Shown piece by piece: positions 1 through 64,000 of a stretch of 64,000 nucleotides of DNA. How positions within the stretch are numbered: the stretch's first letter is position 1; each line of letters begins with the position of its first letter. The position numbers and the translations under genes are program-made. Below the pieces are notes generated by a model. The model searched no databases, was not told the origin of the DNA, and worked only from the letters and a program-made list of their open reading frames with translations. Origin of the DNA: an uncultured Prevotella sp. (GTDB taxonomy: Bacteria; Bacteroidota; Bacteroidia; Bacteroidales; Bacteroidaceae); contig CAJOFE010000002.1 of NCBI GenBank assembly GCA_905233825.1, positions 1 to 64,000 on the forward strand. Reading direction: 5' to 3'.

Positions 1-1
1 G

Positions 2-571
2 GCATTAACTAATCTTCCGATGCGCATTGACGCTCGCCGTAACAACAACGAGTCGAGCACCAAGTATGGACGCATCTATCCTGCGCTCTATCTGCGCGGC
101 TGCCTCTCGACGGGAGGTCTTGTAGAGCACATGGCTGAACATGGCTCGCTTGTGACTGGTGAGGCGCTGGCACTCGTTTTGGCCCAGCTGAAGAAGTGTA
201 TCCCCGAACTGCTGTCTCAGGGTTACTCTGTGGAGCTGGAGGGTCTGGGCATCTTCTATCCGACCATCAAGAGTTCATCGACTGCTGGCAAGAGCGATGT
301 GGAAACCTTCATCGCAACTCCTTGTGATGACATGATCGACGGTGTGTTCATGCGCTTCCTGCCCATCGGCGACGATGTGCGCAAGCTGCGCTCGAAGTAT
401 TTCGCCGAGCGTTGCACCTTCGAGAAGGGTGACTATGTGAAGGTGAACCTGGTCGTTGATTCTCAGACTGGCAAGAAGACCACCTGGACTGAGCGCATCC
501 CGCTCGACAAGTGGGATGAGTACAAGGCAAATGGTGGAAGTGCGGTTCCGACGAGACCTGACGGGAATTAA
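2..571 (+). CDS. HU-like DNA-binding protein (HU-HIG type), 5' end probably outside window
   Basis: This is a small basic protein of the Bacteroidales HU-like family. Such proteins bind DNA as dimers through a helical body and a beta arm. The stretch from about residue 21 to 80 (KYGRIYPALYLRG, then LSTGGLVEHMAEHGSLVTGEA, then VELEGLGIFYPTIKS) has the strand-helix-helix-strand pattern of the HU-HIG group, with a charged C-terminal extension. The frame is open back to base 2 and family members usually have a short leader before this point, so the first in-window ATG (base 20) may not be the true start. The stop codon TAA lies inside a repeat of the form AATTAAGAATTAAG. The specific role is unknown; architectural chromatin function is inferred from the family. 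Confidence 0.7.
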   Translation, partial: ALTNLPMRIDARRNNNESSTKYGRIYPALYLRGCLSTGGLVEHMAEHGSLVTGEALALVLAQLKKCIPELLSQGYSVELEGLGIFYPTIKSSSTAGKSDVETFIATPCDDMIDGVFMRFLPIGDDVRKLRSKYFAERCTFEKGDYVKVNLVVDSQTGKKTTWTERIPLDKWDEYKANGGSAVPTRPDGN

Positions 572-762
572 GAATTAAGAGTTAAGAATTAAGAGGTGTC
601 GGCTTCGCCGAGTAGGAAGGAGAAAGTAAGAAGGAGGATGTACTTCTTACATCTTCCCTCTTACTTGCCCGCAGGGCAACACCTCTAAAATCTAAAATCT
701 AAATTCTAAATTGCCCATTGGGCAACACCTCTAAATTCTAAAATCCAAATTCAAACTTCAAA
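561..762 (+). repeat. Composite dispersed repeat after HU-like gene
   Basis: The 222-base gap between the HU-like gene and the next convergent gene is filled by a mosaic of direct repeats. It contains AATTAAGAATTAAGAG units, a block GGTGTCGGCTTCGCCGAG, AGTAGGAAG, GATGTACTTCT, and then ATCTAAAATCTAAA units and two copies of GGGCAACACCTCTAAA. The same ordered blocks occur on the minus strand at 55334-55437. In both places the stop codon of the upstream gene is provided by the first AATTAA unit. No gene is visible here. Confidence 0.75.
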
Positions 763-793
763 AGTTTCACTATTATCTTGGCACGGGCAGATG

Positions 794-1753
794 CTACTTC
801 AGCATCACTTTCTTACCATTGATGATGTTCAGGCCGCGACGCGGGGTGGTGCGGCGAACGCCGTTGAGGTCGTAGATGCCTTGATAAGCTGGAAGTAGTG
901 AGTGTTGAGTGGTAAGTGGTGAGTGGATGGCAGTGGCGGTGGTGGTGAAGGTGTGAGTGCCGCCTCCATAGGTAATGGTGCCGTCGGCCTTCACATGCTT
1001 GCCGCCATAGTCGAGCACGGCGATGTTGAGCTTTCCGTCTTCCATGTAGAAGTTGCCGGAGTTCTCGTCCTCGTGACCTGTAGTCTGGCCTGTAGCGGCA
1101 ATCTCATCGTCCTGCTCCACCTGTATGCCGTCGTCCTCAACGCCACTGATGGTGATGGTGCCGCTCTCCATGAGGAAGTATTCCTTGCAGTGGATGCCGT
1201 CCTTGGGGGCTGCGGTGATGTTGACGGTGCAGTTCTTCAGCTCCATATATTCTTTGCTGTAGATGCCATGGCGGCTACGGCCCACGATGTTGAGGGTGCC
1301 CTTGCCCTTGAACTCAGTATGGCCCTTGCTATGGAAGCAGCCGTTGTAGTCGTCGTTGGGACCGTCGGTGAGGGTGTTGGTGGTTCCGCTCTTCACGCTG
1401 ACGTCGATGCGTTTGCCGTTCTGTATGTTGATGGCAGGGCCCGAGGGGTTGGTGAGCGTGAGGCCGTTGAGCGCCACCGTACACTTGTAGGAGCCTTCCA
1501 GGTAGAACTCACCATCGGTAGAGCTGCCTTTGAGGAGGTAGGTAATCTCGCCGACCTTGTTGCCCTGGAAAGTAGCTGCCTGCACCAGCTTCACGTGGGA
1601 GCCGCTGCTGTTGTTGGTGATGTAGCTGCTGATATTGCTGGCTACGGTGACGGTGGCGGAGTTGCCGTTGAAGGCAATCTCCACCGTATTGTCATCGATG
1701 GCCAGCACGTTGCCAGCCACGAGGAGGGCCGCACAGAATAGGGTCGTTCTCAT
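794..1753 (-). CDS. Secreted carbohydrate-binding-domain protein with C-terminal sorting signal
   Basis: This 319-residue protein has a signal peptide (residues 1-18, ending VLA). A body of repeated short beta-turn units follows, such as FKGKGTLNIVGRSRHGIYS and MELKNCTVNITAAPKDGI, as in parallel beta-helix proteins of the Cthe_2159 carbohydrate-binding type. The tail IYDLNGVRR...GLNIINGKKV resembles the C-terminal signal of Bacteroidetes secreted proteins. Just before that tail, residues around 278-290 (HSPLTTQHSLLP) are encoded by a dispersed direct repeat and are probably an insertion. It lies one base downstream of the lipoprotein gene on the same strand and is probably cotranscribed with it. 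Ligand binding is inferred from the family only. Confidence 0.65.
   Translation of the reverse strand: MRTTLFCAALLVAGNVLAIDDNTVEIAFNGNSATVTVASNISSYITNNSSGSHVKLVQAATFQGNKVGEITYLLKGSSTDGEFYLEGSYKCTVALNGLTLTNPSGPAINIQNGKRIDVSVKSGTTNTLTDGPNDDYNGCFHSKGHTEFKGKGTLNIVGRSRHGIYSKEYMELKNCTVNITAAPKDGIHCKEYFLMESGTITISGVEDDGIQVEQDDEIAATGQTTGHEDENSGNFYMEDGKLNIAVLDYGGKHVKADGTITYGGGTHTFTTTATAIHSPLTTQHSLLPAYQGIYDLNGVRRTTPRRGLNIINGKKVMLK
892..930 (-). repeat. In-frame HSPLTT-type direct repeat
   Basis: On the minus strand this reads as near-tandem units of CCACTCACCA/CCACTTACCA and is translated as HSPLTTQHS. The same DNA and peptide recur inside unrelated genes elsewhere in the window: menF, menD, the TonB receptor, the M15 peptidase, the FHA protein and the HU-SPOR protein. 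Confidence 0.7.
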
Positions 1754-1754
1754 A

Positions 1755-2333
1755 CTATTGTCCGATGAGGTTTCCTACTGCTTCCTTCACGTCGTTGGCC
1801 TTCTCGACCACTTCCTTGGCTTCGTTCACCTTGTCGGTGACGGCACCTGTGACCTCATCGACCTTGTCGCCAAGGGCTTCGGCAGCGCCTTCCACCTGCT
1901 CACCTACGGCACCTGCAGCGTTGTCAACGACACCCACGAGGCCCAGCAGCTGCTCTACGGGCTGCTCGCTGACGCTCTTGATGAGTTCCTGAGCACGCTC
2001 AGCCACGTCGCTGTTGGTAATCTTACCCAGCACCTCGCCTATCTTGGCAGCATTGTCCTTGAGGAAGGTCTGAGCGGTGCCCAGATACTCCTTGGCCTTC
2101 TGGGGATTGTCCTTGATGAAGCCGATGGCCTTCTCCTGAATATTGCCGATGAGAGCGAAGAGACCTTCGCCATTGCCGTCGTTGAGCTGCTTCTCCAATG
2201 CGGCGTTCAGTTCGGAAGTCTCGTCGGGAGCTTCAGCCTGGGGATCACTCTGTCCGGGAGTAGCAGTCTTGCCCAGACACGATGTCAGCGTGATGGCAGC
2301 AACAGCCATCAGTGCAAAGAATAATTTTCTCAT
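1755..2333 (-). CDS. Ala/Glu-rich lipoprotein, function unknown
   Basis: This 192-residue protein starts with a lipoprotein signal (hydrophobic residues 5-17, lipobox LTSC at about 16-19), so it should be acylated and anchored in the envelope. The rest is rich in Ala, Glu, Val and Lys, with helical heptad-like runs in the C-terminal half (DKVDEVTGAVTDKVNEAKEV and following) that suggest an amphipathic helix or coiled coil. I recognise no enzyme motif. It is the first gene of a two-gene minus-strand unit with the carbohydrate-binding-domain protein, and a well-formed promoter lies at 2382-2413. Confidence 0.7.
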   Translation of the reverse strand: MRKLFFALMAVAAITLTSCLGKTATPGQSDPQAEAPDETSELNAALEKQLNDGNGEGLFALIGNIQEKAIGFIKDNPQKAKEYLGTAQTFLKDNAAKIGEVLGKITNSDVAERAQELIKSVSEQPVEQLLGLVGVVDNAAGAVGEQVEGAAEALGDKVDEVTGAVTDKVNEAKEVVEKANDVKEAVGNLIGQ

Positions 2334-2381
2334 AGGTCTAAATGTTTTTAAAAAATGTTAGTTAATTGTTTAATTCGGGGG

Positions 2382-2413
2382 CAAAATTAAGAAAATAAAT
2401 CGACGTGTGCAAA
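2382..2413 (-). promoter_or_regulatory. Bacteroidetes-type promoter for the lipoprotein gene
   Basis: Read on the minus strand: TTTG (2413-2410), a 20-nt spacer, then TAATTTTG (2389-2382), matching the Bacteroidetes -33/-7 consensus. It diverges from the ROK promoter at 2429-2460. Confidence 0.75.
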
Positions 2414-2428
2414 AAAAAAGGCAAATCA

Positions 2429-2460
2429 TTTGGCAATTTTGAAAATAATTAGTATTTTTG
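2429..2460 (+). promoter_or_regulatory. Bacteroidetes-type promoter for the ROK gene pair
   Basis: TTTG (2429-2432), 20-nt spacer, TATTTTTG (2453-2460). This placement decides the start of the first ROK gene: an in-frame TTG at 2430 lies inside the -33 box and so cannot be in the transcript, while ATG 2496 lies about 35 nt downstream. Confidence 0.75.
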
Positions 2461-2495
2461 CCACTTCTAATGAACTTCTCATATATATACAGTGT

Positions 2496-3476
2496 ATGAT
2501 ACAGAATGTTTCATCGACCCGGGTAATCGGCATAAACATCAGCCTCAGCGCTACGACTTATGCTATTGTTGATGTGCGTGGAAACATCATTGCCCAAGAA
2601 GAATTCCCCACACTGGAGCACCCTGATATCAATGAGTATGTGGCTTTCCTCAGCAAAAAGCTGGTGGAAATCATGGAAGCCAACGGTGGTTTCAACTCTG
2701 TACGCTCAGTAGGCATCGGCGTGCTGAGCGGCAACTTCGTGACTGGATGTATCGAGCACTCGCCTGCTCTGCCCTGGAAGGGAGACGTGCCTCTGGCCAA
2801 GCTACTGAGCAGCCGTCTGGGAAAGGCCGTAGCTGTGGGTAACAATGCCCATGCAAGAGCATTGGGCGAGCATGCCTTCGGCAATGCACGCGGCATGAAC
2901 AACTTCATCGTCATCACCCTGGGCGACGGACTGGGCAGCTGCGTATTCTCCAACGGAAAGCCGCATCTGGGCAGAGACGGCTTTGCAGGAGAGATAGGCC
3001 ACGTCTGCATCAATCCCAACGGACGCCAGTGCGGATGCGGAGCACGAGGATGTCTGGAGACCTATTGTGCTCGCGACGGCATCATCATGACAGCCCGCAA
3101 ACTGATGGAGCAGAGCGACAAGCCGTCGCTCATGCGCGACTGCAAGAATCTGACGCCGGAAGCCATCACTGCCTTCTGCGAAAAGGGCGACGAGATGGCC
3201 ATCGAGGTCTATCAGCGCACAGGAAAGATGCTGGGAATGGGACTGTCGGCCTATGCATCGGTTATGAATCCCGAGGCCATCATCTTCACGGGTGGTGTGT
3301 CGAAGGCCGCCCACTGGCTCTTGGATCCTGCGCAGCAGACCTTCGAGGAGAATGTGTTCCACAATGTCAGGGGCAGAGTGAAGTTCCTCCCCTCGACACT
3401 CACCGACAAAGAACGCAACGTATTGGGAGCAAGCGCATTGGCATGGGAAGTGGAAGAATTATCTTTGTTCACATAA
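2496..3476 (+). CDS. ROK-family protein, probable catalytically impaired paralogue
   Basis: This 326-residue ROK (sugar kinase/glucokinase-like) protein has no N-terminal helix-turn-helix, so it has the form of a kinase rather than a repressor. The ROK zinc motif is intact (GHVCINPNGRQCGCGARGC, about residues 170-190, then LE). However, the Asp of the phosphate-binding DIGGT-like motif is Asn (GINISLSAT), and the catalytic Asp of the NDA motif is Asn (GNNAHARALGE). The adjacent paralogue keeps Asp at both sites. The start at ATG 2496 is chosen by alignment with that paralogue (nearly equal length) and by the promoter position. It may be a non-catalytic partner or a sugar sensor; this is inference. 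Confidence 0.75.
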   Translation: MIQNVSSTRVIGINISLSATTYAIVDVRGNIIAQEEFPTLEHPDINEYVAFLSKKLVEIMEANGGFNSVRSVGIGVLSGNFVTGCIEHSPALPWKGDVPLAKLLSSRLGKAVAVGNNAHARALGEHAFGNARGMNNFIVITLGDGLGSCVFSNGKPHLGRDGFAGEIGHVCINPNGRQCGCGARGCLETYCARDGIIMTARKLMEQSDKPSLMRDCKNLTPEAITAFCEKGDEMAIEVYQRTGKMLGMGLSAYASVMNPEAIIFTGGVSKAAHWLLDPAQQTFEENVFHNVRGRVKFLPSTLTDKERNVLGASALAWEVEELSLFT

Positions 3477-3490
3477 ACTAAAAAAGACAT

Positions 3491-4474
3491 ATGAGTTTGA
3501 ACGAAACCGTAAAAAGCCGAGTCATCGGTGTGGATATCAGTCTAGACCGTACGAGCTACGCCATCGTTGATGTGCGTGGAAATATCATTGCACGCGACGG
3601 ATTTAATACTTATGAATATCCCAACGTGAGTGAGTATGTAAGTACGCTCTGCGAGAAAACTGTGATGCTGGCCGAGGAGAACGGCGGTTATGAGCACATC
3701 CGCTCAATGGGCATCAGCGCGCCCAGCGGAAATAATCTGACAGGATGTATTGAGAATGCGCCCAACCTGATCTGGAAAGGCATCGTGCCTATGGCTGCCA
3801 TGCTGCGCGACCGCATGGGCATTGCCGTAGCACTGGGCAACGATGCCCATCTGGCAGGCATGGGTGAGCATGCATTCGGCAGTGCTCACGGCATGAAGAA
3901 CTTCATACTGGTGACTCTGGGACATGGCATCGGCAGCTGCATTTTCTCGAATGGCGAGGTACACTTGGGAACCGATGGCTTTGCCGGCGAAGTGGGCCAC
4001 ACCTGCATCATCCCTAATGGACGCACCTGCGGCTGTGGTAAGAAAGGATGCCTGGAAGCCTATTGTGGTGCCAAAGGTATTGTCATGACAGCAGAGGAGA
4101 TGATGGCAGAAAGCGACAAGCCGTCGCTAATGCGCACCATCGACAAGCTGACACCCAAGAGTATTACCGAGTGCTGCGAACAGGGCGACGAGATGGCCAT
4201 TGAGGTCTATCGGCGCACAGGAAAACTGCTCGGCCTGACCATGTCGGGTTATGCCTCGCTGCTCGACCCGGAAGCCATCATCTTTGCAGGCGGCATATCG
4301 AAAGCAGGAAACTGGATTCTGGAGCCTGCCTACGAGGAATTCGAGAAGCATGTCTTCCATAACATCCGAGGACGAGTGAAATTACTGCTCTCTGCACTCG
4401 AAGACCACGAACGCGACGTGCTCGGAGCCAGCGCATTGGCTTGGGGTATCAAGGAATACTCGCTGTTTAAGTAA
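3491..4474 (+). CDS. ROK-family sugar kinase (glucokinase-like)
   Basis: This 327-residue ROK protein should transfer phosphate from ATP to a hexose in the cytoplasm. It has the N-terminal nucleotide-binding strand (GVDISLDRTSYAIVD), the catalytic Asp in GNDAHLAGMGEHAFG, and the zinc motif GHTCIIPNGRTCGCGKKGC followed by LEAYC. The substrate cannot be told from sequence; glucose or N-acylmannosamine-type sugars are typical. It lies 14 nt after a close paralogue of similar length with the same opening (YAIVDVRGNIIA in both), so the pair arose by tandem duplication and is probably cotranscribed. Confidence 0.8.
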   Translation: MSLNETVKSRVIGVDISLDRTSYAIVDVRGNIIARDGFNTYEYPNVSEYVSTLCEKTVMLAEENGGYEHIRSMGISAPSGNNLTGCIENAPNLIWKGIVPMAAMLRDRMGIAVALGNDAHLAGMGEHAFGSAHGMKNFILVTLGHGIGSCIFSNGEVHLGTDGFAGEVGHTCIIPNGRTCGCGKKGCLEAYCGAKGIVMTAEEMMAESDKPSLMRTIDKLTPKSITECCEQGDEMAIEVYRRTGKLLGLTMSGYASLLDPEAIIFAGGISKAGNWILEPAYEEFEKHVFHNIRGRVKLLLSALEDHERDVLGASALAWGIKEYSLFK

Positions 4475-4496
4475 GAGGTGAGAGGTAAGTAGAAAG

Positions 4497-4907
4497 ATGA
4501 ATGTAGAAGAGATTAACGAAATCATCAACGCGAAGCCCAATCTCAGCACCGCCCTCGGGATGGAATTTATCTCCACACCCGAGGACGATACTTGTATGGC
4601 CTGTATGAAAGTGGATGAGCGCAACCGCCAGCCCTTTGGTTTTCTGAGCGGTGGTGCCTCGCTGGCTCTGGCCGAGAATGTGGCAGGTGTCGGCTCATCG
4701 GCACTATGTCCGAGCTGTGCCTGTGTAGGCATCGAGGTAAGCGGAAGCCATGTGAAGGCCGTAGTCGAGGGCGACACCGTCACGGCCTATGCCCGCCTGC
4801 TGCATCAGGGTACCACATTGCACGTCTGGAACGTTGATATCAAGGACACCGCTGGCGACCTCATCTCTAACGTACGCGTCACCAACTACGTCATCAAGGC
4901 CAAATGA
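4497..4907 (+). CDS. menI: Hotdog thioesterase, probable 1,4-dihydroxy-2-naphthoyl-CoA hydrolase
   Basis: This 136-residue single-hotdog protein of the PaaI/YbgC-like group is predicted to release 1,4-dihydroxy-2-naphthoate from its CoA thioester after MenB. The FGFLSGGASLALAE segment (about residues 48-61) matches the substrate-binding helix region of these thioesterases, including the catalytic acid. Its 3' end overlaps menF by 4 nt (ATGA), so it is translationally coupled to the menaquinone genes; this context is the main reason for the specific assignment. Family membership is clear and the substrate is inferred. Confidence 0.75.
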   Translation: MNVEEINEIINAKPNLSTALGMEFISTPEDDTCMACMKVDERNRQPFGFLSGGASLALAENVAGVGSSALCPSCACVGIEVSGSHVKAVVEGDTVTAYARLLHQGTTLHVWNVDIKDTAGDLISNVRVTNYVIKAK

Positions 4908-5989
4908 GCAGTTTCGCTATCTTCCGACTGCCCCATGCCAACCACTGCACACTGATTGAGGGCGAGGTACAGACGCTGTCGTCACTGACCGACCTCAACG
5001 GCCGACAAGGCTTTGTCATTGCCCCCTTTGTCGTTACGGAAGAGACGCCCATACTACTGATACAAGACACACAAAAGACTCTCCCCCGTCCCCTCCCTGT
5101 GAGGGAGGGGAGAAATTACCTTTCCAGCAGACACGACCTTAACGTATCTACTCCCCACCCTCACAGGGAGGGGTCGGGGGAGGGTCTCTATCCTTTCTCC
5201 ACTTTCCACTCCGCCCTTCTCGCTGGCCACTTCCAGAAGCTGGTGCTCGCTCGCTGTGCCATTGAACCCAACGACGGCTCAGTAGAACCTATCACCCTCT
5301 TTGAACGGGCCTGTGAGCACTATCCACGCATGTTCATAGCCTTGGTCAGCACCCCTCAAAGCGGCATCTGGCTCACGGCTACACCCGAAGTCCTGTTAGA
5401 GAGTCTGCCCCAGCCTGGCATGATGCGCACCATAGCCCTTGCAGGCACCATGCGCCTGCACGATGACGAGCTCGACGGTGAAGGTCTGCACCTGCGCTGG
5501 TCCACAAAAAACATCCAGGAGCAGCGTTATGTGGCCTCCTATATCGCCGACACGCTGAAACGCCTTGGCATCGACTATGAGGAGGAAGGGCCGCGCACAG
5601 TACGTGCTGCCAATCTAGTGCATCTGCGTAGCGACTTCACTTTTGGGTATGATAGTACGCACGCGGGAAACCTCTTGAAAGCCCTCCACCCTACTCCTGC
5701 TGTCTGTGGACTTCCCAAGAAAGAAGCTCAAGCATTCATCCTACAGAATGAGCCTACCCCGCGCCAATACTACAGCGGCTTCATGGGACCACTCCACTTA
5801 CCGCTTACCACTCACCACTCACCTCTCGCGACTCACCTTTACGTCTCCCTGCGCTGCATGCAGATTGAGGACGACTGCTATCGCCTTTACGCCGGTGGCG
5901 GACTGCTACGCGACAGCACATTCGACAAAGAGTGGCAAGAGACAGAAGCCAAGATGGAAACCATGCGCCAGATCATCAATCATCAATAA
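4904..5989 (+). CDS. menF: Isochorismate synthase
   Basis: This 361-residue chorismate-utilising enzyme converts chorismate to isochorismate, the first step of menaquinone synthesis. The C-terminal two thirds carry the family motifs: KLVLARC, LAGTMRL, VRAANLVHLRSDF, LHPTPAVCGLPKKEA and YYSGFMGPL. Two stretches do not look native. About residues 60-95 are encoded by a G/C-rich inverted-repeat element (5079-5184), and about residues 297-312 (LPLTTHHSPLATHL) by the HSPLTT-type repeat. Both leave the frame open, so the protein is probably functional. It overlaps menI by 4 nt and is followed by menD after 21 nt. Confidence 0.88.
   Translation: MSSFAIFRLPHANHCTLIEGEVQTLSSLTDLNGRQGFVIAPFVVTEETPILLIQDTQKTLPRPLPVREGRNYLSSRHDLNVSTPHPHREGSGEGLYPFSTFHSALLAGHFQKLVLARCAIEPNDGSVEPITLFERACEHYPRMFIALVSTPQSGIWLTATPEVLLESLPQPGMMRTIALAGTMRLHDDELDGEGLHLRWSTKNIQEQRYVASYIADTLKRLGIDYEEEGPRTVRAANLVHLRSDFTFGYDSTHAGNLLKALHPTPAVCGLPKKEAQAFILQNEPTPRQYYSGFMGPLHLPLTTHHSPLATHLYVSLRCMQIEDDCYRLYAGGGLLRDSTFDKEWQETEAKMETMRQIINHQ
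5079..5184 (+). repeat. G/C-rich inverted-repeat element inside menF
   Basis: Two 34-nt arms (5079-5112 and 5151-5184) are near-perfect inverted copies around a 38-nt spacer. Each arm holds its own small palindrome (CCCTCCCTGTGAGGGAGGGG in the left arm). The reading frame passes through without a stop (translated PLPVREGRNYLSS...HREGSGEG). Partial copies of the same element are found in menD, menE, the nucleoside kinase, the TonB receptor and the Nudix gene. Confidence 0.8.
5792..5838 (+). repeat. In-frame HSPLTT-type direct repeat in menF
   Basis: Near-tandem units CCACTTACCGCTTACCACTC then ACCACTCACCTCTCGCGACTC, translated as LPLTTHHSPLATH. This is the best-developed copy of the dispersed in-frame repeat. 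Confidence 0.7.
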
Positions 5990-6010
5990 GTAAATCTTAA
6001 ATCTCAGAAA

Positions 6011-7663
6011 GTGTACTGCAATAAAGAGAATGTAAATATACTGACGGCCTTGCTCGTAGCACATGGAGTACGCCATGCGGTGGTCTGTCCAGGTAGCCGC
6101 AACGCCCCTATCGTGCATAACCTGAACGAGTGCCCTTCCATCACCTGCTATCCCGTCACCGACGAGCGCTCAGCAGGGTTCTTCGCACTCGGCATTGCTC
6201 AAGCCACCGACCAGCCCGTCGTGGTCTGCGTCACCAGTGGTACGGCACTGCTCAATGTGGCTCCCGCTGTGGCCGAGGCTCATTATCAGCACCAGTCGCT
6301 CATCGTCATCTCTGCCGACCGCCCCGCTGAGTGGATTGACCAGCTCGACGGTCAGACGCTCCGCCAGCCAGGCGCCTTGGAACCGTGGGTCAGCAAGACG
6401 GTGAATCTTCCAGAAATCAAAACCTATTCCCTCCCTCACAGGGAGCAATCTGGGGAGGGTTTCTTTTGCAACCGCTTAGTGAACGAGGCACTCATCGAGG
6501 CCACTGCCGACCATCATCCCTGCGTACACATCAACGTGCCCATCTCTGAGCCGCTGTTCGACTTCTCTGTAGAACAACTGCCTGACGAGCGCGTCATCCA
6601 TCGCTACAGCCCTGCCACCGACTACGACTGTCTGCCACAACCCCTGCTCGACGATTTTCTGCAGGCCCGTCGTCCGCTTATTGTCTTCGGACAGCTCAGT
6701 CCCCGTCGCTTCCACTACGAGGGTATCGACAATCTCTTCAGTCATGTCATTGTGCTACACGAGGCACTGGCACCCCTCACTAGCGTCAGCCATTTCGATG
6801 AAGCACTCACCTCTGATAGTTCACCACTCACCTCTATCCTTCCTGACTTCATTCTCTACGTGGGCGATGCCGTCGTAAGCAAGCGATTGAAACACTTCCT
6901 CCGTGAAGCTACCAATGCCCGTTGCTGGCGCGTCAGCCTGACGGGCGAGGTCGAGGACACGTTCCAGAACCTTCGTGGAGTGGTTGTGGGCGATGCCGAG
7001 AGCGTTCTCCAGTCGCTCAACAACAAGCTGGCAAAATATAAATGCTGTCCTGCTTCCGAACAAGCTGACTATCGCCGTCAGTGGCTACACCTGCTCAAAG
7101 AAGCCAAAGAACAAATTGATGCCGAGCAGCTACCGTGGGGCGAAGCTGCCGCTGTACGCCTGTTTGAGGAGCAACTGCAACAGGTGACATATCCCTACGA
7201 AGTGCACTATGCCAATTCCACCCCTATCCGCCTGGCTAACCGCTATGCACAGGGACATCCCGTGTGGTGCAACCGTGGCGTGAATGGCATCGAGGGCTCA
7301 CTCTCCACCGCTGCTGGTTTCAGCACAGTTCAGGGACTCATTTTCTGCGTCCTCGGCGACCTCAGCTTCTTCTACGATCAGAATGCACTTTGGAACCAGA
7401 ACATTGGTGGCAACCTGCGCATCCTACTGCTGAACAACGGTCACGGTGCCATCTTCGACACACTGACTGGCCTCAGCATGAGCCCCGTCAGCCACAGCTT
7501 CGTGGCCGGACAGCACACAACAACCGCCGAAGGCATCTGTCAGCAGAACGACATCTACTACCAGCAGGCCACCAACGAAGAAGAATTGCAGCAAGGTATG
7601 GCCTTGCTGCTAAAAGAGGAGTGGGCGCGCCCCATGCTATTAGAGGTTATCTGTCGTACTTAA
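6011..7663 (+). CDS. menD: 2-succinyl-5-enolpyruvyl-6-hydroxy-3-cyclohexene-1-carboxylate synthase
   Basis: This 550-residue thiamine-diphosphate enzyme joins isochorismate and 2-oxoglutarate in menaquinone synthesis. The N-terminal Pyr domain has VCPGSRNAPI and the activating Glu in TDERSAGFFALG. The C-terminal PP domain has the cofactor motif GDLSFFYDQNALWNQN (about residues 450-465). The start is GTG at 6011, chosen because the protein begins at the usual family position. About residues 137-148 (LPHREQSGEGFF) and 258-268 (SDSSPLTSIL) are encoded by dispersed repeats. It runs 17 nt into the convergent nucleoside kinase gene. Confidence 0.9.
   Translation: MYCNKENVNILTALLVAHGVRHAVVCPGSRNAPIVHNLNECPSITCYPVTDERSAGFFALGIAQATDQPVVVCVTSGTALLNVAPAVAEAHYQHQSLIVISADRPAEWIDQLDGQTLRQPGALEPWVSKTVNLPEIKTYSLPHREQSGEGFFCNRLVNEALIEATADHHPCVHINVPISEPLFDFSVEQLPDERVIHRYSPATDYDCLPQPLLDDFLQARRPLIVFGQLSPRRFHYEGIDNLFSHVIVLHEALAPLTSVSHFDEALTSDSSPLTSILPDFILYVGDAVVSKRLKHFLREATNARCWRVSLTGEVEDTFQNLRGVVVGDAESVLQSLNNKLAKYKCCPASEQADYRRQWLHLLKEAKEQIDAEQLPWGEAAAVRLFEEQLQQVTYPYEVHYANSTPIRLANRYAQGHPVWCNRGVNGIEGSLSTAAGFSTVQGLIFCVLGDLSFFYDQNALWNQNIGGNLRILLLNNGHGAIFDTLTGLSMSPVSHSFVAGQHTTTAEGICQQNDIYYQQATNEEELQQGMALLLKEEWARPMLLEVICRT
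6428..6460 (+). repeat. Half copy of the G/C-rich element inside menD
   Basis: CCCTCCCTCACAGGGAG followed by CAATCTGGGGAGGG is one arm of the element seen complete in menF. It is in frame, encoding SLPHREQSGEG. Confidence 0.6.
6804..6838 (+). repeat. In-frame HSPLTT-type repeat in menD
   Basis: CACTCACCTCTGATAGTTCACCACTCACCTC is translated as LTSDSSPLTS. It is a degenerate copy of the repeat family. Confidence 0.5.
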
Positions 7664-9350
7664 AGCTGCTGCCACCCACGAACTCACGCATGATGCTGGT
7701 AGGTGGAATCTCCTGATCGCTGACGGGCAGGAAAAAGTGGATGAACTTCAGCAGACGGTGGGCCTCGCTATACTCAGGACAGTTCTTGGGCACCATTGAG
7801 AGGATGATCTCGGCGTGGGTGCGCAGTACGGCAAACTCGATGTTGAGCGCCGAGTTGAACATCACATCGGCACTTTCCTGATAGGGGAATATCCATTTAT
7901 CCTCGGCATCGAGCACATTCTTCCACTGGCTGATGGTCTGCTGGGCAGTATAGGCACCCTTGTTGTAGTCGCGGATAATGCGGCGCAACAGTCGGTTGTC
8001 GCGTACGGGAATCCAGTTGTGGTCATCGAGCGAAATACTGGTTAGGGCAGAGATATAAATCTTGTATTTTACTGCATCGGCAATCTTCTGCGTCAGCAAC
8101 GGATTCAGCGCATGGATACCCTCCATGATGAGCACCGTGTCGCTACCCAGCTTCAGCTTCTTGCCATTATACTCACGCTTGCCCGTCACGAAGTTGTACT
8201 CAGGCACCTCTACGCGCTCGCCTTTCATCAGTCGGCTCAGGTGGTCTTCCAGCAGGTGGTAATCAACGGTCTCTATGTTGTCGAAGTCATAATCACCGTT
8301 GGGAAGCTTCGGCGTATCGACACGGTTCACGAAATAGTCGTCGGTAGAGAACGAAACAGGCCGCAGACCACAGGCCAGCAACTGCACGGAGAGGCGCTTG
8401 CAGAACGTGGTCTTGCCCGATGACGAAGGACCAGTAATGAGCACCAGACGCACGGGGTCCTGCTCACGATGGAATCGACGGTCTATCTCCTCTGCTATCT
8501 GCACGATTTTCTTCTCCTGCAAGGCCTCGCTGACCTGTATCAGCTCTGAAGCATAGCCACGCATGATGGCCTTGTTCACATCACCCGCATTCGACAGGCG
8601 CATGATGATGTCCCAGTGGGTCTTCTCGGCAAACATCTCGAAAGTCTTCGGCTGTGCCACCTTCTCAGCCACGCGGTCGGGCTGGTTCCAGTCGGGCACA
8701 CGCAACAGCAATCCATCCTCGTAGCGTTCCACATCCCACACCTGCAGATAGCCTGCGCTGGGCACTAAAGGGCCATAGTAATAATCAACGGTATCGCCCA
8801 GCGTGTAGTAGTCTGAGTATATCTGACCGCTCGTCTCCAGAAGCTTCACCTTGTCCGAGAATCCCCGCTCAGTAAATACGCGTATAGCCTCCTCCGTAGT
8901 GGCCTCCGTGCGACGGAACGGCATGTCGAGATCAACAATCTCCTGCATGCGGACCTTGATTTGCTCCACCATCTTATCGGTAACCTGCCTGCTCTCCCCT
9001 CGGGAGAGGTTGGGAGTAGGTTTGAAGTTACAATAATACCCACGACACAGCGAGTGCTCGATGAAGAGCTTCGAGCCAGGAAACAAATCCTGCGTCGCCT
9101 TGTAGAGGAGGAAGCACAAGCTGCGCACATAGACACGATGCCCACTTCCCTCACGTGCATCGAGGAACTCCACATCGCGATTCTGAAACAGGCGGAACTT
9201 CAGTCCCTGCGAGGTATTATTCACTTTAGCCGACACCACAGGGTAAGGCAACTGGATATCGTCGGCAAACTCCTGATAGACATCAAGCAGCGATACCCCC
9301 TCGGGAAAGCTCTTTGTGATGCCATTGTTCTTGCAGCGAATCTGTAACAT
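7647..9350 (-). CDS. Nucleoside (uridine-like) kinase with N-terminal TGS-like region
   Basis: This protein of about 567 residues ends in a uridine kinase/phosphoribulokinase-type P-loop domain (GPSSSGKTTFCKRL, about residues 286-299; STDDYF following) that should phosphorylate a nucleoside with NTP. The first about 220 residues resemble the TGS and second additional domains of threonyl-tRNA synthetase (ITKSFPEGVSLLDVYQEF; HSLCRGYYCNF), as in the Bacteroidetes nucleoside kinase family. The start at 9350 is chosen because the family begins there (MLQIRCKNNG) and upstream codons overlap the promoter. A partial G/C-rich element (8991-9020) is translated as NLSRGESRQ. It lies antisense between menD and menB. 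Confidence 0.8.
   Translation of the reverse strand: MLQIRCKNNGITKSFPEGVSLLDVYQEFADDIQLPYPVVSAKVNNTSQGLKFRLFQNRDVEFLDAREGSGHRVYVRSLCFLLYKATQDLFPGSKLFIEHSLCRGYYCNFKPTPNLSRGESRQVTDKMVEQIKVRMQEIVDLDMPFRRTEATTEEAIRVFTERGFSDKVKLLETSGQIYSDYYTLGDTVDYYYGPLVPSAGYLQVWDVERYEDGLLLRVPDWNQPDRVAEKVAQPKTFEMFAEKTHWDIIMRLSNAGDVNKAIMRGYASELIQVSEALQEKKIVQIAEEIDRRFHREQDPVRLVLITGPSSSGKTTFCKRLSVQLLACGLRPVSFSTDDYFVNRVDTPKLPNGDYDFDNIETVDYHLLEDHLSRLMKGERVEVPEYNFVTGKREYNGKKLKLGSDTVLIMEGIHALNPLLTQKIADAVKYKIYISALTSISLDDHNWIPVRDNRLLRRIIRDYNKGAYTAQQTISQWKNVLDAEDKWIFPYQESADVMFNSALNIEFAVLRTHAEIILSMVPKNCPEYSEAHRLLKFIHFFLPVSDQEIPPTSIMREFVGGSSFKYDR
8991..9020 (-). repeat. Partial G/C-rich element inside nucleoside kinase
   Basis: GCTCTCCCCTCGGGAGAGGT followed by TGGGAGTAGG is a short palindrome related to the menF element. 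On the minus strand it is in frame, encoding PTPNLSRGESRQ. Confidence 0.5.
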
Positions 9351-9375
9351 AGCTTTAGGCGTTTTTACTTGATGC

Positions 9376-9426
9376 TGCAAAGGTACAAAAACTTTAAGAC
9401 ATAACCAAAGATATTCGTCTGGAAAT
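9376..9426 (-). repeat. 51-bp inverted repeat, left arm (contains promoter)
   Basis: The minus strand of this segment matches 9909-9959 on the plus strand at 49 of 51 positions. Each arm carries a complete promoter and drives the gene next to it, the nucleoside kinase here and menB on the other side. Confidence 0.85.
9378..9409 (-). promoter_or_regulatory. Promoter of the nucleoside kinase gene
   Basis: Minus strand: TTTG (9409-9406), 20-nt spacer, TACCTTTG (9385-9378). The start codon follows about 27 nt downstream. Confidence 0.8.
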
Positions 9427-9908
9427 GCAAAAGAAATGGAACAAGATATTGACACTCATTTCTATAATGCCCTGCTTTTTAAAACGAGCGGCGTTCTTTC
9501 GGGGAAAAAGATGCCTTCTTTGGGGCCAAAAGGTGCCTTCTCTATGCCTTGGAGAAGGCATCTGTTTTAGTTAGCTATTGTCCTCGCGCGCGTACGCGCG
9601 CACACTTAAATTTTGCAATGAAAAATCTGCACTTCTGTTACAGTTCGTTGTAAACCGTTGCTTGACAATGAGATAGATAGGTGCAGATATGGTAACAATA
9701 GTGACAGATATTCTGAAATATGGCGCAAAAAACTGCATTATTTTGAAGAAAAAACGAGAAAATAGTTCAAAAACGCTTAAAATCGGACTGAAAAACGGCC
9801 AGATTCCCCTTTTTCCATCCCCAAAATCGGCGTTTTGGGGCAGGAATGAAGCAGGAAAACACAAGAATTCAACAAAAAACAGAAAAAAACGAAAAAAAAG
9901 ATATTGGA
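9427..9908. other. Intergenic segment between the inverted promoters
   Basis: This 482-base A/T-rich spacer has no convincing gene. It holds an inverted repeat AGATGCCTTCT (9509-9519) / AGAAGGCATCT (9553-9563) with a third related copy between. It also has an alternating C/G palindrome at 9586-9601 and a hairpin CCCCAAAA-6 nt-TTTTGGGG at 9819-9840. Confidence 0.6.
9586..9601. repeat. Alternating CG palindrome
   Basis: GCGCGCGTACGCGCGC is a perfect 16-bp palindrome of alternating purine and pyrimidine in an A/T-rich spacer. Such DNA can adopt Z-form; whether it does here is unknown. Confidence 0.6.
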
Positions 9909-9959
9909 ATTTCCAAACGAATATCTTTGGTTATGTCTTAAAGTTTTCGTACCTTTGCA
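9909..9959 (+). repeat. 51-bp inverted repeat, right arm (contains promoter)
   Basis: This is the inverted copy of 9376-9426 with two mismatches. Confidence 0.85.
9926..9957 (+). promoter_or_regulatory. Promoter of menB
   Basis: TTTG (9926-9929), 20-nt spacer, TACCTTTG (9950-9957). ATG of menB follows at 9978, giving a leader of roughly 15 nt. Confidence 0.8.
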
Positions 9960-9977
9960 CGAAAACGCGATATTACT

Positions 9978-10829
9978 ATGGAAAAGAGACTGTGGAAAGA
10001 AATCAGGAAGTTCGAGGAGATTCTCTTCGAAGAGTATAACGGCATTGCGAAGATCACCATCAATCGTGCACGCTACCGCAACGCCTTTACGCCACGCACC
10101 ACGCAAGAGCTGAGCGAGGCCTTCACCCTGTGTCGCGAGTTGCAACGCATCCGTGTGGTGCTGCTGACTGGAGCGATGAGCGAGGTGCCCGAGGGCATGA
10201 GTCTGAAGGACGTGAAGCACGCTTTCTGTTCTGGTGGCGACATGCATGTGAAGGGACGAGGCGGATATATCGACGAGGAGGGTGTGCCACGACTCAGCGT
10301 GCTCGACGTGCAGATGCAGATTCGCCGATTGCCCAAGCCTGTCATCGCTATGGTGAACGGCTATGCCATCGGAGGTGGTCACGTGCTGCACTTAGTATGC
10401 GACCTCACTATTGCCTCAGAGAATGCTATCTTCGGCCAGACGGGGCCGAAAGTGGGCTCGTTCGATGCCGGCTTTGGCTCCAGCTATCTCGCCCGCATCG
10501 TAGGTCAAAAGAAAGCACGCGAGATATGGTTCCTCTGTCGTCAGTACTCGGCTCAGGAGGCGCTGCAGATGGGGCTCGTCAATAAGGTGGTACCCATAGA
10601 GCAGTTAGAGGACGAGTGCGTGGCTTGGGCTGAAGAGATGATGGAACGCTCGCCCTTAGCGCTCCGCATGATCAAAGCGGGCCTGAATGCCGAGCTCGAC
10701 GGACAGGCGGGCATCCAGCAACTGGCTGGCGACGCCACCATGCTCTACTACTTCCTCGACGAAGCGCAGGAGGGTGGCCGTGCATTCTTGGAGAAGCGCA
10801 AGCCGAACTTCGGGAAATATACATATTAA
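9978..10829 (+). CDS. menB: 1,4-dihydroxy-2-naphthoyl-CoA synthase
   Basis: This 283-residue crotonase-fold enzyme cyclises succinylbenzoyl-CoA to dihydroxynaphthoyl-CoA. Clear family marks are [14 protein letters not shown] (about residues 89-102), the oxyanion region [32 protein letters not shown] and [13 protein letters not shown]. Length is normal. It has its own promoter, a copy of the one for the divergent nucleoside kinase. Its stop is followed by repeats and a GxxExxY gene that separate it from menC and menE. Confidence 0.93.
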
Positions 10830-10841
10830 CGATTCTCAAAG

Positions 10842-10905
10842 ACATAATAACGGTTATAGACATAATAACATAATAACTATTTTAAAAGGCAGAATAACAA
10901 AATAA
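10842..10905 (+). repeat. Direct repeat copy 1 upstream of the GxxExxY gene
   Basis: This roughly 64-nt A/T-rich unit contains ACATAATAACGGTTA, AGACATAATAACATAATAAC and GAATAACAAAATAA. A second copy follows at 10911-10973 with a few changes and one deleted base. Inverted relatives lie at 11361-11402 on the other side of the gene. Confidence 0.85.
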
Positions 10906-10910
10906 AATAT

Positions 10911-10973
10911 ACATAATAACGGTTAAAGACATAATAACATAATAACTATTTTAAAGGACGAATAACAAAATAA
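10911..10973 (+). repeat. Direct repeat copy 2 upstream of the GxxExxY gene
   Basis: Copy of 10842-10905, ending 2 bases before the ATG of the GxxExxY gene. It therefore forms the gene's immediate upstream region. Confidence 0.85.
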
Positions 10974-10975
10974 TT

Positions 10976-11359
10976 ATGGATATAGAGTCATTGATAAAGA
11001 CGGTGATGGAATGCGCAGGAAACATACGAAAGAAACTGGGACCAGGCTATCTTGAAAGTGTCTATAAAAACGCAATGTTGGTGGAGTTGAAGAAACATGA
11101 ACTGACCTACGAGGTAGAAAAACCTATCAACGTCTATTATGAGGACGTGCTTGTGGGAGAGTTCAAGGCAGACATCGTAGTCGAAGGCATGCTGATATTG
11201 GAACTAAAGGCTGTCAATTCTTTGCATATTGCTCACGAAATACAATTGGTGAATTATCTTACAGCAACAGGAGTCAATGACGGACTCCTGATTAACTTCG
11301 GTTCAGAAGAATTACAAATCAAACGTAAATACCGCATCTATCGTAAACGCTTCTCTTAA
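10976..11359 (+). CDS. GxxExxY family protein (PD-(D/E)XK-like fold)
   Basis: This 127-residue protein of the widespread GxxExxY (PDDEXK_3) family is named for the GPGYLESVY motif (about residues 22-30). A nuclease-like core follows: GEFKADIVV, then ILELKAV, giving the D...(E)xK arrangement. The tail has the usual HEIQLVNYL and LLINFG segments. The biochemical role of this family is not established; the fold suggests a nuclease or nucleic-acid-binding protein. It splits menB from menC and is visibly more A/T-rich than both. Direct repeats lie upstream and inverted copies downstream, which suggests arrival as a unit. Confidence 0.85.
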   Translation: MDIESLIKTVMECAGNIRKKLGPGYLESVYKNAMLVELKKHELTYEVEKPINVYYEDVLVGEFKADIVVEGMLILELKAVNSLHIAHEIQLVNYLTATGVNDGLLINFGSEELQIKRKYRIYRKRFS

Positions 11360-11360
11360 T

Positions 11361-11402
11361 CGTTATTATGTTATTATGTCTTCGAAAGTTATTATGTCTT
11401 TA
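11361..11402 (-). repeat. Inverted copies of the CATAATAAC repeat downstream of the GxxExxY gene
   Basis: On the minus strand this reads TTTAAAGACATAATAACTTT then GAAGACATAATAACATAATA, matching units of 10842-10973 in the opposite orientation. It supplies both candidate ATG codons of menC. Confidence 0.8.
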
Positions 11403-12431
11403 AAAGTTAATGTGTCTGAGCGGACGTTGCACTTCAAACAGCCAGCAGGAACATCGCGCGGAGTTTATACCGAGCGACATATCTGGTTGATTACAGTATC
11501 TGACAGCAAGAACGTAGGTATTGGCGAGTGTGCACCTCTGCCCCAGCTGAGCTGCGACGACCTGCCCGATCCTATATATGATAAGGTATTACGCCGCTTC
11601 TGTGACGAGGTGGAACAGACAGGACAGATTCCCTACGAGGCCATGCGTCCCTACCCCAGCATGCTTTTCGGACTGGAAACGGCGCTATTAAGTCTGGAGC
11701 GTCACCCTAAACTCTTCGATACTCCCTTCAGTCGTGGCGAGGTGGGCATTCCCATCAACGGGCTCGTGTGGATGGGCAGCTACGAGGAGATGGAACAGCG
11801 TATGGAAGAGAAGTTAGAACAGGGCTTCCGTTGCATCAAGCTGAAGATCGGCGCCATCGATTTCGAGCAGGAGCTGGATCTCACCAAGAAGATTCGCCAG
11901 CGCTTCTCATATCATGATGTAGAGTTACGCGTCGATGCCAACGGTGCCTTCCGTTATGAAGACGGCGACGCGCTCTACAAGTTAGAACTATTGTCGCAAT
12001 ATGCACTACATAGCATCGAACAACCCATCCGTAAGGGACAATGGGCCAATATGGCTGAGCTTTGTCGCGAGTCACCTCTGCCGATAGCCCTCGATGAGGA
12101 ATTAATTGGCGTGAACGACCCAGAGCAAAAACGCCAGATGCTACGCATCATCAAGCCAGCCTATATCGTGCTGAAACCGTCGCTGCATGGTGGCATGATG
12201 GGCTGTAGGGAATGGATTAGCATTGCTGGCGAAGAGGGCATTGGCTCGTGGATTACCTCAGCCTTAGAGAGCAACATCGGCCTGAACGCCATCGCTCAGT
12301 TCTGCAGTTCTGTCTATGGCGATGCCATTATTTTTCCCCAAGGGCTCGGAACAGGACAGCTATTTACTGACAATATTCCTATGCCCTTAGAAATACGCGG
12401 AAACGAACTATGGATCTCGAAGAATTCTTAG
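11394..12431 (+). CDS. menC: o-Succinylbenzoate synthase
   Basis: This 345-residue enolase-superfamily enzyme dehydrates SHCHC to o-succinylbenzoate. The catalytic residues are visible: KLKIG (Lys pair), RVDANGAF (Asp), SIEQPI (Glu), ALDEELIG (Asp/Glu) and VLKPSLHGG (Lys). ATG 11394 is chosen because the protein then starts at the family position just before RTLHFKQPAGTSRG; ATG 11376 is also possible. Both ATGs lie in repeat DNA bordering the GxxExxY gene, so the native 5' end may have been replaced. The 3' end overlaps menE by 22 nt. Confidence 0.88.
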   Translation: MSLKVNVSERTLHFKQPAGTSRGVYTERHIWLITVSDSKNVGIGECAPLPQLSCDDLPDPIYDKVLRRFCDEVEQTGQIPYEAMRPYPSMLFGLETALLSLERHPKLFDTPFSRGEVGIPINGLVWMGSYEEMEQRMEEKLEQGFRCIKLKIGAIDFEQELDLTKKIRQRFSYHDVELRVDANGAFRYEDGDALYKLELLSQYALHSIEQPIRKGQWANMAELCRESPLPIALDEELIGVNDPEQKRQMLRIIKPAYIVLKPSLHGGMMGCREWISIAGEEGIGSWITSALESNIGLNAIAQFCSSVYGDAIIFPQGLGTGQLFTDNIPMPLEIRGNELWISKNS

Positions 12432-13396
12432 CCGAATGGCATAACGACAGCCCGTATGTCCGTGTGCACACCAGCGGCTCGACGGGTGTTCCCAAGAGCA
12501 TGCTTGTGGAGAAGCGGCGCATGGAGGCCTCAGCCCGTATCACCTGCGAGTTCTTGGGATTGAAGGCAGGCGACAGCGCCCTACTCTGCCTGCCCTTAGA
12601 CTATATCGCAGGAAAGATGATGGTGGTGCGCGCCTTGACCTGTGGTCTGCGCCTCATCAGCGTAGCGCCAAGTGGTACACCCAAATGGAAAGGCCCCATT
12701 GACTTCGCCGCTATGGTGCCCATGCAGGTGTGGAACCTCTTGCAGCTGTCTGATGGCCGCGAACGACTGATGCAGATTCGCCACCTCATCATCGGAGGAG
12801 GTGCTATAGACTCAGCCCTCGCTTCGGCATTAAAAGACTTTCCCAACCATATCTGGAGTACCTACGGAATGACTGAGACACTCAGCCACATCGCCCTGCG
12901 CCGACTGAACGGCCCTGAAGCCACAGCATATTACACTCCGTTCGAAGGTGTGCACCTGTCGCAAGACGAAGAAGGGTGTCTAATCATTGATGCTCCTGCC
13001 GTTCACGACGGCCTGCTCATCACCAACGACATTGCTGAAATACAACCCCCACTCCAGTCGGAGGGGGCTGGGGGGAGGCCGCGCTTCCGCATCTTAGGCC
13101 GTCGCGACAATGTTATCTGTTCAGGTGGCATCAAGATTCAGGCAGAAGAGGTGGAGCGAGTGTTGCATCCCCACCTCAAGGCTCCCTTCTGCATTACCAA
13201 ACGGAAAGACCCCAAGCTGGGCGAGGCCGTCGTACTCCTAACGGAAGATAACGACATTTCGGCCCTCAAGACGCTTTGTGAACAGGAATTGCCACACTAC
13301 TGGAGGCCACGCTATTACATCAGCGTAGCTAAGATTCCTTTGACAGGAACAGGAAAGATTGCCCGTAAAGAAGCAGAAGCACTTGCCTCAGCCTAA
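12410..13396 (+). CDS. menE: o-Succinylbenzoate-CoA ligase
   Basis: This 328-residue member of the acyl-CoA synthetase (ANL) superfamily activates o-succinylbenzoate with ATP and CoA. The P-loop is HTSGSTGVPKSM (about residues 19-30). STYGMTET and RRDNVICSGGIKIQAEEVE mark the A5 and A8 regions, and GTGKIARK near the end holds the catalytic Lys. It is shorter than typical ligases because the N-terminal region is reduced, as in other Bacteroidetes. About residues 215-225 (PPLQSEGAGGRP) come from a partial G/C-rich element. It overlaps menC by 22 nt and the convergent dehydrogenase gene by 4 nt. Confidence 0.88.
   Translation: MDLEEFLAEWHNDSPYVRVHTSGSTGVPKSMLVEKRRMEASARITCEFLGLKAGDSALLCLPLDYIAGKMMVVRALTCGLRLISVAPSGTPKWKGPIDFAAMVPMQVWNLLQLSDGRERLMQIRHLIIGGGAIDSALASALKDFPNHIWSTYGMTETLSHIALRRLNGPEATAYYTPFEGVHLSQDEEGCLIIDAPAVHDGLLITNDIAEIQPPLQSEGAGGRPRFRILGRRDNVICSGGIKIQAEEVERVLHPHLKAPFCITKRKDPKLGEAVVLLTEDNDISALKTLCEQELPHYWRPRYYISVAKIPLTGTGKIARKEAEALASA
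13046..13080 (+). repeat. Partial G/C-rich element inside menE
   Basis: CCCCCACTCCAGTCGGAGGG followed by GGCTGGGGGGAGGCC has the palindrome plus G-rich tail layout of the family. It is in frame (PPLQSEGAGGRP). Confidence 0.6.
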
Positions 13397-14346
13397 TTCA
13401 CCACGTTGATAGGCTTCCCCTTCAGGAAAGCCTGCACATTATCGATGGCAATCTGCATCAGCCGCTGGCGAGCCTCAAAGGTTGCCCAAGCAATATGAGG
13501 CGTCAGAAAAGCATTCGGACATTGCAACAGCGGATTGTCAGCTTGCGGTGGTTCCTGTGACATTACGTCAGCTCCATAACCTAACAGTTGCCCACTCTGC
13601 AAGGCATCGGCTACAGCCTGCTCATCCACCAATGGCCCACGCCCAGTATTAATCAGAATGGTCCCAGGCTTCATCTTCTTCAGCGCCTTCGCATTCATAA
13701 GATGGCGAGTCTGTTCCGTGAGCGGACAATGTAGTGAGAGCACATCGCTGATGGCCAGCAGTCCTTCAAAGGTGGTCTTCTGGATGCCGGCAGGCAGGTC
13801 GCTGCTGTTCTTGCTGGTCATAGCGAAGACATCCATACCAAACTGACGGGCAACGGTGGCCACTTTCATGCCGATGTTTCCCAAGCCTACGATACCTAAT
13901 GTTTTGCCGTTGAGCTCGATGAGCGGTGTGTCCCAATAGACGAAATCGGGATTGCTGCTCCAGCGTCCCTCACGGTTCTGACGGGCATAGTGGCCCACAC
14001 GGTTTGTGATGTTCAGGATGTGGGCAAAGGTAAGCTGCGCTACGCTGTCGGTACTATATGCAGGAATATTCGTCACCACGATACCTTGCTTGCGGGCAGC
14101 CTTGATATCTACCACATTATAGCCCGTCGCCAGCACACCGATGTACTTCATCTGTGGGAGCTGCTTCAGGGTAGAAGCAGAAAGAATCACTTTATTGGTC
14201 AGAACGATATCGGCATCGTTGCATCGTTCCATCACTTCTTCTGGGGCAGTACGGTCATAGACCGTCAGCTCACCCAAGGCCTGCATGCCTTCCCACGAAA
14301 GATCGCCGGGATTGGCTGCAAAGCCGTCAAGTACTACAATTTTCAT
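13393..14346 (-). CDS. D-2-hydroxyacid dehydrogenase (glycerate dehydrogenase-like)
   Basis: This 317-residue NAD-dependent oxidoreductase of the D-isomer 2-hydroxyacid dehydrogenase family is cytoplasmic. The Rossmann motif GLGNIGMKVA lies near residue 152. The catalytic Arg is in NTGRGPLVDEQA, the Glu in SQEPPQADNP and the His in LTPHIAWATFEARQRL. The closest general type is hydroxypyruvate/glycerate dehydrogenase, but the substrate is not fixed by sequence alone. It overlaps rarA upstream by 4 nt, so the two are cotranscribed. Confidence 0.85.
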   Translation of the reverse strand: MKIVVLDGFAANPGDLSWEGMQALGELTVYDRTAPEEVMERCNDADIVLTNKVILSASTLKQLPQMKYIGVLATGYNVVDIKAARKQGIVVTNIPAYSTDSVAQLTFAHILNITNRVGHYARQNREGRWSSNPDFVYWDTPLIELNGKTLGIVGLGNIGMKVATVARQFGMDVFAMTSKNSSDLPAGIQKTTFEGLLAISDVLSLHCPLTEQTRHLMNAKALKKMKPGTILINTGRGPLVDEQAVADALQSGQLLGYGADVMSQEPPQADNPLLQCPNAFLTPHIAWATFEARQRLMQIAIDNVQAFLKGKPINVVN

Positions 14347-15617
14347 TTTTCAAATCTTTTTCCCCAGTAACTCACCATGCGCTCGTAGAGCTTCTGCTCC
14401 GACGGTGAATGCTGGGCATGCCAGATGCGCAGGTCTTTCAGCTCATCGGGCAAATACTGTTGTTGTGTAAAATGTCCAGGATAGTCATGCGGATATTGAT
14501 AGCCGTCGCTATAGCCCAACTCCTTCATCAGCTTGGTTGGGGCATTACGAAGATGAAGCGGCACAGGCAGATTGCCCGTCTCGCGCACCTTTGCCAAAGC
14601 AGCATCGATGCCTAAATAAGCCGAATTGCTCTTGGGCGACGTTGCCAGATAGACACAGGCCTCGGCCAGCGCGATGCGAGCCTCGGGCCAGCCTATCTTC
14701 ATCACCGTGTCGAAGGCAGCATTAGCCAGCAGCAATGCATTGGGATTGGCCAGACCTATATCCTCAGAAGCGCTAATAACCATACGACGGGCTATGAACT
14801 CCGGATCTTCGCCTCCCTCAATCATGCGGGCCATCCAATAGAGGGCTGCATCGGGGTCGCTACCTCGGATGCTTTTGATGAAGGCTGAGATGATGTCGTA
14901 GTGCATCTCGCCGTCCTTATCGTAGGCCAGCGGATTCTGCTGCAAACGGGTTACGACAAGCTCATCGGATATGATGACAGGATCAGTCTGCTGACTTTCC
15001 ACCACCAACTCCAGAATATTCAGCAGCTTACGGGCATCGCCACCGCTATAGCGCAGCATGGCTCCCGTCTCTTTCAGCTCAATCTGTCGCTGCTTCAGGA
15101 ATACATCGGTAGTAATGGCCCGATGGAGCAGTTGGAGCAGATCTTCTTTCTCTAAGGATTTCAGCACATAGAGCTGACAGCGCGAAAGCAGCGGACGGAT
15201 AACCTCAAATGAGGGATTCTCGGTCGTAGCACCTATCAGCGTGACGATACCGCGCTCCACAGCCCCAAGCAGCGAGTCTTGCTGCGACTTGGAGAAACGG
15301 TGTATCTCGTCTATGAAAAGAATAGGTGATGCCTCGTTGAAGAAACGTCCTTTCTGTGCCTTCTCAATGACGTCGCGCACATCCTTCACGCCGCTGGTCA
15401 CAGCAGAGAGGGTGTAGAACGGAGTCTCCAACTTGTGGGCAATGATCTGCGCCAGCGTTGTCTTCCCCACTCCCGGCGGTCCCCACAGGATAAACGACGA
15501 AATGCGCCCCGACTCTATCATTTGTCGGAGCACAGCCCCCTCGCCTACCAGGTGTTTCTGACCGATATAGTCGTCGAGCGTACGGGGACGCAGCCGTTCT
15601 GCCAATGGTTGTGACAT
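14343..15617 (-). CDS. rarA: Replication-associated recombination protein A (AAA+ ATPase)
   Basis: This 424-residue AAA+ ATPase of the RarA/MgsA/WRNIP1 family acts at stalled replication forks. Walker A is GPPGVGKTTLAQ (about residues 46-57) and Walker B is LFIDEIHRFSKSQQD. The C-terminal tetramerisation region includes YLGIDAAL, a typical LHLRNAPTKLMKELGY motif and PHDYPGHF. Length is normal for the family. It is the first gene of a two-gene unit with the downstream hydroxyacid dehydrogenase (4-nt overlap). Confidence 0.93.
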   Translation of the reverse strand: MSQPLAERLRPRTLDDYIGQKHLVGEGAVLRQMIESGRISSFILWGPPGVGKTTLAQIIAHKLETPFYTLSAVTSGVKDVRDVIEKAQKGRFFNEASPILFIDEIHRFSKSQQDSLLGAVERGIVTLIGATTENPSFEVIRPLLSRCQLYVLKSLEKEDLLQLLHRAITTDVFLKQRQIELKETGAMLRYSGGDARKLLNILELVVESQQTDPVIISDELVVTRLQQNPLAYDKDGEMHYDIISAFIKSIRGSDPDAALYWMARMIEGGEDPEFIARRMVISASEDIGLANPNALLLANAAFDTVMKIGWPEARIALAEACVYLATSPKSNSAYLGIDAALAKVRETGNLPVPLHLRNAPTKLMKELGYSDGYQYPHDYPGHFTQQQYLPDELKDLRIWHAQHSPSEQKLYERMVSYWGKRFEK

Positions 15618-15677
15618 GATTTGGATTGCAAAGATAGTGCATTTTATGTAATAAACAAAAAAATAATTGCGAAAAAA

Positions 15678-15709
15678 CTTGTAAATAAGAAATAAAGTGC
15701 TTATTTTTG
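15678..15709 (+). promoter_or_regulatory. Promoter of the acidic-tailed hypothetical protein
   Basis: CTTG (15678-15681), 20-nt spacer, TATTTTTG (15702-15709). The ATG follows at 15741. Confidence 0.7.
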
Positions 15710-15740
15710 CACCATCAATACAAAAGAAAAAGAGCTATTT

Positions 15741-16547
15741 ATGGAGCAAAAGACTGAAAAGAAAGTACTTACGCTGAAAACGCTCACCAAGAGCAGCGTA
15801 TGGGATGTACAGGAGAACGACATCTTCCGCCTTTGCGAAGGGGCAGAGAAAGATGTCGAAGTGAAAGAGAATCTGCGCCATTATGTCGATATCATCCGCT
15901 CGGCCTTCATGATTGAAGAGGTCAATTCAGAATCGAAACTGGAGAAGCAGAAATTCGAGAAGCAAGGTTACAAAGTCGGACAGGTGAAGCTCGACGAAAA
16001 CAAGAAGGTGATGTGGGCCATCAAGAAGCGCCCCATCAGCCGAGTGACCGACCTGACCTACGAAAATATCCGCCACATTCCTGCTGCCAAGCTCGTGGAA
16101 GTGCTCGACCGCAACTTCGGTGGCGGCTGGGACTCGCTGTCGCAGAGCATCAAGGATATCATTGAGAGCGGTTTTGATATTTCGACGACCACCTTACCCA
16201 ACGACCGTCTGCACAAGAAAGGCGGACTCTATGAGAAAAAGCTGGCCGACGGCTACGACGTGCTGGAAGTTTCCAAAGGCACTTGGGTGGAAGCCATCTT
16301 CGCCAAAGTGAAGCCTGAAGCCGAGAAGCCTCGCATGAAGTTCAGCTCCAGCAGCGAAGATGAAGAGAACGAGGACGAGGATGTTGAGATAGAGGACAAC
16401 TACAACAAGCCCGACGAGGACGACGTAGTGATTGAAGAACCCGGTGATGACGATATCAACGAGGAGAACTACTCTACGATGATGGACTTGGGCAGCAACG
16501 ACCCCGACGAAGAGGCCGAGGGGCTGGCTGACTATGAGGAAGAGTGA
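15741..16547 (+). CDS. Conserved hypothetical protein with acidic C-terminal tail
   Basis: This 268-residue cytoplasmic protein has no signal peptide or membrane segment. The first about 200 residues are mixed alpha/beta and highly charged. The last about 65 are strongly acidic (runs of Asp/Glu such as EDEENEDEDVEIED) and probably disordered. I recognise it only as a type conserved in Bacteroidales. Acidic tails of this sort are common in proteins that contact nucleic-acid-binding partners, but nothing here proves that. It has its own promoter and converges with maf, overlapping it by 16 nt. Confidence 0.65.
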   Translation: MEQKTEKKVLTLKTLTKSSVWDVQENDIFRLCEGAEKDVEVKENLRHYVDIIRSAFMIEEVNSESKLEKQKFEKQGYKVGQVKLDENKKVMWAIKKRPISRVTDLTYENIRHIPAAKLVEVLDRNFGGGWDSLSQSIKDIIESGFDISTTTLPNDRLHKKGGLYEKKLADGYDVLEVSKGTWVEAIFAKVKPEAEKPRMKFSSSSEDEENEDEDVEIEDNYNKPDEDDVVIEEPGDDDINEENYSTMMDLGSNDPDEEAEGLADYEEE

Positions 16548-17167
16548 ACCTCCTTTAAGGCACTATAGATGCGCTGCACAGGTAAGCCCATCACATTGAA
16601 GTAGCTGCCATGCAGGGCTGTTACGCCCACATAGCCTATCCACTCCTGAATGCCGTAGGCACCAGCCTTGTCGAAGGGCTTATAGTTAGCAATGTAATAA
16701 TCAATTTCTTCATCAGTAAGCTGCTTGAAGGTGACATCGGTAGTAACCGAGAAGCACTTTTGAGCAGTTCTTGTTGTCAGGCATACGCCCGTCGTCACCT
16801 GATGCGTCCTGTTGCTCAGCTTGAGCAGCATGCGGCGAGCATCGGCAGCATCGTGGGGTTTGCCCATCACCTCGTCGTCGGCAATGACTACGGTGTCGGC
16901 TGTGATAACCAGTTCGTCGGCAGCCATCAAGGGGAGATAGGCAGCAGCTTTCTCGCGGGCAATATACTCAGCTATCTCCGATACAGGCAGGCTGTCGGGA
17001 TAGCTCTCTTCAATGTCGGGCAGCACCTTGACTTCGAAGCTGATGCCCAAGCCAGCCAACAGCTCGCGCCTGCGTGGTGAATTGCTGGCCAGGATGATGT
17101 GCAAGCCCCCTAAGTTAGGGGGTTGGGGGGCTGAGCGCCCCACTTGTAAATTTCCTTCCTCTCCCAT
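16532..17167 (-). CDS. maf: Maf-family nucleotide pyrophosphatase
   Basis: This Maf/YhdE-type enzyme hydrolyses non-canonical or excess nucleoside triphosphates (dTTP/UTP type by motif) in the cytoplasm. Family marks are SNSPRRRELLAGLG, ITADTVVIAD, KPHDAADARRML and AGAYGIQEWIGYVG. The native protein would begin about at HIILASNSP. The preceding 21 codons, including the only ATG (17167), lie inside a 123-bp inverted-repeat element (17102-17224). Translation may start at that ATG, giving an extension with SAPQPPNLGG, or at TTG 17104 on the edge of the element. I list the ATG. Confidence 0.85.
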   Translation of the reverse strand: MGEEGNLQVGRSAPQPPNLGGLHIILASNSPRRRELLAGLGISFEVKVLPDIEESYPDSLPVSEIAEYIAREKAAAYLPLMAADELVITADTVVIADDEVMGKPHDAADARRMLLKLSNRTHQVTTGVCLTTRTAQKCFSVTTDVTFKQLTDEEIDYYIANYKPFDKAGAYGIQEWIGYVGVTALHGSYFNVMGLPVQRIYSALKEVHSSS

Positions 17168-17224
17168 ATATATTTATGAATTAACCCTTGTTCAAACCCC
17201 CATCCCCCTAACTTAGGGGGCTTG
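17102..17224. repeat. 123-bp MITE-like element with 21-bp perfect terminal inverted repeats
   Basis: The ends are perfect 21-bp inverted copies, each containing the palindrome CCCCCTAAGTTAGGGGG. The interior has GGGGGTTTGAACAAG-like sequence next to one end. A 124-bp relative with the same palindromes and a GGGTCTGAACAAGCG subterminal region lies at 44526-44649. The element sits 1 nt after the stop of the kdsC-like gene and covers the 5' end of maf. It has no coding capacity. Confidence 0.85.
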
Positions 17225-17225
17225 G

Positions 17226-17744
17226 TCACCACCCGAATGCTGTGGCATTCATCTGCCAAAGCCCCTGGGCACGCAGCGTCTGCTCGATGACATCGCGAGC
17301 ACACCCCTGTCCGCCCTTGCGGTCGCTGATGTAGATGCTGGCTTCCTTCACCTCGGGGCAGGCATCCTTGGGACATACGGGACAGCCTGCACGACGCATC
17401 ACCTCAAGGTCGGGCACATCGTCGCCCATATACATCACCTCTTCGTCTTTCAGCCCGTATTTCTGCAGGAACTCCTCATAGGTCTTGATCTTCACAGAGC
17501 AGCCGATGTAGATGTCGGTCAGCCCGAGACCCTCATAGCGCACGCGTACTGCCTCAACTTTGGCTCCTGTCATGACGACCATGCGAAGCCCCAGCTTCAC
17601 GGCCAACTGGAGGGCATAGCCGTCCTTGATGTTCACCGTGCGCATGGGCAGACCGTCGGGAGCCATAGGGATTGTCTCGCACGAGAGGACGCCATCGACA
17701 TCGAACACGATGGCCCGTATCTTCTTTAAATTGTAGTTAATCAT
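17226..17744 (-). CDS. kdsC: HAD-family phosphatase, KdsC-like (KDO 8-phosphate phosphatase)
   Basis: This 172-residue C0-type HAD phosphatase would remove phosphate from 3-deoxy-D-manno-octulosonate 8-phosphate in lipopolysaccharide core synthesis. The nucleophile motif is VFDVDGVLS (about residues 13-21), motif II is VMTGAK, and motif IV is [12 protein letters not shown]. The small size without a cap domain fits KdsC. kdsB is elsewhere in this window (35830), consistent with an LPS maker. It overlaps the DUF2520 gene by 8 nt. The specific substrate is inferred. Confidence 0.8.
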
Positions 17745-18507
17745 CAGCCTCTTTGTGTATGCTTTTACTCATCAGTTCATAAATCTGCTGCATCAGCGGC
17801 TCGTCGGCCATCAATGCCTTTTGGGCTTCCATCACCTGCTCGTCGTAGCGCACGGCAGGTCCCGTCTGCGCCTTGCGTGGATGCATCGCGTGCACCTTCG
17901 CAGCCGTCTCCTCAATCAAGGGCAGCATCACGTCGAAGGTCAGTCCGTGCTTCTCCAACAGGTGTGCCGAGAGCGTGAAGCAATGGTTGGCAAAGTTGTT
18001 GGCAAAGACGGCAGCCAGATGCAGATGCCGGCGATCGTCGCTCGAAAGCTCGGTCACATGGTCGCTCACGGCCGTTGCCACCATGTTGGCTATATGCAGC
18101 GCCAAGTAGTTGTTGGCCTCAATAAACACAGGTATGTGGGAGAAATCTACATCGCGCTCCTTCGAGAAGGTCTGCATGGGATAGATCACACCGTGATGGC
18201 GCACGTCGCCGAAGACCGACATCGGTACCGAGCCTGCCGTGTGGAACATGGGGCGTTGTTCGCGGTCTTTCACCAACTGGGGGATAATCGTTGGCAATGC
18301 CGAGTCCTTCACAGCCAGGATGTAGGCATCGGCATAGAGGGGAAGTGAAGCAATATCGTCGGTAGGTACGCCACCCACCATGCTGCACAGCGCCTGTGCG
18401 CTCTCCATCGTGCGGCTATACACCGCCTGGATGGTGTGTCCCTTCCTGTGCAATGCCTTCGCAAACTGCGTGGCTAAACGTCCTGCTCCTACAAATACAA
18501 TCTCCAT
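17737..18507 (-). CDS. Rossmann-fold/DUF2520 protein
   Basis: This 256-residue protein has an N-terminal NAD(P)-binding Rossmann domain ([18 protein letters not shown], first about 120 residues) and a C-terminal DUF2520 helical domain, a layout like pyrroline-5-carboxylate or ketopantoate reductases. The substrate is unknown. ATG 18507 is chosen over an upstream TTG. The tail overlaps the kdsC-like gene by 8 nt. The recurring pairing of DUF2520 and KdsC-like genes in an operon is noted but has no assigned meaning. Confidence 0.78.
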
Positions 18508-18518
18508 ACAATCCAACG

Positions 18519-18590
18519 TCTTAAAGTCTAAAGTCTATAGTCTTAAAATCTGTAGTCTAAAGTCTGTAGTCAATCTCTCTATAGTCAAAA
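18519..18590 (-). repeat. Tandem AAAGTCTATAGTC-type array
   Basis: On the minus strand this is imperfect repetition of a roughly 10-nt unit (GACTATAGA, GACTACAGA, GACTTTAGA). The stop codon TGA of the nitroreductase gene is part of the first unit. It fills the whole gap to the DUF2520 gene. A related array follows the HU-SPOR gene (42870-42910). Confidence 0.7.
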
Positions 18591-19112
18591 CTTGTCAATA
18601 TGCACGTTCTCCCACTTCAGCTTGTCCTCGTTCTGCGGCTTGCGCTCGTCGGCCTTATGTCCGAAGGCGATAATGCAGAGCACGTTCAGGTTCTCAGGAA
18701 TGTCGAGGATGCCGCGAATCACGGTGTCGGCCGTAGTGCCGTCGCTCAGTCCTCGCCCACGCATCTGCACCCAGCAGGAGCCCAGTCCCAGCTCCTCAGC
18801 CTGATACTGCATGCTGATGGCAGCTATCGAGCCGTCTTCCACCCAGCAGTCGTTCTGCATGGGGTCGCCTAACACGACTACGGCCATCGCAGCACCCTTG
18901 ATCAGCTGTCCGCCCATATCCTTGGCATCGCTCAGTTTCTCCAAGTCCATCTTGTCATCGACCACCACGAACTGCCAGGCTCGCTGTCCCTTGCTGGTAG
19001 GCGCCATCAGCGCGGCGCGCATAATCAGCTTCACGTCTTCTGCGTCAATCTCTTCTTCTGTAAACTTGCGGTGCGAGCGACGCAACTGCACCAAATCCTT
19101 AAAATCTGCCAT
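18585..19112 (-). CDS. Nitroreductase-family protein (FMN)
   Basis: This 175-residue FMN-dependent oxidoreductase of the nitroreductase family has RRSHRKFTEEEID at the N-terminus (phosphate/flavin contacts), APTSKGQRAWQFVVVDD and GLGSCWVQMRGRG. The physiological electron acceptor is unknown. ATG 19112 (MADFKDLVQLRRS) is chosen because upstream codons overlap the promoter at 19151-19182. The stop codon lies in a tandem repeat array, and the next genes downstream (DUF2520, kdsC-like, maf) are co-oriented. Confidence 0.85.
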   Translation of the reverse strand: MADFKDLVQLRRSHRKFTEEEIDAEDVKLIMRAALMAPTSKGQRAWQFVVVDDKMDLEKLSDAKDMGGQLIKGAAMAVVVLGDPMQNDCWVEDGSIAAISMQYQAEELGLGSCWVQMRGRGLSDGTTADTVIRGILDIPENLNVLCIIAFGHKADERKPQNEDKLKWENVHIDKF

Positions 19113-19150
19113 ATATTTTCTATCGTTTGTTATTATGCCCTCTAAGCCTG

Positions 19151-19182
19151 CAAAGTTACGAATTACCAAGCTAAGAACCAAA
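19151..19182 (-). promoter_or_regulatory. Promoter of the nitroreductase gene
   Basis: Minus strand: TTTG (19182-19179), 20-nt spacer, TAACTTTG (19158-19151). The start codon is about 39 nt downstream. Confidence 0.8.
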
Positions 19183-19676
19183 TTTTGCCACCATTAATTT
19201 GAGTTTTGCCGGTTTTTATTCGTCGGGCAGATGCCTCCTCATTCGTTTTTGCTACGTCCTAAAACGTTTTTGCCGCCTTCTCATTCCGTTTTTATGCGTA
19301 CTTCCCAGTACCGAGCTGCAGACTGCTTTTCACGTTGCAAAGTTACAACAAACTTTGCCTGGAACCAAATTTTCTGACCACAACGTCGCGTTAAAATTTG
19401 TAAAAACTTCATACTTCTTCCCTACCGTCTCAACCGCCTCAAACGTCTTTTTCATTTTTCTGAAAATGCACACATCTGATGGGCACAAACACCAAAGCCT
19501 CGCGAACATTATATATAATATATAATATAATTAATATCTATTAACTATTATAGCTCTCTGCGTATGTGTGTTTCGCAAAAAAGACGCTAAGACGTTTGAG
19601 ACGCTTGAGGCGCTTGAGACGCTCGTAAGACGCTAGGGACGTTTACAAATTTTAAGGGTACTTTCTCTTACAAATG
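19183..19676. other. Intergenic region rich in short repeats
   Basis: This gap of nearly 500 bases has no convincing gene. It contains GTTTTT-rich units such as CGTCCTAAAACGTTTTTG (about 19255-19275), a CCGTCTCAACCGCCTCAAAC stretch at 19425-19447, an almost pure A/T block (19508-19556), and an array of GACGCTTGAG-like units at 19583-19641. The first C/T stretch and the last array are inverted copies of each other. Confidence 0.6.
19583..19641 (+). repeat. Tandem GACGCTTGAG-like array
   Basis: Five to six imperfect roughly 10-nt units (GACGCTAA, GACGTTTGA, GACGCTTGAG, GCGCTTGA, GACGCTCGTAA, GACGCTAGG). The opposite-strand sequence appears at 19425-19447, so the two could pair in RNA or recombine. 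Confidence 0.65.
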
Positions 19677-19708
19677 TTTGGCAGTCTCGGAAAAAATAAT
19701 TAACTTTG
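19677..19708 (+). promoter_or_regulatory. Promoter of the FemAB/GNAT-like gene
   Basis: TTTG (19677-19680), 20-nt spacer, TAACTTTG (19701-19708). ATG is at 19735. Confidence 0.8.
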
Positions 19709-19734
19709 CACAAAGATAGTACGCTCGAAAACCC

Positions 19735-20751
19735 ATGTCAGGACATAGCACAAAAATCTACACCTCAGGCGACACGCTGCCTCTGGGACTGATGGAGGAG
19801 AACTACTTCCACAGCCCGCAGTTCTTCGCCCTATGCCAGCAGACGCCACGCCACCGCCCCTATATGGTAACGCTGGAAACGGAAGAAGGAGAGATAGTAG
19901 CCCAGATGCTGGCTGTGGTGCGCTATCGCACGTCGTGGTTCCCACCATACTACTACATGCATTGCCGCATCATGGGTGAAGGGGTGTACAGAGAAGAGGA
20001 AAGAGGAGAGCAGAAAGAGGAAAAAGATGAGAAAGGAGAAAGAGAAGAGGCATTTGGCCAAATGCTGCAAGCGCTGACATCCAAGCTGGGACCACGCATG
20101 CTGTATGTGGAGCTGAGCCACCTGAGCCAGAAGATGTTCGGCTACCGCCATCTGCGCGACAATCGCTACTTCCCCGTGCGCTGGATGAGCATCCACAACA
20201 GCCTGCACTCGCGCACACCCGAGGAGCGCATCAGCAGCACGCTGAAGAAGCGTATCGATATGGCCTACAATAGAGGCGTGGTGACCGACGAAGTGAGCAG
20301 CGAGGAGGACTTCAAGGAATTCATCAAGCTGCTGCGCCACCACAACTGGCTGAAGCCGAAACGCTATATTCCTGCCGACGAGTTCTTCCGCCAGCTGCAT
20401 GAGCAGCCCGACAACAGCCGACTGTTCGTCACACGCTACAAAGGCCGCATCGTGGGATGCTCAGCAGTCATCTACAGTCACCATCAGGCCTACCTCTGGT
20501 TCGCCGCCTATCGCCGCAAGACCTTCGTGATGGTTCACCCACGCGAGCTGACCATCTGGCATGCAATCAAAGACGCCCACAGTCGCGGCTACGAGCACAT
20601 CTTCTTCATGGACGTAGGTCTGCCCTTCCGGAAGAACAAGTTCCGCGATTTCATCCTCCGCTTCGGCGGCAAGCCCGTGAGCACCTACCGATGGTTCCGC
20701 TGCTCCATCAAGTGGGCGAACTCGCTGCTTTCCTGGATTTACCGCGACTGA
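19735..20751 (+). CDS. FemAB/GNAT-like acyltransferase family protein
   Basis: This 338-residue cytoplasmic protein resembles the FemAB-type double-GNAT proteins that attach amino acids to cell-wall precursors, or related GNAT enzymes. The C-terminal half has RLFVTRYKGRIVGCSAVIYS, then LWFAAYR and WHAIKDAHSRGYEHIFFMDVG, with the usual late FRDFILRFGGKPV segment. About residues 85-105 (REEERGEQKEEKDEKGEREE) are encoded by a pure A/G tract (19989-20050) and look like an expansion or insertion between two domains. The substrate is unknown. The TonB receptor starts 38 nt later. Confidence 0.7.
   Translation: MSGHSTKIYTSGDTLPLGLMEENYFHSPQFFALCQQTPRHRPYMVTLETEEGEIVAQMLAVVRYRTSWFPPYYYMHCRIMGEGVYREEERGEQKEEKDEKGEREEAFGQMLQALTSKLGPRMLYVELSHLSQKMFGYRHLRDNRYFPVRWMSIHNSLHSRTPEERISSTLKKRIDMAYNRGVVTDEVSSEEDFKEFIKLLRHHNWLKPKRYIPADEFFRQLHEQPDNSRLFVTRYKGRIVGCSAVIYSHHQAYLWFAAYRRKTFVMVHPRELTIWHAIKDAHSRGYEHIFFMDVGLPFRKNKFRDFILRFGGKPVSTYRWFRCSIKWANSLLSWIYRD
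19989..20050 (+). repeat. In-frame purine-only tract
   Basis: About 60 nearly pure A/G bases with GAGAAAGAGGA-like repetition encode a highly charged Glu/Lys/Arg run within the FemAB-like protein. Confidence 0.55.
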
Positions 20752-20789
20752 CACATAATAAATGAGCATTTTCAGCGTTATTTCTTTTG

Positions 20790-23246
20790 ATGAAACAAAG
20801 AAACGCGCGATTTATCATCATGCTCGTCATGCTCGTGACGGGACTTTCGGCTGTGGGACAGACGTTCACGCTGAAAGGACTGGTGACCGACGACGAGGGC
20901 AAGGCTCTGGAGCTGGCCACCGTGAGTTGCGTGGAGCAGGGCAAGGTGACGATGACCAACCTGAAGGGCGAATACAGCATGCAGTTGCATACGGCCGACT
21001 CGGTAGTGGTGCGTTTCTCGATGGTGGGCTACCGACAGCGCACCCGCACGCTCTACAAGCCGCAGGGCACCCAGACGCTGCGCATACTGCTAAGGGCCGA
21101 CCAGGAGATAGGCGAGGTAGTAGTTACCGAAAAGAAACGACAGACCGACCAGATGGAACAGCTCGACCTGACTGACCTGAGGGCATATTCCGTCTCGACA
21201 ACGGGCAACGCCATCGAAGAGCTTATCCAGCAACAGGCAGGCGTCTCAACACACAACGAGCTAAGCAGCCAATACAATGTGCGAGGCGGCTCGTTCGACG
21301 AGAACTCCGTATATATCAACAACGTAGAGGTCTATCGACCGTTGCTCATCCGCAGCGGCCAGCAGGAAGGCCTCAGCATCATCAACCCCGATATGGTGGA
21401 GCGCGTGGGCTTCAGTAGCGGCGGCTTCTCGGCGAAATACGGCGACAAGATGTCGAGCGCACTTGACATCACCTACCGTCGGCCTGAGCATTTTGAGGCC
21501 TCAGCTATGGGCAGCCTGTTAGGAGGCTCAGCCTATATAGGCATGGGCTCCCCCTCTAAAGGAGAAGGCGGGGGAAGAGGCTCTTTCTCCATGAGTCACG
21601 GCCTGCGCTACAAGACTAATCGCTATTTATTAGGCTCGTTGGAGACCAGCGGCGAATATCGCCCGAACCAACTGGACTATCAAACCTACATCACCTACTC
21701 GCCCAACCGTCGCTGGACGCTGGACTTTCTCGGCAATATCTCGGAGAACCACTATAACTTCAAGCCGAAAGACCGCGAGACCTCCTTTGGCACAATGGAG
21801 GACGTGAAGTCGTTCAAGGTGTATTTCGACGGTCAGGAGAAGGACATCTTCCGCACCCTGTTCGGGACGGCCTCGCTGACTCGCCACTTGGGCGATTCAA
21901 CCAGCGTGAAGCTGCTGTGGAGCGCTTTCCACACTAAGGAACAGGAACGCTACGACATTCAGGGACAGTATTGGCTCAGCGACACACAAAGCGCAGAGCA
22001 ACTGGGTGTGGGCACCTACGCCGAGCACGCCCGCAACTATCTGACAGCCAACGTACAAAGTCTGAAGCTGATGCTCAGCCGACGACTGCGTCAGCACGAC
22101 ATAGAGGCAGGTCTGACCTACAAGTGGGAACACATCAAGGAGCAGAGCCGCGAATACGAAATGCGCGACAGTAGCGGCTATAGTGTGCCACATACCGCCA
22201 GCAGGCTCGACCTCATCTATACCCTCAGCTCGCGTCAGGAGATGTCTTCACGTCGTGTGGAGGGATACATACAGGATGTATTCAAATGGAATACTTCCCC
22301 TTCGGATGAGGAGGAAAGCATGGGCACCTTCTTCACGCTGACCTACGGCGTACGCTTCGCTCATTGGAACTTCAACCGCGAAACGCTGCTGTCGCCTCGT
22401 GTGTCGCTGGCCATCGTACCTGCCAGCAATCCAGACATCACCTATCGCATAGCTACAGGCCTCTACTATCAGGCACCGTTCTATAAGGAACTGCGCGACA
22501 CAACTTTAACAGCAAGCGGTGTGACTGCCGTCACCCTGAACCACAACATCAAGAGTCAGCGTTCACTCCAGCTGCTGGCCGCTATGGACTATCGTTTCAA
22601 AATGAAGGAGCGCAAGTACAAGTTCACAGCTGAGGCATACTACAAGGCGTTGGCAAACCTCATCCCCTACAACGTGCAGAACGTGAAGGTGACCTACTAC
22701 GGCGAGAACCTGTGTAGCGGCTATGCTCTTGGCCTCGATATGAAACTTTACGGCGAGTTCGTACCCGGCACCGATTCGTGGATCAGCTTCTCGCTGATGC
22801 GCACCCAGCAGCACTTCACCACCCAGCACTCACCACTCACTACTGAAAACTTCCCCTTGCCCACCGACCAACGCTATGCCCTGAACCTGCACTTCACCGA
22901 CTACTTCCCAGGTACCGACCGCTGGAAGATGACTCTACAGCTGGCCTATGCCGACGGTTTGCCCTTCGGAGCTCCCCACCGAGGCATCGAAGCACAGAGC
23001 TTCCGTGCACCAGCCTACAAGCGCGCTGACATAGGCATGAGCTATCTGGCCTACGGCCATTCACCCTTCACCAATCATCACTCACTATTGAAGAAAATCT
23101 GGTTAGGAATAGACTGTCTGAACCTCTTCGGCATCAGCAATGTGAACAGCTATTACTGGGTGACCGATGTCACGAATCGCCAATGGGCTGTGCCTAACTA
23201 CCTAACCGGACGCCAGCTGAACGGCAAGGTCATCGTGGAGTTCTGA
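20790..23246 (+). CDS. TonB-dependent outer-membrane receptor
   Basis: This 818-residue receptor has a signal peptide (to about residue 24), a carboxypeptidase-like regulatory domain (TFTLKGLVTDDEGKALELAT, about 25-105), a plug domain (GVSTHNELSSQYNVRGGSFD and GFSAKYGDKMSSALDI) and a C-terminal beta barrel ending in a terminal strand GKVIVEF. It should bind and import a ligand with energy from TonB. No SusD partner is adjacent, so it is not a classical SusC pair. Three stretches are repeat-derived: 21549-21580 (PSKGEGGGRGS), 22814-22845 (TTQHSPLTTE) and 23059-23092 (HSPFTNHHSLL). ATG 20790 is preferred to the TTG just before it. Confidence 0.9.
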   Translation: MKQRNARFIIMLVMLVTGLSAVGQTFTLKGLVTDDEGKALELATVSCVEQGKVTMTNLKGEYSMQLHTADSVVVRFSMVGYRQRTRTLYKPQGTQTLRILLRADQEIGEVVVTEKKRQTDQMEQLDLTDLRAYSVSTTGNAIEELIQQQAGVSTHNELSSQYNVRGGSFDENSVYINNVEVYRPLLIRSGQQEGLSIINPDMVERVGFSSGGFSAKYGDKMSSALDITYRRPEHFEASAMGSLLGGSAYIGMGSPSKGEGGGRGSFSMSHGLRYKTNRYLLGSLETSGEYRPNQLDYQTYITYSPNRRWTLDFLGNISENHYNFKPKDRETSFGTMEDVKSFKVYFDGQEKDIFRTLFGTASLTRHLGDSTSVKLLWSAFHTKEQERYDIQGQYWLSDTQSAEQLGVGTYAEHARNYLTANVQSLKLMLSRRLRQHDIEAGLTYKWEHIKEQSREYEMRDSSGYSVPHTASRLDLIYTLSSRQEMSSRRVEGYIQDVFKWNTSPSDEEESMGTFFTLTYGVRFAHWNFNRETLLSPRVSLAIVPASNPDITYRIATGLYYQAPFYKELRDTTLTASGVTAVTLNHNIKSQRSLQLLAAMDYRFKMKERKYKFTAEAYYKALANLIPYNVQNVKVTYYGENLCSGYALGLDMKLYGEFVPGTDSWISFSLMRTQQHFTTQHSPLTTENFPLPTDQRYALNLHFTDYFPGTDRWKMTLQLAYADGLPFGAPHRGIEAQSFRAPAYKRADIGMSYLAYGHSPFTNHHSLLKKIWLGIDCLNLFGISNVNSYYWVTDVTNRQWAVPNYLTGRQLNGKVIVEF
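21549..21580 (+). repeat. Partial G/C-rich element in the TonB receptor gene
   Basis: CTCCCCCTCTAAAGGAGAAG followed by GCGGGGGAAGAGG has the palindrome plus G-rich tail layout seen in menE and menD. It is in frame (SPSKGEGGGRGS). Confidence 0.55.
22814..22845 (+). repeat. In-frame HSPLTT-type repeat in the TonB receptor gene (first)
   Basis: TTCACCACCCAGCACTCACC followed by ACTCACTACT encodes FTTQHSPLTT, in a predicted extracellular loop. Confidence 0.6.
23059..23092 (+). repeat. In-frame HSPLTT-type repeat in the TonB receptor gene (second)
   Basis: CATTCACCCTTCACCAATCA followed by TCACTCACTATTG encodes HSPFTNHHSLL near the C-terminal barrel strands. Confidence 0.6.
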
Positions 23247-23298
23247 TTTTTATTGGTAAAAAAACACTAATTTATTATTCCATATCGGAAAAAAGTAG

Positions 23299-23414
23299 TA
23301 CCTTTGCACCCCGAAAGAGCGCGAGGTTGCTCACACTCGGCCATTTAAGCGAGCTTAATGGCCCTCGTTTAACCGCAGTCTTGCACCCCGAATTTAAAAT
23401 CAAGGTATTACGAT
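23299..23414 (+). promoter_or_regulatory. Promoter and structured leader of the DASS transporter gene
   Basis: TACCTTTG (23299-23306) is followed by an unusually long leader of about 100 nt. It contains a strong hairpin GGCCATTTAAGC-GA-GCTTAATGGCC (about 23339-23363, one bulged T) between two copies of TTGCACCCCGAA (23303-23314 and 23382-23393). No known riboswitch was recognised. The leader may be regulatory or may be another short repeat. Confidence 0.4.
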
Positions 23415-24920
23415 ATGTTTAAAAACTTCCAAGGCTTCCATCTGATTGAAGCCTATCACAAGGCACATCAAGCCCAAAAAGACCGTCCTGCAAGGACGCA
23501 GAAGAAATCCATCACGGCCGTCATCATGATCCTCATCACACTGCTTATATGGAACCTGCCCACAGAGTCGTTCGGCATCAAGGGGCTGACCGTCGTACAC
23601 CAGCGTATCATTGCCATCTTTGTCTTTGCCACCCTTTCGTGGATTACCGAAATGGTGTCGAGTTGGGCCACCTCTGTGACTATCATCGTAACCATGTTGC
23701 TGTTCTGCAGTGATTCCGGTGTTGCATGGATGTGCGACCCTGAGCAAGTAGGACCGTTGCTCTCACACAAAGGAGTTATGGCAACTTTTGCCGATCCTGT
23801 CATCATGCTGTTCATCGGCGGATTCATCCTGGCTATTGCAGCCACCAAGACTGGTCTGGACTCGCAGTTAGCAAAGGTGCTGCTGAAGCCTTTCGGAAAG
23901 AAAAGCGAGAACGTGCTGCTGGGTTTCCTGCTCATTACCGGTCTGTTCTCAATGTTCGTATCGAACACCGCTACTGCAGCCATGATGCTGACTTTCCTTA
24001 CGCCTGTATTCAAACAGCTGCCTCCTGAGGGCAAAGGCCGCATCGCGCTGGCGCTCTCCATTCCCTTAGCAGCCAATCTGGGCGGCATGGGAACGCCTAT
24101 CGGCACTCCCCCCAACACCATCGCCCTGAAATATCTGAACGATCCCGAGGGACTGAATATGGGTATGGGCTTCGGACAGTGGATGATGTTCATGCTGCCG
24201 CTGGTCATCCTATTGCTGTTCATCGGCTGGATGCTACTGAAGAAACTGTTCCCCTTCTCACAGAAGACCATCGAGCTGAACATTGAAAGCACGATGAAGA
24301 AAGACCGCAAGACCTATATCGTCATCGTCACCTTCTGCATCACCGTACTGCTGTGGTTGCTCGACTCCGTAACAGGTATCAACTCTTATACCGTAGCTAT
24401 GATTCCCTTCATGGTATTTGCTTTGACGGGTGTCATTGGGCGTCAGGATCTGGAGGAAATCAACTGGAGCGTCATCTGGATGGTAGCTGGTGGCTTTGCA
24501 CTGGGATACGGACTGAACTCATCAGGATTGGCAGCACTTATTGTGGAAGCCATCCCCTTCGGCGACTTCTCGCCCCTGTTCATCCTCATCCTGTCGGGCC
24601 TCATCTGCTACGGATTGTCGAACTTCATCTCCAATTCCGCTACTGCAGCCTTGCTGATGCCTATTCTGGCTGTGGTATGCACAGCTATGGACGACAAACT
24701 TGATGCCATCGGAGGCACATCGACCGTACTCATTGGTGTGGCTATTGCTTCAAGCTCGGCTATGGTGCTGCCCATCTCTACGCCCCCGAATGCTTTGGCC
24801 TACGCCACCAATATGGTGAAACAAAACGACATGGCCAAAATAGGACTTATGACGGGTATCATCTCCATGGTATTGGGCTACGGTCTGCTTTTCCTCATGG
24901 GAGAATTACACGTCATCTGA
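23415..24920 (+). CDS. SLC13/DASS-family anion (dicarboxylate) symporter
   Basis: This 501-residue integral inner-membrane protein with about 11-12 hydrophobic segments should import di- or tricarboxylates, or sulfate, with sodium. The two family signatures SNTATAAMM (about residues 178-186) and SNSATAALLMPI (about 411-422) each mark a sodium-binding re-entrant loop, and IGTPPN and STPPNALAY follow at the matching positions in the two halves. The N-terminal 40 residues are cytoplasmic and basic. A strong terminator follows at 24968-25000. Succinate-type substrates are plausible but not shown. Confidence 0.88.
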   Translation: MFKNFQGFHLIEAYHKAHQAQKDRPARTQKKSITAVIMILITLLIWNLPTESFGIKGLTVVHQRIIAIFVFATLSWITEMVSSWATSVTIIVTMLLFCSDSGVAWMCDPEQVGPLLSHKGVMATFADPVIMLFIGGFILAIAATKTGLDSQLAKVLLKPFGKKSENVLLGFLLITGLFSMFVSNTATAAMMLTFLTPVFKQLPPEGKGRIALALSIPLAANLGGMGTPIGTPPNTIALKYLNDPEGLNMGMGFGQWMMFMLPLVILLLFIGWMLLKKLFPFSQKTIELNIESTMKKDRKTYIVIVTFCITVLLWLLDSVTGINSYTVAMIPFMVFALTGVIGRQDLEEINWSVIWMVAGGFALGYGLNSSGLAALIVEAIPFGDFSPLFILILSGLICYGLSNFISNSATAALLMPILAVVCTAMDDKLDAIGGTSTVLIGVAIASSSAMVLPISTPPNALAYATNMVKQNDMAKIGLMTGIISMVLGYGLLFLMGELHVI

Positions 24921-24967
24921 ATTCTGACCATTAGCTGTTAGCAATTAGCTGATAGTCAACAGTCATA

Positions 24968-25000
24968 ATCCCCCGACGAATAGACGTCGGGGGTTCTCTT
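24968..25000 (+). terminator. Intrinsic terminator after the DASS transporter gene
   Basis: CCCCCGACG, a short loop, CGTCGGGGG and then TTCTCTTTTT. A small tandem repeat (TTAGCTGTTAGCAATTAGCT and following) lies between the stop codon and the hairpin. Confidence 0.8.
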
Positions 25001-25099
25001 TTTCGACTATATCCCATCTTTTTGCGACACAGAATCATAAAAAAAGTTAAGCAGTCGCATTTTCCCCACATCAAACGCATGTATATTTGATTATTATGC

Positions 25100-25107
25100 T
25101 ATCTTTG
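25100..25107 (+). promoter_or_regulatory. -7 box of the LruC lipoprotein gene
   Basis: TATCTTTG matches TAnnTTTG. No good -33 box is visible at the expected distance. ATG is at 25148. Confidence 0.5.
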
Positions 25108-25147
25108 CAGAAAATTAACTACCAACATAATGCAACGTTACGAGCTT

Positions 25148-27127
25148 ATGAAGAAAACCATATTAACAGTAATTACAGTTTTAGCAGCATTATCCAGTTG
25201 TACTAAGCAGATGGAACTTTACGACGTAAATGCCGCCGCAAAGAACAATGCTGAATCGATTTTCGGTAGCATCGACCCCCGTCAGGACTGGAACATGACG
25301 GTGAGTGGGACTGTGACCGTAACGGCCAATGCCGACCTTGAAGATATTACTAAAGTACAGATTCTGACGGAATCGCCATTCCTCAATGAGGATGCCAGGG
25401 TGCTGGCTGAGGCAAACGTCAAGAAGGGTGGTACTGTGACCCTCAAATATGATGCCCCCAACACCTTCGATAAGCTGGTGGCCGCCTGTGTCAGCAGTCA
25501 AGGTGTCTATTACATTCAGGTATTCAGAATCGGGCAAAGTAAGGTCAGTTTTATTAATGCTGCCAAATCGCGTACTACAAGGGCATCAGGCAGCGAGGCT
25601 CCCACCTTCACTACCATCAAGCTGGCTGCTCCCCAGATGTCATTCAATGCGATGCGTGCTGCTGAGGGCGCAAGCTGCACAATCGACAAAAAGTCCTATA
25701 CGGAATGGGCTGACGGCTCATGGAAGGAAGATATGATGTGGCAACCCGCTGATGACAACGTGCTTGACAAAGGCTGGAAGATGGACATGGGCTCTATTTA
25801 CAGAGACATTAACGGATTTGCCACAGGGGAAGAAAACAACATTAAAGCTATCATTGACGGTTTCCTTGTAAAGAGTGGAAACGACGCATATTCTGTAAAT
25901 GGAAAGAGAAACAACCTCCGCCTGATTCGTAATAGTCAAAACTTCACGTTGAACAACAACTACCTAATCTCTGACGGTGTGAATCCTGTGACGCTTATTC
26001 CCATCCAGGGCTATTCCATTGAGTTCAAGCTCAACAATATCTATTACTATTATTATAAATCAGAAGACATTCCTGCAGGAATGGATGAGGTTGACTACAT
26101 CAAGCAACTGCCAAAGTTCAAAGCTATTCCGGTAGAAAGAATAGAGTCTAGTGACCAAGCCTCTAAGGGGGCTCTCTTTAGGAGCAAGGAATTCCTGTTA
26201 CCTTTTTATAATTATACAGACGGTAGTCCTGTAGAAGGTGAGAATCCTGCTAGTGCCATCTTCCCCAAAGGCTACAAGATTGGTTTCCTGAATATGAAGC
26301 ATGCCAAAGGTGATTATAACATTGCCAACTGCAAATATGGCTGCACCTATGGAGATGGTCGTCTGAACTACGAGGTAAACCACATTAAAGGTCATTACAA
26401 TAGTGCAATTGACAAGAATTTAGGTGGCAACTCTGAAGAGGGTATGCAGTTCATCGATCCCCGCATTGCCATATTCTCCGCCAACCGTAAAATATACATG
26501 TGCTTCGAGGATGGAGCCGATTGTAACTACTGTGACATGATTATTGAAGTTGGAAGCGGCATTGAGATTATCGAAGAAATACCATTTGTTGAGGGCTTGG
26601 ATTATACCATGTGTTTCGAGGATAGTCCTGTCACAGCTGACTATGACATGAACGATGTGGTTATTCAAGGACGCTTAATCGATAATACCCACGTACAAAT
26701 CAGTATTATCGCCTGTGGAGCATACGACAAACTCTTCCTATATGGTGTTGATGGTAGCATTATCAATAAAGAAAAAGAAATTCATTCGCTCTTCGGCTAC
26801 TCCGCTTCTGAACAGTTCATCAACACAACTTCATACGACAAGGCTCCCATCGTGGACGTTATCACCAAAGATACGGAAGAAACAGTAAAAGATGTTTTAA
26901 AGCGTATTTATGTATTGGATGCATCCACTAACCAAGAAATCAAATACTCTGAGAAAGCAGGAGCGACACCCAGTGTCATTATTGTTCCCCTTAATTTCTC
27001 CTATCCCAAGGAGAAGCAGCGCATCACTCAGGCCTACGAAAACTTCGCCAGCTGGGCACAGAACAAGGACACTTATACAGACTGGTACAACACTCCCACA
27101 GAAGGGAAGGTTTTCATCAGACAATAA
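25148..27127 (+). CDS. LruC/DUF4842-domain lipoprotein
   Basis: This 659-residue lipoprotein has its signal and lipobox at residues 1-18 (LAALSSC), so it is probably surface or periplasmic and membrane-anchored. The C-terminal about 190 residues show the LruC (DUF4842) pattern: YTMCFEDSPVTADYDMNDVV near residue 490-510, acidic calcium-type residues, and a late FSYPKEKQRITQAYENFASW segment. The middle is beta-rich with no motif I recognise. ATG 25148 is chosen over 25130 because it starts a standard lipoprotein signal (MKKTILTV). It is transcribed alone, with a terminator at 27166-27203. Its function is unknown. Confidence 0.75.
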   Translation: MKKTILTVITVLAALSSCTKQMELYDVNAAAKNNAESIFGSIDPRQDWNMTVSGTVTVTANADLEDITKVQILTESPFLNEDARVLAEANVKKGGTVTLKYDAPNTFDKLVAACVSSQGVYYIQVFRIGQSKVSFINAAKSRTTRASGSEAPTFTTIKLAAPQMSFNAMRAAEGASCTIDKKSYTEWADGSWKEDMMWQPADDNVLDKGWKMDMGSIYRDINGFATGEENNIKAIIDGFLVKSGNDAYSVNGKRNNLRLIRNSQNFTLNNNYLISDGVNPVTLIPIQGYSIEFKLNNIYYYYYKSEDIPAGMDEVDYIKQLPKFKAIPVERIESSDQASKGALFRSKEFLLPFYNYTDGSPVEGENPASAIFPKGYKIGFLNMKHAKGDYNIANCKYGCTYGDGRLNYEVNHIKGHYNSAIDKNLGGNSEEGMQFIDPRIAIFSANRKIYMCFEDGADCNYCDMIIEVGSGIEIIEEIPFVEGLDYTMCFEDSPVTADYDMNDVVIQGRLIDNTHVQISIIACGAYDKLFLYGVDGSIINKEKEIHSLFGYSASEQFINTTSYDKAPIVDVITKDTEETVKDVLKRIYVLDASTNQEIKYSEKAGATPSVIIVPLNFSYPKEKQRITQAYENFASWAQNKDTYTDWYNTPTEGKVFIRQ

Positions 27128-27165
27128 AATGACAAGTCGCTATTGCAATACTTTCGGAGAGAAAG

Positions 27166-27203
27166 AGAATGTTGTACGCTATTGCATGCAACATTCTTTT
27201 TTT
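27166..27203 (+). terminator. Intrinsic terminator after the LruC gene
   Basis: AGAATGTTG, 14-nt loop, CAACATTCT, then a run of T. Confidence 0.8.
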
Positions 27204-27248
27204 ATAAATAATTAAGGCAAAAAAGAACGTTAATTCATATATCTTTTG

Positions 27249-27256
27249 TACCTTTG
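27249..27256 (+). promoter_or_regulatory. -7 box of the methylmalonyl-CoA operon
   Basis: TACCTTTG lies about 31 nt before the epimerase ATG. The -33 region is weak. Confidence 0.55.
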
Positions 27257-27287
27257 CAGCAAATTTAAGCTTAAACAAATAAACATT

Positions 27288-27698
27288 ATGAAGATTTCAC
27301 ACATTGAGCATCTGGGCATTGCTGTCCAGAGCATTGAAGAGAGCCTGCCATACTTCACAGAAGTGCTGGGCTTAGAGTGTTATGCAACAGAAGTAGTAGA
27401 GGATCAGAAGGTGAAGACCGCCTTCCTGCGTTGCGGCGAAGTAAAGCTTGAACTACTGGAGCCCACAAGCCCCGAGAGCACCATCCAGAAGTGGTTGGAC
27501 AAGGGCAACAAGGGAGTTCACCACGTAGCTTTCTGCGTGGAGGACGGCGTGGCCAACGCACTGGCCGAAGTCAACGAGAAGGGCGTCCGTCTCATCGACC
27601 AAGCTCCCCGCAAGGGTGCCGAGGGTCTGAACATCGCTTTCCTACACCCGAAGAGTACCTGTGGCATTCTCACCGAGCTTTGCGAACACCCTGAGTAA
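27288..27698 (+). CDS. mce: Methylmalonyl-CoA epimerase
   Basis: This 136-residue glyoxalase-fold (VOC) enzyme interconverts (R)- and (S)-methylmalonyl-CoA in propionate formation from succinate. Metal ligands sit in the expected places: HIEHLGIAV (His), VKLELLEPTSPES (Glu), GVHHVAFCVED (His) and GILTELCEHP (Glu at the end). ATG 27288 is chosen because the protein then begins at the family position MKISHIEHLGI; the upstream in-frame codon overlaps the promoter. It is the first gene of the operon with the carboxyltransferase and biotin carrier. Confidence 0.92.
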   Translation: MKISHIEHLGIAVQSIEESLPYFTEVLGLECYATEVVEDQKVKTAFLRCGEVKLELLEPTSPESTIQKWLDKGNKGVHHVAFCVEDGVANALAEVNEKGVRLIDQAPRKGAEGLNIAFLHPKSTCGILTELCEHPE

Positions 27699-27744
27699 GG
27701 ATTTTAAAATTGAAATTTGAGAATTGTAAATTGCAAATCATACA

Positions 27745-29310
27745 ATGAGTACACAATTAGAAAAGATCAAGAAACTGATCGAGAACCGAGAAAAAGCTCG
27801 CCTGGGCGGTGGTGAGAAGGCCATACAGAAACAGCACGAACGCGGCAAATACACGGCTCGCGAGCGTATCGACATGCTACTTGACGAAGGATCGTTCGAG
27901 GAATACGACATGTTCAAGGAGCATCGTTGCCACAACTTCGGCATGGAAAAGAAACAGTTCCCTGGCGACGGTGTGGTAGCTGGTAGCGGTACCATCGAAG
28001 GCCGTCTGGTATTCGTCTTCGCACAGGACTTTACCGTACATGCTGGCTCACTCTCCGAAACCATGAGCCAGAAGATATGCAAGGTCATGGACATGGCCAT
28101 GAAGATGGGAGCTCCTGTCATCGGCATCAACGACTCGGGTGGTGCACGCATCCAGGAGGGTATCAACGCTTTGGCAGGCTACGCCGAAATCTTTGAGCGC
28201 AATATCCTCGCATCAGGCGTTATTCCGCAAATCAGCGGTATCTTCGGTCCCTGTGCCGGTGGTGCTGTCTATAGCCCAGCTCTGACTGACTTCACGCTGA
28301 TGATGGAGAACACTAGCTATATGTTCCTTACTGGCCCGAAGGTGGTAAAGACCGTTACTGGCGAGGACATCGATCAGGAGCATCTCGGCGGTGCCAGCGT
28401 GCATGCCACGAAGAGTGGTGTGACCCATTTCACAGCCAAGACCGAGGAAGAGGGCATCCAGATGCTGAAGACCCTACTCAGCTACATCCCCTCGAATAAT
28501 ATGGAGGTGGCTCCCCGTCGCAAGTGCGACGATCCCATCAATCGTATGGAGGACGCGCTGAACGAAATCATCCCCGAAAATCCCAACGAGGCCTACGACA
28601 TGTACAAGGTCATTGGCTCCGTCGTCGATAACGGCGAGTTCTTCGAGGTTCAGCCTAAGTTTGCTAAGAACATCATCGTGGGCTTTGCACGCTTCAACGG
28701 CCAGAGCGTAGGCATCGTGGCCAACCAGCCCTCATGCTATGCCGGTGTGCTCGACGTGAATGCCTCACGTAAAGGAGCTCGCTTCGTGCGCTTCTGTGAC
28801 GCCTTCAACATTCCTATCGTCAGCCTTGTTGATGTGCCGGGCTTCCTGCCTGGTACCGGTCAGGAGTACAATGCTGTCATCTTGCACGGCGCACAGCTAC
28901 TCTATGCCTACGGCGAGGCCACCGTACCTAAGATTACCGTCACCCTGCGCAAGTCCTATGGCGGCTCGCACATCGTGATGGGTTCCAAGCAGCTCCACAC
29001 CGACCTGAACTACGCATGGCCCTCGGCAGAGATTGCCGTGATGGGTGCCAGCGGTGCTGCAGCCGTACTCTATGCCAAGGAGGCTAAGGCGAAGAAAGAA
29101 GCTGGTGAGGACGTGAAAGCCTTCATCGCAGAGAAAGAGGATGAGTACAACGAACTCTTCGCCAATCCTTATCAGGCAGCGAAGTACGGATATATCGATG
29201 ATGTCATCGAGCCGCGTAATACCCGTTTCCGCATCTGCCGCGGACTGGCTCAGCTTGCTACCAAGCGCGACGCTCTGCCTGCCAAGAAACATGGTAATAT
29301 CCCAATGTAA
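27745..29310 (+). CDS. mmdA: Acyl-CoA carboxyltransferase, methylmalonyl-CoA decarboxylase alpha subunit type
   Basis: This 521-residue carboxyltransferase of the propionyl-CoA carboxylase beta / methylmalonyl-CoA decarboxylase alpha family moves CO2 between methylmalonyl-CoA and biotin. Oxyanion and CoA motifs include NDSGGARIQEG, GPCAGGAVYSPALTDF, DVPGFLPGTGQE and the KSYGGSHIVMGSKQL region. Its place between an epimerase and a biotin carrier points to decarboxylation of methylmalonyl-CoA to propionyl-CoA. The gap before it is filled by a short TTGAAATTTGAGAATTGTAA-type repeat. Confidence 0.9.
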   Translation: MSTQLEKIKKLIENREKARLGGGEKAIQKQHERGKYTARERIDMLLDEGSFEEYDMFKEHRCHNFGMEKKQFPGDGVVAGSGTIEGRLVFVFAQDFTVHAGSLSETMSQKICKVMDMAMKMGAPVIGINDSGGARIQEGINALAGYAEIFERNILASGVIPQISGIFGPCAGGAVYSPALTDFTLMMENTSYMFLTGPKVVKTVTGEDIDQEHLGGASVHATKSGVTHFTAKTEEEGIQMLKTLLSYIPSNNMEVAPRRKCDDPINRMEDALNEIIPENPNEAYDMYKVIGSVVDNGEFFEVQPKFAKNIIVGFARFNGQSVGIVANQPSCYAGVLDVNASRKGARFVRFCDAFNIPIVSLVDVPGFLPGTGQEYNAVILHGAQLLYAYGEATVPKITVTLRKSYGGSHIVMGSKQLHTDLNYAWPSAEIAVMGASGAAAVLYAKEAKAKKEAGEDVKAFIAEKEDEYNELFANPYQAAKYGYIDDVIEPRNTRFRICRGLAQLATKRDALPAKKHGNIPM

Positions 29311-29316
29311 CAGACT

Positions 29317-29469
29317 ATGAAAACAAACGAAGTATATGCTGCCATCGCCCTTGCATTGCATGAGCACTTCGGCAATAACGTCCACGATGTGGAACCCGGT
29401 ATTATCACTATTGCCGAGCGCCCCACTCAGTGGAACGGCTATGCCCAGACCATGACAGCACACCCTTAA
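29317..29469 (+). CDS. 50-residue protein of the decarboxylase operon (gamma-subunit-like remnant)
   Basis: This short open frame (MKTNEVYAAIALALHEHFGN then NVHDVEPGIITI) starts 6 nt after mmdA and ends 11 nt before the biotin carrier gene. Similar small proteins occur at this spot in Bacteroidales. The AAIALALHEH segment resembles the C-terminal helix of OadG-type gamma subunits of sodium-pump decarboxylases, but the N-terminal membrane helix of OadG is absent. It may help assemble the carboxyltransferase and biotin carrier. Assignment rests on position and weak resemblance. Confidence 0.65.
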   Translation: MKTNEVYAAIALALHEHFGNNVHDVEPGIITIAERPTQWNGYAQTMTAHP

Positions 29470-29480
29470 ATCAAAAGGAC

Positions 29481-29915
29481 ATGAAAGATTATAAATATAC
29501 CATCAACGGCACGAAGTACGAGGTCAGCATTGGCGACATCGACGATTGCCAGGTAATAGTCACCGTGAATGGTGAGGAATATAAGGTAGAGATGGAGCGC
29601 CCCGTCGAGCCCGAAAAGAAGAAGCCCGTTCTGGGCAAGCCCGCAGAGACTGCTGAGAAGGCTGAAGGCGCTGAGGTCGCCGACAAGGCTGCCGTAAACA
29701 AGAACAATGCCGTCAAGGCTCCGCTGCCTGGCGTCATCACCGACATTAAGGTAGCTGTAGGCGACGAGGTGCAGGCTGGAGACACCGTTGTGGTACTCGA
29801 AGCTATGAAGATGGCCAACGCCCTGCAAGCCGAGAAAGCCGGACGGGTGACCGCCGTATGCGTAAAGATTGGTGAGAGCGTCTTGGAAGATGATGCCCTT
29901 GTGGTTATCGAGTAG
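29481..29915 (+). CDS. mmdC: Biotin carboxyl carrier protein of the decarboxylase
   Basis: This 144-residue biotinyl-domain protein has a target Lys in the EAMKMAN motif (about residue 111) and the flanking VKAPLPGVITDIKVAVGDEV that folds the lipoyl/biotinyl barrel. Residues about 42-70 form an Ala/Lys/Glu-rich linker. ATG 29481 (MKDYKYTINGTKYEV) is chosen as the family start. It carries CO2 from the MmdA-type subunit. The sodium-pumping beta subunit that normally completes the enzyme is not encoded next to it; a terminator follows. Confidence 0.9.
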   Translation: MKDYKYTINGTKYEVSIGDIDDCQVIVTVNGEEYKVEMERPVEPEKKKPVLGKPAETAEKAEGAEVADKAAVNKNNAVKAPLPGVITDIKVAVGDEVQAGDTVVVLEAMKMANALQAEKAGRVTAVCVKIGESVLEDDALVVIE

Positions 29916-29947
29916 AGCCATTCGCTCCTTTCCCCGTAAATCATTAT

Positions 29948-29980
29948 CCCCGAGACCCAAAAGCCTCGGGGATTTTTCTA
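29948..29980 (+). terminator. Intrinsic terminator of the methylmalonyl-CoA operon
   Basis: CCCCGAG, 9-nt loop, CTCGGGG, then ATTTTTCTATT. Confidence 0.75.
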
Positions 29981-30002
29981 TTCAAATCTATCCCGCAGAA
30001 TT

Positions 30003-30098
30003 TTACTGCGTCCTAAAACAATTTTGCTGCGTCCTAAAACAATTTTGAAGCGTTCTAAATTCTTTTTAGAGCGTTCAAAATAGCAATTTGAACGGCTC
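30003..30098. repeat. About 21-nt tandem repeat block
   Basis: Four imperfect units: TGCGTCCTAAAACAATTTTG twice, then AAGCGTTCTAAATTCTTTTT and AGAGCGTTCAAAATAGCAAT. Related blocks fill gaps at 36567-36658, 47061-47150 and 62215-62338. It lies at a convergent gene boundary. Confidence 0.75.
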
Positions 30099-30118
30099 TC
30101 GTTTGTAGTTACACACCT

Positions 30119-30856
30119 CTATTCCCTCGGCCACTCAAAGTGCTGGTAGTCCTGATGGGTGCGCCAGTCGCCACCCCAGGTAAAACCCTGCTCAATGAAA
30201 AGCCGGTAACAGAGGTCATCATGATCTATCTTGTAAGGAAAGTGCTGCGAGCGGTCACAATATTTATCAGCGGTGGCAGGCTGCACAAAGCGGGTACCGT
30301 TGGCCCTGATCCTGACGTAGGGGTTATAGAGCGTATTGATATCTACGGCCAAGCCGCGGGCATGCTTCGAGAGCGTCTTGCTGCCGGCAATGGTGCGGAA
30401 ACAGAAGCAGGAGGAGTTATTATCGCGCATCTGCGTCTCGTCATCAGCATTATAGACGTCGGGCAGCACCATACGTTCTATGGGATAATGGTTCTCATAG
30501 AGAGTGCGGAGGATATATACGAGGCGGTCGGCAATTAGCTTGTTGCAAACCATCTCGCCCACATGGATCTGCCCATCGTAGTCCCAATGCAGGGCACGGA
30601 TATGGCGCAGGTCAGCACGGTGGATGTAGGGATTTTCCTTATAGGTCTTGCCTTGCATACGTACCCACACATCATCGGGAATAGGCTGGCTGATGAAACA
30701 GGAGTCCAGACCTCCAAGCGTCTCAATCGTCTCAGGACAGATAGTTATACCTGCCTGCCACTGGGCAGAGGTGGTGACAAGTGACGAGTGACAGGCAATG
30801 AGCGCCAGCAGCGCTTTCAGAATCCATGTGCCGTAGGTTTTCCTTTCACCTTTCAT
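30119..30856 (-). CDS. M15-family D-Ala-D-Ala carboxypeptidase-like protein
   Basis: This 245-residue secreted zinc peptidase of the M15 (VanY/endolysin-like) type is predicted to cut peptidoglycan peptides in the periplasm. Zinc ligands are His and Asp in SKHARGLAVDINTLYNPYV and the late His in QHFEWP. The hydrophobic signal sequence (ILKALLALIA) is followed by CHSSLVTTSA, encoded by the HSPLTT-type repeat at 30775-30802, so this repeat appears to form the end of the signal peptide. ATG 30856 is chosen (MKGERKTYG). It overlaps the 3' end of the preceding membrane-protein gene by 11 nt. Confidence 0.8.
   Translation of the reverse strand: MKGERKTYGTWILKALLALIACHSSLVTTSAQWQAGITICPETIETLGGLDSCFISQPIPDDVWVRMQGKTYKENPYIHRADLRHIRALHWDYDGQIHVGEMVCNKLIADRLVYILRTLYENHYPIERMVLPDVYNADDETQMRDNNSSCFCFRTIAGSKTLSKHARGLAVDINTLYNPYVRIRANGTRFVQPATADKYCDRSQHFPYKIDHDDLCYRLFIEQGFTWGGDWRTHQDYQHFEWPRE
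30775..30802 (-). repeat. In-frame HSPLTT-type repeat in the M15 signal peptide
   Basis: On the minus strand TGTCACTCGTCACTTGTCACC encodes CHSSLVT at the signal peptide cleavage region. Confidence 0.5.
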
Positions 30857-32039
30857 AGTAGTACCAATAAGTCTGACGGAAATCTTCTTCACTACGGATG
30901 CTCCGCTCCGATTTGCGAGAGTAGAGGGTGTCATAGCGGACATAGTCATGCCAGCGCAACAGCATGAGCGAGTCATTATATATATAAGAAGTGTCACATC
31001 GCTGTTGATAGAGCAACAAAGCCTCGCGATAGTGACGCGGCAGCGAGTCTGCATCGACGACATAGTAATGTGGCAGACTGCCAACGAACGATTCGAGCTT
31101 TCGGTCAATGAGCATGCCCGTCAGCCGATAGTCGCGAAAAGCCGTTGTTGCCAACGTGTCATGCTCCAGCGAATCCAAGTACTGGCTAATGCTGAGTAGG
31201 CTACCACTAAGCGCTGCAGGCCGCCCCAACGTATCGGTTCTGGCTGCAATGCTATCTGGACGCACGCCGAAGAAATCCCATAACATTGTATCGGGCATGA
31301 TCATCAGCTTTGCCTTACTATCTGACAAGGGAAGCATGTCGCGACTGGTACCCACGATAGGATATTCAAAGAGCCGTTCACCCAACTGTCCTTCCTGTGC
31401 CAAAGCGAAGATACGGAACATGGTCAGCGTTTCGTCGGTTTCCCACGAGCGTTTCCCTACCCTTAGAGCCTCGTCCGTATCACCTTTCATTAGTGCCACC
31501 TCAGCATGGGCTTTGAAGTGACTGACAGCATTCGTATTACTTACCGCTGCCACGCCCAACATCATGGCCACCATCTGCAACATATTAAGCCACATACGAC
31601 GAGAGAAGAGCCCCATGGGCTTCATATCGTTACCAAACGGACAAATCTTCTTCGCTAATAGCACGCATCCCACCCAAAGAACCAGCACCAGCGGCCCAGC
31701 CCATATCCAGGCTCCCCATCGGAAAGGATAGCTGACACAGGAGATGAATGCCAACACGAGAAACGAGGGCAGATAGGTCAATGCATGCGTGCGACGGGTC
31801 AGGCGGGTCAAGGCATATACTATGAGATGGAGCACGAAAAGCACACCCGTAATAATAACGGCACCCACCATGCGGTCGTAATGCGTTCTGCCACCACTCA
31901 ACCCATGCTGTGCTACAGCCAGCAGGTCGGCCTGAAAAAAGTAAAGCCAGCAGAAAGTGAAGAGCAAGAACACGACAATACACACCACACGAATAGTGAT
32001 GGTGCCATCATCATAACGTACATTACCTCTTCGCCTCAC
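30846..32039 (-). CDS. Polytopic membrane protein (DUF6057-like), function unknown
   Basis: This 397-residue protein has about five hydrophobic segments in the first 180 residues (near 17-35, 60-80, 92-105, 110-127, 150-168) and then a soluble, probably helical C-terminal half. The soluble part has TPR-like wording (AEVALMKGDTDEALRVGKRS) and ends in an aromatic YWYYYER. The pattern fits a Bacteroidales family I recall as DUF6057; the identification is tentative. The start is GTG at 32039, 5 nt after glgB. Its 3' end overlaps the M15 peptidase gene, so the three are probably cotranscribed. Confidence 0.6.
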   Translation of the reverse strand: MRRRGNVRYDDGTITIRVVCIVVFLLFTFCWLYFFQADLLAVAQHGLSGGRTHYDRMVGAVIITGVLFVLHLIVYALTRLTRRTHALTYLPSFLVLAFISCVSYPFRWGAWIWAGPLVLVLWVGCVLLAKKICPFGNDMKPMGLFSRRMWLNMLQMVAMMLGVAAVSNTNAVSHFKAHAEVALMKGDTDEALRVGKRSWETDETLTMFRIFALAQEGQLGERLFEYPIVGTSRDMLPLSDSKAKLMIMPDTMLWDFFGVRPDSIAARTDTLGRPAALSGSLLSISQYLDSLEHDTLATTAFRDYRLTGMLIDRKLESFVGSLPHYYVVDADSLPRHYREALLLYQQRCDTSYIYNDSLMLLRWHDYVRYDTLYSRKSERSIRSEEDFRQTYWYYYER

Positions 32040-32044
32040 TCCGC

Positions 32045-34096
32045 TCAGTTCTTTTTAAGCACTACGGCGCTACGTGCAGGAATATAAAGCTTCAGCCACT
32101 CCTTGCGGTCTTCCACATAGAGGGGATCGTAGTTAGTGAAGTGCGTGATGCTGTCATCAGCAAAACCGAAACCGCCAAAGTTTTTCGAGTCGGTATTCAG
32201 CACGACATCGTAGCTGCCCGTTGGTACGAGGAAACCGTAGTCGGTAAATGACTGCGAAGGTGAGAAGTTGAACACGAAGAGCAGGTCGCCACGCATGAAG
32301 GCTAATACCTGGTCACCGTCGTTATGCCAGATCTCCACCACAGGCTTGTTTTGGAAGTTACGCACACTCTTGATAACCTTCAGCATCTCACGGTCGAAGT
32401 CGCCCAGCCAGTGATAGCACAAGTCCTTATTATCAACGAGATTCCACTGACGACGAGCATACTTGTAGCTCCAATTGTTGCCCTCACGGGGGAAGTCGAT
32501 CCATTCGGGATGTCCGAACTCATTACCCATGAAGTTCAGGTATCCACCGTTGATGGCAGCAGCTGTCACCAAACGTATCATCTTGTGTAGGGCAATACCG
32601 CGCTCAGCTATTCCGTTAATGTCTTTCTTGGCAAAATGCCAGTACATATCAGCATCAATGAGACGGAAAATGATAGTCTTATCACCAACGAGCGCCTGGT
32701 CGTGACTCTCGCAGTAGGAGATGGTCTTCTCGTCAGGACGACGGTTCTTCACTTCCCAGAAGATGCTGCTAGGCTTCCAATTCTCGTCGCTCTGCTCCTT
32801 GATGGTCTTAATCCAATAATCGGGAATGTTCATGGCCATGCGGTAGTCAAAGCCGAAGCCACCATCCTCAAACTTGGCGGCCAGACCAGGCATGCCGCTT
32901 ACTTCCTCGGCAATGGTAATGGCATCAGGGTTCACCTCGTGGATGAGCTGATTGGCCAGCGTGAGATAGCAGATAGCGTTGTCATCCTCGTGACCGTTGA
33001 AGTAGTCGCCGTAGCCGCCGAAGGCTTCACCCAGTCCATGACTATAATAGAGCATCGAGGTGACACCATCGAAACGGAAGCCATCGAAGCGGAACTCCTC
33101 CAGCCAGTATTTGCAGTTAGAAAGCAGGAAGTGGATGACGTCGTCCTTGCCATAGTCGAAACAGAGCGAGTCCCAAGCGGGGTGCTCGTGGCGCTCACCA
33201 GGATAGAAGAACTGATTAGGATCGCCAGCGAGGTTGCCCAAGCCTTCCACTTCGTTCTTTACAGCGTGGCTATGTACGATATCCATGATAACGGCAATGC
33301 CTAAGCGATGAGCCTCGTCAATGAGCGCCTTCAGCTCTTCGGGCGTGCCGAAGCGACTGCTGGGAGCAAAGAACGAACTGACATGGTAGCCGAAGCTGCC
33401 ATAGTAGGGATGCTCCTGAATAGCCATCACCTGAATGCAATTATAGCCGTCCTTGGCCACACGGGGCAGCACATTGTCCTTGAACTCCGTATAGGTGCCT
33501 ACCTTCTCGGCATCCTGCCCCATACCCACATGGCACTCGTAGATGAGCAGCGGATTCTTCTTAGGTTTGAAGCCTGCTTTCTTCCATACGTAGGGGACGG
33601 CAGGGTTCCACACCTGAGCAGAGAATATCTTCGTCTGTTCGTCCTGAACCACACGACGTGTCCAAGCAGGTATGCGCTCGCCTTCGCCACCGTTCCACTT
33701 CACTTTCATTTTGTAGAGCTGGCCGTGATGCAGGTCTTTCTCCTTCAGTTTCAGTTCCCAGTTGCCAGTACCCTCCACGCGTTTCAGCTTGTACTTCTCG
33801 TTTTCCTGCCAGTCATTGAAGTCGCCGATAAGATAAATCTCAGTTGCGTTAGGTGCCCACTCACGGAACACCCAGCCTCGTGTCTGCTTGTGCAAGCCGA
33901 AGTAGAGGTGGCCTGTAGCGAAATCGCTCAATGTCTTCTTGCCGTTCTTCGTCAGCTGGTTAATCTTCCACACGGCATGGTCGTGACGTCCGCGGATAGC
34001 GTCCTCAAACGGCTCCAGCCAGCCGTCATTCTGTACTAATCCAATATGCTTGGGGGCTTCAATAGCCTTCTTAGTTGCTGCTTTCTTTGTTGCCAT
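32045..34096 (-). CDS. glgB: 1,4-alpha-glucan branching enzyme
   Basis: This 683-residue GH13 enzyme makes alpha-1,6 branches in glycogen. The N-terminal CBM48-like domain (GWVFREWAPNATEIYLIGDF, about residues 74-93) is followed by a TIM-barrel with conserved sites: DIVHSHAVKN, the nucleophile in DGFRFDGVTSM, the acid Glu in TIAEEVSGMPG and SHDQALVGDK. The C-terminal beta domain is normal. The length and DGFRFDGVTSMLYYSHG wording match the branching enzymes of Bacteroidetes that resemble the eukaryotic type. It is followed within 5 nt by the membrane protein. Confidence 0.93.
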   Translation of the reverse strand: MATKKAATKKAIEAPKHIGLVQNDGWLEPFEDAIRGRHDHAVWKINQLTKNGKKTLSDFATGHLYFGLHKQTRGWVFREWAPNATEIYLIGDFNDWQENEKYKLKRVEGTGNWELKLKEKDLHHGQLYKMKVKWNGGEGERIPAWTRRVVQDEQTKIFSAQVWNPAVPYVWKKAGFKPKKNPLLIYECHVGMGQDAEKVGTYTEFKDNVLPRVAKDGYNCIQVMAIQEHPYYGSFGYHVSSFFAPSSRFGTPEELKALIDEAHRLGIAVIMDIVHSHAVKNEVEGLGNLAGDPNQFFYPGERHEHPAWDSLCFDYGKDDVIHFLLSNCKYWLEEFRFDGFRFDGVTSMLYYSHGLGEAFGGYGDYFNGHEDDNAICYLTLANQLIHEVNPDAITIAEEVSGMPGLAAKFEDGGFGFDYRMAMNIPDYWIKTIKEQSDENWKPSSIFWEVKNRRPDEKTISYCESHDQALVGDKTIIFRLIDADMYWHFAKKDINGIAERGIALHKMIRLVTAAAINGGYLNFMGNEFGHPEWIDFPREGNNWSYKYARRQWNLVDNKDLCYHWLGDFDREMLKVIKSVRNFQNKPVVEIWHNDGDQVLAFMRGDLLFVFNFSPSQSFTDYGFLVPTGSYDVVLNTDSKNFGGFGFADDSITHFTNYDPLYVEDRKEWLKLYIPARSAVVLKKN

Positions 34097-34100
34097 AGTA

Positions 34101-34547
34101 TTATACCTTTACTTTAAATATTGCTTTCTTGATTTCTGGTGCCATCGTGATACAGGGAGCATGACCGTCCTGAGGGAAGAAGATGGCGAACATGCCAGGC
34201 TGACAATCGACAAAGTTCTCTGCCATCAGGTCGCCATATTTAGTAATGTCTTTCTCGGCGTTATATGCTGCCTCGGGAAGCTGACATAGTGGTGTATAGC
34301 CGTAAGTCTCGGGGCCGTCAAGGGGAATCTGAATATCTATCATCTTCCTATGGGTCTCCAGAACGGCAGCATCAGGAGTACGCCCCTTTGCTGTTGCAAT
34401 GTTCACAAAAAGGTCATCGCCCTTAATGGGATGCTTGCCGCTTTCCAAAGTGTTCAGGTCATTCCTCTTCAGAAAATCCATCACATCCCTGAATAGCGGA
34501 TTGATAGCCTCGTACTTGGCGAGGTTGTCGAGTGTGTCTATAATCAT
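34101..34547 (-). CDS. YhcH/YjgK/YiaL (DUF386) family protein
   Basis: This 148-residue cupin-like protein of the YhcH/YiaL/EbgC family is often found with sugar acid or sialic acid genes. Conserved segments include DGPETYGYTPL, CQPGMFAIFFPQDGHAPC and the closing KKAIFKVKV. The His in the last motif is a likely metal ligand. Its exact role is unclear in the family; anomerase or lyase-type activity on sugars has been proposed. It lies 4 nt before glgB on the same strand. Confidence 0.8.
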   Translation of the reverse strand: MIIDTLDNLAKYEAINPLFRDVMDFLKRNDLNTLESGKHPIKGDDLFVNIATAKGRTPDAAVLETHRKMIDIQIPLDGPETYGYTPLCQLPEAAYNAEKDITKYGDLMAENFVDCQPGMFAIFFPQDGHAPCITMAPEIKKAIFKVKV

Positions 34548-34567
34548 AGTCTTATATAGTTTTAGAA

Positions 34568-35686
34568 TTAATTTGCTCTGCGAATGCCATTGACATAGGT
34601 GCCCTGAGCCGTGACGTTGCCATTGCGGTCTTTCTCCACGAAACTGCCGTCGCGCTTACCATTGGTATAAGTACCTTCAAAACGCACTCCTTCCTTGTTC
34701 TCCTCAATAGCAGGCCCATGACGCAGCCCATTCTTGAAGGTTGCCTTGAACTTTGAGCCGTCGCTCATGTGACCGATGCACTCGCCGTCAGGCTGTCCGT
34801 TCTTGAACATCCCTTCCACAGTATCGCCCTGCTTGGTAGTCAGCTTGCCCTTACCATTGGGCATATCATTCTGCCACTGGCCCTGATACTGCGTACCGTT
34901 GGCCCATACCACCGTACCCTGACCGCTCTTGTCGCCATTCAGGAACTGACCTGTATATTGATCTCCATTGGCATACTTGATAATGCCCATGCCTGTACGG
35001 GCACCTTTTACATAGTCACCCTCGTAAATGTCGCCATTCTGGAAGCGATAGATGCCTTTGCCATGTTGCAGGTCTTCCTGCCACTGTCCCACATAGAGGT
35101 CGCCAGTAGCATACTTATACGTTCCCTTTCCATTGCGTTTGTTGTTCAGCCATTGACCCTCATAGTTCGAACCGTCGCCCCATTGGAATATGCCAGAGCC
35201 ATTCTTCTGGTCGTCCTTCCAATCGCCATCATACCAGGCGCCGCTGGCATAGGTATATTTCCCCTTCCCTTGTCGCTTGTCAGCATGCCAGTCGCCATCA
35301 TAGACATCACCATTATAATAGTGCATCACGCCGTGTCCCTGCTGATAATCAGCATACCACAACCCTTCGTAGCGGTTGTTATTCAGAAACCAATAGGTAC
35401 CCTGCCCATGCTGATGGTCGTCTAACCACTGGCCCTCGTAGCGCTCGCCGTCGGCAAAGACGTATGTACCCGTGCCCTGACGCTTGCCTTTTACATACTC
35501 GCCCTCATACCAGTTACCGTTTTTCCATGTCGTCTTGCCCTTGCCGTTGGGTCGGTTCTGGGCTATCTCACCATTATACTCGCCGCCGTCATGCGTGGTG
35601 CATGAACCTAACGTAATGCTCTGCGCACTAACCAAGCAGGGCAACAGCAGCAGGTTTATCGTCAATAAAATATGTCGTATTTTCAT
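34568..35686 (-). CDS. Secreted MORN-repeat protein
   Basis: This 372-residue protein has a signal peptide (ending SAQS) followed by about 14 back-to-back 23-residue MORN repeats (pattern YxGxWxxxxxxGxGxxxxxxGxx). Examples are YEGEYVKGKRQGTGTYVF and YEGQWLNNKRNGKGTYKY. MORN repeats form an elongated beta hairpin array and commonly mediate binding to membranes or partners; the partner is unknown. ATG 35686 is chosen because it starts the signal peptide. A very good promoter lies at 35708-35739. The 69-nt periodicity makes copy-number change by recombination likely. Confidence 0.82.
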   Translation of the reverse strand: MKIRHILLTINLLLLPCLVSAQSITLGSCTTHDGGEYNGEIAQNRPNGKGKTTWKNGNWYEGEYVKGKRQGTGTYVFADGERYEGQWLDDHQHGQGTYWFLNNNRYEGLWYADYQQGHGVMHYYNGDVYDGDWHADKRQGKGKYTYASGAWYDGDWKDDQKNGSGIFQWGDGSNYEGQWLNNKRNGKGTYKYATGDLYVGQWQEDLQHGKGIYRFQNGDIYEGDYVKGARTGMGIIKYANGDQYTGQFLNGDKSGQGTVVWANGTQYQGQWQNDMPNGKGKLTTKQGDTVEGMFKNGQPDGECIGHMSDGSKFKATFKNGLRHGPAIEENKEGVRFEGTYTNGKRDGSFVEKDRNGNVTAQGTYVNGIRRAN

Positions 35687-35707
35687 GTACATTCTTGTTT
35701 TAACCCC

Positions 35708-35739
35708 CAAAAGTACAAAAAATACGGCACGCAAGCAAA
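35708..35739 (-). promoter_or_regulatory. Promoter of the MORN-repeat gene
   Basis: Minus strand: TTTG (35739-35736), 20-nt spacer, TACTTTTG (35715-35708). Confidence 0.8.
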
Positions 35740-35778
35740 GATTTTAAGATTTTAGGCTATAGAATTAAGAAATATTTG

Positions 35779-35829
35779 TATCTTTGCCCCTAAAATATTA
35801 AACTTCAAACTTTAAACTTCAAACATCAA
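35779..35829 (+). promoter_or_regulatory. -7 box and repeat leader of kdsB
   Basis: TATCTTTG (35779-35786) is followed by a leader made of ACTTCAAACTTTAAACTTCA-type near-tandem 10-nt units that end at the ATG. Confidence 0.55.
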
Positions 35830-36567
35830 ATGAAATACATTGCTATCATTCCTGCGCGCTACGCATCGACGCGCTTTCCTGGCAAACCGCTGGCCATGCT
35901 AGGCGGCAAGACCGTCATCCAAAGAGTATATGAACAGGCAGCAAGCGTACTCGGCGAGACCTACGTGGCTACTGACGACGAGCGTATCTTCCGTACTGTT
36001 GAGGCCTTTGGAGGAAAGGCCGTGATGACTCGCGCCGACCATCAAAGCGGCACCGACCGCATTGAGGAGGCCGCAGAGAAAATCAACACCACGGCCGACG
36101 TCATTATCAACGTGCAGGGCGATGAGCCTTTCATCCAACGTTCACAGATAGAGACGCTGATGCACCTCTTCGACGACCCCGAGACGCAGATAGGCACCAT
36201 AGGCAAACCTTTCGACACAATGGAGGCTGTGGAGAATCCCAACTCGCCGAAAATCGTTACCGACCTGCGCGGCTATGCCCTCTACTTCAGCCGCTCGGTC
36301 ATCCCTTATATAAGAGGAAAAGAGCACGACGAGTGGCTCAGCCATTTCCCCTACTTGAAGCATTTAGGACTCTATGCCTATCGCCGCGAGGTTCTCGCAG
36401 AAATCACAAAACTGCCCCAAAGCCCCCTGGAGAAAGCTGAGAGCTTGGAGCAGCTACGCTGGTTGCAAAACGGCTATCGCATCAAAGTGGGCCTGACCGA
36501 CGTAGAAACTGTAGGTATCGACACCCCCGAGGACTTGGCACGCGCCGAAGCCTACCTACAGAGATAA
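35830..36567 (+). CDS. kdsB: 3-deoxy-manno-octulosonate cytidylyltransferase
   Basis: This 245-residue nucleotidyltransferase activates KDO as CMP-KDO for lipopolysaccharide. The N-terminal signature IPARYASTRFPGKPLAMLGG and NVQGDEPFI are diagnostic, as are YFSRSVIPYIR and LEQLRWLQNGYRIKV. Length is normal. It converges with the J-domain protein across a block of 21-nt repeats. Confidence 0.95.
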   Translation: MKYIAIIPARYASTRFPGKPLAMLGGKTVIQRVYEQAASVLGETYVATDDERIFRTVEAFGGKAVMTRADHQSGTDRIEEAAEKINTTADVIINVQGDEPFIQRSQIETLMHLFDDPETQIGTIGKPFDTMEAVENPNSPKIVTDLRGYALYFSRSVIPYIRGKEHDEWLSHFPYLKHLGLYAYRREVLAEITKLPQSPLEKAESLEQLRWLQNGYRIKVGLTDVETVGIDTPEDLARAEAYLQR

Positions 36568-36658
36568 TCTTTGGACGCTTCAAAATTGTTTTTGGAGCGT
36601 CTAAAATTGTTTTTGGGCGCAGCAAAAATGATTTAGCGCCGTGCTAAAATCATTCGCC
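36567..36658. repeat. About 21-nt tandem repeat block
   Basis: Four units: GGACGCTTCAAAATTGTTTT, GGAGCGTCTAAAATTGTTTT, GGGCGCAGCAAAAATGATTT and AGCGCCGTGCTAAAATCATT. It fills the convergent gap between kdsB and the J-domain gene. Opposite-strand relatives are at 30003-30098. Confidence 0.75.
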
Positions 36659-36674
36659 CCGTACGGTTTGCTTT

Positions 36675-37346
36675 TTACATGGCCATCTGCATCTGGCGTA
36701 GCAGTTCCTTCTGCCGTTCAGACAACTGAGTGGGCAAGGTGACGTTGTAGGTCAGGATGAGGTCGGTGCCTCCCTGACCTTTGCCACGCAGGCGCACCTT
36801 GGTGCCGGGCTGTGTGCCGGGCTTTACCTTCAGACGAAGTTTCTGGCCGTCGCTGAGTCCTACCACGACATCGCCACCTAACAGGGCAGTATATAAGTCG
36901 ATGTTCATCGAGGCCTGCGTTTCACGGGGTTGTGCCTTCTGATGACCGAAGCCTCCGAAATTGCTGCTGAAGCCGCCCGTTCCTCGTTTTCCTCCACCAA
37001 AGAGGTTCTCGAAGAACGAACTGAAACCGCCTCCCTGGAAGCTGCTGAAGTCGAAGCCCTCGAAAGGCGAGCCTCCCGACGCTCCACTATGGAAACCGCC
37101 TCCACCCTGGAATTGTTCAGCCTCGCGCCATTGCTCGCCATACTGGTCGTATTTCTTACGTTTCTCAGCATCGCCAATGACATCATACGCCTCGTTCAGC
37201 GCCTGGAACTTCGCCTTCGCCTTCGGATCGTCGGGGTGCAGGTCGGGATGGAACTGCTTGGCGCGCTTCAGGTACGCCTTCTTCACATCCTTCTGTGCTA
37301 TGTCCTTGGGAACGCCCAAGATTTTGTAGTAGTCAATGAATGCCAT
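36675..37346 (-). CDS. DnaJ/CbpA-like J-domain co-chaperone, short form
   Basis: This 223-residue protein has an N-terminal J domain ([14 protein letters not shown] in [10 protein letters not shown], about residues 33-42; KYDQYGEQW) that stimulates DnaK ATPase. A Gly/Phe-rich region (about 76-135) and a single C-terminal substrate-binding region ([17 protein letters not shown]) follow. Typical CbpA-type proteins are about 300 residues with two C-terminal domains, so the first of these seems shortened or absent here. There is no zinc finger. It diverges from the GH43 gene. Confidence 0.85.
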
Positions 37347-37401
37347 ATCATTTATCTCCTTTCTTTTTACTTTCCCTACAGCAATTTTTATGCCGAAGTG
37401 C

Positions 37402-37431
37402 TTGCTGGAAGAAAAATAATTCGTAACTTTG
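37402..37431 (+). promoter_or_regulatory. Promoter of the GH43 gene, nearly leaderless
   Basis: TTG (37402-37404), 19-nt spacer, TAACTTTG (37424-37431). The ATG is at 37441, only 9 nt after the box, so the mRNA leader should be a few nucleotides at most. Confidence 0.65.
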
Positions 37432-37440
37432 CCCTCAATT

Positions 37441-38985
37441 ATGAAGATTGCTCAACTTTTCCTGACCACTATGTTCCTGACAGGGGCAGAAACGGCGTTG
37501 GCGCAACAGCCTTTAGACTGGGGTGACCAGCACAACGCCACATACAAGAACCCTGTGCTGAATGCCGACTTCAGCGACCCCGACGTCATCCGTGTCGATG
37601 ACAAGTATTACATGGTAGCCTCCGACTTCCACTTCATGGGTATGCAGGTATTGGAGTCGCAAGACTTGGTGAACTGGCAGATTGTCAGTCAGATATACGA
37701 CCGCTTCGATTTGCCTGGCTGGGACGCTAACCAGCACTATGGAGGTGGCTCGTGGGCACCTGCCATCCGTCACCACGACGGATTGTTCTATGTCTATTTC
37801 TGTACGCCGGACGAGGGACTCTTCATGGCGACGGCTACCGATGCCCGAGGGCCGTGGAGCCCCTTGCATTGTGTAAAGGCAGTACCGAAATGGGAAGACC
37901 CCTGCCCTTTCTGGGACGACGACGGACAGGCCTATTTGGGGCGTAGTCAGTATGGCGCAGGACCCATCATCATCCATAAGATGACGGCCGACGGCAAGCA
38001 ACTGCTCGATGACGGCGTGACGGTATATACTGGCCCAGTGGCCGAGGGAACGAAAATCATGAAGCGCGACGGCTACTACTACCTCATCATCCCCGAGGGT
38101 GGCGTATGTTGCGGCTGGCAGACGGTACTACGCTCACGCAACATCTACGGTCCCTACGAGAAACGCGTGGTGCTGGAACAAGGCTCCACGAACATCAACG
38201 GCCCGCATCAGGGGGCACTCGTCGAAGCTACCGACAGCACGTGGTGGTTTTTCCACTTCCAAGAGACGCATCCTGCAGGCCGCGTGGTGCACATGCAACC
38301 TGCCCGCTGGACGGCTGACGGCTGGCCGCAGATAGGCGTTGATATCGACGGCAACGGCATAGGTGAGCCTGTAGAAGTGTGGACCAAGCCTAAAAGCAAC
38401 ATCTCCACTCCCTCACAGAATGGTATGGGAGGTAGTTTTCTTGCCTGGCAATGGAACCACAACCCTGTAGATTCGGCGTGGAGCTATGACGAACGGAAGG
38501 GACGGCTGACGTTCCACCTGCTACCCGCAGAGAATATGAAGCAGAGTCGTAACATGCTCACACAGAAGACGGTAGGATACGAGAGCGTAGCTACTACCCG
38601 CATCGACGTTTCACAACTGCACGACGGCGATTATGCCGGTCTGCTCTGCACAGGCAACCGCTTCATGGGTGTGGGCATCTGCCGAGAGAACGGGAAACTT
38701 TCCTTCTACTTAGAGCAGGACGGAGAACGCATACAACTCAGTCCCTGCAAGCAAAAGGCAGTCTATCTGCGCGTAGAGATTGACAGCCGTCAGAACCACC
38801 ATCAGTTTGCCATCAGTACCGACGGCAAGACATTCCGCGACGTAGGTAAGCCCTTCAGTCTGCGCATGGGCAGCTGGAAAGGCTCGCGCATCGGGCTATA
38901 TACCTATCATAAGGAGGTAGGAAACGGGAGTAAGGAGGGAGGAATTGCCCACTTCGACAACTTTCGCTATGATGTGACCAAATAG
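37441..38985 (+). CDS. Secreted glycoside hydrolase family 43 enzyme
   Basis: This 514-residue secreted enzyme has a signal peptide to about residue 22 and a five-bladed beta-propeller GH43 domain ([20 protein letters not shown], where the Asp in FSDPDV is the expected base; [11 protein letters not shown]; a later EGTKI holds the likely acid Glu). A C-terminal beta-sandwich (about residues 310-510) of the kind seen in beta-xylosidases follows. It probably releases xylose or arabinose from side chains or ends of plant glycans; the exact subfamily cannot be fixed by eye. ATG 37441 is chosen from the promoter and signal peptide. Confidence 0.85.
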
Positions 38986-39001
38986 ACAAGGGCGCTCAGC
39001 T

Positions 39002-40342
39002 TCATTCTACGTCTATCTGCATAAACACAGGCCGCTCGTCGGGCTCGATGTCTGTGACCTCCACATGGCGGAAGGTGACATGACGGGCGTGACGCACGAA
39101 GAAACCCTTGGCAGGCAATACACCCCACATGGTAGCCTCTGGATAGTCCTTCTCTTTCTCATCCTCGGGCACAGCCACTTGCTGACATCCGCCCTGCTGA
39201 CGGATGGTGATGTCGCTAAGCCAGATGTCTTCTACAGGATGACCCGGCAGACCCGTGATGCTACAGCCTGTACGGCCGGCGTTGCTTACCGCTATATTAG
39301 AAAGATGTATGCCACGGATGCTGCCCACCTGCTCTACAGGAATGCCTTCGGCATAGCCCCGGGCACGGTTTCCCAAGCGGATAAAGATAGGTGACTCGGT
39401 ACCCTCGGCCACGATGTTAGCCACATGCACGTTCTCCAGGACGCCACCATCGGTAATCTCCAATGAGATGACCGATGTGCCACGCTTCGAAGGGTCGCCG
39501 AAAAACTGGCTCGACTGGTCGGCAGATGGTTTCACCACACAATTTGAGATATTGATATTGCGGAAGCCACCATTGGTCTCAGTACCCAGCTTGATGGCAT
39601 TACAATGACTGCTGATGATGCAGTTCTGTATAACAACATTCTCGCACAAACGCGGCGAGGTGCTCTTCAACGTGATGCCATCGTCATCGCTATCGGCAAT
39701 GACATCGCTTACCGTCACGTCGTGACAGCCATCCAGGTCGAGGGCATCGTTATTATAGTTATTGCGGTTGAAAATCTTCACGCCCCTGATCTGCACACGG
39801 TCGCAAGCCAGATAGTGCTGCATCCAGCAACCACTATTGCGCAACGCGATATCCTGCACGCTGATGTCCTGACTCTGGATGAAGCGCAGCAGATGAGGCC
39901 GGGTAATGCCCTCGTCGTTCCACGACAATTTCTTGAATGCCGCACCTCGACCGTCGATAGTTCCCAAGCCACTAATACTGACATCGTTCACGCCGTCAGC
40001 ATAGATGAGCTGGATGGTGCTGGTCTGTGTGCGTAGCGACAGGTAGTCGCTTTTCATCTGGCGATAGTCCTCCAGATTGGTACTTCCATAGAGCACAGCA
40101 CCTGCCTCCAAATGAAAATCCACATGACTGCGCAACACCAGCGTGCCCGTCTTGTACCTGCCTGCTGGCACCACCACGCGTCCGCCACCCGCCTCGGCAC
40201 AGGCATCTATGGCCTGTTGGATGGCCCGGGTGCTCAGCATCGTAGTATCGCTGACAGCACCAAAGTTCACAATATTATACTCAGCGGCGTTTAATGAGAA
40301 AGCGCCTACAAACCCCAACAGTACAAGTATGAACTTTCTCAT
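39002..40342 (-). CDS. Secreted GH28-type pectin hydrolase (polygalacturonase-like)
   Basis: This 446-residue secreted beta-helix protein has a signal peptide to about residue 20 and an opening YNIVNFGAVSDTTMLSTRAI that is typical of GH28 and pectate-lyase-like folds. Active-site segments are NNDALDLDGCHDVTVSD and ADSDDDGITLKS (paired Asp). The usual GHG segment reads SSHCNAIKLGTETNGGF, as in a subgroup of Bacteroidetes GH28-like enzymes. It likely acts on galacturonic-acid-containing chains. It converges with GH43 16 nt away and follows a carboxypeptidase-regulatory-domain gene on the same strand by 3 nt. Confidence 0.82.
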   Translation of the reverse strand: MRKFILVLLGFVGAFSLNAAEYNIVNFGAVSDTTMLSTRAIQQAIDACAEAGGGRVVVPAGRYKTGTLVLRSHVDFHLEAGAVLYGSTNLEDYRQMKSDYLSLRTQTSTIQLIYADGVNDVSISGLGTIDGRGAAFKKLSWNDEGITRPHLLRFIQSQDISVQDIALRNSGCWMQHYLACDRVQIRGVKIFNRNNYNNDALDLDGCHDVTVSDVIADSDDDGITLKSTSPRLCENVVIQNCIISSHCNAIKLGTETNGGFRNINISNCVVKPSADQSSQFFGDPSKRGTSVISLEITDGGVLENVHVANIVAEGTESPIFIRLGNRARGYAEGIPVEQVGSIRGIHLSNIAVSNAGRTGCSITGLPGHPVEDIWLSDITIRQQGGCQQVAVPEDEKEKDYPEATMWGVLPAKGFFVRHARHVTFRHVEVTDIEPDERPVFMQIDVE

Positions 40343-40345
40343 TTC

Positions 40346-41593
40346 CTAATATTTCTTCAGCAGTTTATCAATGGCGCGGTCGAGCGACTCCGTAGGCTCG
40401 ATGATATTATAGTCTTGCCAGAACGTAGGGTCGCGGAAGAAATCCACTTTGTCGAAGAAAGCATCGCGCTGGTCGAATGTCTCCCTTCCGCGAAGGGGCT
40501 GAGTACCTTCTGCGTTCTCATGGCTGGTGACAACCATCTCGCAGCAGGCCATGAACGATGTGGCAAAGAGCCGTCGCTTCCAGTCACAATTGAAGCGAAA
40601 AGTGGTTCGTACGTAGCTGATATGCATTAAGTTAGACGATTGATGCTCGCCATTATCTTCCAGCCGATAGTCAATCAGCAAGGAGAGCTCTCTCGGACGG
40701 AAACGCACGCCAACGGGTTTCTTGACCAGCATCAGCTTCGTAGCCTTATCGCGATCATTCATGTCGAGGTTCAGCTCCACGCGACTGAAAGCCAGCGTCT
40801 CCTGGTCGATGTAGAGTTTACCATAGTAGAGGGCATATTCCTTCTGGACGCGAGGCCGCAGACTGACCACATACTGCTGACGGTCGGCGATGGTGGTAGA
40901 AGGCTCCATCTGCATCTCGTAGCCGTCCAATTCCTCTTCGTTCAGTAGGAATTGGGTATTCTTCACAATGTCAAGCTCTACGGGCAACACAGGACCTCCC
41001 GTCACCTTCACGCTAAGCGTGTCGCCCTGACGGGGACTGAGCAGACGACGTCCCTTGCGTATGGCCACACGGTCGCGCCCCACCCCATGACCATAACCGG
41101 TCTTGTACATATCCACCACGCCCTCAGCCACCATAATATGGTGCTGACGCTTCATGGCCGTCTCGCGATAGAAGCAATGATATAACTCAGGCTGACGACT
41201 GTAGTTCTGAGGAATCTTCCTGATGGCGGCATTCACCAGCTCACGCGCATCGCCACCAGCCACCACTAGCACCTCTTGCAGCTGTATCGTAGTAGGATGC
41301 AAGCGGATGCGCAGGTTTTTCTCTTTTCCCTCTCCATTATCCACCTTTACCCGCTCCGAGCGATAACCCACATGCGACACGACGATCTCAGTCAGCATCG
41401 TGCCGGCCTTCAGCAGGAAGTAGCCATCGTCGTTGGTCACCACCGTCTGGCCTCCACCGCTGACGCTCGCTCCTGCTATCACCTGCCCCGTGGTACTGTT
41501 CACCACCGTGCCACTCACGTTTGTCGGCTGCTGAGCCCATACATCCAGGCTCATCATCATGATCAACAGCCATATAAATGTCACCTTCTTCAT
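40346..41593 (-). CDS. Carboxypeptidase-regulatory-like domain protein, secreted
   Basis: This 415-residue protein has a signal peptide (ending VWAQ) and a carboxypeptidase-D regulatory-like domain (VSGTVVNSTTGQVIAGASVS, residues about 25-105), as at the start of TonB receptors. A long C-terminal region without plug or barrel signature follows and is beta-rich with conserved Trp/Tyr. This family of carboxypeptidase-like proteins is common in Bacteroidales; the function is unknown. ATG 41593 is chosen because it starts the signal peptide. The promoter is at 41640-41670. It is followed 3 nt later by the GH28-like gene. Confidence 0.7.
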   Translation of the reverse strand: MKKVTFIWLLIMMMSLDVWAQQPTNVSGTVVNSTTGQVIAGASVSGGGQTVVTNDDGYFLLKAGTMLTEIVVSHVGYRSERVKVDNGEGKEKNLRIRLHPTTIQLQEVLVVAGGDARELVNAAIRKIPQNYSRQPELYHCFYRETAMKRQHHIMVAEGVVDMYKTGYGHGVGRDRVAIRKGRRLLSPRQGDTLSVKVTGGPVLPVELDIVKNTQFLLNEEELDGYEMQMEPSTTIADRQQYVVSLRPRVQKEYALYYGKLYIDQETLAFSRVELNLDMNDRDKATKLMLVKKPVGVRFRPRELSLLIDYRLEDNGEHQSSNLMHISYVRTTFRFNCDWKRRLFATSFMACCEMVVTSHENAEGTQPLRGRETFDQRDAFFDKVDFFRDPTFWQDYNIIEPTESLDRAIDKLLKKY

Positions 41594-41639
41594 GTCGCTC
41601 TTCCTTTCCCCTTGCTTGATAGTTTCATGTTGTAGGCCA

Positions 41640-41670
41640 CAAAGATACAAAAAATTTGGTAACAAACAAA
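41640..41670 (-). promoter_or_regulatory. Promoter of the carboxypeptidase-regulatory-domain gene
   Basis: Minus strand: TTTG (41670-41667), 19-nt spacer, TATCTTTG (41647-41640). It diverges from the Sel1 gene, whose own box TATCTTTG lies at 41732-41739. Confidence 0.65.
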
Positions 41671-41731
41671 AGAGAACGCAGAAAAAAATAAAATAATAGC
41701 CTCTATTCGATTTTATTACGGCTTTTCTTCG

Positions 41732-41739
41732 TATCTTTG
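41732..41739 (+). promoter_or_regulatory. -7 box of the Sel1-repeat gene
   Basis: TATCTTTG, 26 nt before ATG 41766. Confidence 0.55.
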
Positions 41740-41765
41740 TGCCTGAAAAAGAAAATGGGAATGCG

Positions 41766-42323
41766 ATGAAGAAATGGATGATAGGAACCATGACGGCATT
41801 GGTGGTGCTGATGATGGCTACTGCTGCATGCAGGAAGAAAGTGCAGCCGGTAGATGCCAAGAGTCTGCTGAGGACGGGTATCGACTATGACAAGGCGGGA
41901 AACTATGCCGAGGCGGTACGCTATTACAGGGAGGCAGCCATGATGGGACTGTCGGAGGCGCAGAACAACTTGGGCGTGATGTACAAGGACGGTCAGGGCG
42001 TGGCTCAGGATTATGCCGAGGCTGTACGCTGGTTCAAGGAGGCTGCCGAGCAAGGTAATGTGCTGGCACAGTCGAATCTGGGATGGATGTACCAGTCGGG
42101 CAGCGGCGTGGCTCAGGATTACAGCGAGGCTCGCCATTGGTATCTGCAGGCTGCCTGTGTCGGTCATGCTGCTGCACAGAACAATCTAGGCACCATGTAT
42201 CGCGACGGCCAGGGCGTCGTTCCCAATGAGGACTCGGCCCGTTACTGGTTTTCGCAAGCTGCTGCAAAGGGGATGCAGCTGGCACAAAGGAATCTGGAGA
42301 AATTAGACTCGCTTGCTCCCTGA
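41766..42323 (+). CDS. Sel1-repeat lipoprotein
   Basis: This 185-residue lipoprotein has a hydrophobic signal and a Cys at about 22 (MATAAC) followed by three to four Sel1-like repeats of about 36 residues. Examples are AQNNLGVMYKDGQGVAQDYA and AQSNLGWMYQSGSGVAQDYS. Sel1 repeats form helical scaffolds for protein binding; the partner is unknown. ATG 41766 is chosen because it begins the lipoprotein signal. The 3' end overlaps the convergent FHA gene by 21 nt. Confidence 0.85.
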   Translation: MKKWMIGTMTALVVLMMATAACRKKVQPVDAKSLLRTGIDYDKAGNYAEAVRYYREAAMMGLSEAQNNLGVMYKDGQGVAQDYAEAVRWFKEAAEQGNVLAQSNLGWMYQSGSGVAQDYSEARHWYLQAACVGHAAAQNNLGTMYRDGQGVVPNEDSARYWFSQAAAKGMQLAQRNLEKLDSLAP

Positions 42324-42869
42324 GTCTTCCTGCTCATCGGGAGTCAGCTGCAACAGGATGCTGGTGGCGCCGATGGTGAAGAGGGTACCATCCTCGATGA
42401 TACGACGCTCACGGGGCGATATCTCGGTATTATCGACGAAAGTGCCCGTGTTGCTGTTGGCATCGCGTAGGGTATAGCGCAACTTGCCATGCTTATCGCG
42501 ACTGACGTTGATGATGCAATGCAGCAAATCGACGCTGGGATCGACGGTCTCGATAGGCGTAGTGATGGGGTTAGCCTTCTGGTAACGGCCAATGGTGTTG
42601 TCGCCCATCTTCAAGGGCAGCACCTGTTTGTAGTGGAACACGTTCTCGATGACAACGATGGAACCATATTCCGAGGTGAGGGAGGAGGGGTCAGAGGCGA
42701 GGGATGCACTCTCCTCTTTCTGCGTCTGACGCAACTTCGATACGCCTATGCGAATGCCGAACTGCTTGCCACACTCATGACATTGGAACACCAACGACTG
42801 ACCAGCCTCATACTGAGTCTCGTCAAAAGTAATGTAGTTGTCGCATTTGGGACAGCGTACGCGCTTCAT
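42303..42869 (-). CDS. Zinc-ribbon FHA-domain protein
   Basis: This 188-residue cytoplasmic protein has an N-terminal zinc ribbon of the MJ0042 type (CPKCDNYI, then CHECGKQFGIRI, residues about 5-40) and a C-terminal FHA domain (about 80-180; TIGRYQK, LLHCIINVS, ANSNTGTFVDN). FHA domains bind phosphothreonine peptides, so it may read Ser/Thr phosphorylation. The linker around residues 55-66 (ASLASDPSSLTSEY) is a degenerate copy of the HSPLTT-type repeat. It follows the HU-SPOR gene on the same strand across a short tandem array. Confidence 0.82.
   Translation of the reverse strand: MKRVRCPKCDNYITFDETQYEAGQSLVFQCHECGKQFGIRIGVSKLRQTQKEESASLASDPSSLTSEYGSIVVIENVFHYKQVLPLKMGDNTIGRYQKANPITTPIETVDPSVDLLHCIINVSRDKHGKLRYTLRDANSNTGTFVDNTEISPRERRIIEDGTLFTIGATSILLQLTPDEQEDSGSKRV
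42672..42706 (-). repeat. Degenerate HSPLTT-type repeat in the FHA gene
   Basis: On the minus strand GCCTCTGACCCCTCCTCCCT then CACCTC encodes ASDPSSLTS, in the linker between zinc ribbon and FHA domain. Confidence 0.45.
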
Positions 42870-42910
42870 CGACTTAAGAAATTGACTATAGACTTTTGGC
42901 TATAGACATT
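42870..42910 (-). repeat. Short tandem array between the HU-SPOR and FHA genes
   Basis: On the minus strand the array runs from the stop codon as TGTCTATAGCCAAAAGTCTA then TAGTCAATTTC. It has the same GTCTATAG unit as at 18519-18590. Confidence 0.6.
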
Positions 42911-43865
42911 ATGGTTTTACTTCCATAATCCAGGTTTCACGGAACAGGCGGCTTTCCGTGCGCAGTTGCTTGAGGGTGGCGGCAGCCTCAGCCTCGCTCT
43001 CGTAGCTACCATAGACTACACGGCGGATATGCTTGTTGCCGCTTACCAAGATGCGGGCCTCGCCATAGCCTTTCTCCTCCAACTGACTGATAAACATCTG
43101 CGCATTGCGCTCTGACACCTGACTGGCCATCACGATGCAGAAAGTCTGCCCAACAATCTCCGAGGGGGCTTCATCGCTCTGTAGGGCATTCGCGTCCTCC
43201 TCAGGGGATGAAGTGGGAGCCTGTGGAGCCGCAGCCTGTCTGCTTGTCGGCACGCTAATGAACGCACTCTGCTGCATGTCGGCTGCACTATTGCTGTTCT
43301 GCACAGGCGTACCAATCATCAGGAAAGCGATGACGGCAGCAGCAACGGCGACGGCATTACGCAGCCACGACATCTTGATGGTGATAGAGTCTGAAGTGAG
43401 CGATGAGTGGTGAGAAGCGAGTGGCTTGACCTGGGCGTCGGACGATGCCAGCGGCTTCATCTCAATCGAGCTCAGGCCGTAAAGCTCGGGCGTCAGGATG
43501 CCTGCCTCGCAAGGTTCAAACTCCAGTTTGCCCTCGTTGTTCAGGCGCAGCATACCAAGACCGTTCAACTCGTATTCGCCCTCATTCTCCAAGTGTGAGC
43601 GCAACTCGGTCACCTCGCCCTCAATGCGGCGCAAGGCCTCCGGATAGCTGATGTCGTAGGCTTCGATATAGGACTGAACCAGCAACGAATCGTTCAACTT
43701 CAACTGCGGATTGAAGCCGAGCGTACGGATAGGCGGCACGAACATCCCGTCCTGCTCATCGTAGTACGAATCTACATGGTGGGCCATAAAGCCACCAAGG
43801 TCGGGCACGATGACGCAGTCGTTGCTCAGCAGAAGAATCTCTATATGTCGTTCTAGTTCAATCAC
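42909..43865 (-). CDS. HU-domain plus SPOR-domain transmembrane protein
   Basis: This 318-residue protein has an N-terminal pair of CCDC81-like/HU-type domains (ELERHIEILLLSNDCVIVPD and following, residues about 1-125), a single hydrophobic helix (about 165-183, AVAVAAAVIAFLMIG), a Pro/Ser-rich periplasmic linker and a C-terminal SPOR domain (about 240-318) that binds denuded peptidoglycan at division sites. The start is GTG at 43865: the promoter at 43871-43902 lies just upstream, so upstream ATGs cannot be in the mRNA. A repeat-derived stretch (ASHHSSLTSDS) lies next to the membrane helix. It may link envelope and nucleoid; inference. Confidence 0.8.
   Translation of the reverse strand: MIELERHIEILLLSNDCVIVPDLGGFMAHHVDSYYDEQDGMFVPPIRTLGFNPQLKLNDSLLVQSYIEAYDISYPEALRRIEGEVTELRSHLENEGEYELNGLGMLRLNNEGKLEFEPCEAGILTPELYGLSSIEMKPLASSDAQVKPLASHHSSLTSDSITIKMSWLRNAVAVAAAVIAFLMIGTPVQNSNSAADMQQSAFISVPTSRQAAAPQAPTSSPEEDANALQSDEAPSEIVGQTFCIVMASQVSERNAQMFISQLEEKGYGEARILVSGNKHIRRVVYGSYESEAEAAATLKQLRTESRLFRETWIMEVKP
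43391..43425 (-). repeat. In-frame HSPLTT-type repeat in the HU-SPOR gene
   Basis: On the minus strand GCCACTCGCTTCTCACCACT then CATCGCTCACTTC encodes ASHHSSLTS. Confidence 0.6.
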
Positions 43866-43870
43866 GAGTG

Positions 43871-43902
43871 CAAAGGTACATCTTTTTTTCGACATGTGCA
43901 AA
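43871..43902 (-). promoter_or_regulatory. Promoter of the HU-SPOR gene, leaderless
   Basis: Minus strand: TTTG (43902-43899), 20-nt spacer, TACCTTTG (43878-43871). The GTG start codon (43865) is only 5 nt beyond the box, so the transcript should begin at or within a base or two of the start codon. Confidence 0.75.
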
Positions 43903-43944
43903 TAAAAAAAGAGGAAAAAATGCTCAAATTACGATTTATTTGAT

Positions 43945-43952
43945 TACTTTTG
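43945..43952 (+). promoter_or_regulatory. -7 box of rfbC
   Basis: TACTTTTG, 28 nt before ATG 43981. Confidence 0.5.
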
Positions 43953-43980
43953 CACTCTCAAAACATTATTATAAAAGCAC

Positions 43981-44526
43981 ATGGAATATAAACCTACTGA
44001 TATAGAGGGAGTTTACATCCTGGAGCCTCGTGTGTTCAAAGATGCGCGCGGCTATTTCATGGAGGCATGGAAGCGTCAGGAGTTTGAAGAGCACATCGGG
44101 AAGGTTGATTTCATCCAGGACAACGAGTCGAAATCGTCGCGAGGCGTGCTGCGCGGCCTTCACTATCAGAAGGGAGAGTGGAGCCAGGCCAAGCTGGTGC
44201 GTGTCATCAAGGGCTGCGTGCTCGACGTGGCCGTAGATATTCGCAAGAGTTCGCCTACCTTCGGCCAGCACGTGATGGTGGAGCTGAGCGAGGAGAACAA
44301 GCGCCAGTTCTTCATTCCCCGTGGCTTTGCCCACGGTTTCCTGGTGCTGAGCGACGAGGCCATCTTCACCTATAAAGTAGATAACGTGTATGCCCCGCAG
44401 GCTGAGGCAGGCATCCGCTGGAACGACCCCACCCTGGCCATCCAATGGCCCATCTCCCCCGACGAGGTGCTGACCAGCGAGAAGGATCTCCGCCAGCCGT
44501 TGCTGAAGGATGCCTGGTTGTTCTAG
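43981..44526 (+). CDS. rfbC: dTDP-4-dehydrorhamnose 3,5-epimerase
   Basis: This 181-residue cupin epimerase in the dTDP-L-rhamnose pathway has GVLRGLHYQKGEWSQAKLVR (catalytic His about residue 64), VDIRKSSPTFG and PRGFAHGFLVLSDEA. Length is normal. The other rfb genes are not in this window. Its TAG stop codon is the first three bases at the edge of a 124-bp inverted-repeat element that separates it from ugd. Confidence 0.93.
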   Translation: MEYKPTDIEGVYILEPRVFKDARGYFMEAWKRQEFEEHIGKVDFIQDNESKSSRGVLRGLHYQKGEWSQAKLVRVIKGCVLDVAVDIRKSSPTFGQHVMVELSEENKRQFFIPRGFAHGFLVLSDEAIFTYKVDNVYAPQAEAGIRWNDPTLAIQWPISPDEVLTSEKDLRQPLLKDAWLF

Positions 44527-44649
44527 CCCCCTAAGTTAGGGGGACAGGGGTCTGAACAAGCGCAGATACCCAATCCCCCATCATTCATAACCCACAAAAA
44601 CGGTCTGATAAACGCTTGTTCAGACCCCCACCCCCCTAACTTAGGGGGC
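44526..44649. repeat. 124-bp MITE-like element between rfbC and ugd
   Basis: 37-nt arms (44526-44562 and 44613-44649) form near-perfect inverted repeats, each with the palindrome CCCCCTAAGTTAGGGGG followed by GGGTCTGAACAAGCG. It is a second copy of the element at 17102-17224. The left end overlaps the rfbC stop codon, and the right end is 6 nt before the ugd ATG. Confidence 0.87.
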
Positions 44650-44655
44650 AAAAAG

Positions 44656-45975
44656 ATGAACATCGCAATTGTAGGAACAGGATATGTAGGACTGGTATCG
44701 GGCACATGCTTTGCCGATACAGGTGTCAACGTGACATGCGTCGATGTAGATGCATCGAAGATCGAGCGCTTGCAGAAGGGCGAGATACCCATCTACGAGC
44801 CCGGTCTTGACGAGCTGGTGAAGAAGAACGTCAATGCCGGCCGCCTGAAGTTCACCACCGACCTGGCTTCCATCCTCAACGAGCAGGACATCGTCTTCTC
44901 GGCTGTGGGCACGCCTCCCGACGAAGATGGCAGCGCCGACCTGAAGTACGTGCTGCAGGTGGCTCGCACCATCGGCCAGCACATCAACAAGTACATCGTC
45001 GTCGTAACGAAGTCCACCGTTCCCGTAGGCACGGCGAAGAAAGTGCGCCAGGCCATCGAAGAGGAACTGCAGAAGCGCGGCGTAGATGTGCCCTTCGACG
45101 TAGCCTCCAACCCCGAGTTCCTGAAGGAAGGCAACGCCATCAAGGACTTTATGAGCCCCGACCGCGTCGTCGTCGGCGTGGAGAGCGAGAAAGCCAAGAA
45201 AGCCCTCACCCGCCTCTACAAGCCCTTCCTCATCAACAACTTCCGTGTCATCTTCATGGACATCCCTTCTGCCGAGATGACCAAATATGCCGCCAACTCC
45301 ATGCTTGCCACCCGCATCTCGTTCATGAACGACATCGCCAACCTGTGCGAGCGCGTGGGTGCAGACGTCAATATGGTTCGCGCAGGCATCGGTAGCGACA
45401 CCCGTATCGGACGCAAGTTCCTCTATGCCGGCTGCGGCTATGGCGGCTCATGCTTCCCCAAGGACGTGAAGGCCCTCATCAAGACCGCCGACCAGAACGG
45501 CTACTCCATGGAAGTGCTGAAAGCTGTGGAGCGCGTGAACGAGCGACAGAAAGGCGTACTCTTCGAGAAGCTGGTCAAGGCCTTCGGTAGCGTCGAAGCC
45601 CTGCGAGACAAGACCATTGCCATGTGGGGACTGTCGTTCAAGCCCGAGACCGACGACATGCGCGAGAGTACCGCCCTCGTCATGATCGAGAAGCTGCTGA
45701 AGGCAGGCTGCAAGATACGTGCCTACGACCCCATCGCCATGGACGAGTGCCGTCGCCGCATAGGCGAGCAGGTGACCTACTGTCGCGACATGTACGACGC
45801 CGTGCTCGATGCCGACGCCCTGCTGCTACTCACCGAGTGGAAGGAGTTCCGCCTGCCCACCTGGGCCGTCATCAAGAAAGCCATGCGCAACGCCCTCGTC
45901 ATCGACGGTCGCAACATCTTCGACATCGAGGAGCTGGAAGAAAACGGCTTCGAATACCATTGCATAGGAAAGTAA
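44656..45975 (+). CDS. ugd: UDP-glucose 6-dehydrogenase
   Basis: This 439-residue NAD-dependent enzyme makes UDP-glucuronate for surface polysaccharide. The Rossmann motif is GTGYVGLVSGTCFADTG (residues 7-23). The catalytic Cys is in GCGYGGSCFPKDVKAL (about residue 262). TGTGCC-region equivalents (KSTVPVGTAKK; NPEFLKEGNAI) and the late GLSFKPETDDMRES are present. It follows rfbC after a MITE-like element and probably shares its transcript. The DUF4738-like lipoprotein gene follows. Confidence 0.95.
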   Translation: MNIAIVGTGYVGLVSGTCFADTGVNVTCVDVDASKIERLQKGEIPIYEPGLDELVKKNVNAGRLKFTTDLASILNEQDIVFSAVGTPPDEDGSADLKYVLQVARTIGQHINKYIVVVTKSTVPVGTAKKVRQAIEEELQKRGVDVPFDVASNPEFLKEGNAIKDFMSPDRVVVGVESEKAKKALTRLYKPFLINNFRVIFMDIPSAEMTKYAANSMLATRISFMNDIANLCERVGADVNMVRAGIGSDTRIGRKFLYAGCGYGGSCFPKDVKALIKTADQNGYSMEVLKAVERVNERQKGVLFEKLVKAFGSVEALRDKTIAMWGLSFKPETDDMRESTALVMIEKLLKAGCKIRAYDPIAMDECRRRIGEQVTYCRDMYDAVLDADALLLLTEWKEFRLPTWAVIKKAMRNALVIDGRNIFDIEELEENGFEYHCIGK

Positions 45976-46007
45976 AAAAAGTGAAAAGTGTAAAAATAGC
46001 TGCCACC

Positions 46008-46808
46008 ATGAAAGCCCATTGGCTTTTCCTGCTGTTCCCCCTGCTCCTTCTTTCCTGTGGGCAGAAAGAGCAGAAGGGCGACGCGTCTGTAAAGGATGAG
46101 CCCCAGGAGAACCGCGAGGCAAAGGCCTTGCTGCAAGGCGTGTGGCTCGACGGCGAGACCGAGGAAGTGGTGATGAAGGCCGAGGGCGACACCATCTTCT
46201 TTGCCGACGCCACCAGCCAGCCAGCCTACTTCCGCATCGTGGGCGACAGCATAGAACTGGGCAGCCACACCTATCACATCAACAAGCAGACCGAGCACAA
46301 CTTCTGGTTCGAGAACCCAGCCGGCGACGAAGTGCGACTGGTGAAGCACGACGCCACCTACGACGAGCAGCCCGCCATCATCAACGAGCAGCCGCAAGTC
46401 ATTACCACCACACAGGCTGTCACCCTCGACTCTGTGGTCTATTACGGCGGACAACGCTACCATTGGTACGTCACCGTCAACCCCACCCGCAACCGCGTGA
46501 TGCGCACCACCTACACCCCCGACGGCGTGGCCGTAGAGAAAGAATACTACGACAACATCATCCATGTCAGCCTGTTCAAGACAAGCCAGCGACTCTTCAC
46601 CCGCGACTTCAACAAGCGCGCCTTCAGCAACGACGTGCCCGCCGACTTCCTCGAACAGTCCATCCTCGGCAACATCAGCTTCAGCCATGCCGACAGCCGC
46701 GGCTTCCATTTCTACGCCACCGTCTGCCTCCCCGACGGCGAACAGTGCTACATGATCGAGACCCTCATTGGCCACGACGGCCAACTATCCATGAAGCTGA
46801 TGGAGTAG
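46008..46808 (+). CDS. DUF4738-like lipoprotein
   Basis: This 266-residue lipoprotein (signal with LLLLSC lipobox, Cys about residue 16) resembles the DUF4738 family of Prevotella-type bacteria: a beta-rich body of unknown function with the conserved LLQGVWLDGETEEVVMKAEG segment. ATG 46008 is chosen since it starts the lipoprotein signal; a GTG at 45981 is in frame but would add a charged stretch before the signal. It starts 33 nt after ugd on the same strand. Confidence 0.65.
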   Translation: MKAHWLFLLFPLLLLSCGQKEQKGDASVKDEPQENREAKALLQGVWLDGETEEVVMKAEGDTIFFADATSQPAYFRIVGDSIELGSHTYHINKQTEHNFWFENPAGDEVRLVKHDATYDEQPAIINEQPQVITTTQAVTLDSVVYYGGQRYHWYVTVNPTRNRVMRTTYTPDGVAVEKEYYDNIIHVSLFKTSQRLFTRDFNKRAFSNDVPADFLEQSILGNISFSHADSRGFHFYATVCLPDGEQCYMIETLIGHDGQLSMKLME

Positions 46809-46835
46809 TAACCCACCTCATCTCCATACTCCCCT

Positions 46836-46926
46836 TACAAGTAAAAACTGATGCCGAAGGGTAACGACGGCACGAAAGGATGTTCCGTGCTCCAAGTGCT
46901 GACACCACTGCTATTCTGGAAATATA
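46836..46926 (-). pseudogene. Relic copy of the 3' end of the sigma/barrel fusion gene
   Basis: On the minus strand this encodes QNSSGVSTWSTEHPFVPSLP then FGISFYL and a stop. This is nearly identical to the last 30 or so residues of the intact gene ending at 47371 (WNTEHPFVPS; FGISFTY). The DNA match is about 85 nt with a handful of differences, and it breaks off abruptly upstream. It is the remnant of a duplicate or an ectopic gene conversion. Confidence 0.8.
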
Positions 46927-47060
46927 GCTGTAAGAAAGCCGAGCGCTAAGATGCTACCTACCTTCAGCGCCAACAAAAAAGGTACGAATAAGTGAGAACA
47001 AGATAAGCCAAAAAGGCATTAAAAGCGCATTCCTCCTCCGACTTACATTGATTTGGAATG

Positions 47061-47150
47061 GAACAAGGTGCCTTCAAAACAGTTTTTGCGCCTACGCAAA
47101 ATGGTTTACGCGCCTACGCAAAATGGTTTATGCGCCAGCGCAAAATGAAA
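47061..47150. repeat. About 21-nt repeat block (GCGCCTACGCAAAATGGTTT units)
   Basis: Units TTGCGCCTACGCAAAATGGT, TACGCGCCTACGCAAAATGG and TATGCGCCAGCGCAAAATGA. Each unit is a small palindrome. It is related in layout to blocks at 30003, 36567 and 62215. Confidence 0.65.
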
Positions 47151-47307
47151 AGGAACAAAATCGGCATCGCCACAGAAAACAATATCACAATATCACACCG
47201 TAAAGTTCTGATTATCAATGCGTATGATATTGTAACATTATTATTAAAAAAAAGAAACCAGATGGGAAGGGAGTTAAATTACTGACCCCGCACCGCTCGG
47301 CTTGCCG

Positions 47308-47329
47308 CTTGCTACCGAAGGGACGCAAG
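47308..47329. repeat. Small hairpin CTTGCTACCGAA...CGCAAG
   Basis: CTTGC, loop, GCAAG with TACCGAA in the loop. The same stem and loop text occurs in the hairpin upstream of the GH115 gene (57926-57965). Confidence 0.5.
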
Positions 47330-47370
47330 AACAATGGACGGGGAACTACTACCGCTTTACTACTTGAAAA

Positions 47371-48873
47371 TTAATAAGTAAAACTGATGCCGAAGGGCAA
47401 CGACGGCACGAAAGGATGTTCCGTGTTCCAAGTGCTGACACCACTGCTATTCTGGAAATAGTGATGCAAGGAGGGCTGAACGAAAAAGCTAATATGAGGC
47501 GTCACGTCATATTGCAATCCCATGCCAATATCCACTGACCACTGCACACCTGGCCTTAGTTTCTCAATTGTAGGCTCAACTTTCGTTCCGTCAGGCATCA
47601 GATAGCAGTTTTCAAGCGTAGAGGACAGGGGAAAATGGATGGTAGTACCACCTTTCACATAGAGTTGCCAACGACGTGAAAGCCGCCAGTTGTAAGAAGC
47701 ACTGACGGGAATTTCCAAATATCGTACCACCTGATGCTGTTGCAAGGAAACATAACTATTGCCTGAGCAGAAATCACTGGCCAGACGGGTATAGCCAAGC
47801 CCTGTGCCTATTACCCAGTGCTGTCCTATACGATGACTTAACGACAGAGATATGGAGAGTGGCTGGTGATGACGTGAGAGCGAGTCATAAACAATAGGGT
47901 TCGTTCCTGCGTCGGCGTAAGGCAGTTGCATCGTACCACCGTTAACCATACCGCTATAGGCCAGTTGTACGTGCCAGTTTTCCTTTTTTTTACAACATGG
48001 TTCAATCTTACATTCTGCTATGCCACTTTGCTCTACTATGATCGGTTCTTGCACAGCAATGGCTTTTGGTTGCGAGGTGTGCAGGCTGTCGGCTGGAGTG
48101 GGCGGTTCGGATGGCAGCAAGGTAGTATCGGTAGTGGCAAGTAGTAAGCAATGATCAGAAAGGACAGTAGCTGTTGGTAGAACTGAAGACGGAATCTGCG
48201 TAGCTGTATCCTTGATGATAACAAGCTGTTTATCTTCTATAGAGGTAATACCTGATAGATTATTTTGTCGCTCGGCTATGCCGCTTCGTTCTGTAAAGAA
48301 CCAACGGAAGAGCCCAAATGGCAAAGCGACGACCAGCAACAGGAGAAGCATAGGACGTAGCCAGCGACGCAACATAGCCTTAGCACGAAAGAGTTGTGAG
48401 GAAGAACTATGTGGTTCAATGTGGAGCAGATTGGCTATTTCCTGATGTGTCAGACCCTCCAGCACCGACAAACGGAATACACGTCGGTAGCCCTCGGGCA
48501 GGGCATCGACGGCAGCGAGGATTTCTGATAGAATCAATCTCGCTTCTGCATGGTTTTCCACAGTCGGCGTCATCGGTTCGGTAATCCCAGCAAGCGATAC
48601 TTGCCGCTCCAGTTTCTGCTGTCGCAGGTAAAGCAGGGCCACGCGACGTGTCACCATCCGCATCCAAGCCTCGGCACAGGCTGTATCCTTCAATTCGCCA
48701 ATCTTAGAAAAAATGAGCAGAAAGGAATCGTGCAGCAAGTCATTGGCTACCGCTTCGTTCTGTACATAGTGCATGCAGATTGTACGAAGCGGCTCACGCA
48801 TAGCAGTATAAAGCAGGGCATAGGCCTCGCGGTTGCCCTGCTGACATTGTTCTGCAATTCGCTGCAACAGCAT
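47371..48873 (-). CDS. ECF sigma factor fused to a transmembrane helix and outer-membrane beta-barrel
   Basis: This 500-residue polypeptide has three parts. Residues about 5-170 are an ECF sigma-70 factor, with region 2 (AYALLYTAMREPLRTICMHY, then LLHDSFLLIFSKI) and region 4 (LPEGYRRVFRLSVLEGLTHQ, EIANLLHIEPHSSSSQLFRA). Residues about 175-191 are a hydrophobic helix (PMLLLLLVVALPFGLF). Residues about 195-298 are a Ser/Thr/Pro linker, and 299-500 have alternating strands of an OmpA/PorT-like barrel ending in aromatic FTY. It could hold sigma at the inner membrane while sensing the outer membrane. ATG 48873 is chosen over an upstream TTG. It is the last gene of the C13/CTD operon. Confidence 0.82.
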   Translation of the reverse strand: MLLQRIAEQCQQGNREAYALLYTAMREPLRTICMHYVQNEAVANDLLHDSFLLIFSKIGELKDTACAEAWMRMVTRRVALLYLRQQKLERQVSLAGITEPMTPTVENHAEARLILSEILAAVDALPEGYRRVFRLSVLEGLTHQEIANLLHIEPHSSSSQLFRAKAMLRRWLRPMLLLLLVVALPFGLFRWFFTERSGIAERQNNLSGITSIEDKQLVIIKDTATQIPSSVLPTATVLSDHCLLLATTDTTLLPSEPPTPADSLHTSQPKAIAVQEPIIVEQSGIAECKIEPCCKKKENWHVQLAYSGMVNGGTMQLPYADAGTNPIVYDSLSRHHQPLSISLSLSHRIGQHWVIGTGLGYTRLASDFCSGNSYVSLQQHQVVRYLEIPVSASYNWRLSRRWQLYVKGGTTIHFPLSSTLENCYLMPDGTKVEPTIEKLRPGVQWSVDIGMGLQYDVTPHISFFVQPSLHHYFQNSSGVSTWNTEHPFVPSLPFGISFTY

Positions 48874-48892
48874 TGTGCCCAAGCTTTTTCTC

Positions 48893-50653
48893 CTATTTCA
48901 CGACGACCTTCCGGCCACCAACGATATAAATGCCCTTCCGCAGTTGACGGTTTGGCAACTGACTATCTGATAGCTGACGGCCTAAGAGGTCATAGCAGCA
49001 CGTTGAATTGTCAATATTGAATCGAGAATAATCAATCTCCTTTATGGCTGTGGCATCATTGGGATTTCCTTTATTGCCCCACGCCTCGTTTGATATATTC
49101 AACTGCTGATGCCCTACACCGTCATAAGCCGCCATATAGGCACGAAAAGGAGGTACCCACTCATCCGCTTCTCCCTGACAGAATCGGTTGCCATTGGAAT
49201 CAAAGGCGTAGAAGTTTGGTGACAGGTGCAGCCCCACGGTGGTGCCGATAAAGTCGATGCCACTGCCTCTTATGATAGCCTCACTTGTCATGGGTACTTG
49301 TGTATTCTCGCCGACAAACAACAGGCTAGAACCAATGTAAATTCCCAGGATGTAAGGTATATACGCTTCCATCTGCGACAGGGAGCTCAACTGAGCCACA
49401 GTCAATGAGTCGTCCACATTTCCATCGTAGCGTAACACGGTCAGCATATCAGCATGTAGCACCTCGCTTGCAACATTGATTTCGTAGAGATTGACGTGAC
49501 TGGGACGGAACGGAAGGACAATAGTCTCGGAGTAGCCACGACCAAGCGCCTCGTCATCTGGATTATTATAGGAGGGTGTCATCAGGTAGCTGATGAACTG
49601 TGTATGGAAGGCCAACGGACAATAATAGTCATTGCCCTCTGTCAGTTTGATATTTTCGGCCTCTAACCCACGCACGATGTTGCATCTATTGTCCAGTCCC
49701 TGCGGCACATTGTCGAGCAGGTCGAGGTAGTAGAGACAGTTGGGATTGGCCTGCGAGGCATCAATGCTGAATATAGTGTTGAACGTGTACTGACCACGCA
49801 AATCCACGGCGACAGCCTCCTCAGGTATCGTCAGTTGCTGATTGTCGCCCAAAGGCAGGGGCAGTACCTGACCATTGGCCGTCCAATAAGTGTTGGTACC
49901 TGTGCGGGTGGTGAAACGGAGTGAGTCGATTGGCTCCAGGCCGTAAGGCATACCGTAGCCTACCTTCAGCGCGTAGTGGGCACCGTCACGGAACACAGCA
50001 TCGTAGGCGAAGTCCGCCTCAGCCTTCCCCCAGAATGCCAGTTTGTCAGCGATATGCTTGGCATACAGTCGCTCACCGCTGTCGCTGTCCTCAAGCCAGA
50101 GCACGATGCCGTCGTCATCGCCCGTTCCACCGTGGGCACCATAGTAGGGTGTGTCGTAGTTCTCCACACATGCCCATCCACGGATACGACTGCCATAAAG
50201 CACACGCTCGCCGTCGGCCTCGGTCAGCATGTCGAGTGAAAAGGTAGCCGTGAAGTTGAGCATGCGCAATGGCTGAATGGTGACATCGCAGGCTGCGAGT
50301 ACCTGCTGTCCTTCAGCATCAGCAGCAAGACGCAGCTCAAGGCTGCCCTCGGGCAATACGCTGTTCAGTGTCAGCGACCTGCTGCTATAGGATTCTACCA
50401 TAACAAGAGTATCAAGGCAAGGAATAAGATTGGCACTGCCTTTATCAAGAACCTGCAGGTAGAGACGGCCTTCATAGTCAGTGCCCGAGGTATTGCATAC
50501 ACTGGTCTCGATATACTGAGTCAGCTGGGCTAATCGGTTGCCATAGAGGGAAATAGAATCTACTTTGAGTACACTGGCATCACCCGTAGCAGCATCTGCG
50601 GTCATAGACAGCAGCAGGCAAAAGAGGGAAAAGTAAAGTTTCTTTATCATCAT
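48893..50653 (-). CDS. Secreted protein with type IX-like C-terminal signal, function unknown
   Basis: This 586-residue protein has a signal peptide (ending ADAATG) and a long beta-rich body with no catalytic motif I can name. It ends in CYDLLGRQLSDSQLPNRQLR KGIYIVGGRKVVVK, the type of C-terminal domain used for type IX export and surface attachment. Within that tail, QLSDSQLPNRQL is encoded by a repeat (48941-48982) similar to intergenic AGCTGATAGTCA units. The gene lies between the C13 peptidase and the sigma/barrel gene on the same strand (64- and 19-nt gaps), so it may be substrate, ligand or partner of either; inference. Confidence 0.72.
   Translation of the reverse strand: MMIKKLYFSLFCLLLSMTADAATGDASVLKVDSISLYGNRLAQLTQYIETSVCNTSGTDYEGRLYLQVLDKGSANLIPCLDTLVMVESYSSRSLTLNSVLPEGSLELRLAADAEGQQVLAACDVTIQPLRMLNFTATFSLDMLTEADGERVLYGSRIRGWACVENYDTPYYGAHGGTGDDDGIVLWLEDSDSGERLYAKHIADKLAFWGKAEADFAYDAVFRDGAHYALKVGYGMPYGLEPIDSLRFTTRTGTNTYWTANGQVLPLPLGDNQQLTIPEEAVAVDLRGQYTFNTIFSIDASQANPNCLYYLDLLDNVPQGLDNRCNIVRGLEAENIKLTEGNDYYCPLAFHTQFISYLMTPSYNNPDDEALGRGYSETIVLPFRPSHVNLYEINVASEVLHADMLTVLRYDGNVDDSLTVAQLSSLSQMEAYIPYILGIYIGSSLLFVGENTQVPMTSEAIIRGSGIDFIGTTVGLHLSPNFYAFDSNGNRFCQGEADEWVPPFRAYMAAYDGVGHQQLNISNEAWGNKGNPNDATAIKEIDYSRFNIDNSTCCYDLLGRQLSDSQLPNRQLRKGIYIVGGRKVVVK
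48941..48982 (-). repeat. Repeat-derived stretch inside a C-terminal sorting signal
   Basis: On the minus strand GTCAGCTATCAGATAGTCAG then TTGCCAAACCGTCAACTG encodes RQLSDSQLPNRQL. A similar AGCTGATAGTCAACAGTC sequence is intergenic at 24945-24962. Confidence 0.45.
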
Positions 50654-50717
50654 TTCTTTTATAATACATTATTTATATATAAGATGCAAAAGCAAGTCAA
50701 AAGACTGCATCATATCA

Positions 50718-51641
50718 TTACTTTTTTCTCACCTTGCGTCCTTGCAGGTCGTAGAGAGTACTGGTTGAAGAAACGGAGGGAGGAATGATGCCGTTTTCTA
50801 TCTCTACGTCTGAGAACACCCACTGGGTTGCCAAAATGGATGGCAGAGCTGTGAAGATAGACGTTTCGGGGCGACAGTCATGCTGTCGGGCGTAGTTATA
50901 GGCTTCCTGCATGGTGATGCAACCGTCTCCGTTCGCATCGGAACTGACGGGCTGGTCGTGCTCATCATGCTGGGCGATAGCACAAGTCCAGTGATAGACG
51001 AACTCGTCGTAGGGGCGGTCTTTGCATGCCCACGACATCTGGTCAGCAGCGCAGACGGCAGTGATGATGCGACCCTCGCCCCGCAGCGAAGCGACGAAAG
51101 CGCCTGCATAGCACTGCCCCAAAAGGATGTTCATCGTGGCGGGATGGCATCTGTTCACCATCATTGCCAGCTCCTGCGGGCTGAGTTTCTCACTGCCCCA
51201 CAGCCAGAGATGGATGTCGCCTTCGTCATTCTGCTCGCCGTGGTCGGTAATAAAGATAAAGAGGCGGTCGTTATAGGCCAGCATTGTCGAGAGCCAGCGG
51301 AAAGTGTCATCGAGGTTTTGGTAAGTAGCAGCTAATGTAAGGTCCTGTTCTCCGTCACCGTCAAGGTCGGTAGGCGACGAGGCAAACCCCGTTGCACCAT
51401 CGCACAGCATATCGTTGGCAGGATTGTCACCGTCGGCCATCAACAAGGTAATGTGGTCTTGGGAAAGATGATACGTCTGCCGCAACGTACGATAGAGAAA
51501 AGCACAGTCGTTCCAATAGCGTTCATGATTGTACATCTTATTACGTCCGCCACTAATGATGACGGCATATGTCTCGCCTGCAAGTACAGCCGTCGCGCAG
51601 CCAAGAAGAGCCAATAAGAGTAGATGTCGCATGCAATTCAT
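50718..51641 (-). CDS. Secreted C13 (legumain-like) cysteine peptidase with truncated C-terminal signal
   Basis: This 307-residue clan CD peptidase has a signal peptide (LLLLALLGCATAVLAG). A caspase/legumain core follows (AVIISGGRNKMYNHERYWND at the start, catalytic His in FITDHGEQND, catalytic Cys in ILLGQCYAGAF). There are two calcium-type loops (DLDGDGEQD and DANGDGCITMQEA) and a tail TLYDLQGRKVRKK that resembles the beginning of a type IX signal. Such enzymes cleave after Asn or Asp. ATG 51641 follows a TATCTTTA box by 4 nt; ATG 51632 is also possible. It is the first gene of the operon ending in the sigma/barrel fusion. Confidence 0.8.
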   Translation of the reverse strand: MNCMRHLLLLALLGCATAVLAGETYAVIISGGRNKMYNHERYWNDCAFLYRTLRQTYHLSQDHITLLMADGDNPANDMLCDGATGFASSPTDLDGDGEQDLTLAATYQNLDDTFRWLSTMLAYNDRLFIFITDHGEQNDEGDIHLWLWGSEKLSPQELAMMVNRCHPATMNILLGQCYAGAFVASLRGEGRIITAVCAADQMSWACKDRPYDEFVYHWTCAIAQHDEHDQPVSSDANGDGCITMQEAYNYARQHDCRPETSIFTALPSILATQWVFSDVEIENGIIPPSVSSTSTLYDLQGRKVRKK

Positions 51642-51645
51642 AATG

Positions 51646-51653
51646 TAAAGATA
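51646..51653 (-). promoter_or_regulatory. -7 box of the C13/CTD/sigma-barrel operon
   Basis: Minus strand TATCTTTA, one base off TAnnTTTG, 4 nt before the ATG at 51641. Confidence 0.45.
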
Positions 51654-51761
51654 CAAAGAAAAGCGGAAAGACTGCATGAGTACGGCATTATTTACAACAA
51701 TTTAACAGGTGAGGTTAAAGAATGTTCGCTATGCAGTAAAAGAGGCTAGTGTTGCATCTTT

Positions 51762-52724
51762 ATGGGAAAAGACATGCAACAACAGTTTACCGAACGACGA
51801 CTGCAAGAGCTGGACTTCCTGAAAGGTGTGCTCATCGTGCTGGTCATCAGCTTTCACCTGGTGTTCATCGAGCAGAAATATCCCTACGCCAAACAGGTAG
51901 TGTATGCCTTTCACATGCCTGCGTTCCTGCTGGTATCGGGCTACTTGATGAATATCGGCAAACCGTGTAAAGTATTTCTGCGCACAATGCTGTGGTTCAC
52001 CGTTCCTTATATAGTGATGGAAAGCGGCTATGTGGTAATGGCTGCCCAGTTGTCTATTGCCGAACATATCGATGTCCTGACCCTATTCGCTTTTCTGGAA
52101 AAGCTATTATTGCATCCTATCGGCCCTTACTGGTACTTACAGACGCTTATTATCTGTGGGCTTACTTATTATGCTGTATTCCAGTGGCAGCGAATCAGTC
52201 TTGTCACAAGAATGCTCTTCTTGGCGTTGCTATTCTGGTTTTATGCCAGTACAGTGAGAATCGTTTCGCTACCCTTTGCCCTCTATTTCTTGGGGGGAAT
52301 TTTATTACGACAAAGCGGTTTAGCCTTTGTGTCGCTCTTTCCTACGTCGTGGCTGACGTTGCCTGTTATGGTTCTGCTGGTCAGCTACCCGCAAAACTTT
52401 CAGGCCGAATCGGTAGGTAGCGTGTTCATTGTGTGGTTGGCCGTGGCCAATATCTTGTTGTTTTGGCGATATTCGCCATCCGCCCTGTGCCGCATTGTCT
52501 GCTATTTGGGACGAAATACGTTGCCGCTATTTCTCTTCTCGCCCATGTTCACTTTACTTTGTAAACAGCTGGTTCCCTTCTTGCAGACAGAACCCACGGG
52601 GCTGTTGTTCCTCGCAGTAGCTTTGATGGTGTGCACCTTTGGAAGCCTCTGCGTAGGAAAAGCAATGGATGCATTACGCCTTTCGTCATGTTTTTGTGGG
52701 CGTAAGCGCATTGTTATGACGTAG
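51762..52724 (+). CDS. Acyltransferase-3 family membrane protein
   Basis: This 320-residue integral membrane protein with about ten hydrophobic segments belongs to the OafA/acyltransferase-3 family, which O-acetylates or acylates sugars at the inner membrane. The conserved opening RLQELDFLKGVLIVLVISFH (catalytic His about residue 29) and a later FHMPAFLLVSGYL are present. The substrate is unknown; cell-surface polysaccharide is usual. It diverges from the C13 peptidase gene and converges with the Nudix gene. Confidence 0.82.
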   Translation: MGKDMQQQFTERRLQELDFLKGVLIVLVISFHLVFIEQKYPYAKQVVYAFHMPAFLLVSGYLMNIGKPCKVFLRTMLWFTVPYIVMESGYVVMAAQLSIAEHIDVLTLFAFLEKLLLHPIGPYWYLQTLIICGLTYYAVFQWQRISLVTRMLFLALLFWFYASTVRIVSLPFALYFLGGILLRQSGLAFVSLFPTSWLTLPVMVLLVSYPQNFQAESVGSVFIVWLAVANILLFWRYSPSALCRIVCYLGRNTLPLFLFSPMFTLLCKQLVPFLQTEPTGLLFLAVALMVCTFGSLCVGKAMDALRLSSCFCGRKRIVMT

Positions 52725-52735
52725 CAAAAGCGGGG

Positions 52736-53590
52736 TCAAGGAGCCCAGTCATCTACCAGCCAGCGGGCGATGCTGAGTTTCTCGGGGAGCGTGGGCAGGT
52801 GGTCGCGGTGGAACCAGGCGACGTTCTTCAGCTCCTCACGCTGCACATGGATGGTGCCTCCGGCATACTCGGCGGTGAAGCCTACCATGAGTCCCGAGGG
52901 ATAGGGCCAGGGCTGGGAGGCGAAATAGCGGATGTTCTTGACTTCCAGTCCAGTCTCCTCGCGCACCTCGCGCACGACGGCCTCCTCCAGCGTCTCGCCC
53001 GTCTCCACGAAACCGGCTATGAGACCGTAGAAATCGCCACGGAAATTGCGGCCACGGGCCATGAGTATCTCATCGTCGCCACGGGTGATGCGCACGATGA
53101 CGGCGGGTGCCACCTGCGGCCATACCTCCTTGCCGCAATGCTCGCAACGCTTGGAGATGTCGGTATGAAACTTCATCATTCCGCCACAGACGCCGCAATA
53201 GCGGGTGTTCTTGTCCCAGTAGAGCAGCTCGGCGCACTTGCCGGCCTTCAGGTAGAGCTCCCACGGCAGCTTGTAGAAGGTCTGGCGGAGGGGGATAAGA
53301 GACCCTCCTACAGACCCACCCCCATCCCCTCCCGTACGGGAGGGGTGTTCAGATACTTCCATAGACTGGATACTGCCCTGAGGGTTATCAATCCCCCTAT
53401 CCGTATGGGAGGGGAGGTTATTGATTTGATAGGTTCTGACTTCGATATCGCCCAGCGGGGCCACGGTGAGGATGGTGGTCCAGGGCTTCACTTCGGTGGG
53501 CGGCTCGTCGCAGAGGGGGACGGTATAGCTGCCGTCGGGTTGCTGCTGAAGCAATAGGGCGTCCTGGCAGAAAACGAAGTAGTATTTCAT
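52736..53590 (-). CDS. nudC: NAD+ diphosphatase / Nudix hydrolase (NudC-like)
   Basis: This 284-residue Nudix enzyme has a zinc ribbon (YCGVCGGMMKF, KRCEHCGKEVWP, about residues 133-160) and the Nudix box GFVETGETLEEAVVREVREE (about 196-215) followed by TGLEV. The NudC signature SQPWPYPSGLMVGF shows NADH/NAD-capped RNA hydrolysis rather than a generic Nudix. Residues about 58-68 (SHTDRGIDN) and 82-98 (HPSRTGGDGGGSVGG) are encoded by a G/C-rich inverted-repeat element (53313-53415). It follows the 5'-nucleotidase gene by 18 nt on the same strand. Confidence 0.88.
   Translation of the reverse strand: MKYYFVFCQDALLLQQQPDGSYTVPLCDEPPTEVKPWTTILTVAPLGDIEVRTYQINNLPSHTDRGIDNPQGSIQSMEVSEHPSRTGGDGGGSVGGSLIPLRQTFYKLPWELYLKAGKCAELLYWDKNTRYCGVCGGMMKFHTDISKRCEHCGKEVWPQVAPAVIVRITRGDDEILMARGRNFRGDFYGLIAGFVETGETLEEAVVREVREETGLEVKNIRYFASQPWPYPSGLMVGFTAEYAGGTIHVQREELKNVAWFHRDHLPTLPEKLSIARWLVDDWAP
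53313..53415 (-). repeat. G/C-rich inverted-repeat element inside the Nudix gene
   Basis: Two palindromic arms (CCCCTCCCGTACGGGAGGGG at 53326-53345 and CCCCCTATCCGTATGGGAGG near 53392-53411) flank a 45-nt spacer, as in menF. The reading frame stays open through all of it. Confidence 0.78.
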
Positions 53591-53608
53591 ATCTTAACTC
53601 ATAATTCT

Positions 53609-55333
53609 TCATTTACCATACAGGAGTCGGCGGTCGCGCTGGGCGGCTGCTTTCGTCCATTTCTCGGGCACGAAGCGCCAGTTGTGGGCGGCCTGTGGAC
53701 GGACGGTTCCCTGTCGCTCTATCTCCTCCATGAGATAGTGGCGAAGGTCGAGCTCGGTCTGCCAGACGATGCGCGAGGAGAGCGAGTCCTTGGGGATGCC
53801 GGCACCATGCACGATGAGGTCGCCGCCACCATTGGCATGATAGCTGTTCATAGCCACGCGATAGACCTTGTCCTCGGAGAAAGGCTCGCCGCTACTCATG
53901 CGGAGGATGCGCACTTTCTCGCCGTCGGGACGGGTGACATCAACCTCATAGTCGATGCCCGAGGCGGAGTCGAAGTTGAAGCTGTAGTTCTTGAAGCCCA
54001 GGCGTTGCTGGTCGTGGCGGCTGTCGTCGCTAAGCAGCAACAGATGGTCGGAAGGCTTGGTCATGGTGTTCACCCAGAGGTCGTAGCTCATTTCGAGATG
54101 TCCCCTGATTTCGCGGCCTGTCATCTTGACGATGGCGAGCTGATTCTCGTAGCGGTAGAGCTTGAACATGTCGGACACGGTAACAGGGCCTGCGTCGATT
54201 TTCGAATCGAACGCCAGGGGTGCGTTGAACGAGATGTCGGCCCCGGTAATCTTCAGCTGCAGCTGATGGATGAAGTCGATGAAGGCTGAGTTGCCGAAGA
54301 AGGCATCGCGGGTGGTGCAGCCTGTGGCAAAGGTACCTATGCGGCGTCCTACGAACTGCTTGATCTGCTCGATACGGGGCTGGAAATGTGCCAGCATCTG
54401 CTGGTCGATGGGCTCGTCGTCGAGAGAGACGATGTTGCCCTTTACGCTCTTGTCGATGAGACGGTTGCCGTCGAAGGTGAGCTCGATGTCGGCCTCGGCC
54501 ACGTTGCGACCATAGCACGAAGGGTCGAGGGTGAGCACGCCGTTGATGACCTCGTTGTGCACCTGATGGTCATGACCGAAGAAGATGATGTCGAAGCCCT
54601 CCACCTCGCGGGCTATGCGGGCTGTGGCGTCCTCTTCAATGCCGTTCTCGAGCGTGAGGCCACCGTCCTTGCCGCTATGGAAGAGGCCGATGATGAGGTC
54701 GGGCTGCTCTACCCTACGGATGTGCTTCACCCAGCGGCGGGCACTCGCCACCATCTCCTCGAACTCCAGCCCCTGCCACAGATTCTCATTCAGCCAGGCA
54801 GGGATGGCGGGAGTGAGCATGCCGAGGACGGCGATGCGGATAGACCCGACCTCGAGGATGGTGTAGGGGTGGACATAGGGCAGGCCTGTCTCACGATCGA
54901 TGATGTTGGCGCCCAGCACGGGGCATCGCACCTCGCTAATCCATTTGTCATAGACCTTATGGCCCGTCTCAATGTCGTGGTTGCCCACAGCTGCGGCGTC
55001 ATATCGCAGGTAGTTGAGCATGCTGGCAGCCAGGTTCTCCTCGTCGGCAGCAACATAGTTAGACCAATAGACGCTGGGCTGGCCCTGCAGGATGTCGCCA
55101 TTGTCGAGCAGCAGCAGGCGGTCGCCATACTGGCTGCGCTGCCGCTGGATGTAGGAGCTGGCACGTGCCAGGGTGCCACGAAGCTCGCCTCCCCTGATGA
55201 AGTCGCTGGGGAAGAAGTGGCCGTGCACATCGCTCGTCTCCACCACCTTCAGCTGCACCTTCCTAGTCTGACTGGCAGCAGGCGTGGCACAAAGGGTGAA
55301 CAAACCCAGACACATGAATAACAATTGCTTCAT
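53609..55333 (-). CDS. Metallophosphatase / 5'-nucleotidase family protein
   Basis: This 574-residue secreted UshA/CpdB-like enzyme has a signal peptide to about residue 21, a calcineurin-like metal domain (VVETSDVHGHFFP, LLDNGDILQGQPS, AAAVGNHDIETG, FGHDHQVHNEV) and a C-terminal 5'-nucleotidase domain (about 340-560). It probably removes phosphate from nucleotides or cyclic nucleotides in the periplasm. The preceding gap (55334-55433) is filled by the composite repeat. It is cotranscribed with the NudC-like gene; both act on nucleotides. Confidence 0.88.
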   Translation of the reverse strand: MKQLLFMCLGLFTLCATPAASQTRKVQLKVVETSDVHGHFFPSDFIRGGELRGTLARASSYIQRQRSQYGDRLLLLDNGDILQGQPSVYWSNYVAADEENLAASMLNYLRYDAAAVGNHDIETGHKVYDKWISEVRCPVLGANIIDRETGLPYVHPYTILEVGSIRIAVLGMLTPAIPAWLNENLWQGLEFEEMVASARRWVKHIRRVEQPDLIIGLFHSGKDGGLTLENGIEEDATARIAREVEGFDIIFFGHDHQVHNEVINGVLTLDPSCYGRNVAEADIELTFDGNRLIDKSVKGNIVSLDDEPIDQQMLAHFQPRIEQIKQFVGRRIGTFATGCTTRDAFFGNSAFIDFIHQLQLKITGADISFNAPLAFDSKIDAGPVTVSDMFKLYRYENQLAIVKMTGREIRGHLEMSYDLWVNTMTKPSDHLLLLSDDSRHDQQRLGFKNYSFNFDSASGIDYEVDVTRPDGEKVRILRMSSGEPFSEDKVYRVAMNSYHANGGGDLIVHGAGIPKDSLSSRIVWQTELDLRHYLMEEIERQGTVRPQAAHNWRFVPEKWTKAAAQRDRRLLYGK

Positions 55334-55437
55334 TTTTGAATTTGGATTTTAGATTTTAGAAGTACATCTTAACTTCCACTTCCTACTCGACGAAGCCGAC
55401 ACCTCTTAATTCTTAATTCCTAATTCTTAACTCTTAA
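55334..55437 (-). repeat. Composite dispersed repeat between GH115 and 5'-nucleotidase
   Basis: On the minus strand, from the GH115 stop codon: AATTAAGAGTTAAGAATTAG, GGAATTAAGAATTAAGAGGT, GTCGGCTTCGTCGAGTAGGA, GATGTACTTCT and AAAATCTAAAATCCAAATTC. The same ordered blocks are at 561-762. Confidence 0.8.
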
Positions 55438-57908
55438 TTTTTCCCCCGCTGACACGGCGACTCGTCCATGAAGAGGTAGGAGGGCTGATAGCCGCCGAAA
55501 TCGACTACTATCTTCTCGAAGACGATGCCGGGATGGCGCGGGTTGATGGTCAGCTGGTGCACGTCGGCCTGGCCCACAGGCAGCTCCACCTCTTTCTCCA
55601 CGATGCGGCGGGCCACAGCGGGATAGTACTCGGAGTACATGTAGGGCTGGCGATCGACAAGCGTCTTGTTGAAGTTTACCGTCTGCGGCTCGGAGCCGTC
55701 GAGACTGAGGGTATATTCATAGCCGCCCACATTGAGGAAGTCGAGCGTAGATTTCACGACGACGTGCACCTTCACCGTGGCAGGAGCATCCTTGGGCAGC
55801 GAGAAGCGGTAGGTGAGCGAGGCATCGCCCACGGGCTGCGTGTAGGGCGTCAGCGCCACGGCACTACGAGTGCGGCCATAGTAGGGATAGACGCTCCATT
55901 GCGTTCCCTCGCCTGACGTGGCCTGGAAGAAGTGCTCAGCCTCCATAGAGACATAGCCGGTACTGGGAGCGAAGGTGTAGCCTCCGTCCGCACTCCACTT
56001 TGCGCCCTCCACCTTCTGGGTGCGCGGCAGCATGTCGGCACGGAAGTTATCGTTCCACGAACGGTAGCCGATGTGCTTCTGTATCATCATACCGTCCCAC
56101 TTGCCGCCTGCAATATCCTTGTTATAGGAAAGGCAGAGCAGGGAGTCGCGCTTGAAGCATTGCTGCACACGGGCTGCCCACTCGTTAGCATCGGGATTAC
56201 CCTTTGCGGCCAGATACTGGTTCATGGCCTGGGCATAGTACATGTCGTAGAGGTTGGCCATGGCCTGCACGGGGAAAAGAATGAGCTGGCGGTAGAAGTC
56301 GCGGGCCTCGGCAGGAATCTGCTCGTAGAGGCGCAGGGCACGCAGCTCCAGGCGCTGGTAGTCGTCGGCCACCTGCTTCCACTCGCCGTTCTCCACGTTG
56401 TAGGTACGGGCATCGAGCATTTCGGGAGTGACACGGGCCATGTACTGGCAGTTCTGATTATAGATGGCGGCGGCTTCCTCGGCGGCAGAGGCACTCAATA
56501 CTGAGCCGAAGAACGAAAGGGTGTGGTCGGTAACGGTCTGCTGGGTGTATTCCTTGGGATTCCAGGCCATATCCATGAACAGCGTGATGGGATACTCCAT
56601 GGGCTTCAGGTCGCCCACGTTGAGAATCCACATGCGCTGGATGCCGAAATCGTAGGCCAACGACAGCTGCTCGAACATCTGCTGGCTCTGCGTGATGTTG
56701 AGCCACTTCGAGTTGCGGGGAGCGCCGACGTAATCTACATGATAGTAGATGCCCCACCCGCCCTTGCGGCTGCGCTCCTTATCGTTGACGGGCACACGGC
56801 GGATGTCGCCCCAGTTGTCGTCACTGATGAGAATCATCACGTCGTCGGGCACACGCAGGCCGGCGTCGTAGTAGTCCTGCACCTCCTTGTAGAGTGCCCA
56901 TACCTGCGTGGTCTTCTCGGCGGGCTTCTTGGTTACCTCCTTGATGATCTTGCGCTGGTTGTTGATGATGCGCTCCATGAGCTGGGTGTCGGCCGTCTCG
57001 CTCATCGCCTCGTCGCCGTCGCCTCGCATACCGATGGTCACGATGTCCTCCGTACCCTTCATGCGCTCGATACCCTCACGGAAGAACTGATCGAGCTTCT
57101 GCTGGTTGGTCTGATAGTTCCAGGCTCCCCACTCGTTGCGATGGCGGGCATACTCCTGATGGTTGCGGGCCATAGGCTCGTGGTGCGAGGTTCCCATGAT
57201 AACACCCATGCGGTCGGCAGTCTTGCCGTTCTCAGGGTCGTCGGCATAGAAAGCCCATCCCCACATGGCTGGCCAGAGGAAGTTACCCTTCAGACGGAGA
57301 ATCAGCTCGAAGACCTTCTCGTAGAAGCGATGGTCGCCATAGTCGGTACCCCAGGTGTTCTTCACCCACGTGGTGAGACAGGGCGCCTCGTCGTTGAGGA
57401 AGAGGCCTCGGAACTCCACAGCGGGCTCGCCGTCGGTATATACTCCCTTCTTCATATATGCTTGTGCATGGGAAGCCACAGGCACATCGGCCCACCAGTA
57501 CCAGGGCGACACGCCCAGCTGGCGACTCAGCTCATAGATGCCGTAGATGGTTCCACGACGGTCGCTTCCGGCAATAACAACCTTGTCATCAACCACGGTA
57601 ATGATGAACTTCTCGCGACGTCCCTTCAGGTCGGGCAGCAGGCCCTGCTTCACCAGGCGGTCGATGTCGGAATTCTTACCCACGGTACCCACAAGCACGG
57701 CAGCCTCGTGGCCAATGGTCTTCTGCATGTCGGTCTTCAGATTTCCGATGGCAATCTTCACGCCGTCGAAGTCCTGATCACTATAGCTGATGGTACCGGC
57801 AGACAACGCTATACCGTCGGCCACAGGCTCAAAGCTTATAAACGGTTCAGCTGCCTGCGCCACCAAAGCGCAGAGGGCGAACAATAGAACAGATATTGGT
57901 TTTCTCAT
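55434..57908 (-). CDS. GH115 xylan alpha-1,2-glucuronidase
   Basis: This 824-residue secreted enzyme of glycoside hydrolase family 115 removes glucuronic or 4-O-methylglucuronic acid from xylan. The signal peptide ends near residue 20. Domain A starts at SFEPVADGIAL, and the catalytic TIM-barrel (about 180-470) includes FRGLFLNDEAPCLTTWVKNT, RLKGNFLWPAMWGWAF, GTSHHEPMARNHQEY and GMRGDGDEAMS. A long helical region and a C-terminal beta sandwich follow. Length is normal. Upstream, a hairpin with a U-run (57926-57965) separates it from the CE6-CE1 gene; downstream lies a composite repeat. Confidence 0.9.
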   Translation of the reverse strand: MRKPISVLLFALCALVAQAAEPFISFEPVADGIALSAGTISYSDQDFDGVKIAIGNLKTDMQKTIGHEAAVLVGTVGKNSDIDRLVKQGLLPDLKGRREKFIITVVDDKVVIAGSDRRGTIYGIYELSRQLGVSPWYWWADVPVASHAQAYMKKGVYTDGEPAVEFRGLFLNDEAPCLTTWVKNTWGTDYGDHRFYEKVFELILRLKGNFLWPAMWGWAFYADDPENGKTADRMGVIMGTSHHEPMARNHQEYARHRNEWGAWNYQTNQQKLDQFFREGIERMKGTEDIVTIGMRGDGDEAMSETADTQLMERIINNQRKIIKEVTKKPAEKTTQVWALYKEVQDYYDAGLRVPDDVMILISDDNWGDIRRVPVNDKERSRKGGWGIYYHVDYVGAPRNSKWLNITQSQQMFEQLSLAYDFGIQRMWILNVGDLKPMEYPITLFMDMAWNPKEYTQQTVTDHTLSFFGSVLSASAAEEAAAIYNQNCQYMARVTPEMLDARTYNVENGEWKQVADDYQRLELRALRLYEQIPAEARDFYRQLILFPVQAMANLYDMYYAQAMNQYLAAKGNPDANEWAARVQQCFKRDSLLCLSYNKDIAGGKWDGMMIQKHIGYRSWNDNFRADMLPRTQKVEGAKWSADGGYTFAPSTGYVSMEAEHFFQATSGEGTQWSVYPYYGRTRSAVALTPYTQPVGDASLTYRFSLPKDAPATVKVHVVVKSTLDFLNVGGYEYTLSLDGSEPQTVNFNKTLVDRQPYMYSEYYPAVARRIVEKEVELPVGQADVHQLTINPRHPGIVFEKIVVDFGGYQPSYLFMDESPCQRGKN

Positions 57909-57917
57909 AATATGGTA

Positions 57918-57965
57918 TAAAAAAACCCCTCCCTTCTTGCGTTCGGTAGCAAGAAGGGGGAGGGG
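57918..57965 (-). terminator. Hairpin plus U-run between the CE6-CE1 and GH115 genes
   Basis: On the minus strand CCCCTCCCCCTTCTTGC, 8-nt loop, GCAAGAAGGGAGGGG, then TTTTTTTTAT, only about 10 nt before the GH115 start codon. It has intrinsic-terminator form inside an apparent operon, so it could reduce readthrough into GH115. The stem matches the G/C-rich repeat family. Confidence 0.65.
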
Positions 57966-57977
57966 TCGATGTGGGTT

Positions 57978-60011
<2,034 letters not shown>

Positions 60012-62072
60012 TTAGTTAATTAAGAAAATCTTCGTATTTCCCTCGTAGGTGGCCTTGATAGTGGCGCGGCCCTCGATGATGGGGCTCACCTCAAACTTCA
60101 CGCCGGGCACGTCGGACGTAGCCTCCAGCTTGCTGTTCTTCAGCAGACGGCCATACACCTGATAGCGGTTCTGCTCAGAGAAACCGTTCTGGGCGTTGAA
60201 GCGCACGGGCGTCGTGGGGATGTTCAGCTTCTGGCCGTCGGCGGTAATAGTGACCTGCGGCACGACGGGAGCCATCATCTTCATACCCTTGGAGAAGCCG
60301 ATGCCGTGGAGGTCGAAGAGTCCCTGCGGACGCTGTGGCTGCTGAGGACCACGACCGCCGAACTGCGGACGGCCCTGCGGCTGCTGAGGCTGCTGCACCT
60401 CGGGACCTTCAGCCACAAGGTAGATGGCATGCTTGCCTGTGAGTCCCTCAACGGCAGGCACTTTGACGACGAAGCCTGTAGGTTGGCTAAGAGCATCGTC
60501 TGGTACGGTGAGGGCAGCAATCTCCTGACCTTTCCACGGGTCGTCTATTAGTACGCGAATCTTAAAGGCGCCCTTGTTGCTGGGCGTCAGGTAGAGGTTC
60601 AGATAGACATCGTCACCTTGCTTTGTCCCCTCAAATGCCTTCAAGCCCTTGGTGTCCTGAGCCAGGCCGCCGAAGCCGAAATACTTGAAGCCTACGATGC
60701 CGCCGTTCTGAATACCGGCGAGATCCATCGAGTTGTTCCACACGTCGTGGTTGTCCTGCATCCAGTTGTTGGCGTTGGGACCATAGACGAAGCAGGCGTA
60801 GCCGGCACTATAGTAATTGTAGGGAGGCAGACCGAAGATCTGGAAGCCCTCGCTGGTTACCTCGGCGCCGGTATAGGTATTGCCGTCGCTGGCAGCTGCC
60901 GTCCACACGTTATCCTTCGCGAAGGGGTCGTAGCCGGTGATGCGCACCTGGCCGCCCTTGGCCACGGGCTTCTTGTCCCACTCAATCTTCACGGGAGCCA
61001 CCATGGCCTGACGGGCATTGCCGAAGCCACGCGGCGGACGGTGATAAAAGACGTACCACTGGCCGTTGATCTCCTGCAGCGAGCCGTGGGTGTTATGACC
61101 GAAGTTGGTGGTGATGAGCTTCGAGCCGTCCTCGTTCAGCACCACGCCACGCGAATCGACCAGCACGCCTCCCGAACGCCAGGGGCCGAGGGGCGAGTCG
61201 CCATAGGCATAGCGCAGGGCAGAGTTTGTGTTGCCCAGTCCATACTCCTTGCCGCTGTATCCCGAGAAGACCATCACGTACTTGTTGCCCACCTGGCGGA
61301 TACTGCTGGCCTCGAAGAAATTGAAGTCCAGCGGGTTCTGTCCCTCGTATAGAGCCTTATACTCGCTGCCCTCGCGGTCGAGCAGACGGCCGTCGGCGCT
61401 GCTGGCAGGGATGAACGGGTCGATGAACGCACCGCCCTCACGCCTTGAATACATTGTCTTCTGGTCGAGCTCAACAGCCGTAGAGTGCTGGAAGCCATAG
61501 AACACGTAGGCGCGGAAGCCGATGTCGTAGTCCTTGTCCTTCTTGTTGGTAATCTCCTCGATGAACACCGAGGGGTCGAAGTCGATAAGCGAGCCGGGCA
61601 GACATTGCGTGCCATCCTCCGTCAGGTTCACCGGCGTGAAAGGACCATTGGGGCGGTCACCCTTGCACACCATCGGCGTGCGGCGGAATCCACGGCTGTG
61701 AGGATAGAGCCAATAGGTCTTCTTGCCTGTGGCCCTGTCGGTGGTGCACACCAGATCAGGGGCATACATCGTGTCCCACTGCCCATTGACATACCACGTA
61801 AAGATGGGTCCCTCGTCGCGCCACTGGCTCAGGTCTTCCACGGGTGCCGACCACATGCGGATATCGGGGCCACAATAGGCTGAGTAGTTCACGTCGTGCG
61901 AACCGATGATATAGGCGCGCAATTTTCCCGGGTTGTCGGGGTCCTCGAACACGCGAGGCTCTCCGTCGGGCACATGCTCCCACAGGGGCAGATAGGGGTT
62001 CTGAGCCGTTGCCAGGCTCAACGAGCAGAACGAAAAGAGGCACGTAAGGCCCAGTCGTAATGTTTTCTTCAT
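60012..62072 (-). CDS. Secreted GH43 enzyme with C-terminal beta-sandwich binding region
   Basis: This 686-residue secreted protein has a signal peptide to about residue 23 and a GH43 beta-propeller (NPYLPLWEHVPDGEPRVFED; active-site Asp in MYAPDLVCT, FDPSVFIEEI and FNFFEASSIR with the likely acid Glu). A CBM6-like beta-sandwich (YYSAGYACFVYG...VGFKYFGFG...RVLIDDPW...KHAIYLVAEG, about 425-620) and a small terminal beta domain follow. A Gln/Pro/Gly-rich segment (about residues 555-580) looks like a repeat expansion between strands. It is likely an arabinofuranosidase or xylosidase for xylan side chains. It is the first gene of the minus-strand xylan operon. Confidence 0.85.
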   Translation of the reverse strand: MKKTLRLGLTCLFSFCSLSLATAQNPYLPLWEHVPDGEPRVFEDPDNPGKLRAYIIGSHDVNYSAYCGPDIRMWSAPVEDLSQWRDEGPIFTWYVNGQWDTMYAPDLVCTTDRATGKKTYWLYPHSRGFRRTPMVCKGDRPNGPFTPVNLTEDGTQCLPGSLIDFDPSVFIEEITNKKDKDYDIGFRAYVFYGFQHSTAVELDQKTMYSRREGGAFIDPFIPASSADGRLLDREGSEYKALYEGQNPLDFNFFEASSIRQVGNKYVMVFSGYSGKEYGLGNTNSALRYAYGDSPLGPWRSGGVLVDSRGVVLNEDGSKLITTNFGHNTHGSLQEINGQWYVFYHRPPRGFGNARQAMVAPVKIEWDKKPVAKGGQVRITGYDPFAKDNVWTAAASDGNTYTGAEVTSEGFQIFGLPPYNYYSAGYACFVYGPNANNWMQDNHDVWNNSMDLAGIQNGGIVGFKYFGFGGLAQDTKGLKAFEGTKQGDDVYLNLYLTPSNKGAFKIRVLIDDPWKGQEIAALTVPDDALSQPTGFVVKVPAVEGLTGKHAIYLVAEGPEVQQPQQPQGRPQFGGRGPQQPQRPQGLFDLHGIGFSKGMKMMAPVVPQVTITADGQKLNIPTTPVRFNAQNGFSEQNRYQVYGRLLKNSKLEATSDVPGVKFEVSPIIEGRATIKATYEGNTKIFLIN

Positions 62073-62103
62073 GTCATTGTGTTGTTAGTGAGTAAATTTG
62101 GTG

Positions 62104-62111
62104 CAAAGGTA
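62104..62111 (-). promoter_or_regulatory. -7 box of the xylan operon
   Basis: Minus strand TACCTTTG, about 31 nt before the GH43 ATG. No clear -33 box. Confidence 0.55.
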
Positions 62112-62214
62112 CAGAAAATCGCCCAAAAAAACATTTAATCATGTATCATGAATTATCAAATATGTTTCAAAGCACCCTGATTTGGGCGAAAAAAAACCAC
62201 AAATGCAGAAAAAT

Positions 62215-62338
62215 TATTTTTGCACGCTCCAAAAAACTTTTTAGAGGCTCCAAAATAAATTTTGGACGCAGCAAAAATAATATTAGCACGGCGCAAAATC
62301 TTTTCTGCACCGTGCTAACATCATTTGCAAACCATTTG
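62215..62338. repeat. About 21-nt tandem repeat block
   Basis: Five imperfect units: TGCACGCTCCAAAAAACTTT, AGAGGCTCCAAAATAAATTT, GGACGCAGCAAAAATAATAT, AGCACGGCGCAAAATCTTTT and CTGCACCGTGCTAACATCAT. It fills the gap between the GH97 and GH43 genes. Confidence 0.75.
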
Positions 62339-62355
62339 TTGCTAAAAGCAGAATC

Positions 62356-64000
62356 TTATATGGCGTCACCCACGATGAGGAAGGCACCGTTCTCGGGCAT
62401 TGTGACGGGAAGGAGGAGCTTCTTCAGCTTCACGTCGGTCTGCTTGCCGACGAGCTGGGCATCGTCGGTATAGGTGGTGACGGTGGCTCCCTTGGCAAAG
62501 AAGGGCGAGAGGTCGAGCTTCATGCTGACGGCCTCTTTCTGGGCACAGATGCCTGCCACGTACCACTTCGTGCCGCTGCGACGGGCGATGATGGCATAAC
62601 GGCCGGGATAGCCGTCGATGAAACGAACCTCGTCCCATGTGGTGGGCACGTCCTTCATGAACTGCACGGCCCATTGAGGAGCGTCGGTGAGGTTGTTGGG
62701 CGCCATGGCGAAGTGCTGCACGCTGCTCTGGAAGAGGACGGCGGTGGCCAGGGCGAAGACATCGCTGGTGCGGCGGATGGAGCCGTGCTGGTTGTCGGCG
62801 TTGTAATACTTGTTGAGCGTAGAGCCGCCGAAGTCCATGGAGGCTACGACGTTGCGTATGAAGACGTGGGTGCAGGCGTTCTGGGCCTCGGCATCGCAAG
62901 CGCCCTGTCCGAAGTGGAGGTTCTCGCTGGCGAGGACGGCCTCGGAGGCGACATAGTTAGGATACATGCGCTCCCAGCCGCGGGGCAGGGTGCAACCGTG
63001 GAAGATGCACTGGATGCCGAACTCGTTGGCATCGGTGAGGATGTCCTCGTAGAGCTGCATGGTGGGCTGCTTGTCGCCACCGAAGAAATCGACCTTGATG
63101 CCGAGAATGCCGTTCTTCTGCATCCATGCCATCTCAGCACGACGGGCAGCACTACGGTCCATCTTGTCCTTGGGGCTCTGCGGAGCGTCGTTCCAGGCTC
63201 CGTTGCTGTTGTACCAGAGGAAGAGGCCTACGCCCTTCGAGCGACCGTAGCGTGCCAGCTCCTCCATCTTCTCGTAGCCTATCTGCTTGTCCCAGAGGGC
63301 ATCGACGAGGACGCTGCGCCAGCCCATGGCGGCGGAGAAGTCGATGTAGCGCTTCTGCTCGTCGAAGTTGCAGCTGGAGTCCATGCCGATGATCCACGAC
63401 CAGGAGCCCTTGCCGTAGGTGTAGTCGCGCGATGCCTTGTACTTAGGCTGCACGAGGTCGTTGGCGACGGTGCTCTCGACGATGGGTGCGAGCGTGGTGC
63501 CGAGGGTGATGGTGCGCCAGGGCGTCTCACAGGGCAGCTTGACGGCGGCGGAGGTGGAGCCGAAGCCGTTGAGCTCGCCAGGCTGGGGGAAACCGATCTG
63601 ATAGTTCGTCCCACCATTGTTGAGCAGGCGGCAGGCCACGTAGTCGCCATCGGTACCGGTCTCGGAGATGAGCACCCAGCCCTTTTCCCCGTTTTTGAAC
63701 AGGCAGGGGAAGGAATAGCCGTTGCCCCAGCCGTTCTTACCAGGCTGGTCGTCGTAGGTATAACCGGTCTCGTAGGAAGGAGAGGTACGGGCGAAACCGC
63801 CCATAGGTCCTGACTGCGGGCAGAGGAAGGTGGTGGTGCCGTCGGGGAGCACGAAGCCGCTGGCCTCGCCCTCGATGATGGCGACGAGTGTCTCACCGCC
63901 ACGGCCGCGTTTCGGGCTGAGCTTGTAGCAGAAAGCCACGTCGCGGTTGCTGACGCGGAAGATGATGTCGAAGGCATTTCTACCGCCGCGACGCTGGTTG
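62356..64000 (-). CDS. Glycoside hydrolase family 97 enzyme, 5' end beyond the window
   Basis: About 548 residues of a GH97 (SusB-like alpha-glucosidase/alpha-galactosidase family) protein. The frame is open to the window edge, so the signal peptide and most of the N-terminal beta-sandwich are missing; FDIIFRVSNRDVAF near the edge belongs to that sandwich. The TIM-barrel has YTYGKGSWSWIIGMDSS, WRSVLVDALWD, GVGLFLWYNSNGAWND, GILGIKVDFFGGDKQ and CIFHGCTLPRGWERMYPN, and a C-terminal beta domain follows. KVDFFGG places Asp at the position used as nucleophile by the retaining (alpha-galactosidase-like) GH97 subgroup; this is inference from memory of the family. Confidence 0.87.
   Translation of the reverse strand, partial: NQRRGGRNAFDIIFRVSNRDVAFCYKLSPKRGRGGETLVAIIEGEASGFVLPDGTTTFLCPQSGPMGGFARTSPSYETGYTYDDQPGKNGWGNGYSFPCLFKNGEKGWVLISETGTDGDYVACRLLNNGGTNYQIGFPQPGELNGFGSTSAAVKLPCETPWRTITLGTTLAPIVESTVANDLVQPKYKASRDYTYGKGSWSWIIGMDSSCNFDEQKRYIDFSAAMGWRSVLVDALWDKQIGYEKMEELARYGRSKGVGLFLWYNSNGAWNDAPQSPKDKMDRSAARRAEMAWMQKNGILGIKVDFFGGDKQPTMQLYEDILTDANEFGIQCIFHGCTLPRGWERMYPNYVASEAVLASENLHFGQGACDAEAQNACTHVFIRNVVASMDFGGSTLNKYYNADNQHGSIRRTSDVFALATAVLFQSSVQHFAMAPNNLTDAPQWAVQFMKDVPTTWDEVRFIDGYPGRYAIIARRSGTKWYVAGICAQKEAVSMKLDLSPFFAKGATVTTYTDDAQLVGKQTDVKLKKLLLPVTMPENGAFLIVGDAI

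Follow-up and report, generated by a model that had tools for sequence, protein, structure and literature searches.

Dma3 of Bacteroides thetaiotaomicron (BT_2778-2779) has been described as a Dma protein that carries its cognate σ as an N-terminal domain, and its role is given as not yet known (PMC13088901, 2026). Outside the Dma proteins, ECF σs with a membrane-anchored C-terminal extension include the ECF48, ECF52 and ECF53 proteins and IutY (ECF243) of Pseudomonas putida. Cleavage involving Prc and RseP activates IutY (PMC8999054), which is the closest tested case of a σ set free when its own extension is cut.

The window analyzed here, a stretch of 64,000 nucleotides from an uncultured Prevotella sp. 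(contig CAJOFE010000002.1), encodes a protein in which an ECF σ, a predicted membrane helix, a tether and a predicted barrel follow one another in that order within a single frame (Table 1). Like Dma3 as described, it has an N-terminal σ domain and lacks an adjacent cognate ECF21 σ gene (PMC13088901); its σ lies in the same frame, and its upstream neighbors are a 'cargo' gene and a gene for a C13 peptidase. It shares with the Dma1/Dma2 type a predicted membrane helix, a long disordered tether and a C-terminal β-barrel, but differs from that type in having its σ in the same polypeptide and no N-terminal anti-σ domain. Membrane anchoring of an ECF σ through a C-terminal extension, predicted for the window protein, is a feature also of IutY and the ECF48, ECF52 and ECF53 proteins; these are described as having an anti-σ or zinc-finger domain in the extension (PMC8999054), whereas the window protein ends in a predicted outer-membrane barrel. 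A Pfam search of its extension gave no match to a FecR or zinc-finger anti-σ domain at E values up to 1. An earlier note on this DNA knew of no characterized example of such a protein; the architecture is already in print, since PMC13088901 reports Dma3 with its cognate σ at the N-terminus, and the window gene encodes a protein best classed as Dma3-type, Dma3 being compared by its description. What is new relative to the PMC13088901 text is the operon of the window fusion, with its C13 peptidase and cargo genes, and a predicted promoter element, neither of which is mentioned in the passages of that text on Dma3; the earlier note does not describe them either.

Table 1. Features of the fusion locus, numbered by position in the window.
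Feature	Position	Strand	Detail
σ-TM-tether-barrel fusion gene	47371..48873	-	single frame, 500 aa
ECF σ domain, residues 1-172 (regions 2 and 4)	48358..48873	-	
Predicted inner-membrane helix, residues 175-193, abutting region 4	48295..48351	-	hydropathy and model
Predicted disordered periplasmic tether, residues 194-295	47989..48294	-	pLDDT <50 across most
Predicted OmpA-like (eight-stranded) outer-membrane barrel, residues 296-500	47374..47988	-	
Remnant, near-copy of the fusion's barrel end	46844..46936	-	38 bits; 90% over 30 aa
'Cargo' gene, 586 aa, 19 nt upstream of the fusion, co-directional	48893..50653	-	signal-peptide-like start by eye
C13 (legumain-like) cysteine peptidase gene	50718..51677	-	PF01650 41.9 bits vs cut-off 22.8
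Predicted promoter 1, TGCAGTCTTT-N14-ATCTTTA, ahead of the C13 gene	51646..51676	-	matrix score 24.9
Predicted promoter 2, TGCAGTCTTT-N14-ATCTTAT, ahead of the cargo gene	50679..50709	-	matrix score 24.9

The 500-codon frame with σ regions 2 and 4, a hydrophobic helix, a tether and a barrel-like end, which the earlier note had read from the letters, was confirmed. The protein matches PF04542 and PF08281 above their cut-offs with no region 3 family listed by Pfam, which makes it an ECF (Group IV) σ, and matches TIGR02937 with 68.6 bits (cut-off 42.9). Hydropathy and an AlphaFold2 model of the window protein agree with the proposed topology from inner to outer membrane, and structure prediction gives an OmpA-like barrel for the C-terminal part. 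In this model (pTM 0.43, with moderate confidence only for σ region 4 and the membrane helix), one continuous helix, residues 157-204, spans the end of region 4 and the membrane helix, so that the presumed -35-reading helix runs into the membrane helix without a flexible spacer. The trees and profiles described below cover 42 fusion genes from 37 genomes, and in 38 of these the membrane helix starts -2 to +7 residues from the end of the σ-profile match; the other four profile ends (loci L051, L053, L124 and L140) are inflated by a second weak match, and two of them become +4 and -1 by hydropathy analysis. At the tether-barrel junction of the window gene, an A8 run about position 47985 (minus strand) marks a possible slippage or sequencing-error site, and the resulting Lys run is absent in most of the relatives aligned.

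The cargo, C13 and fusion genes, the fusion being the last, presumably form one operon. No Pfam or NCBIfam family was found for the cargo product. The C13 gene probably starts at 51632 or 51641, as its first ATG overlaps the promoter. Together with three other loci (L036, L037 and L038), the window forms a branch of the σ tree (100/99), termed type A, in which all four loci retain the C13 peptidase, a cargo homolog and the fusion. The D-H and G-x-C motifs of the peptidase (a presumed His/Cys dyad) are kept in all four as well, and we take them to be its catalytic residues. A tail on the cargo protein that looked by eye like a T9SS sorting signal was rejected as such on finding no TIGR04183 match, and the L036 homolog scores 13.3 bits against the TIGR04183 cut-off of 23; the T9SS translocon SprA is encoded in the genome (G000:C7:61490-66094, a frame of 2570 aa).

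Three of the four type-A loci have a gene of one serpin cluster behind the fusion (Pfam was run on that of L037), whereas the window has none, and the best candidate for a serpin remnant there is unconvincing (E 0.007 over 24 aa). Genes of this cluster also lie near the split σ/Dma pair of the window's own genome, where the assignment was confirmed, and at four other loci; the cluster is thus seen behind type-A fusions (L036, L037, L038) and near split Das/Dma-like pairs (L006, L063, L064, L066, L068), a placement that suggests a lasting tie of these σ systems to protease inhibition. On the side of the window gene where relatives carry the serpin gene, about 430 bases downstream, lies a 31-codon near-copy of the fusion's own barrel end, preceded by stops, which is probably a duplication remnant. 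In the other fusion branches, termed type B, the gene behind the fusion often encodes a lipoprotein, a radical-SAM/SPASM protein with a Gfo/Idh/MocA oxidoreductase, or a methyltransferase. Many of the loci L039-L057, L121-L134, L138 and L139 carry radical-SAM/SPASM and Gfo/Idh/MocA genes, a methyltransferase gene or a small lipoprotein gene, many with the same promoter element as the fusion, and these neighbors may possibly constitute an envelope-modification module.

The predicted promoter element consists of TGCAGTCTTT followed by an ATCTTTA- or ACTATATA-like box, and the consensus outside the window's branch is TGCAGTCTTTT, a spacer, and an ATCTATA- or ACTATATA-like box. This dyad is over-represented upstream of the 38 fusions outside the window's branch (15 of 38, compared with at most 4 in three shuffles), and TGCAGTCTTTT with no more than one mismatch is found upstream of 27 of the 42 fusion genes, as against 0.25 of 42 in shuffled sequence, for a consensus drawn from the same loci. 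A matrix was trained on 27 type-B sites, none of them from the window's genome or a type-A locus, and within the 64-kb window its two top matches lie at 51678 and 50711, with scores of 24.9 each; the third scores 14.2, and the best in each of five shuffled windows 12.5-16.3. Of the remaining type-A loci, L036 has two such sites (28.3 and 24.4), and the element has drifted in L038 (11.2) and in L037 (6.3, below other sites of that locus). Fifteen of the 42 fusion genes have no near-perfect site directly upstream; four of these are type A, for which sites were sought before the earlier genes of the operon, L041 and L051 have a strong site before the preceding gene, and the rest have a weaker site or none.

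Strong sites are mostly local. Among the loci fetched (690 kb in total, with the training sites counted), 77 sites score 18 or more by the matrix: 27 precede fusion genes, 36 precede truncated fusion frames or genes of the neighbor clusters, 8 precede other genes and 6 have no called gene behind them; no site at the nine split loci reaches 10. A pattern scan of the window's own genome (92.6% complete) returned promoter 1 as its sole match without mismatch and three matches with two mismatches, promoter 2 among them, and two of these four sites fall in the fusion's operon; the second box of this pattern was picked with the window sites in view, whereas the matrix was built without such knowledge. 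A wide regulon was rejected, as the 19 sites with three mismatches are near the control level and the 23 sites in all compare with 13 for the reversed pattern. Exact matches in 60 genus genomes number 30: 19 fall at fusion loci, three of them incomplete or truncated loci, and 11 lie elsewhere, compared with 8 for the reversed pattern, the pattern having been shaped partly on the same fusion loci.

It is fairly likely that the fusion is a one-piece envelope sensor, in which perturbation of the outer membrane frees the σ part and thereby switches on its own operon. The σ would be parked at the inner membrane, its predicted location, with region 4 silenced, an arrangement that likely replaces an anti-σ factor because the predicted -35-reading helix runs into the membrane helix. 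A signal received at the barrel or close to it would travel along the tether, and predicted cleavage near the membrane would free the σ. RseP is the candidate protease, a site-2 protease gene of this type being present on contig C7 of the genome, and release of σ by proteolysis is plausible. The freed σ is then predicted to read both TGCAGTCTTT promoters, ahead of the C13 and cargo genes, which would close a positive loop at its own locus: more sensor would be made, along with a cysteine peptidase and a cargo protein, both of secreted type. One published observation counts against this explanation, namely that in B. thetaiotaomicron the hypervesiculation of dma1 or dma2 mutants persisted when dma3 was deleted (PMC13088901).

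A broader proposal, to which we give slightly less than even weight, is that such proteins constitute a family of fused σs with no need of an anti-σ factor. In each member, one polypeptide would serve as surface sensor, mechanical wire through the periplasm, inhibitor (by way of the promoter-reading helix, buried at the inner membrane) and transcription factor, with a promoter element that serves roughly its own locus only; the target here would be a secreted protease module, joined by a serpin in relatives.

Cleavage would not be needed if the σ worked while anchored, as ToxR and CadC do, with RNA polymerase and DNA coming to the membrane and the barrel altering exposure of the σ. Such a mode of action would fit the fact that the analysis gave no cleavage site or protease partner, and the mostly local distribution of strong promoter sites would suit a σ fixed at one place. 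However, docking by an anchored σ should be hindered, because in the model no flexible spacer separates the -35-reading helix from the membrane helix, and ECF σs with membrane extensions have been shown (IutY) or are expected to undergo cleavage (PMC8999054), so we regard action in place as unlikely, if the best of the alternatives to a σ released from a one-piece sensor.

The relation of the fusion to systems with a separate σ bears on whether an anti-σ factor is still involved. The suggestion in the earlier note that two normally neighboring genes had fused is borne out by a split pair in the same genome that is homologous to both halves, and by the clustering of the 42 fusions in trees. On contig C4, a gene for a 181-aa ECF σ overlaps a Dma-type gene for a 406-aa protein whose short N-terminal (anti-σ) domain is followed by a membrane helix, a linker and a barrel; in single comparisons, the σ half of the fusion is 32% identical to this σ (E 6e-24) and its barrel is 28% identical to the 406-aa protein (E 6e-20). 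In a tree of 42 fused σs, 9 split σs and 14 other ECF σs of the genome (of 18 such loci, four were left out; the tree omits L070, L071 and L072, which exceed 230 aa, and L083, which gave no usable match), the fused and split σs group together (100/98), separate from the other 14, and thus have a common origin. All fused σs fall on one side of a branch (100/99), a separation that is unchanged when the membrane part is trimmed (99/98), and the 42 fused and 8 split barrels separate likewise (100/98). The two sequence trees are most simply read as the outcome of a single, old fusion event, and the kinship of the fused σ with the split pair points to ECF21 as only a lead.

In becoming fused, the σ lost the anti-σ domain of its partner. 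A profile built from the N-terminal region of eight split partners recovers those eight and a ninth, partial one outside the training set, yet matches none of the 42 fusions, the window protein included, and no other frame of at least 60 aa at the fusion loci, so that a separate Dma-type anti-σ gene beside the fusion was rejected. The part beyond the membrane helix measures 297-393 aa in the 42 fusions and 313-409 aa in the eight complete split partners (L066, at a contig end and with no complete Dma partner, was excluded from this comparison and from the barrel tree). Because the fusions give no anti-σ match and have similar lengths after the helix, the σ domain, as judged by sequence, occupies the position that the anti-σ domain holds in split Dma proteins. 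The absence of an anti-σ factor claimed in the earlier note thus holds for the domain of the split partners, in cis and next door, at 42 loci.

A conventional anti-σ factor might nevertheless act in trans, for example the split Dma protein of contig C4, with the barrel half of the fusion as a co-sensor. A complete split pair with an anti-σ domain does exist in the same genome, and induction of dma3 has been reported in mutants of dma1 and of dma2, from which crosstalk was suggested (PMC13088901). Yet the anti-σ profile has no match at the 42 fusion loci, which were the regions searched, the split Dma already has its own overlapping σ gene, and the fused group is distinct in both the σ and the barrel trees; we consider control in trans improbable.

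For eight pairs of other fusions in which dS was usable, dN/dS is 0.05-0.21 for the σ, 0.06-0.22 for the barrel and 0.20-0.44 for the tether, which exceeds both other parts in every pair; two pairs that include the window protein were left out because dS is saturated in the σ part. The σ and barrel of these other fusions are under purifying selection, and the tether is freer. The presumed recognition (-35-reading) helix reads PHSSSSQL in 32 of the 42 fusions, the other ten including L038 and L130, for which no helix was obtained, and L057, for which the wrong stretch was taken, and it differs in split σs; 98% of fusions carry Ser at residue 158, a position occupied by Ala in 89% of split σs. 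That the σ domain no longer directs transcription, and serves the barrel only as an anchor or scaffold in the cytoplasm, would be in keeping with a Sigma70_r2 match barely above cut-off in the window protein (24.8 vs 24), but purifying selection on the σ part of other fusions, the conserved recognition helix and the promoter element linked to fusion loci make this very improbable.

Fusions of this kind recur widely in the family. Single-frame fusions number 62 genes in 57 of 251 family genomes sampled, from 16 of 30 genera, a count that excludes four long frames with a match confined to the σ half, as well as nine frames that are shorter or broken. At the genus level there are 23 genes in 19 of 60 genomes, the window's own among the 60, and at the order level (247 genomes) full-length fusions outside the family were found, at the cut-off used, in one genome only (G525, two genes). 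A protein database held 537 relatives of the window protein, and nearly all of the best 120 are fusions of similar length; two queries from other branches gave 2718 and 1547 matches, the best 120 of each being mostly fusions, and fusions labelled Bacteroides sp. are among the matches listed. A scan of genome contigs with a single protein, a query poorly suited to the purpose, returned just one distant Acidobacteria σ. Broken copies occur as well: L137 (in G133) is divided between a frame of 368 aa and one of 182 aa, and G061:C13 is a copy with internal stops.

The order of σ, membrane helix and barrel for which the earlier note proposed a database search is therefore a recurrent architecture, seen in the 42 checked genes of 37 genomes, and the sequencing or assembly error that it named as a way to be wrong is excluded at the family level. 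An error that merged two genes, for which the A8 run close to the linker-barrel junction would speak, can be dismissed as vanishingly improbable, because 57 of 251 family genomes carry such single-frame fusions, many of them independent, with the same architecture in the 42 checked genes and in the 62 found across the family.

If a σ released from a one-piece sensor is the correct reading, this would be the shortest path from outer membrane to promoter known to the authors, with neither an anti-σ factor nor a two-component relay. Split Das/Dma systems, which have been tied to vesicle formation and gut fitness, may then be reducible to a single protein. A reporter carrying the promoter element would put the circuit to a direct test, and the element also provides a first candidate target for Dma3. 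Finally, the pairing of the fusion with a C13 peptidase and, in relatives, with a serpin suggests that at least one branch of these proteins senses when surface proteins are attacked or altered.
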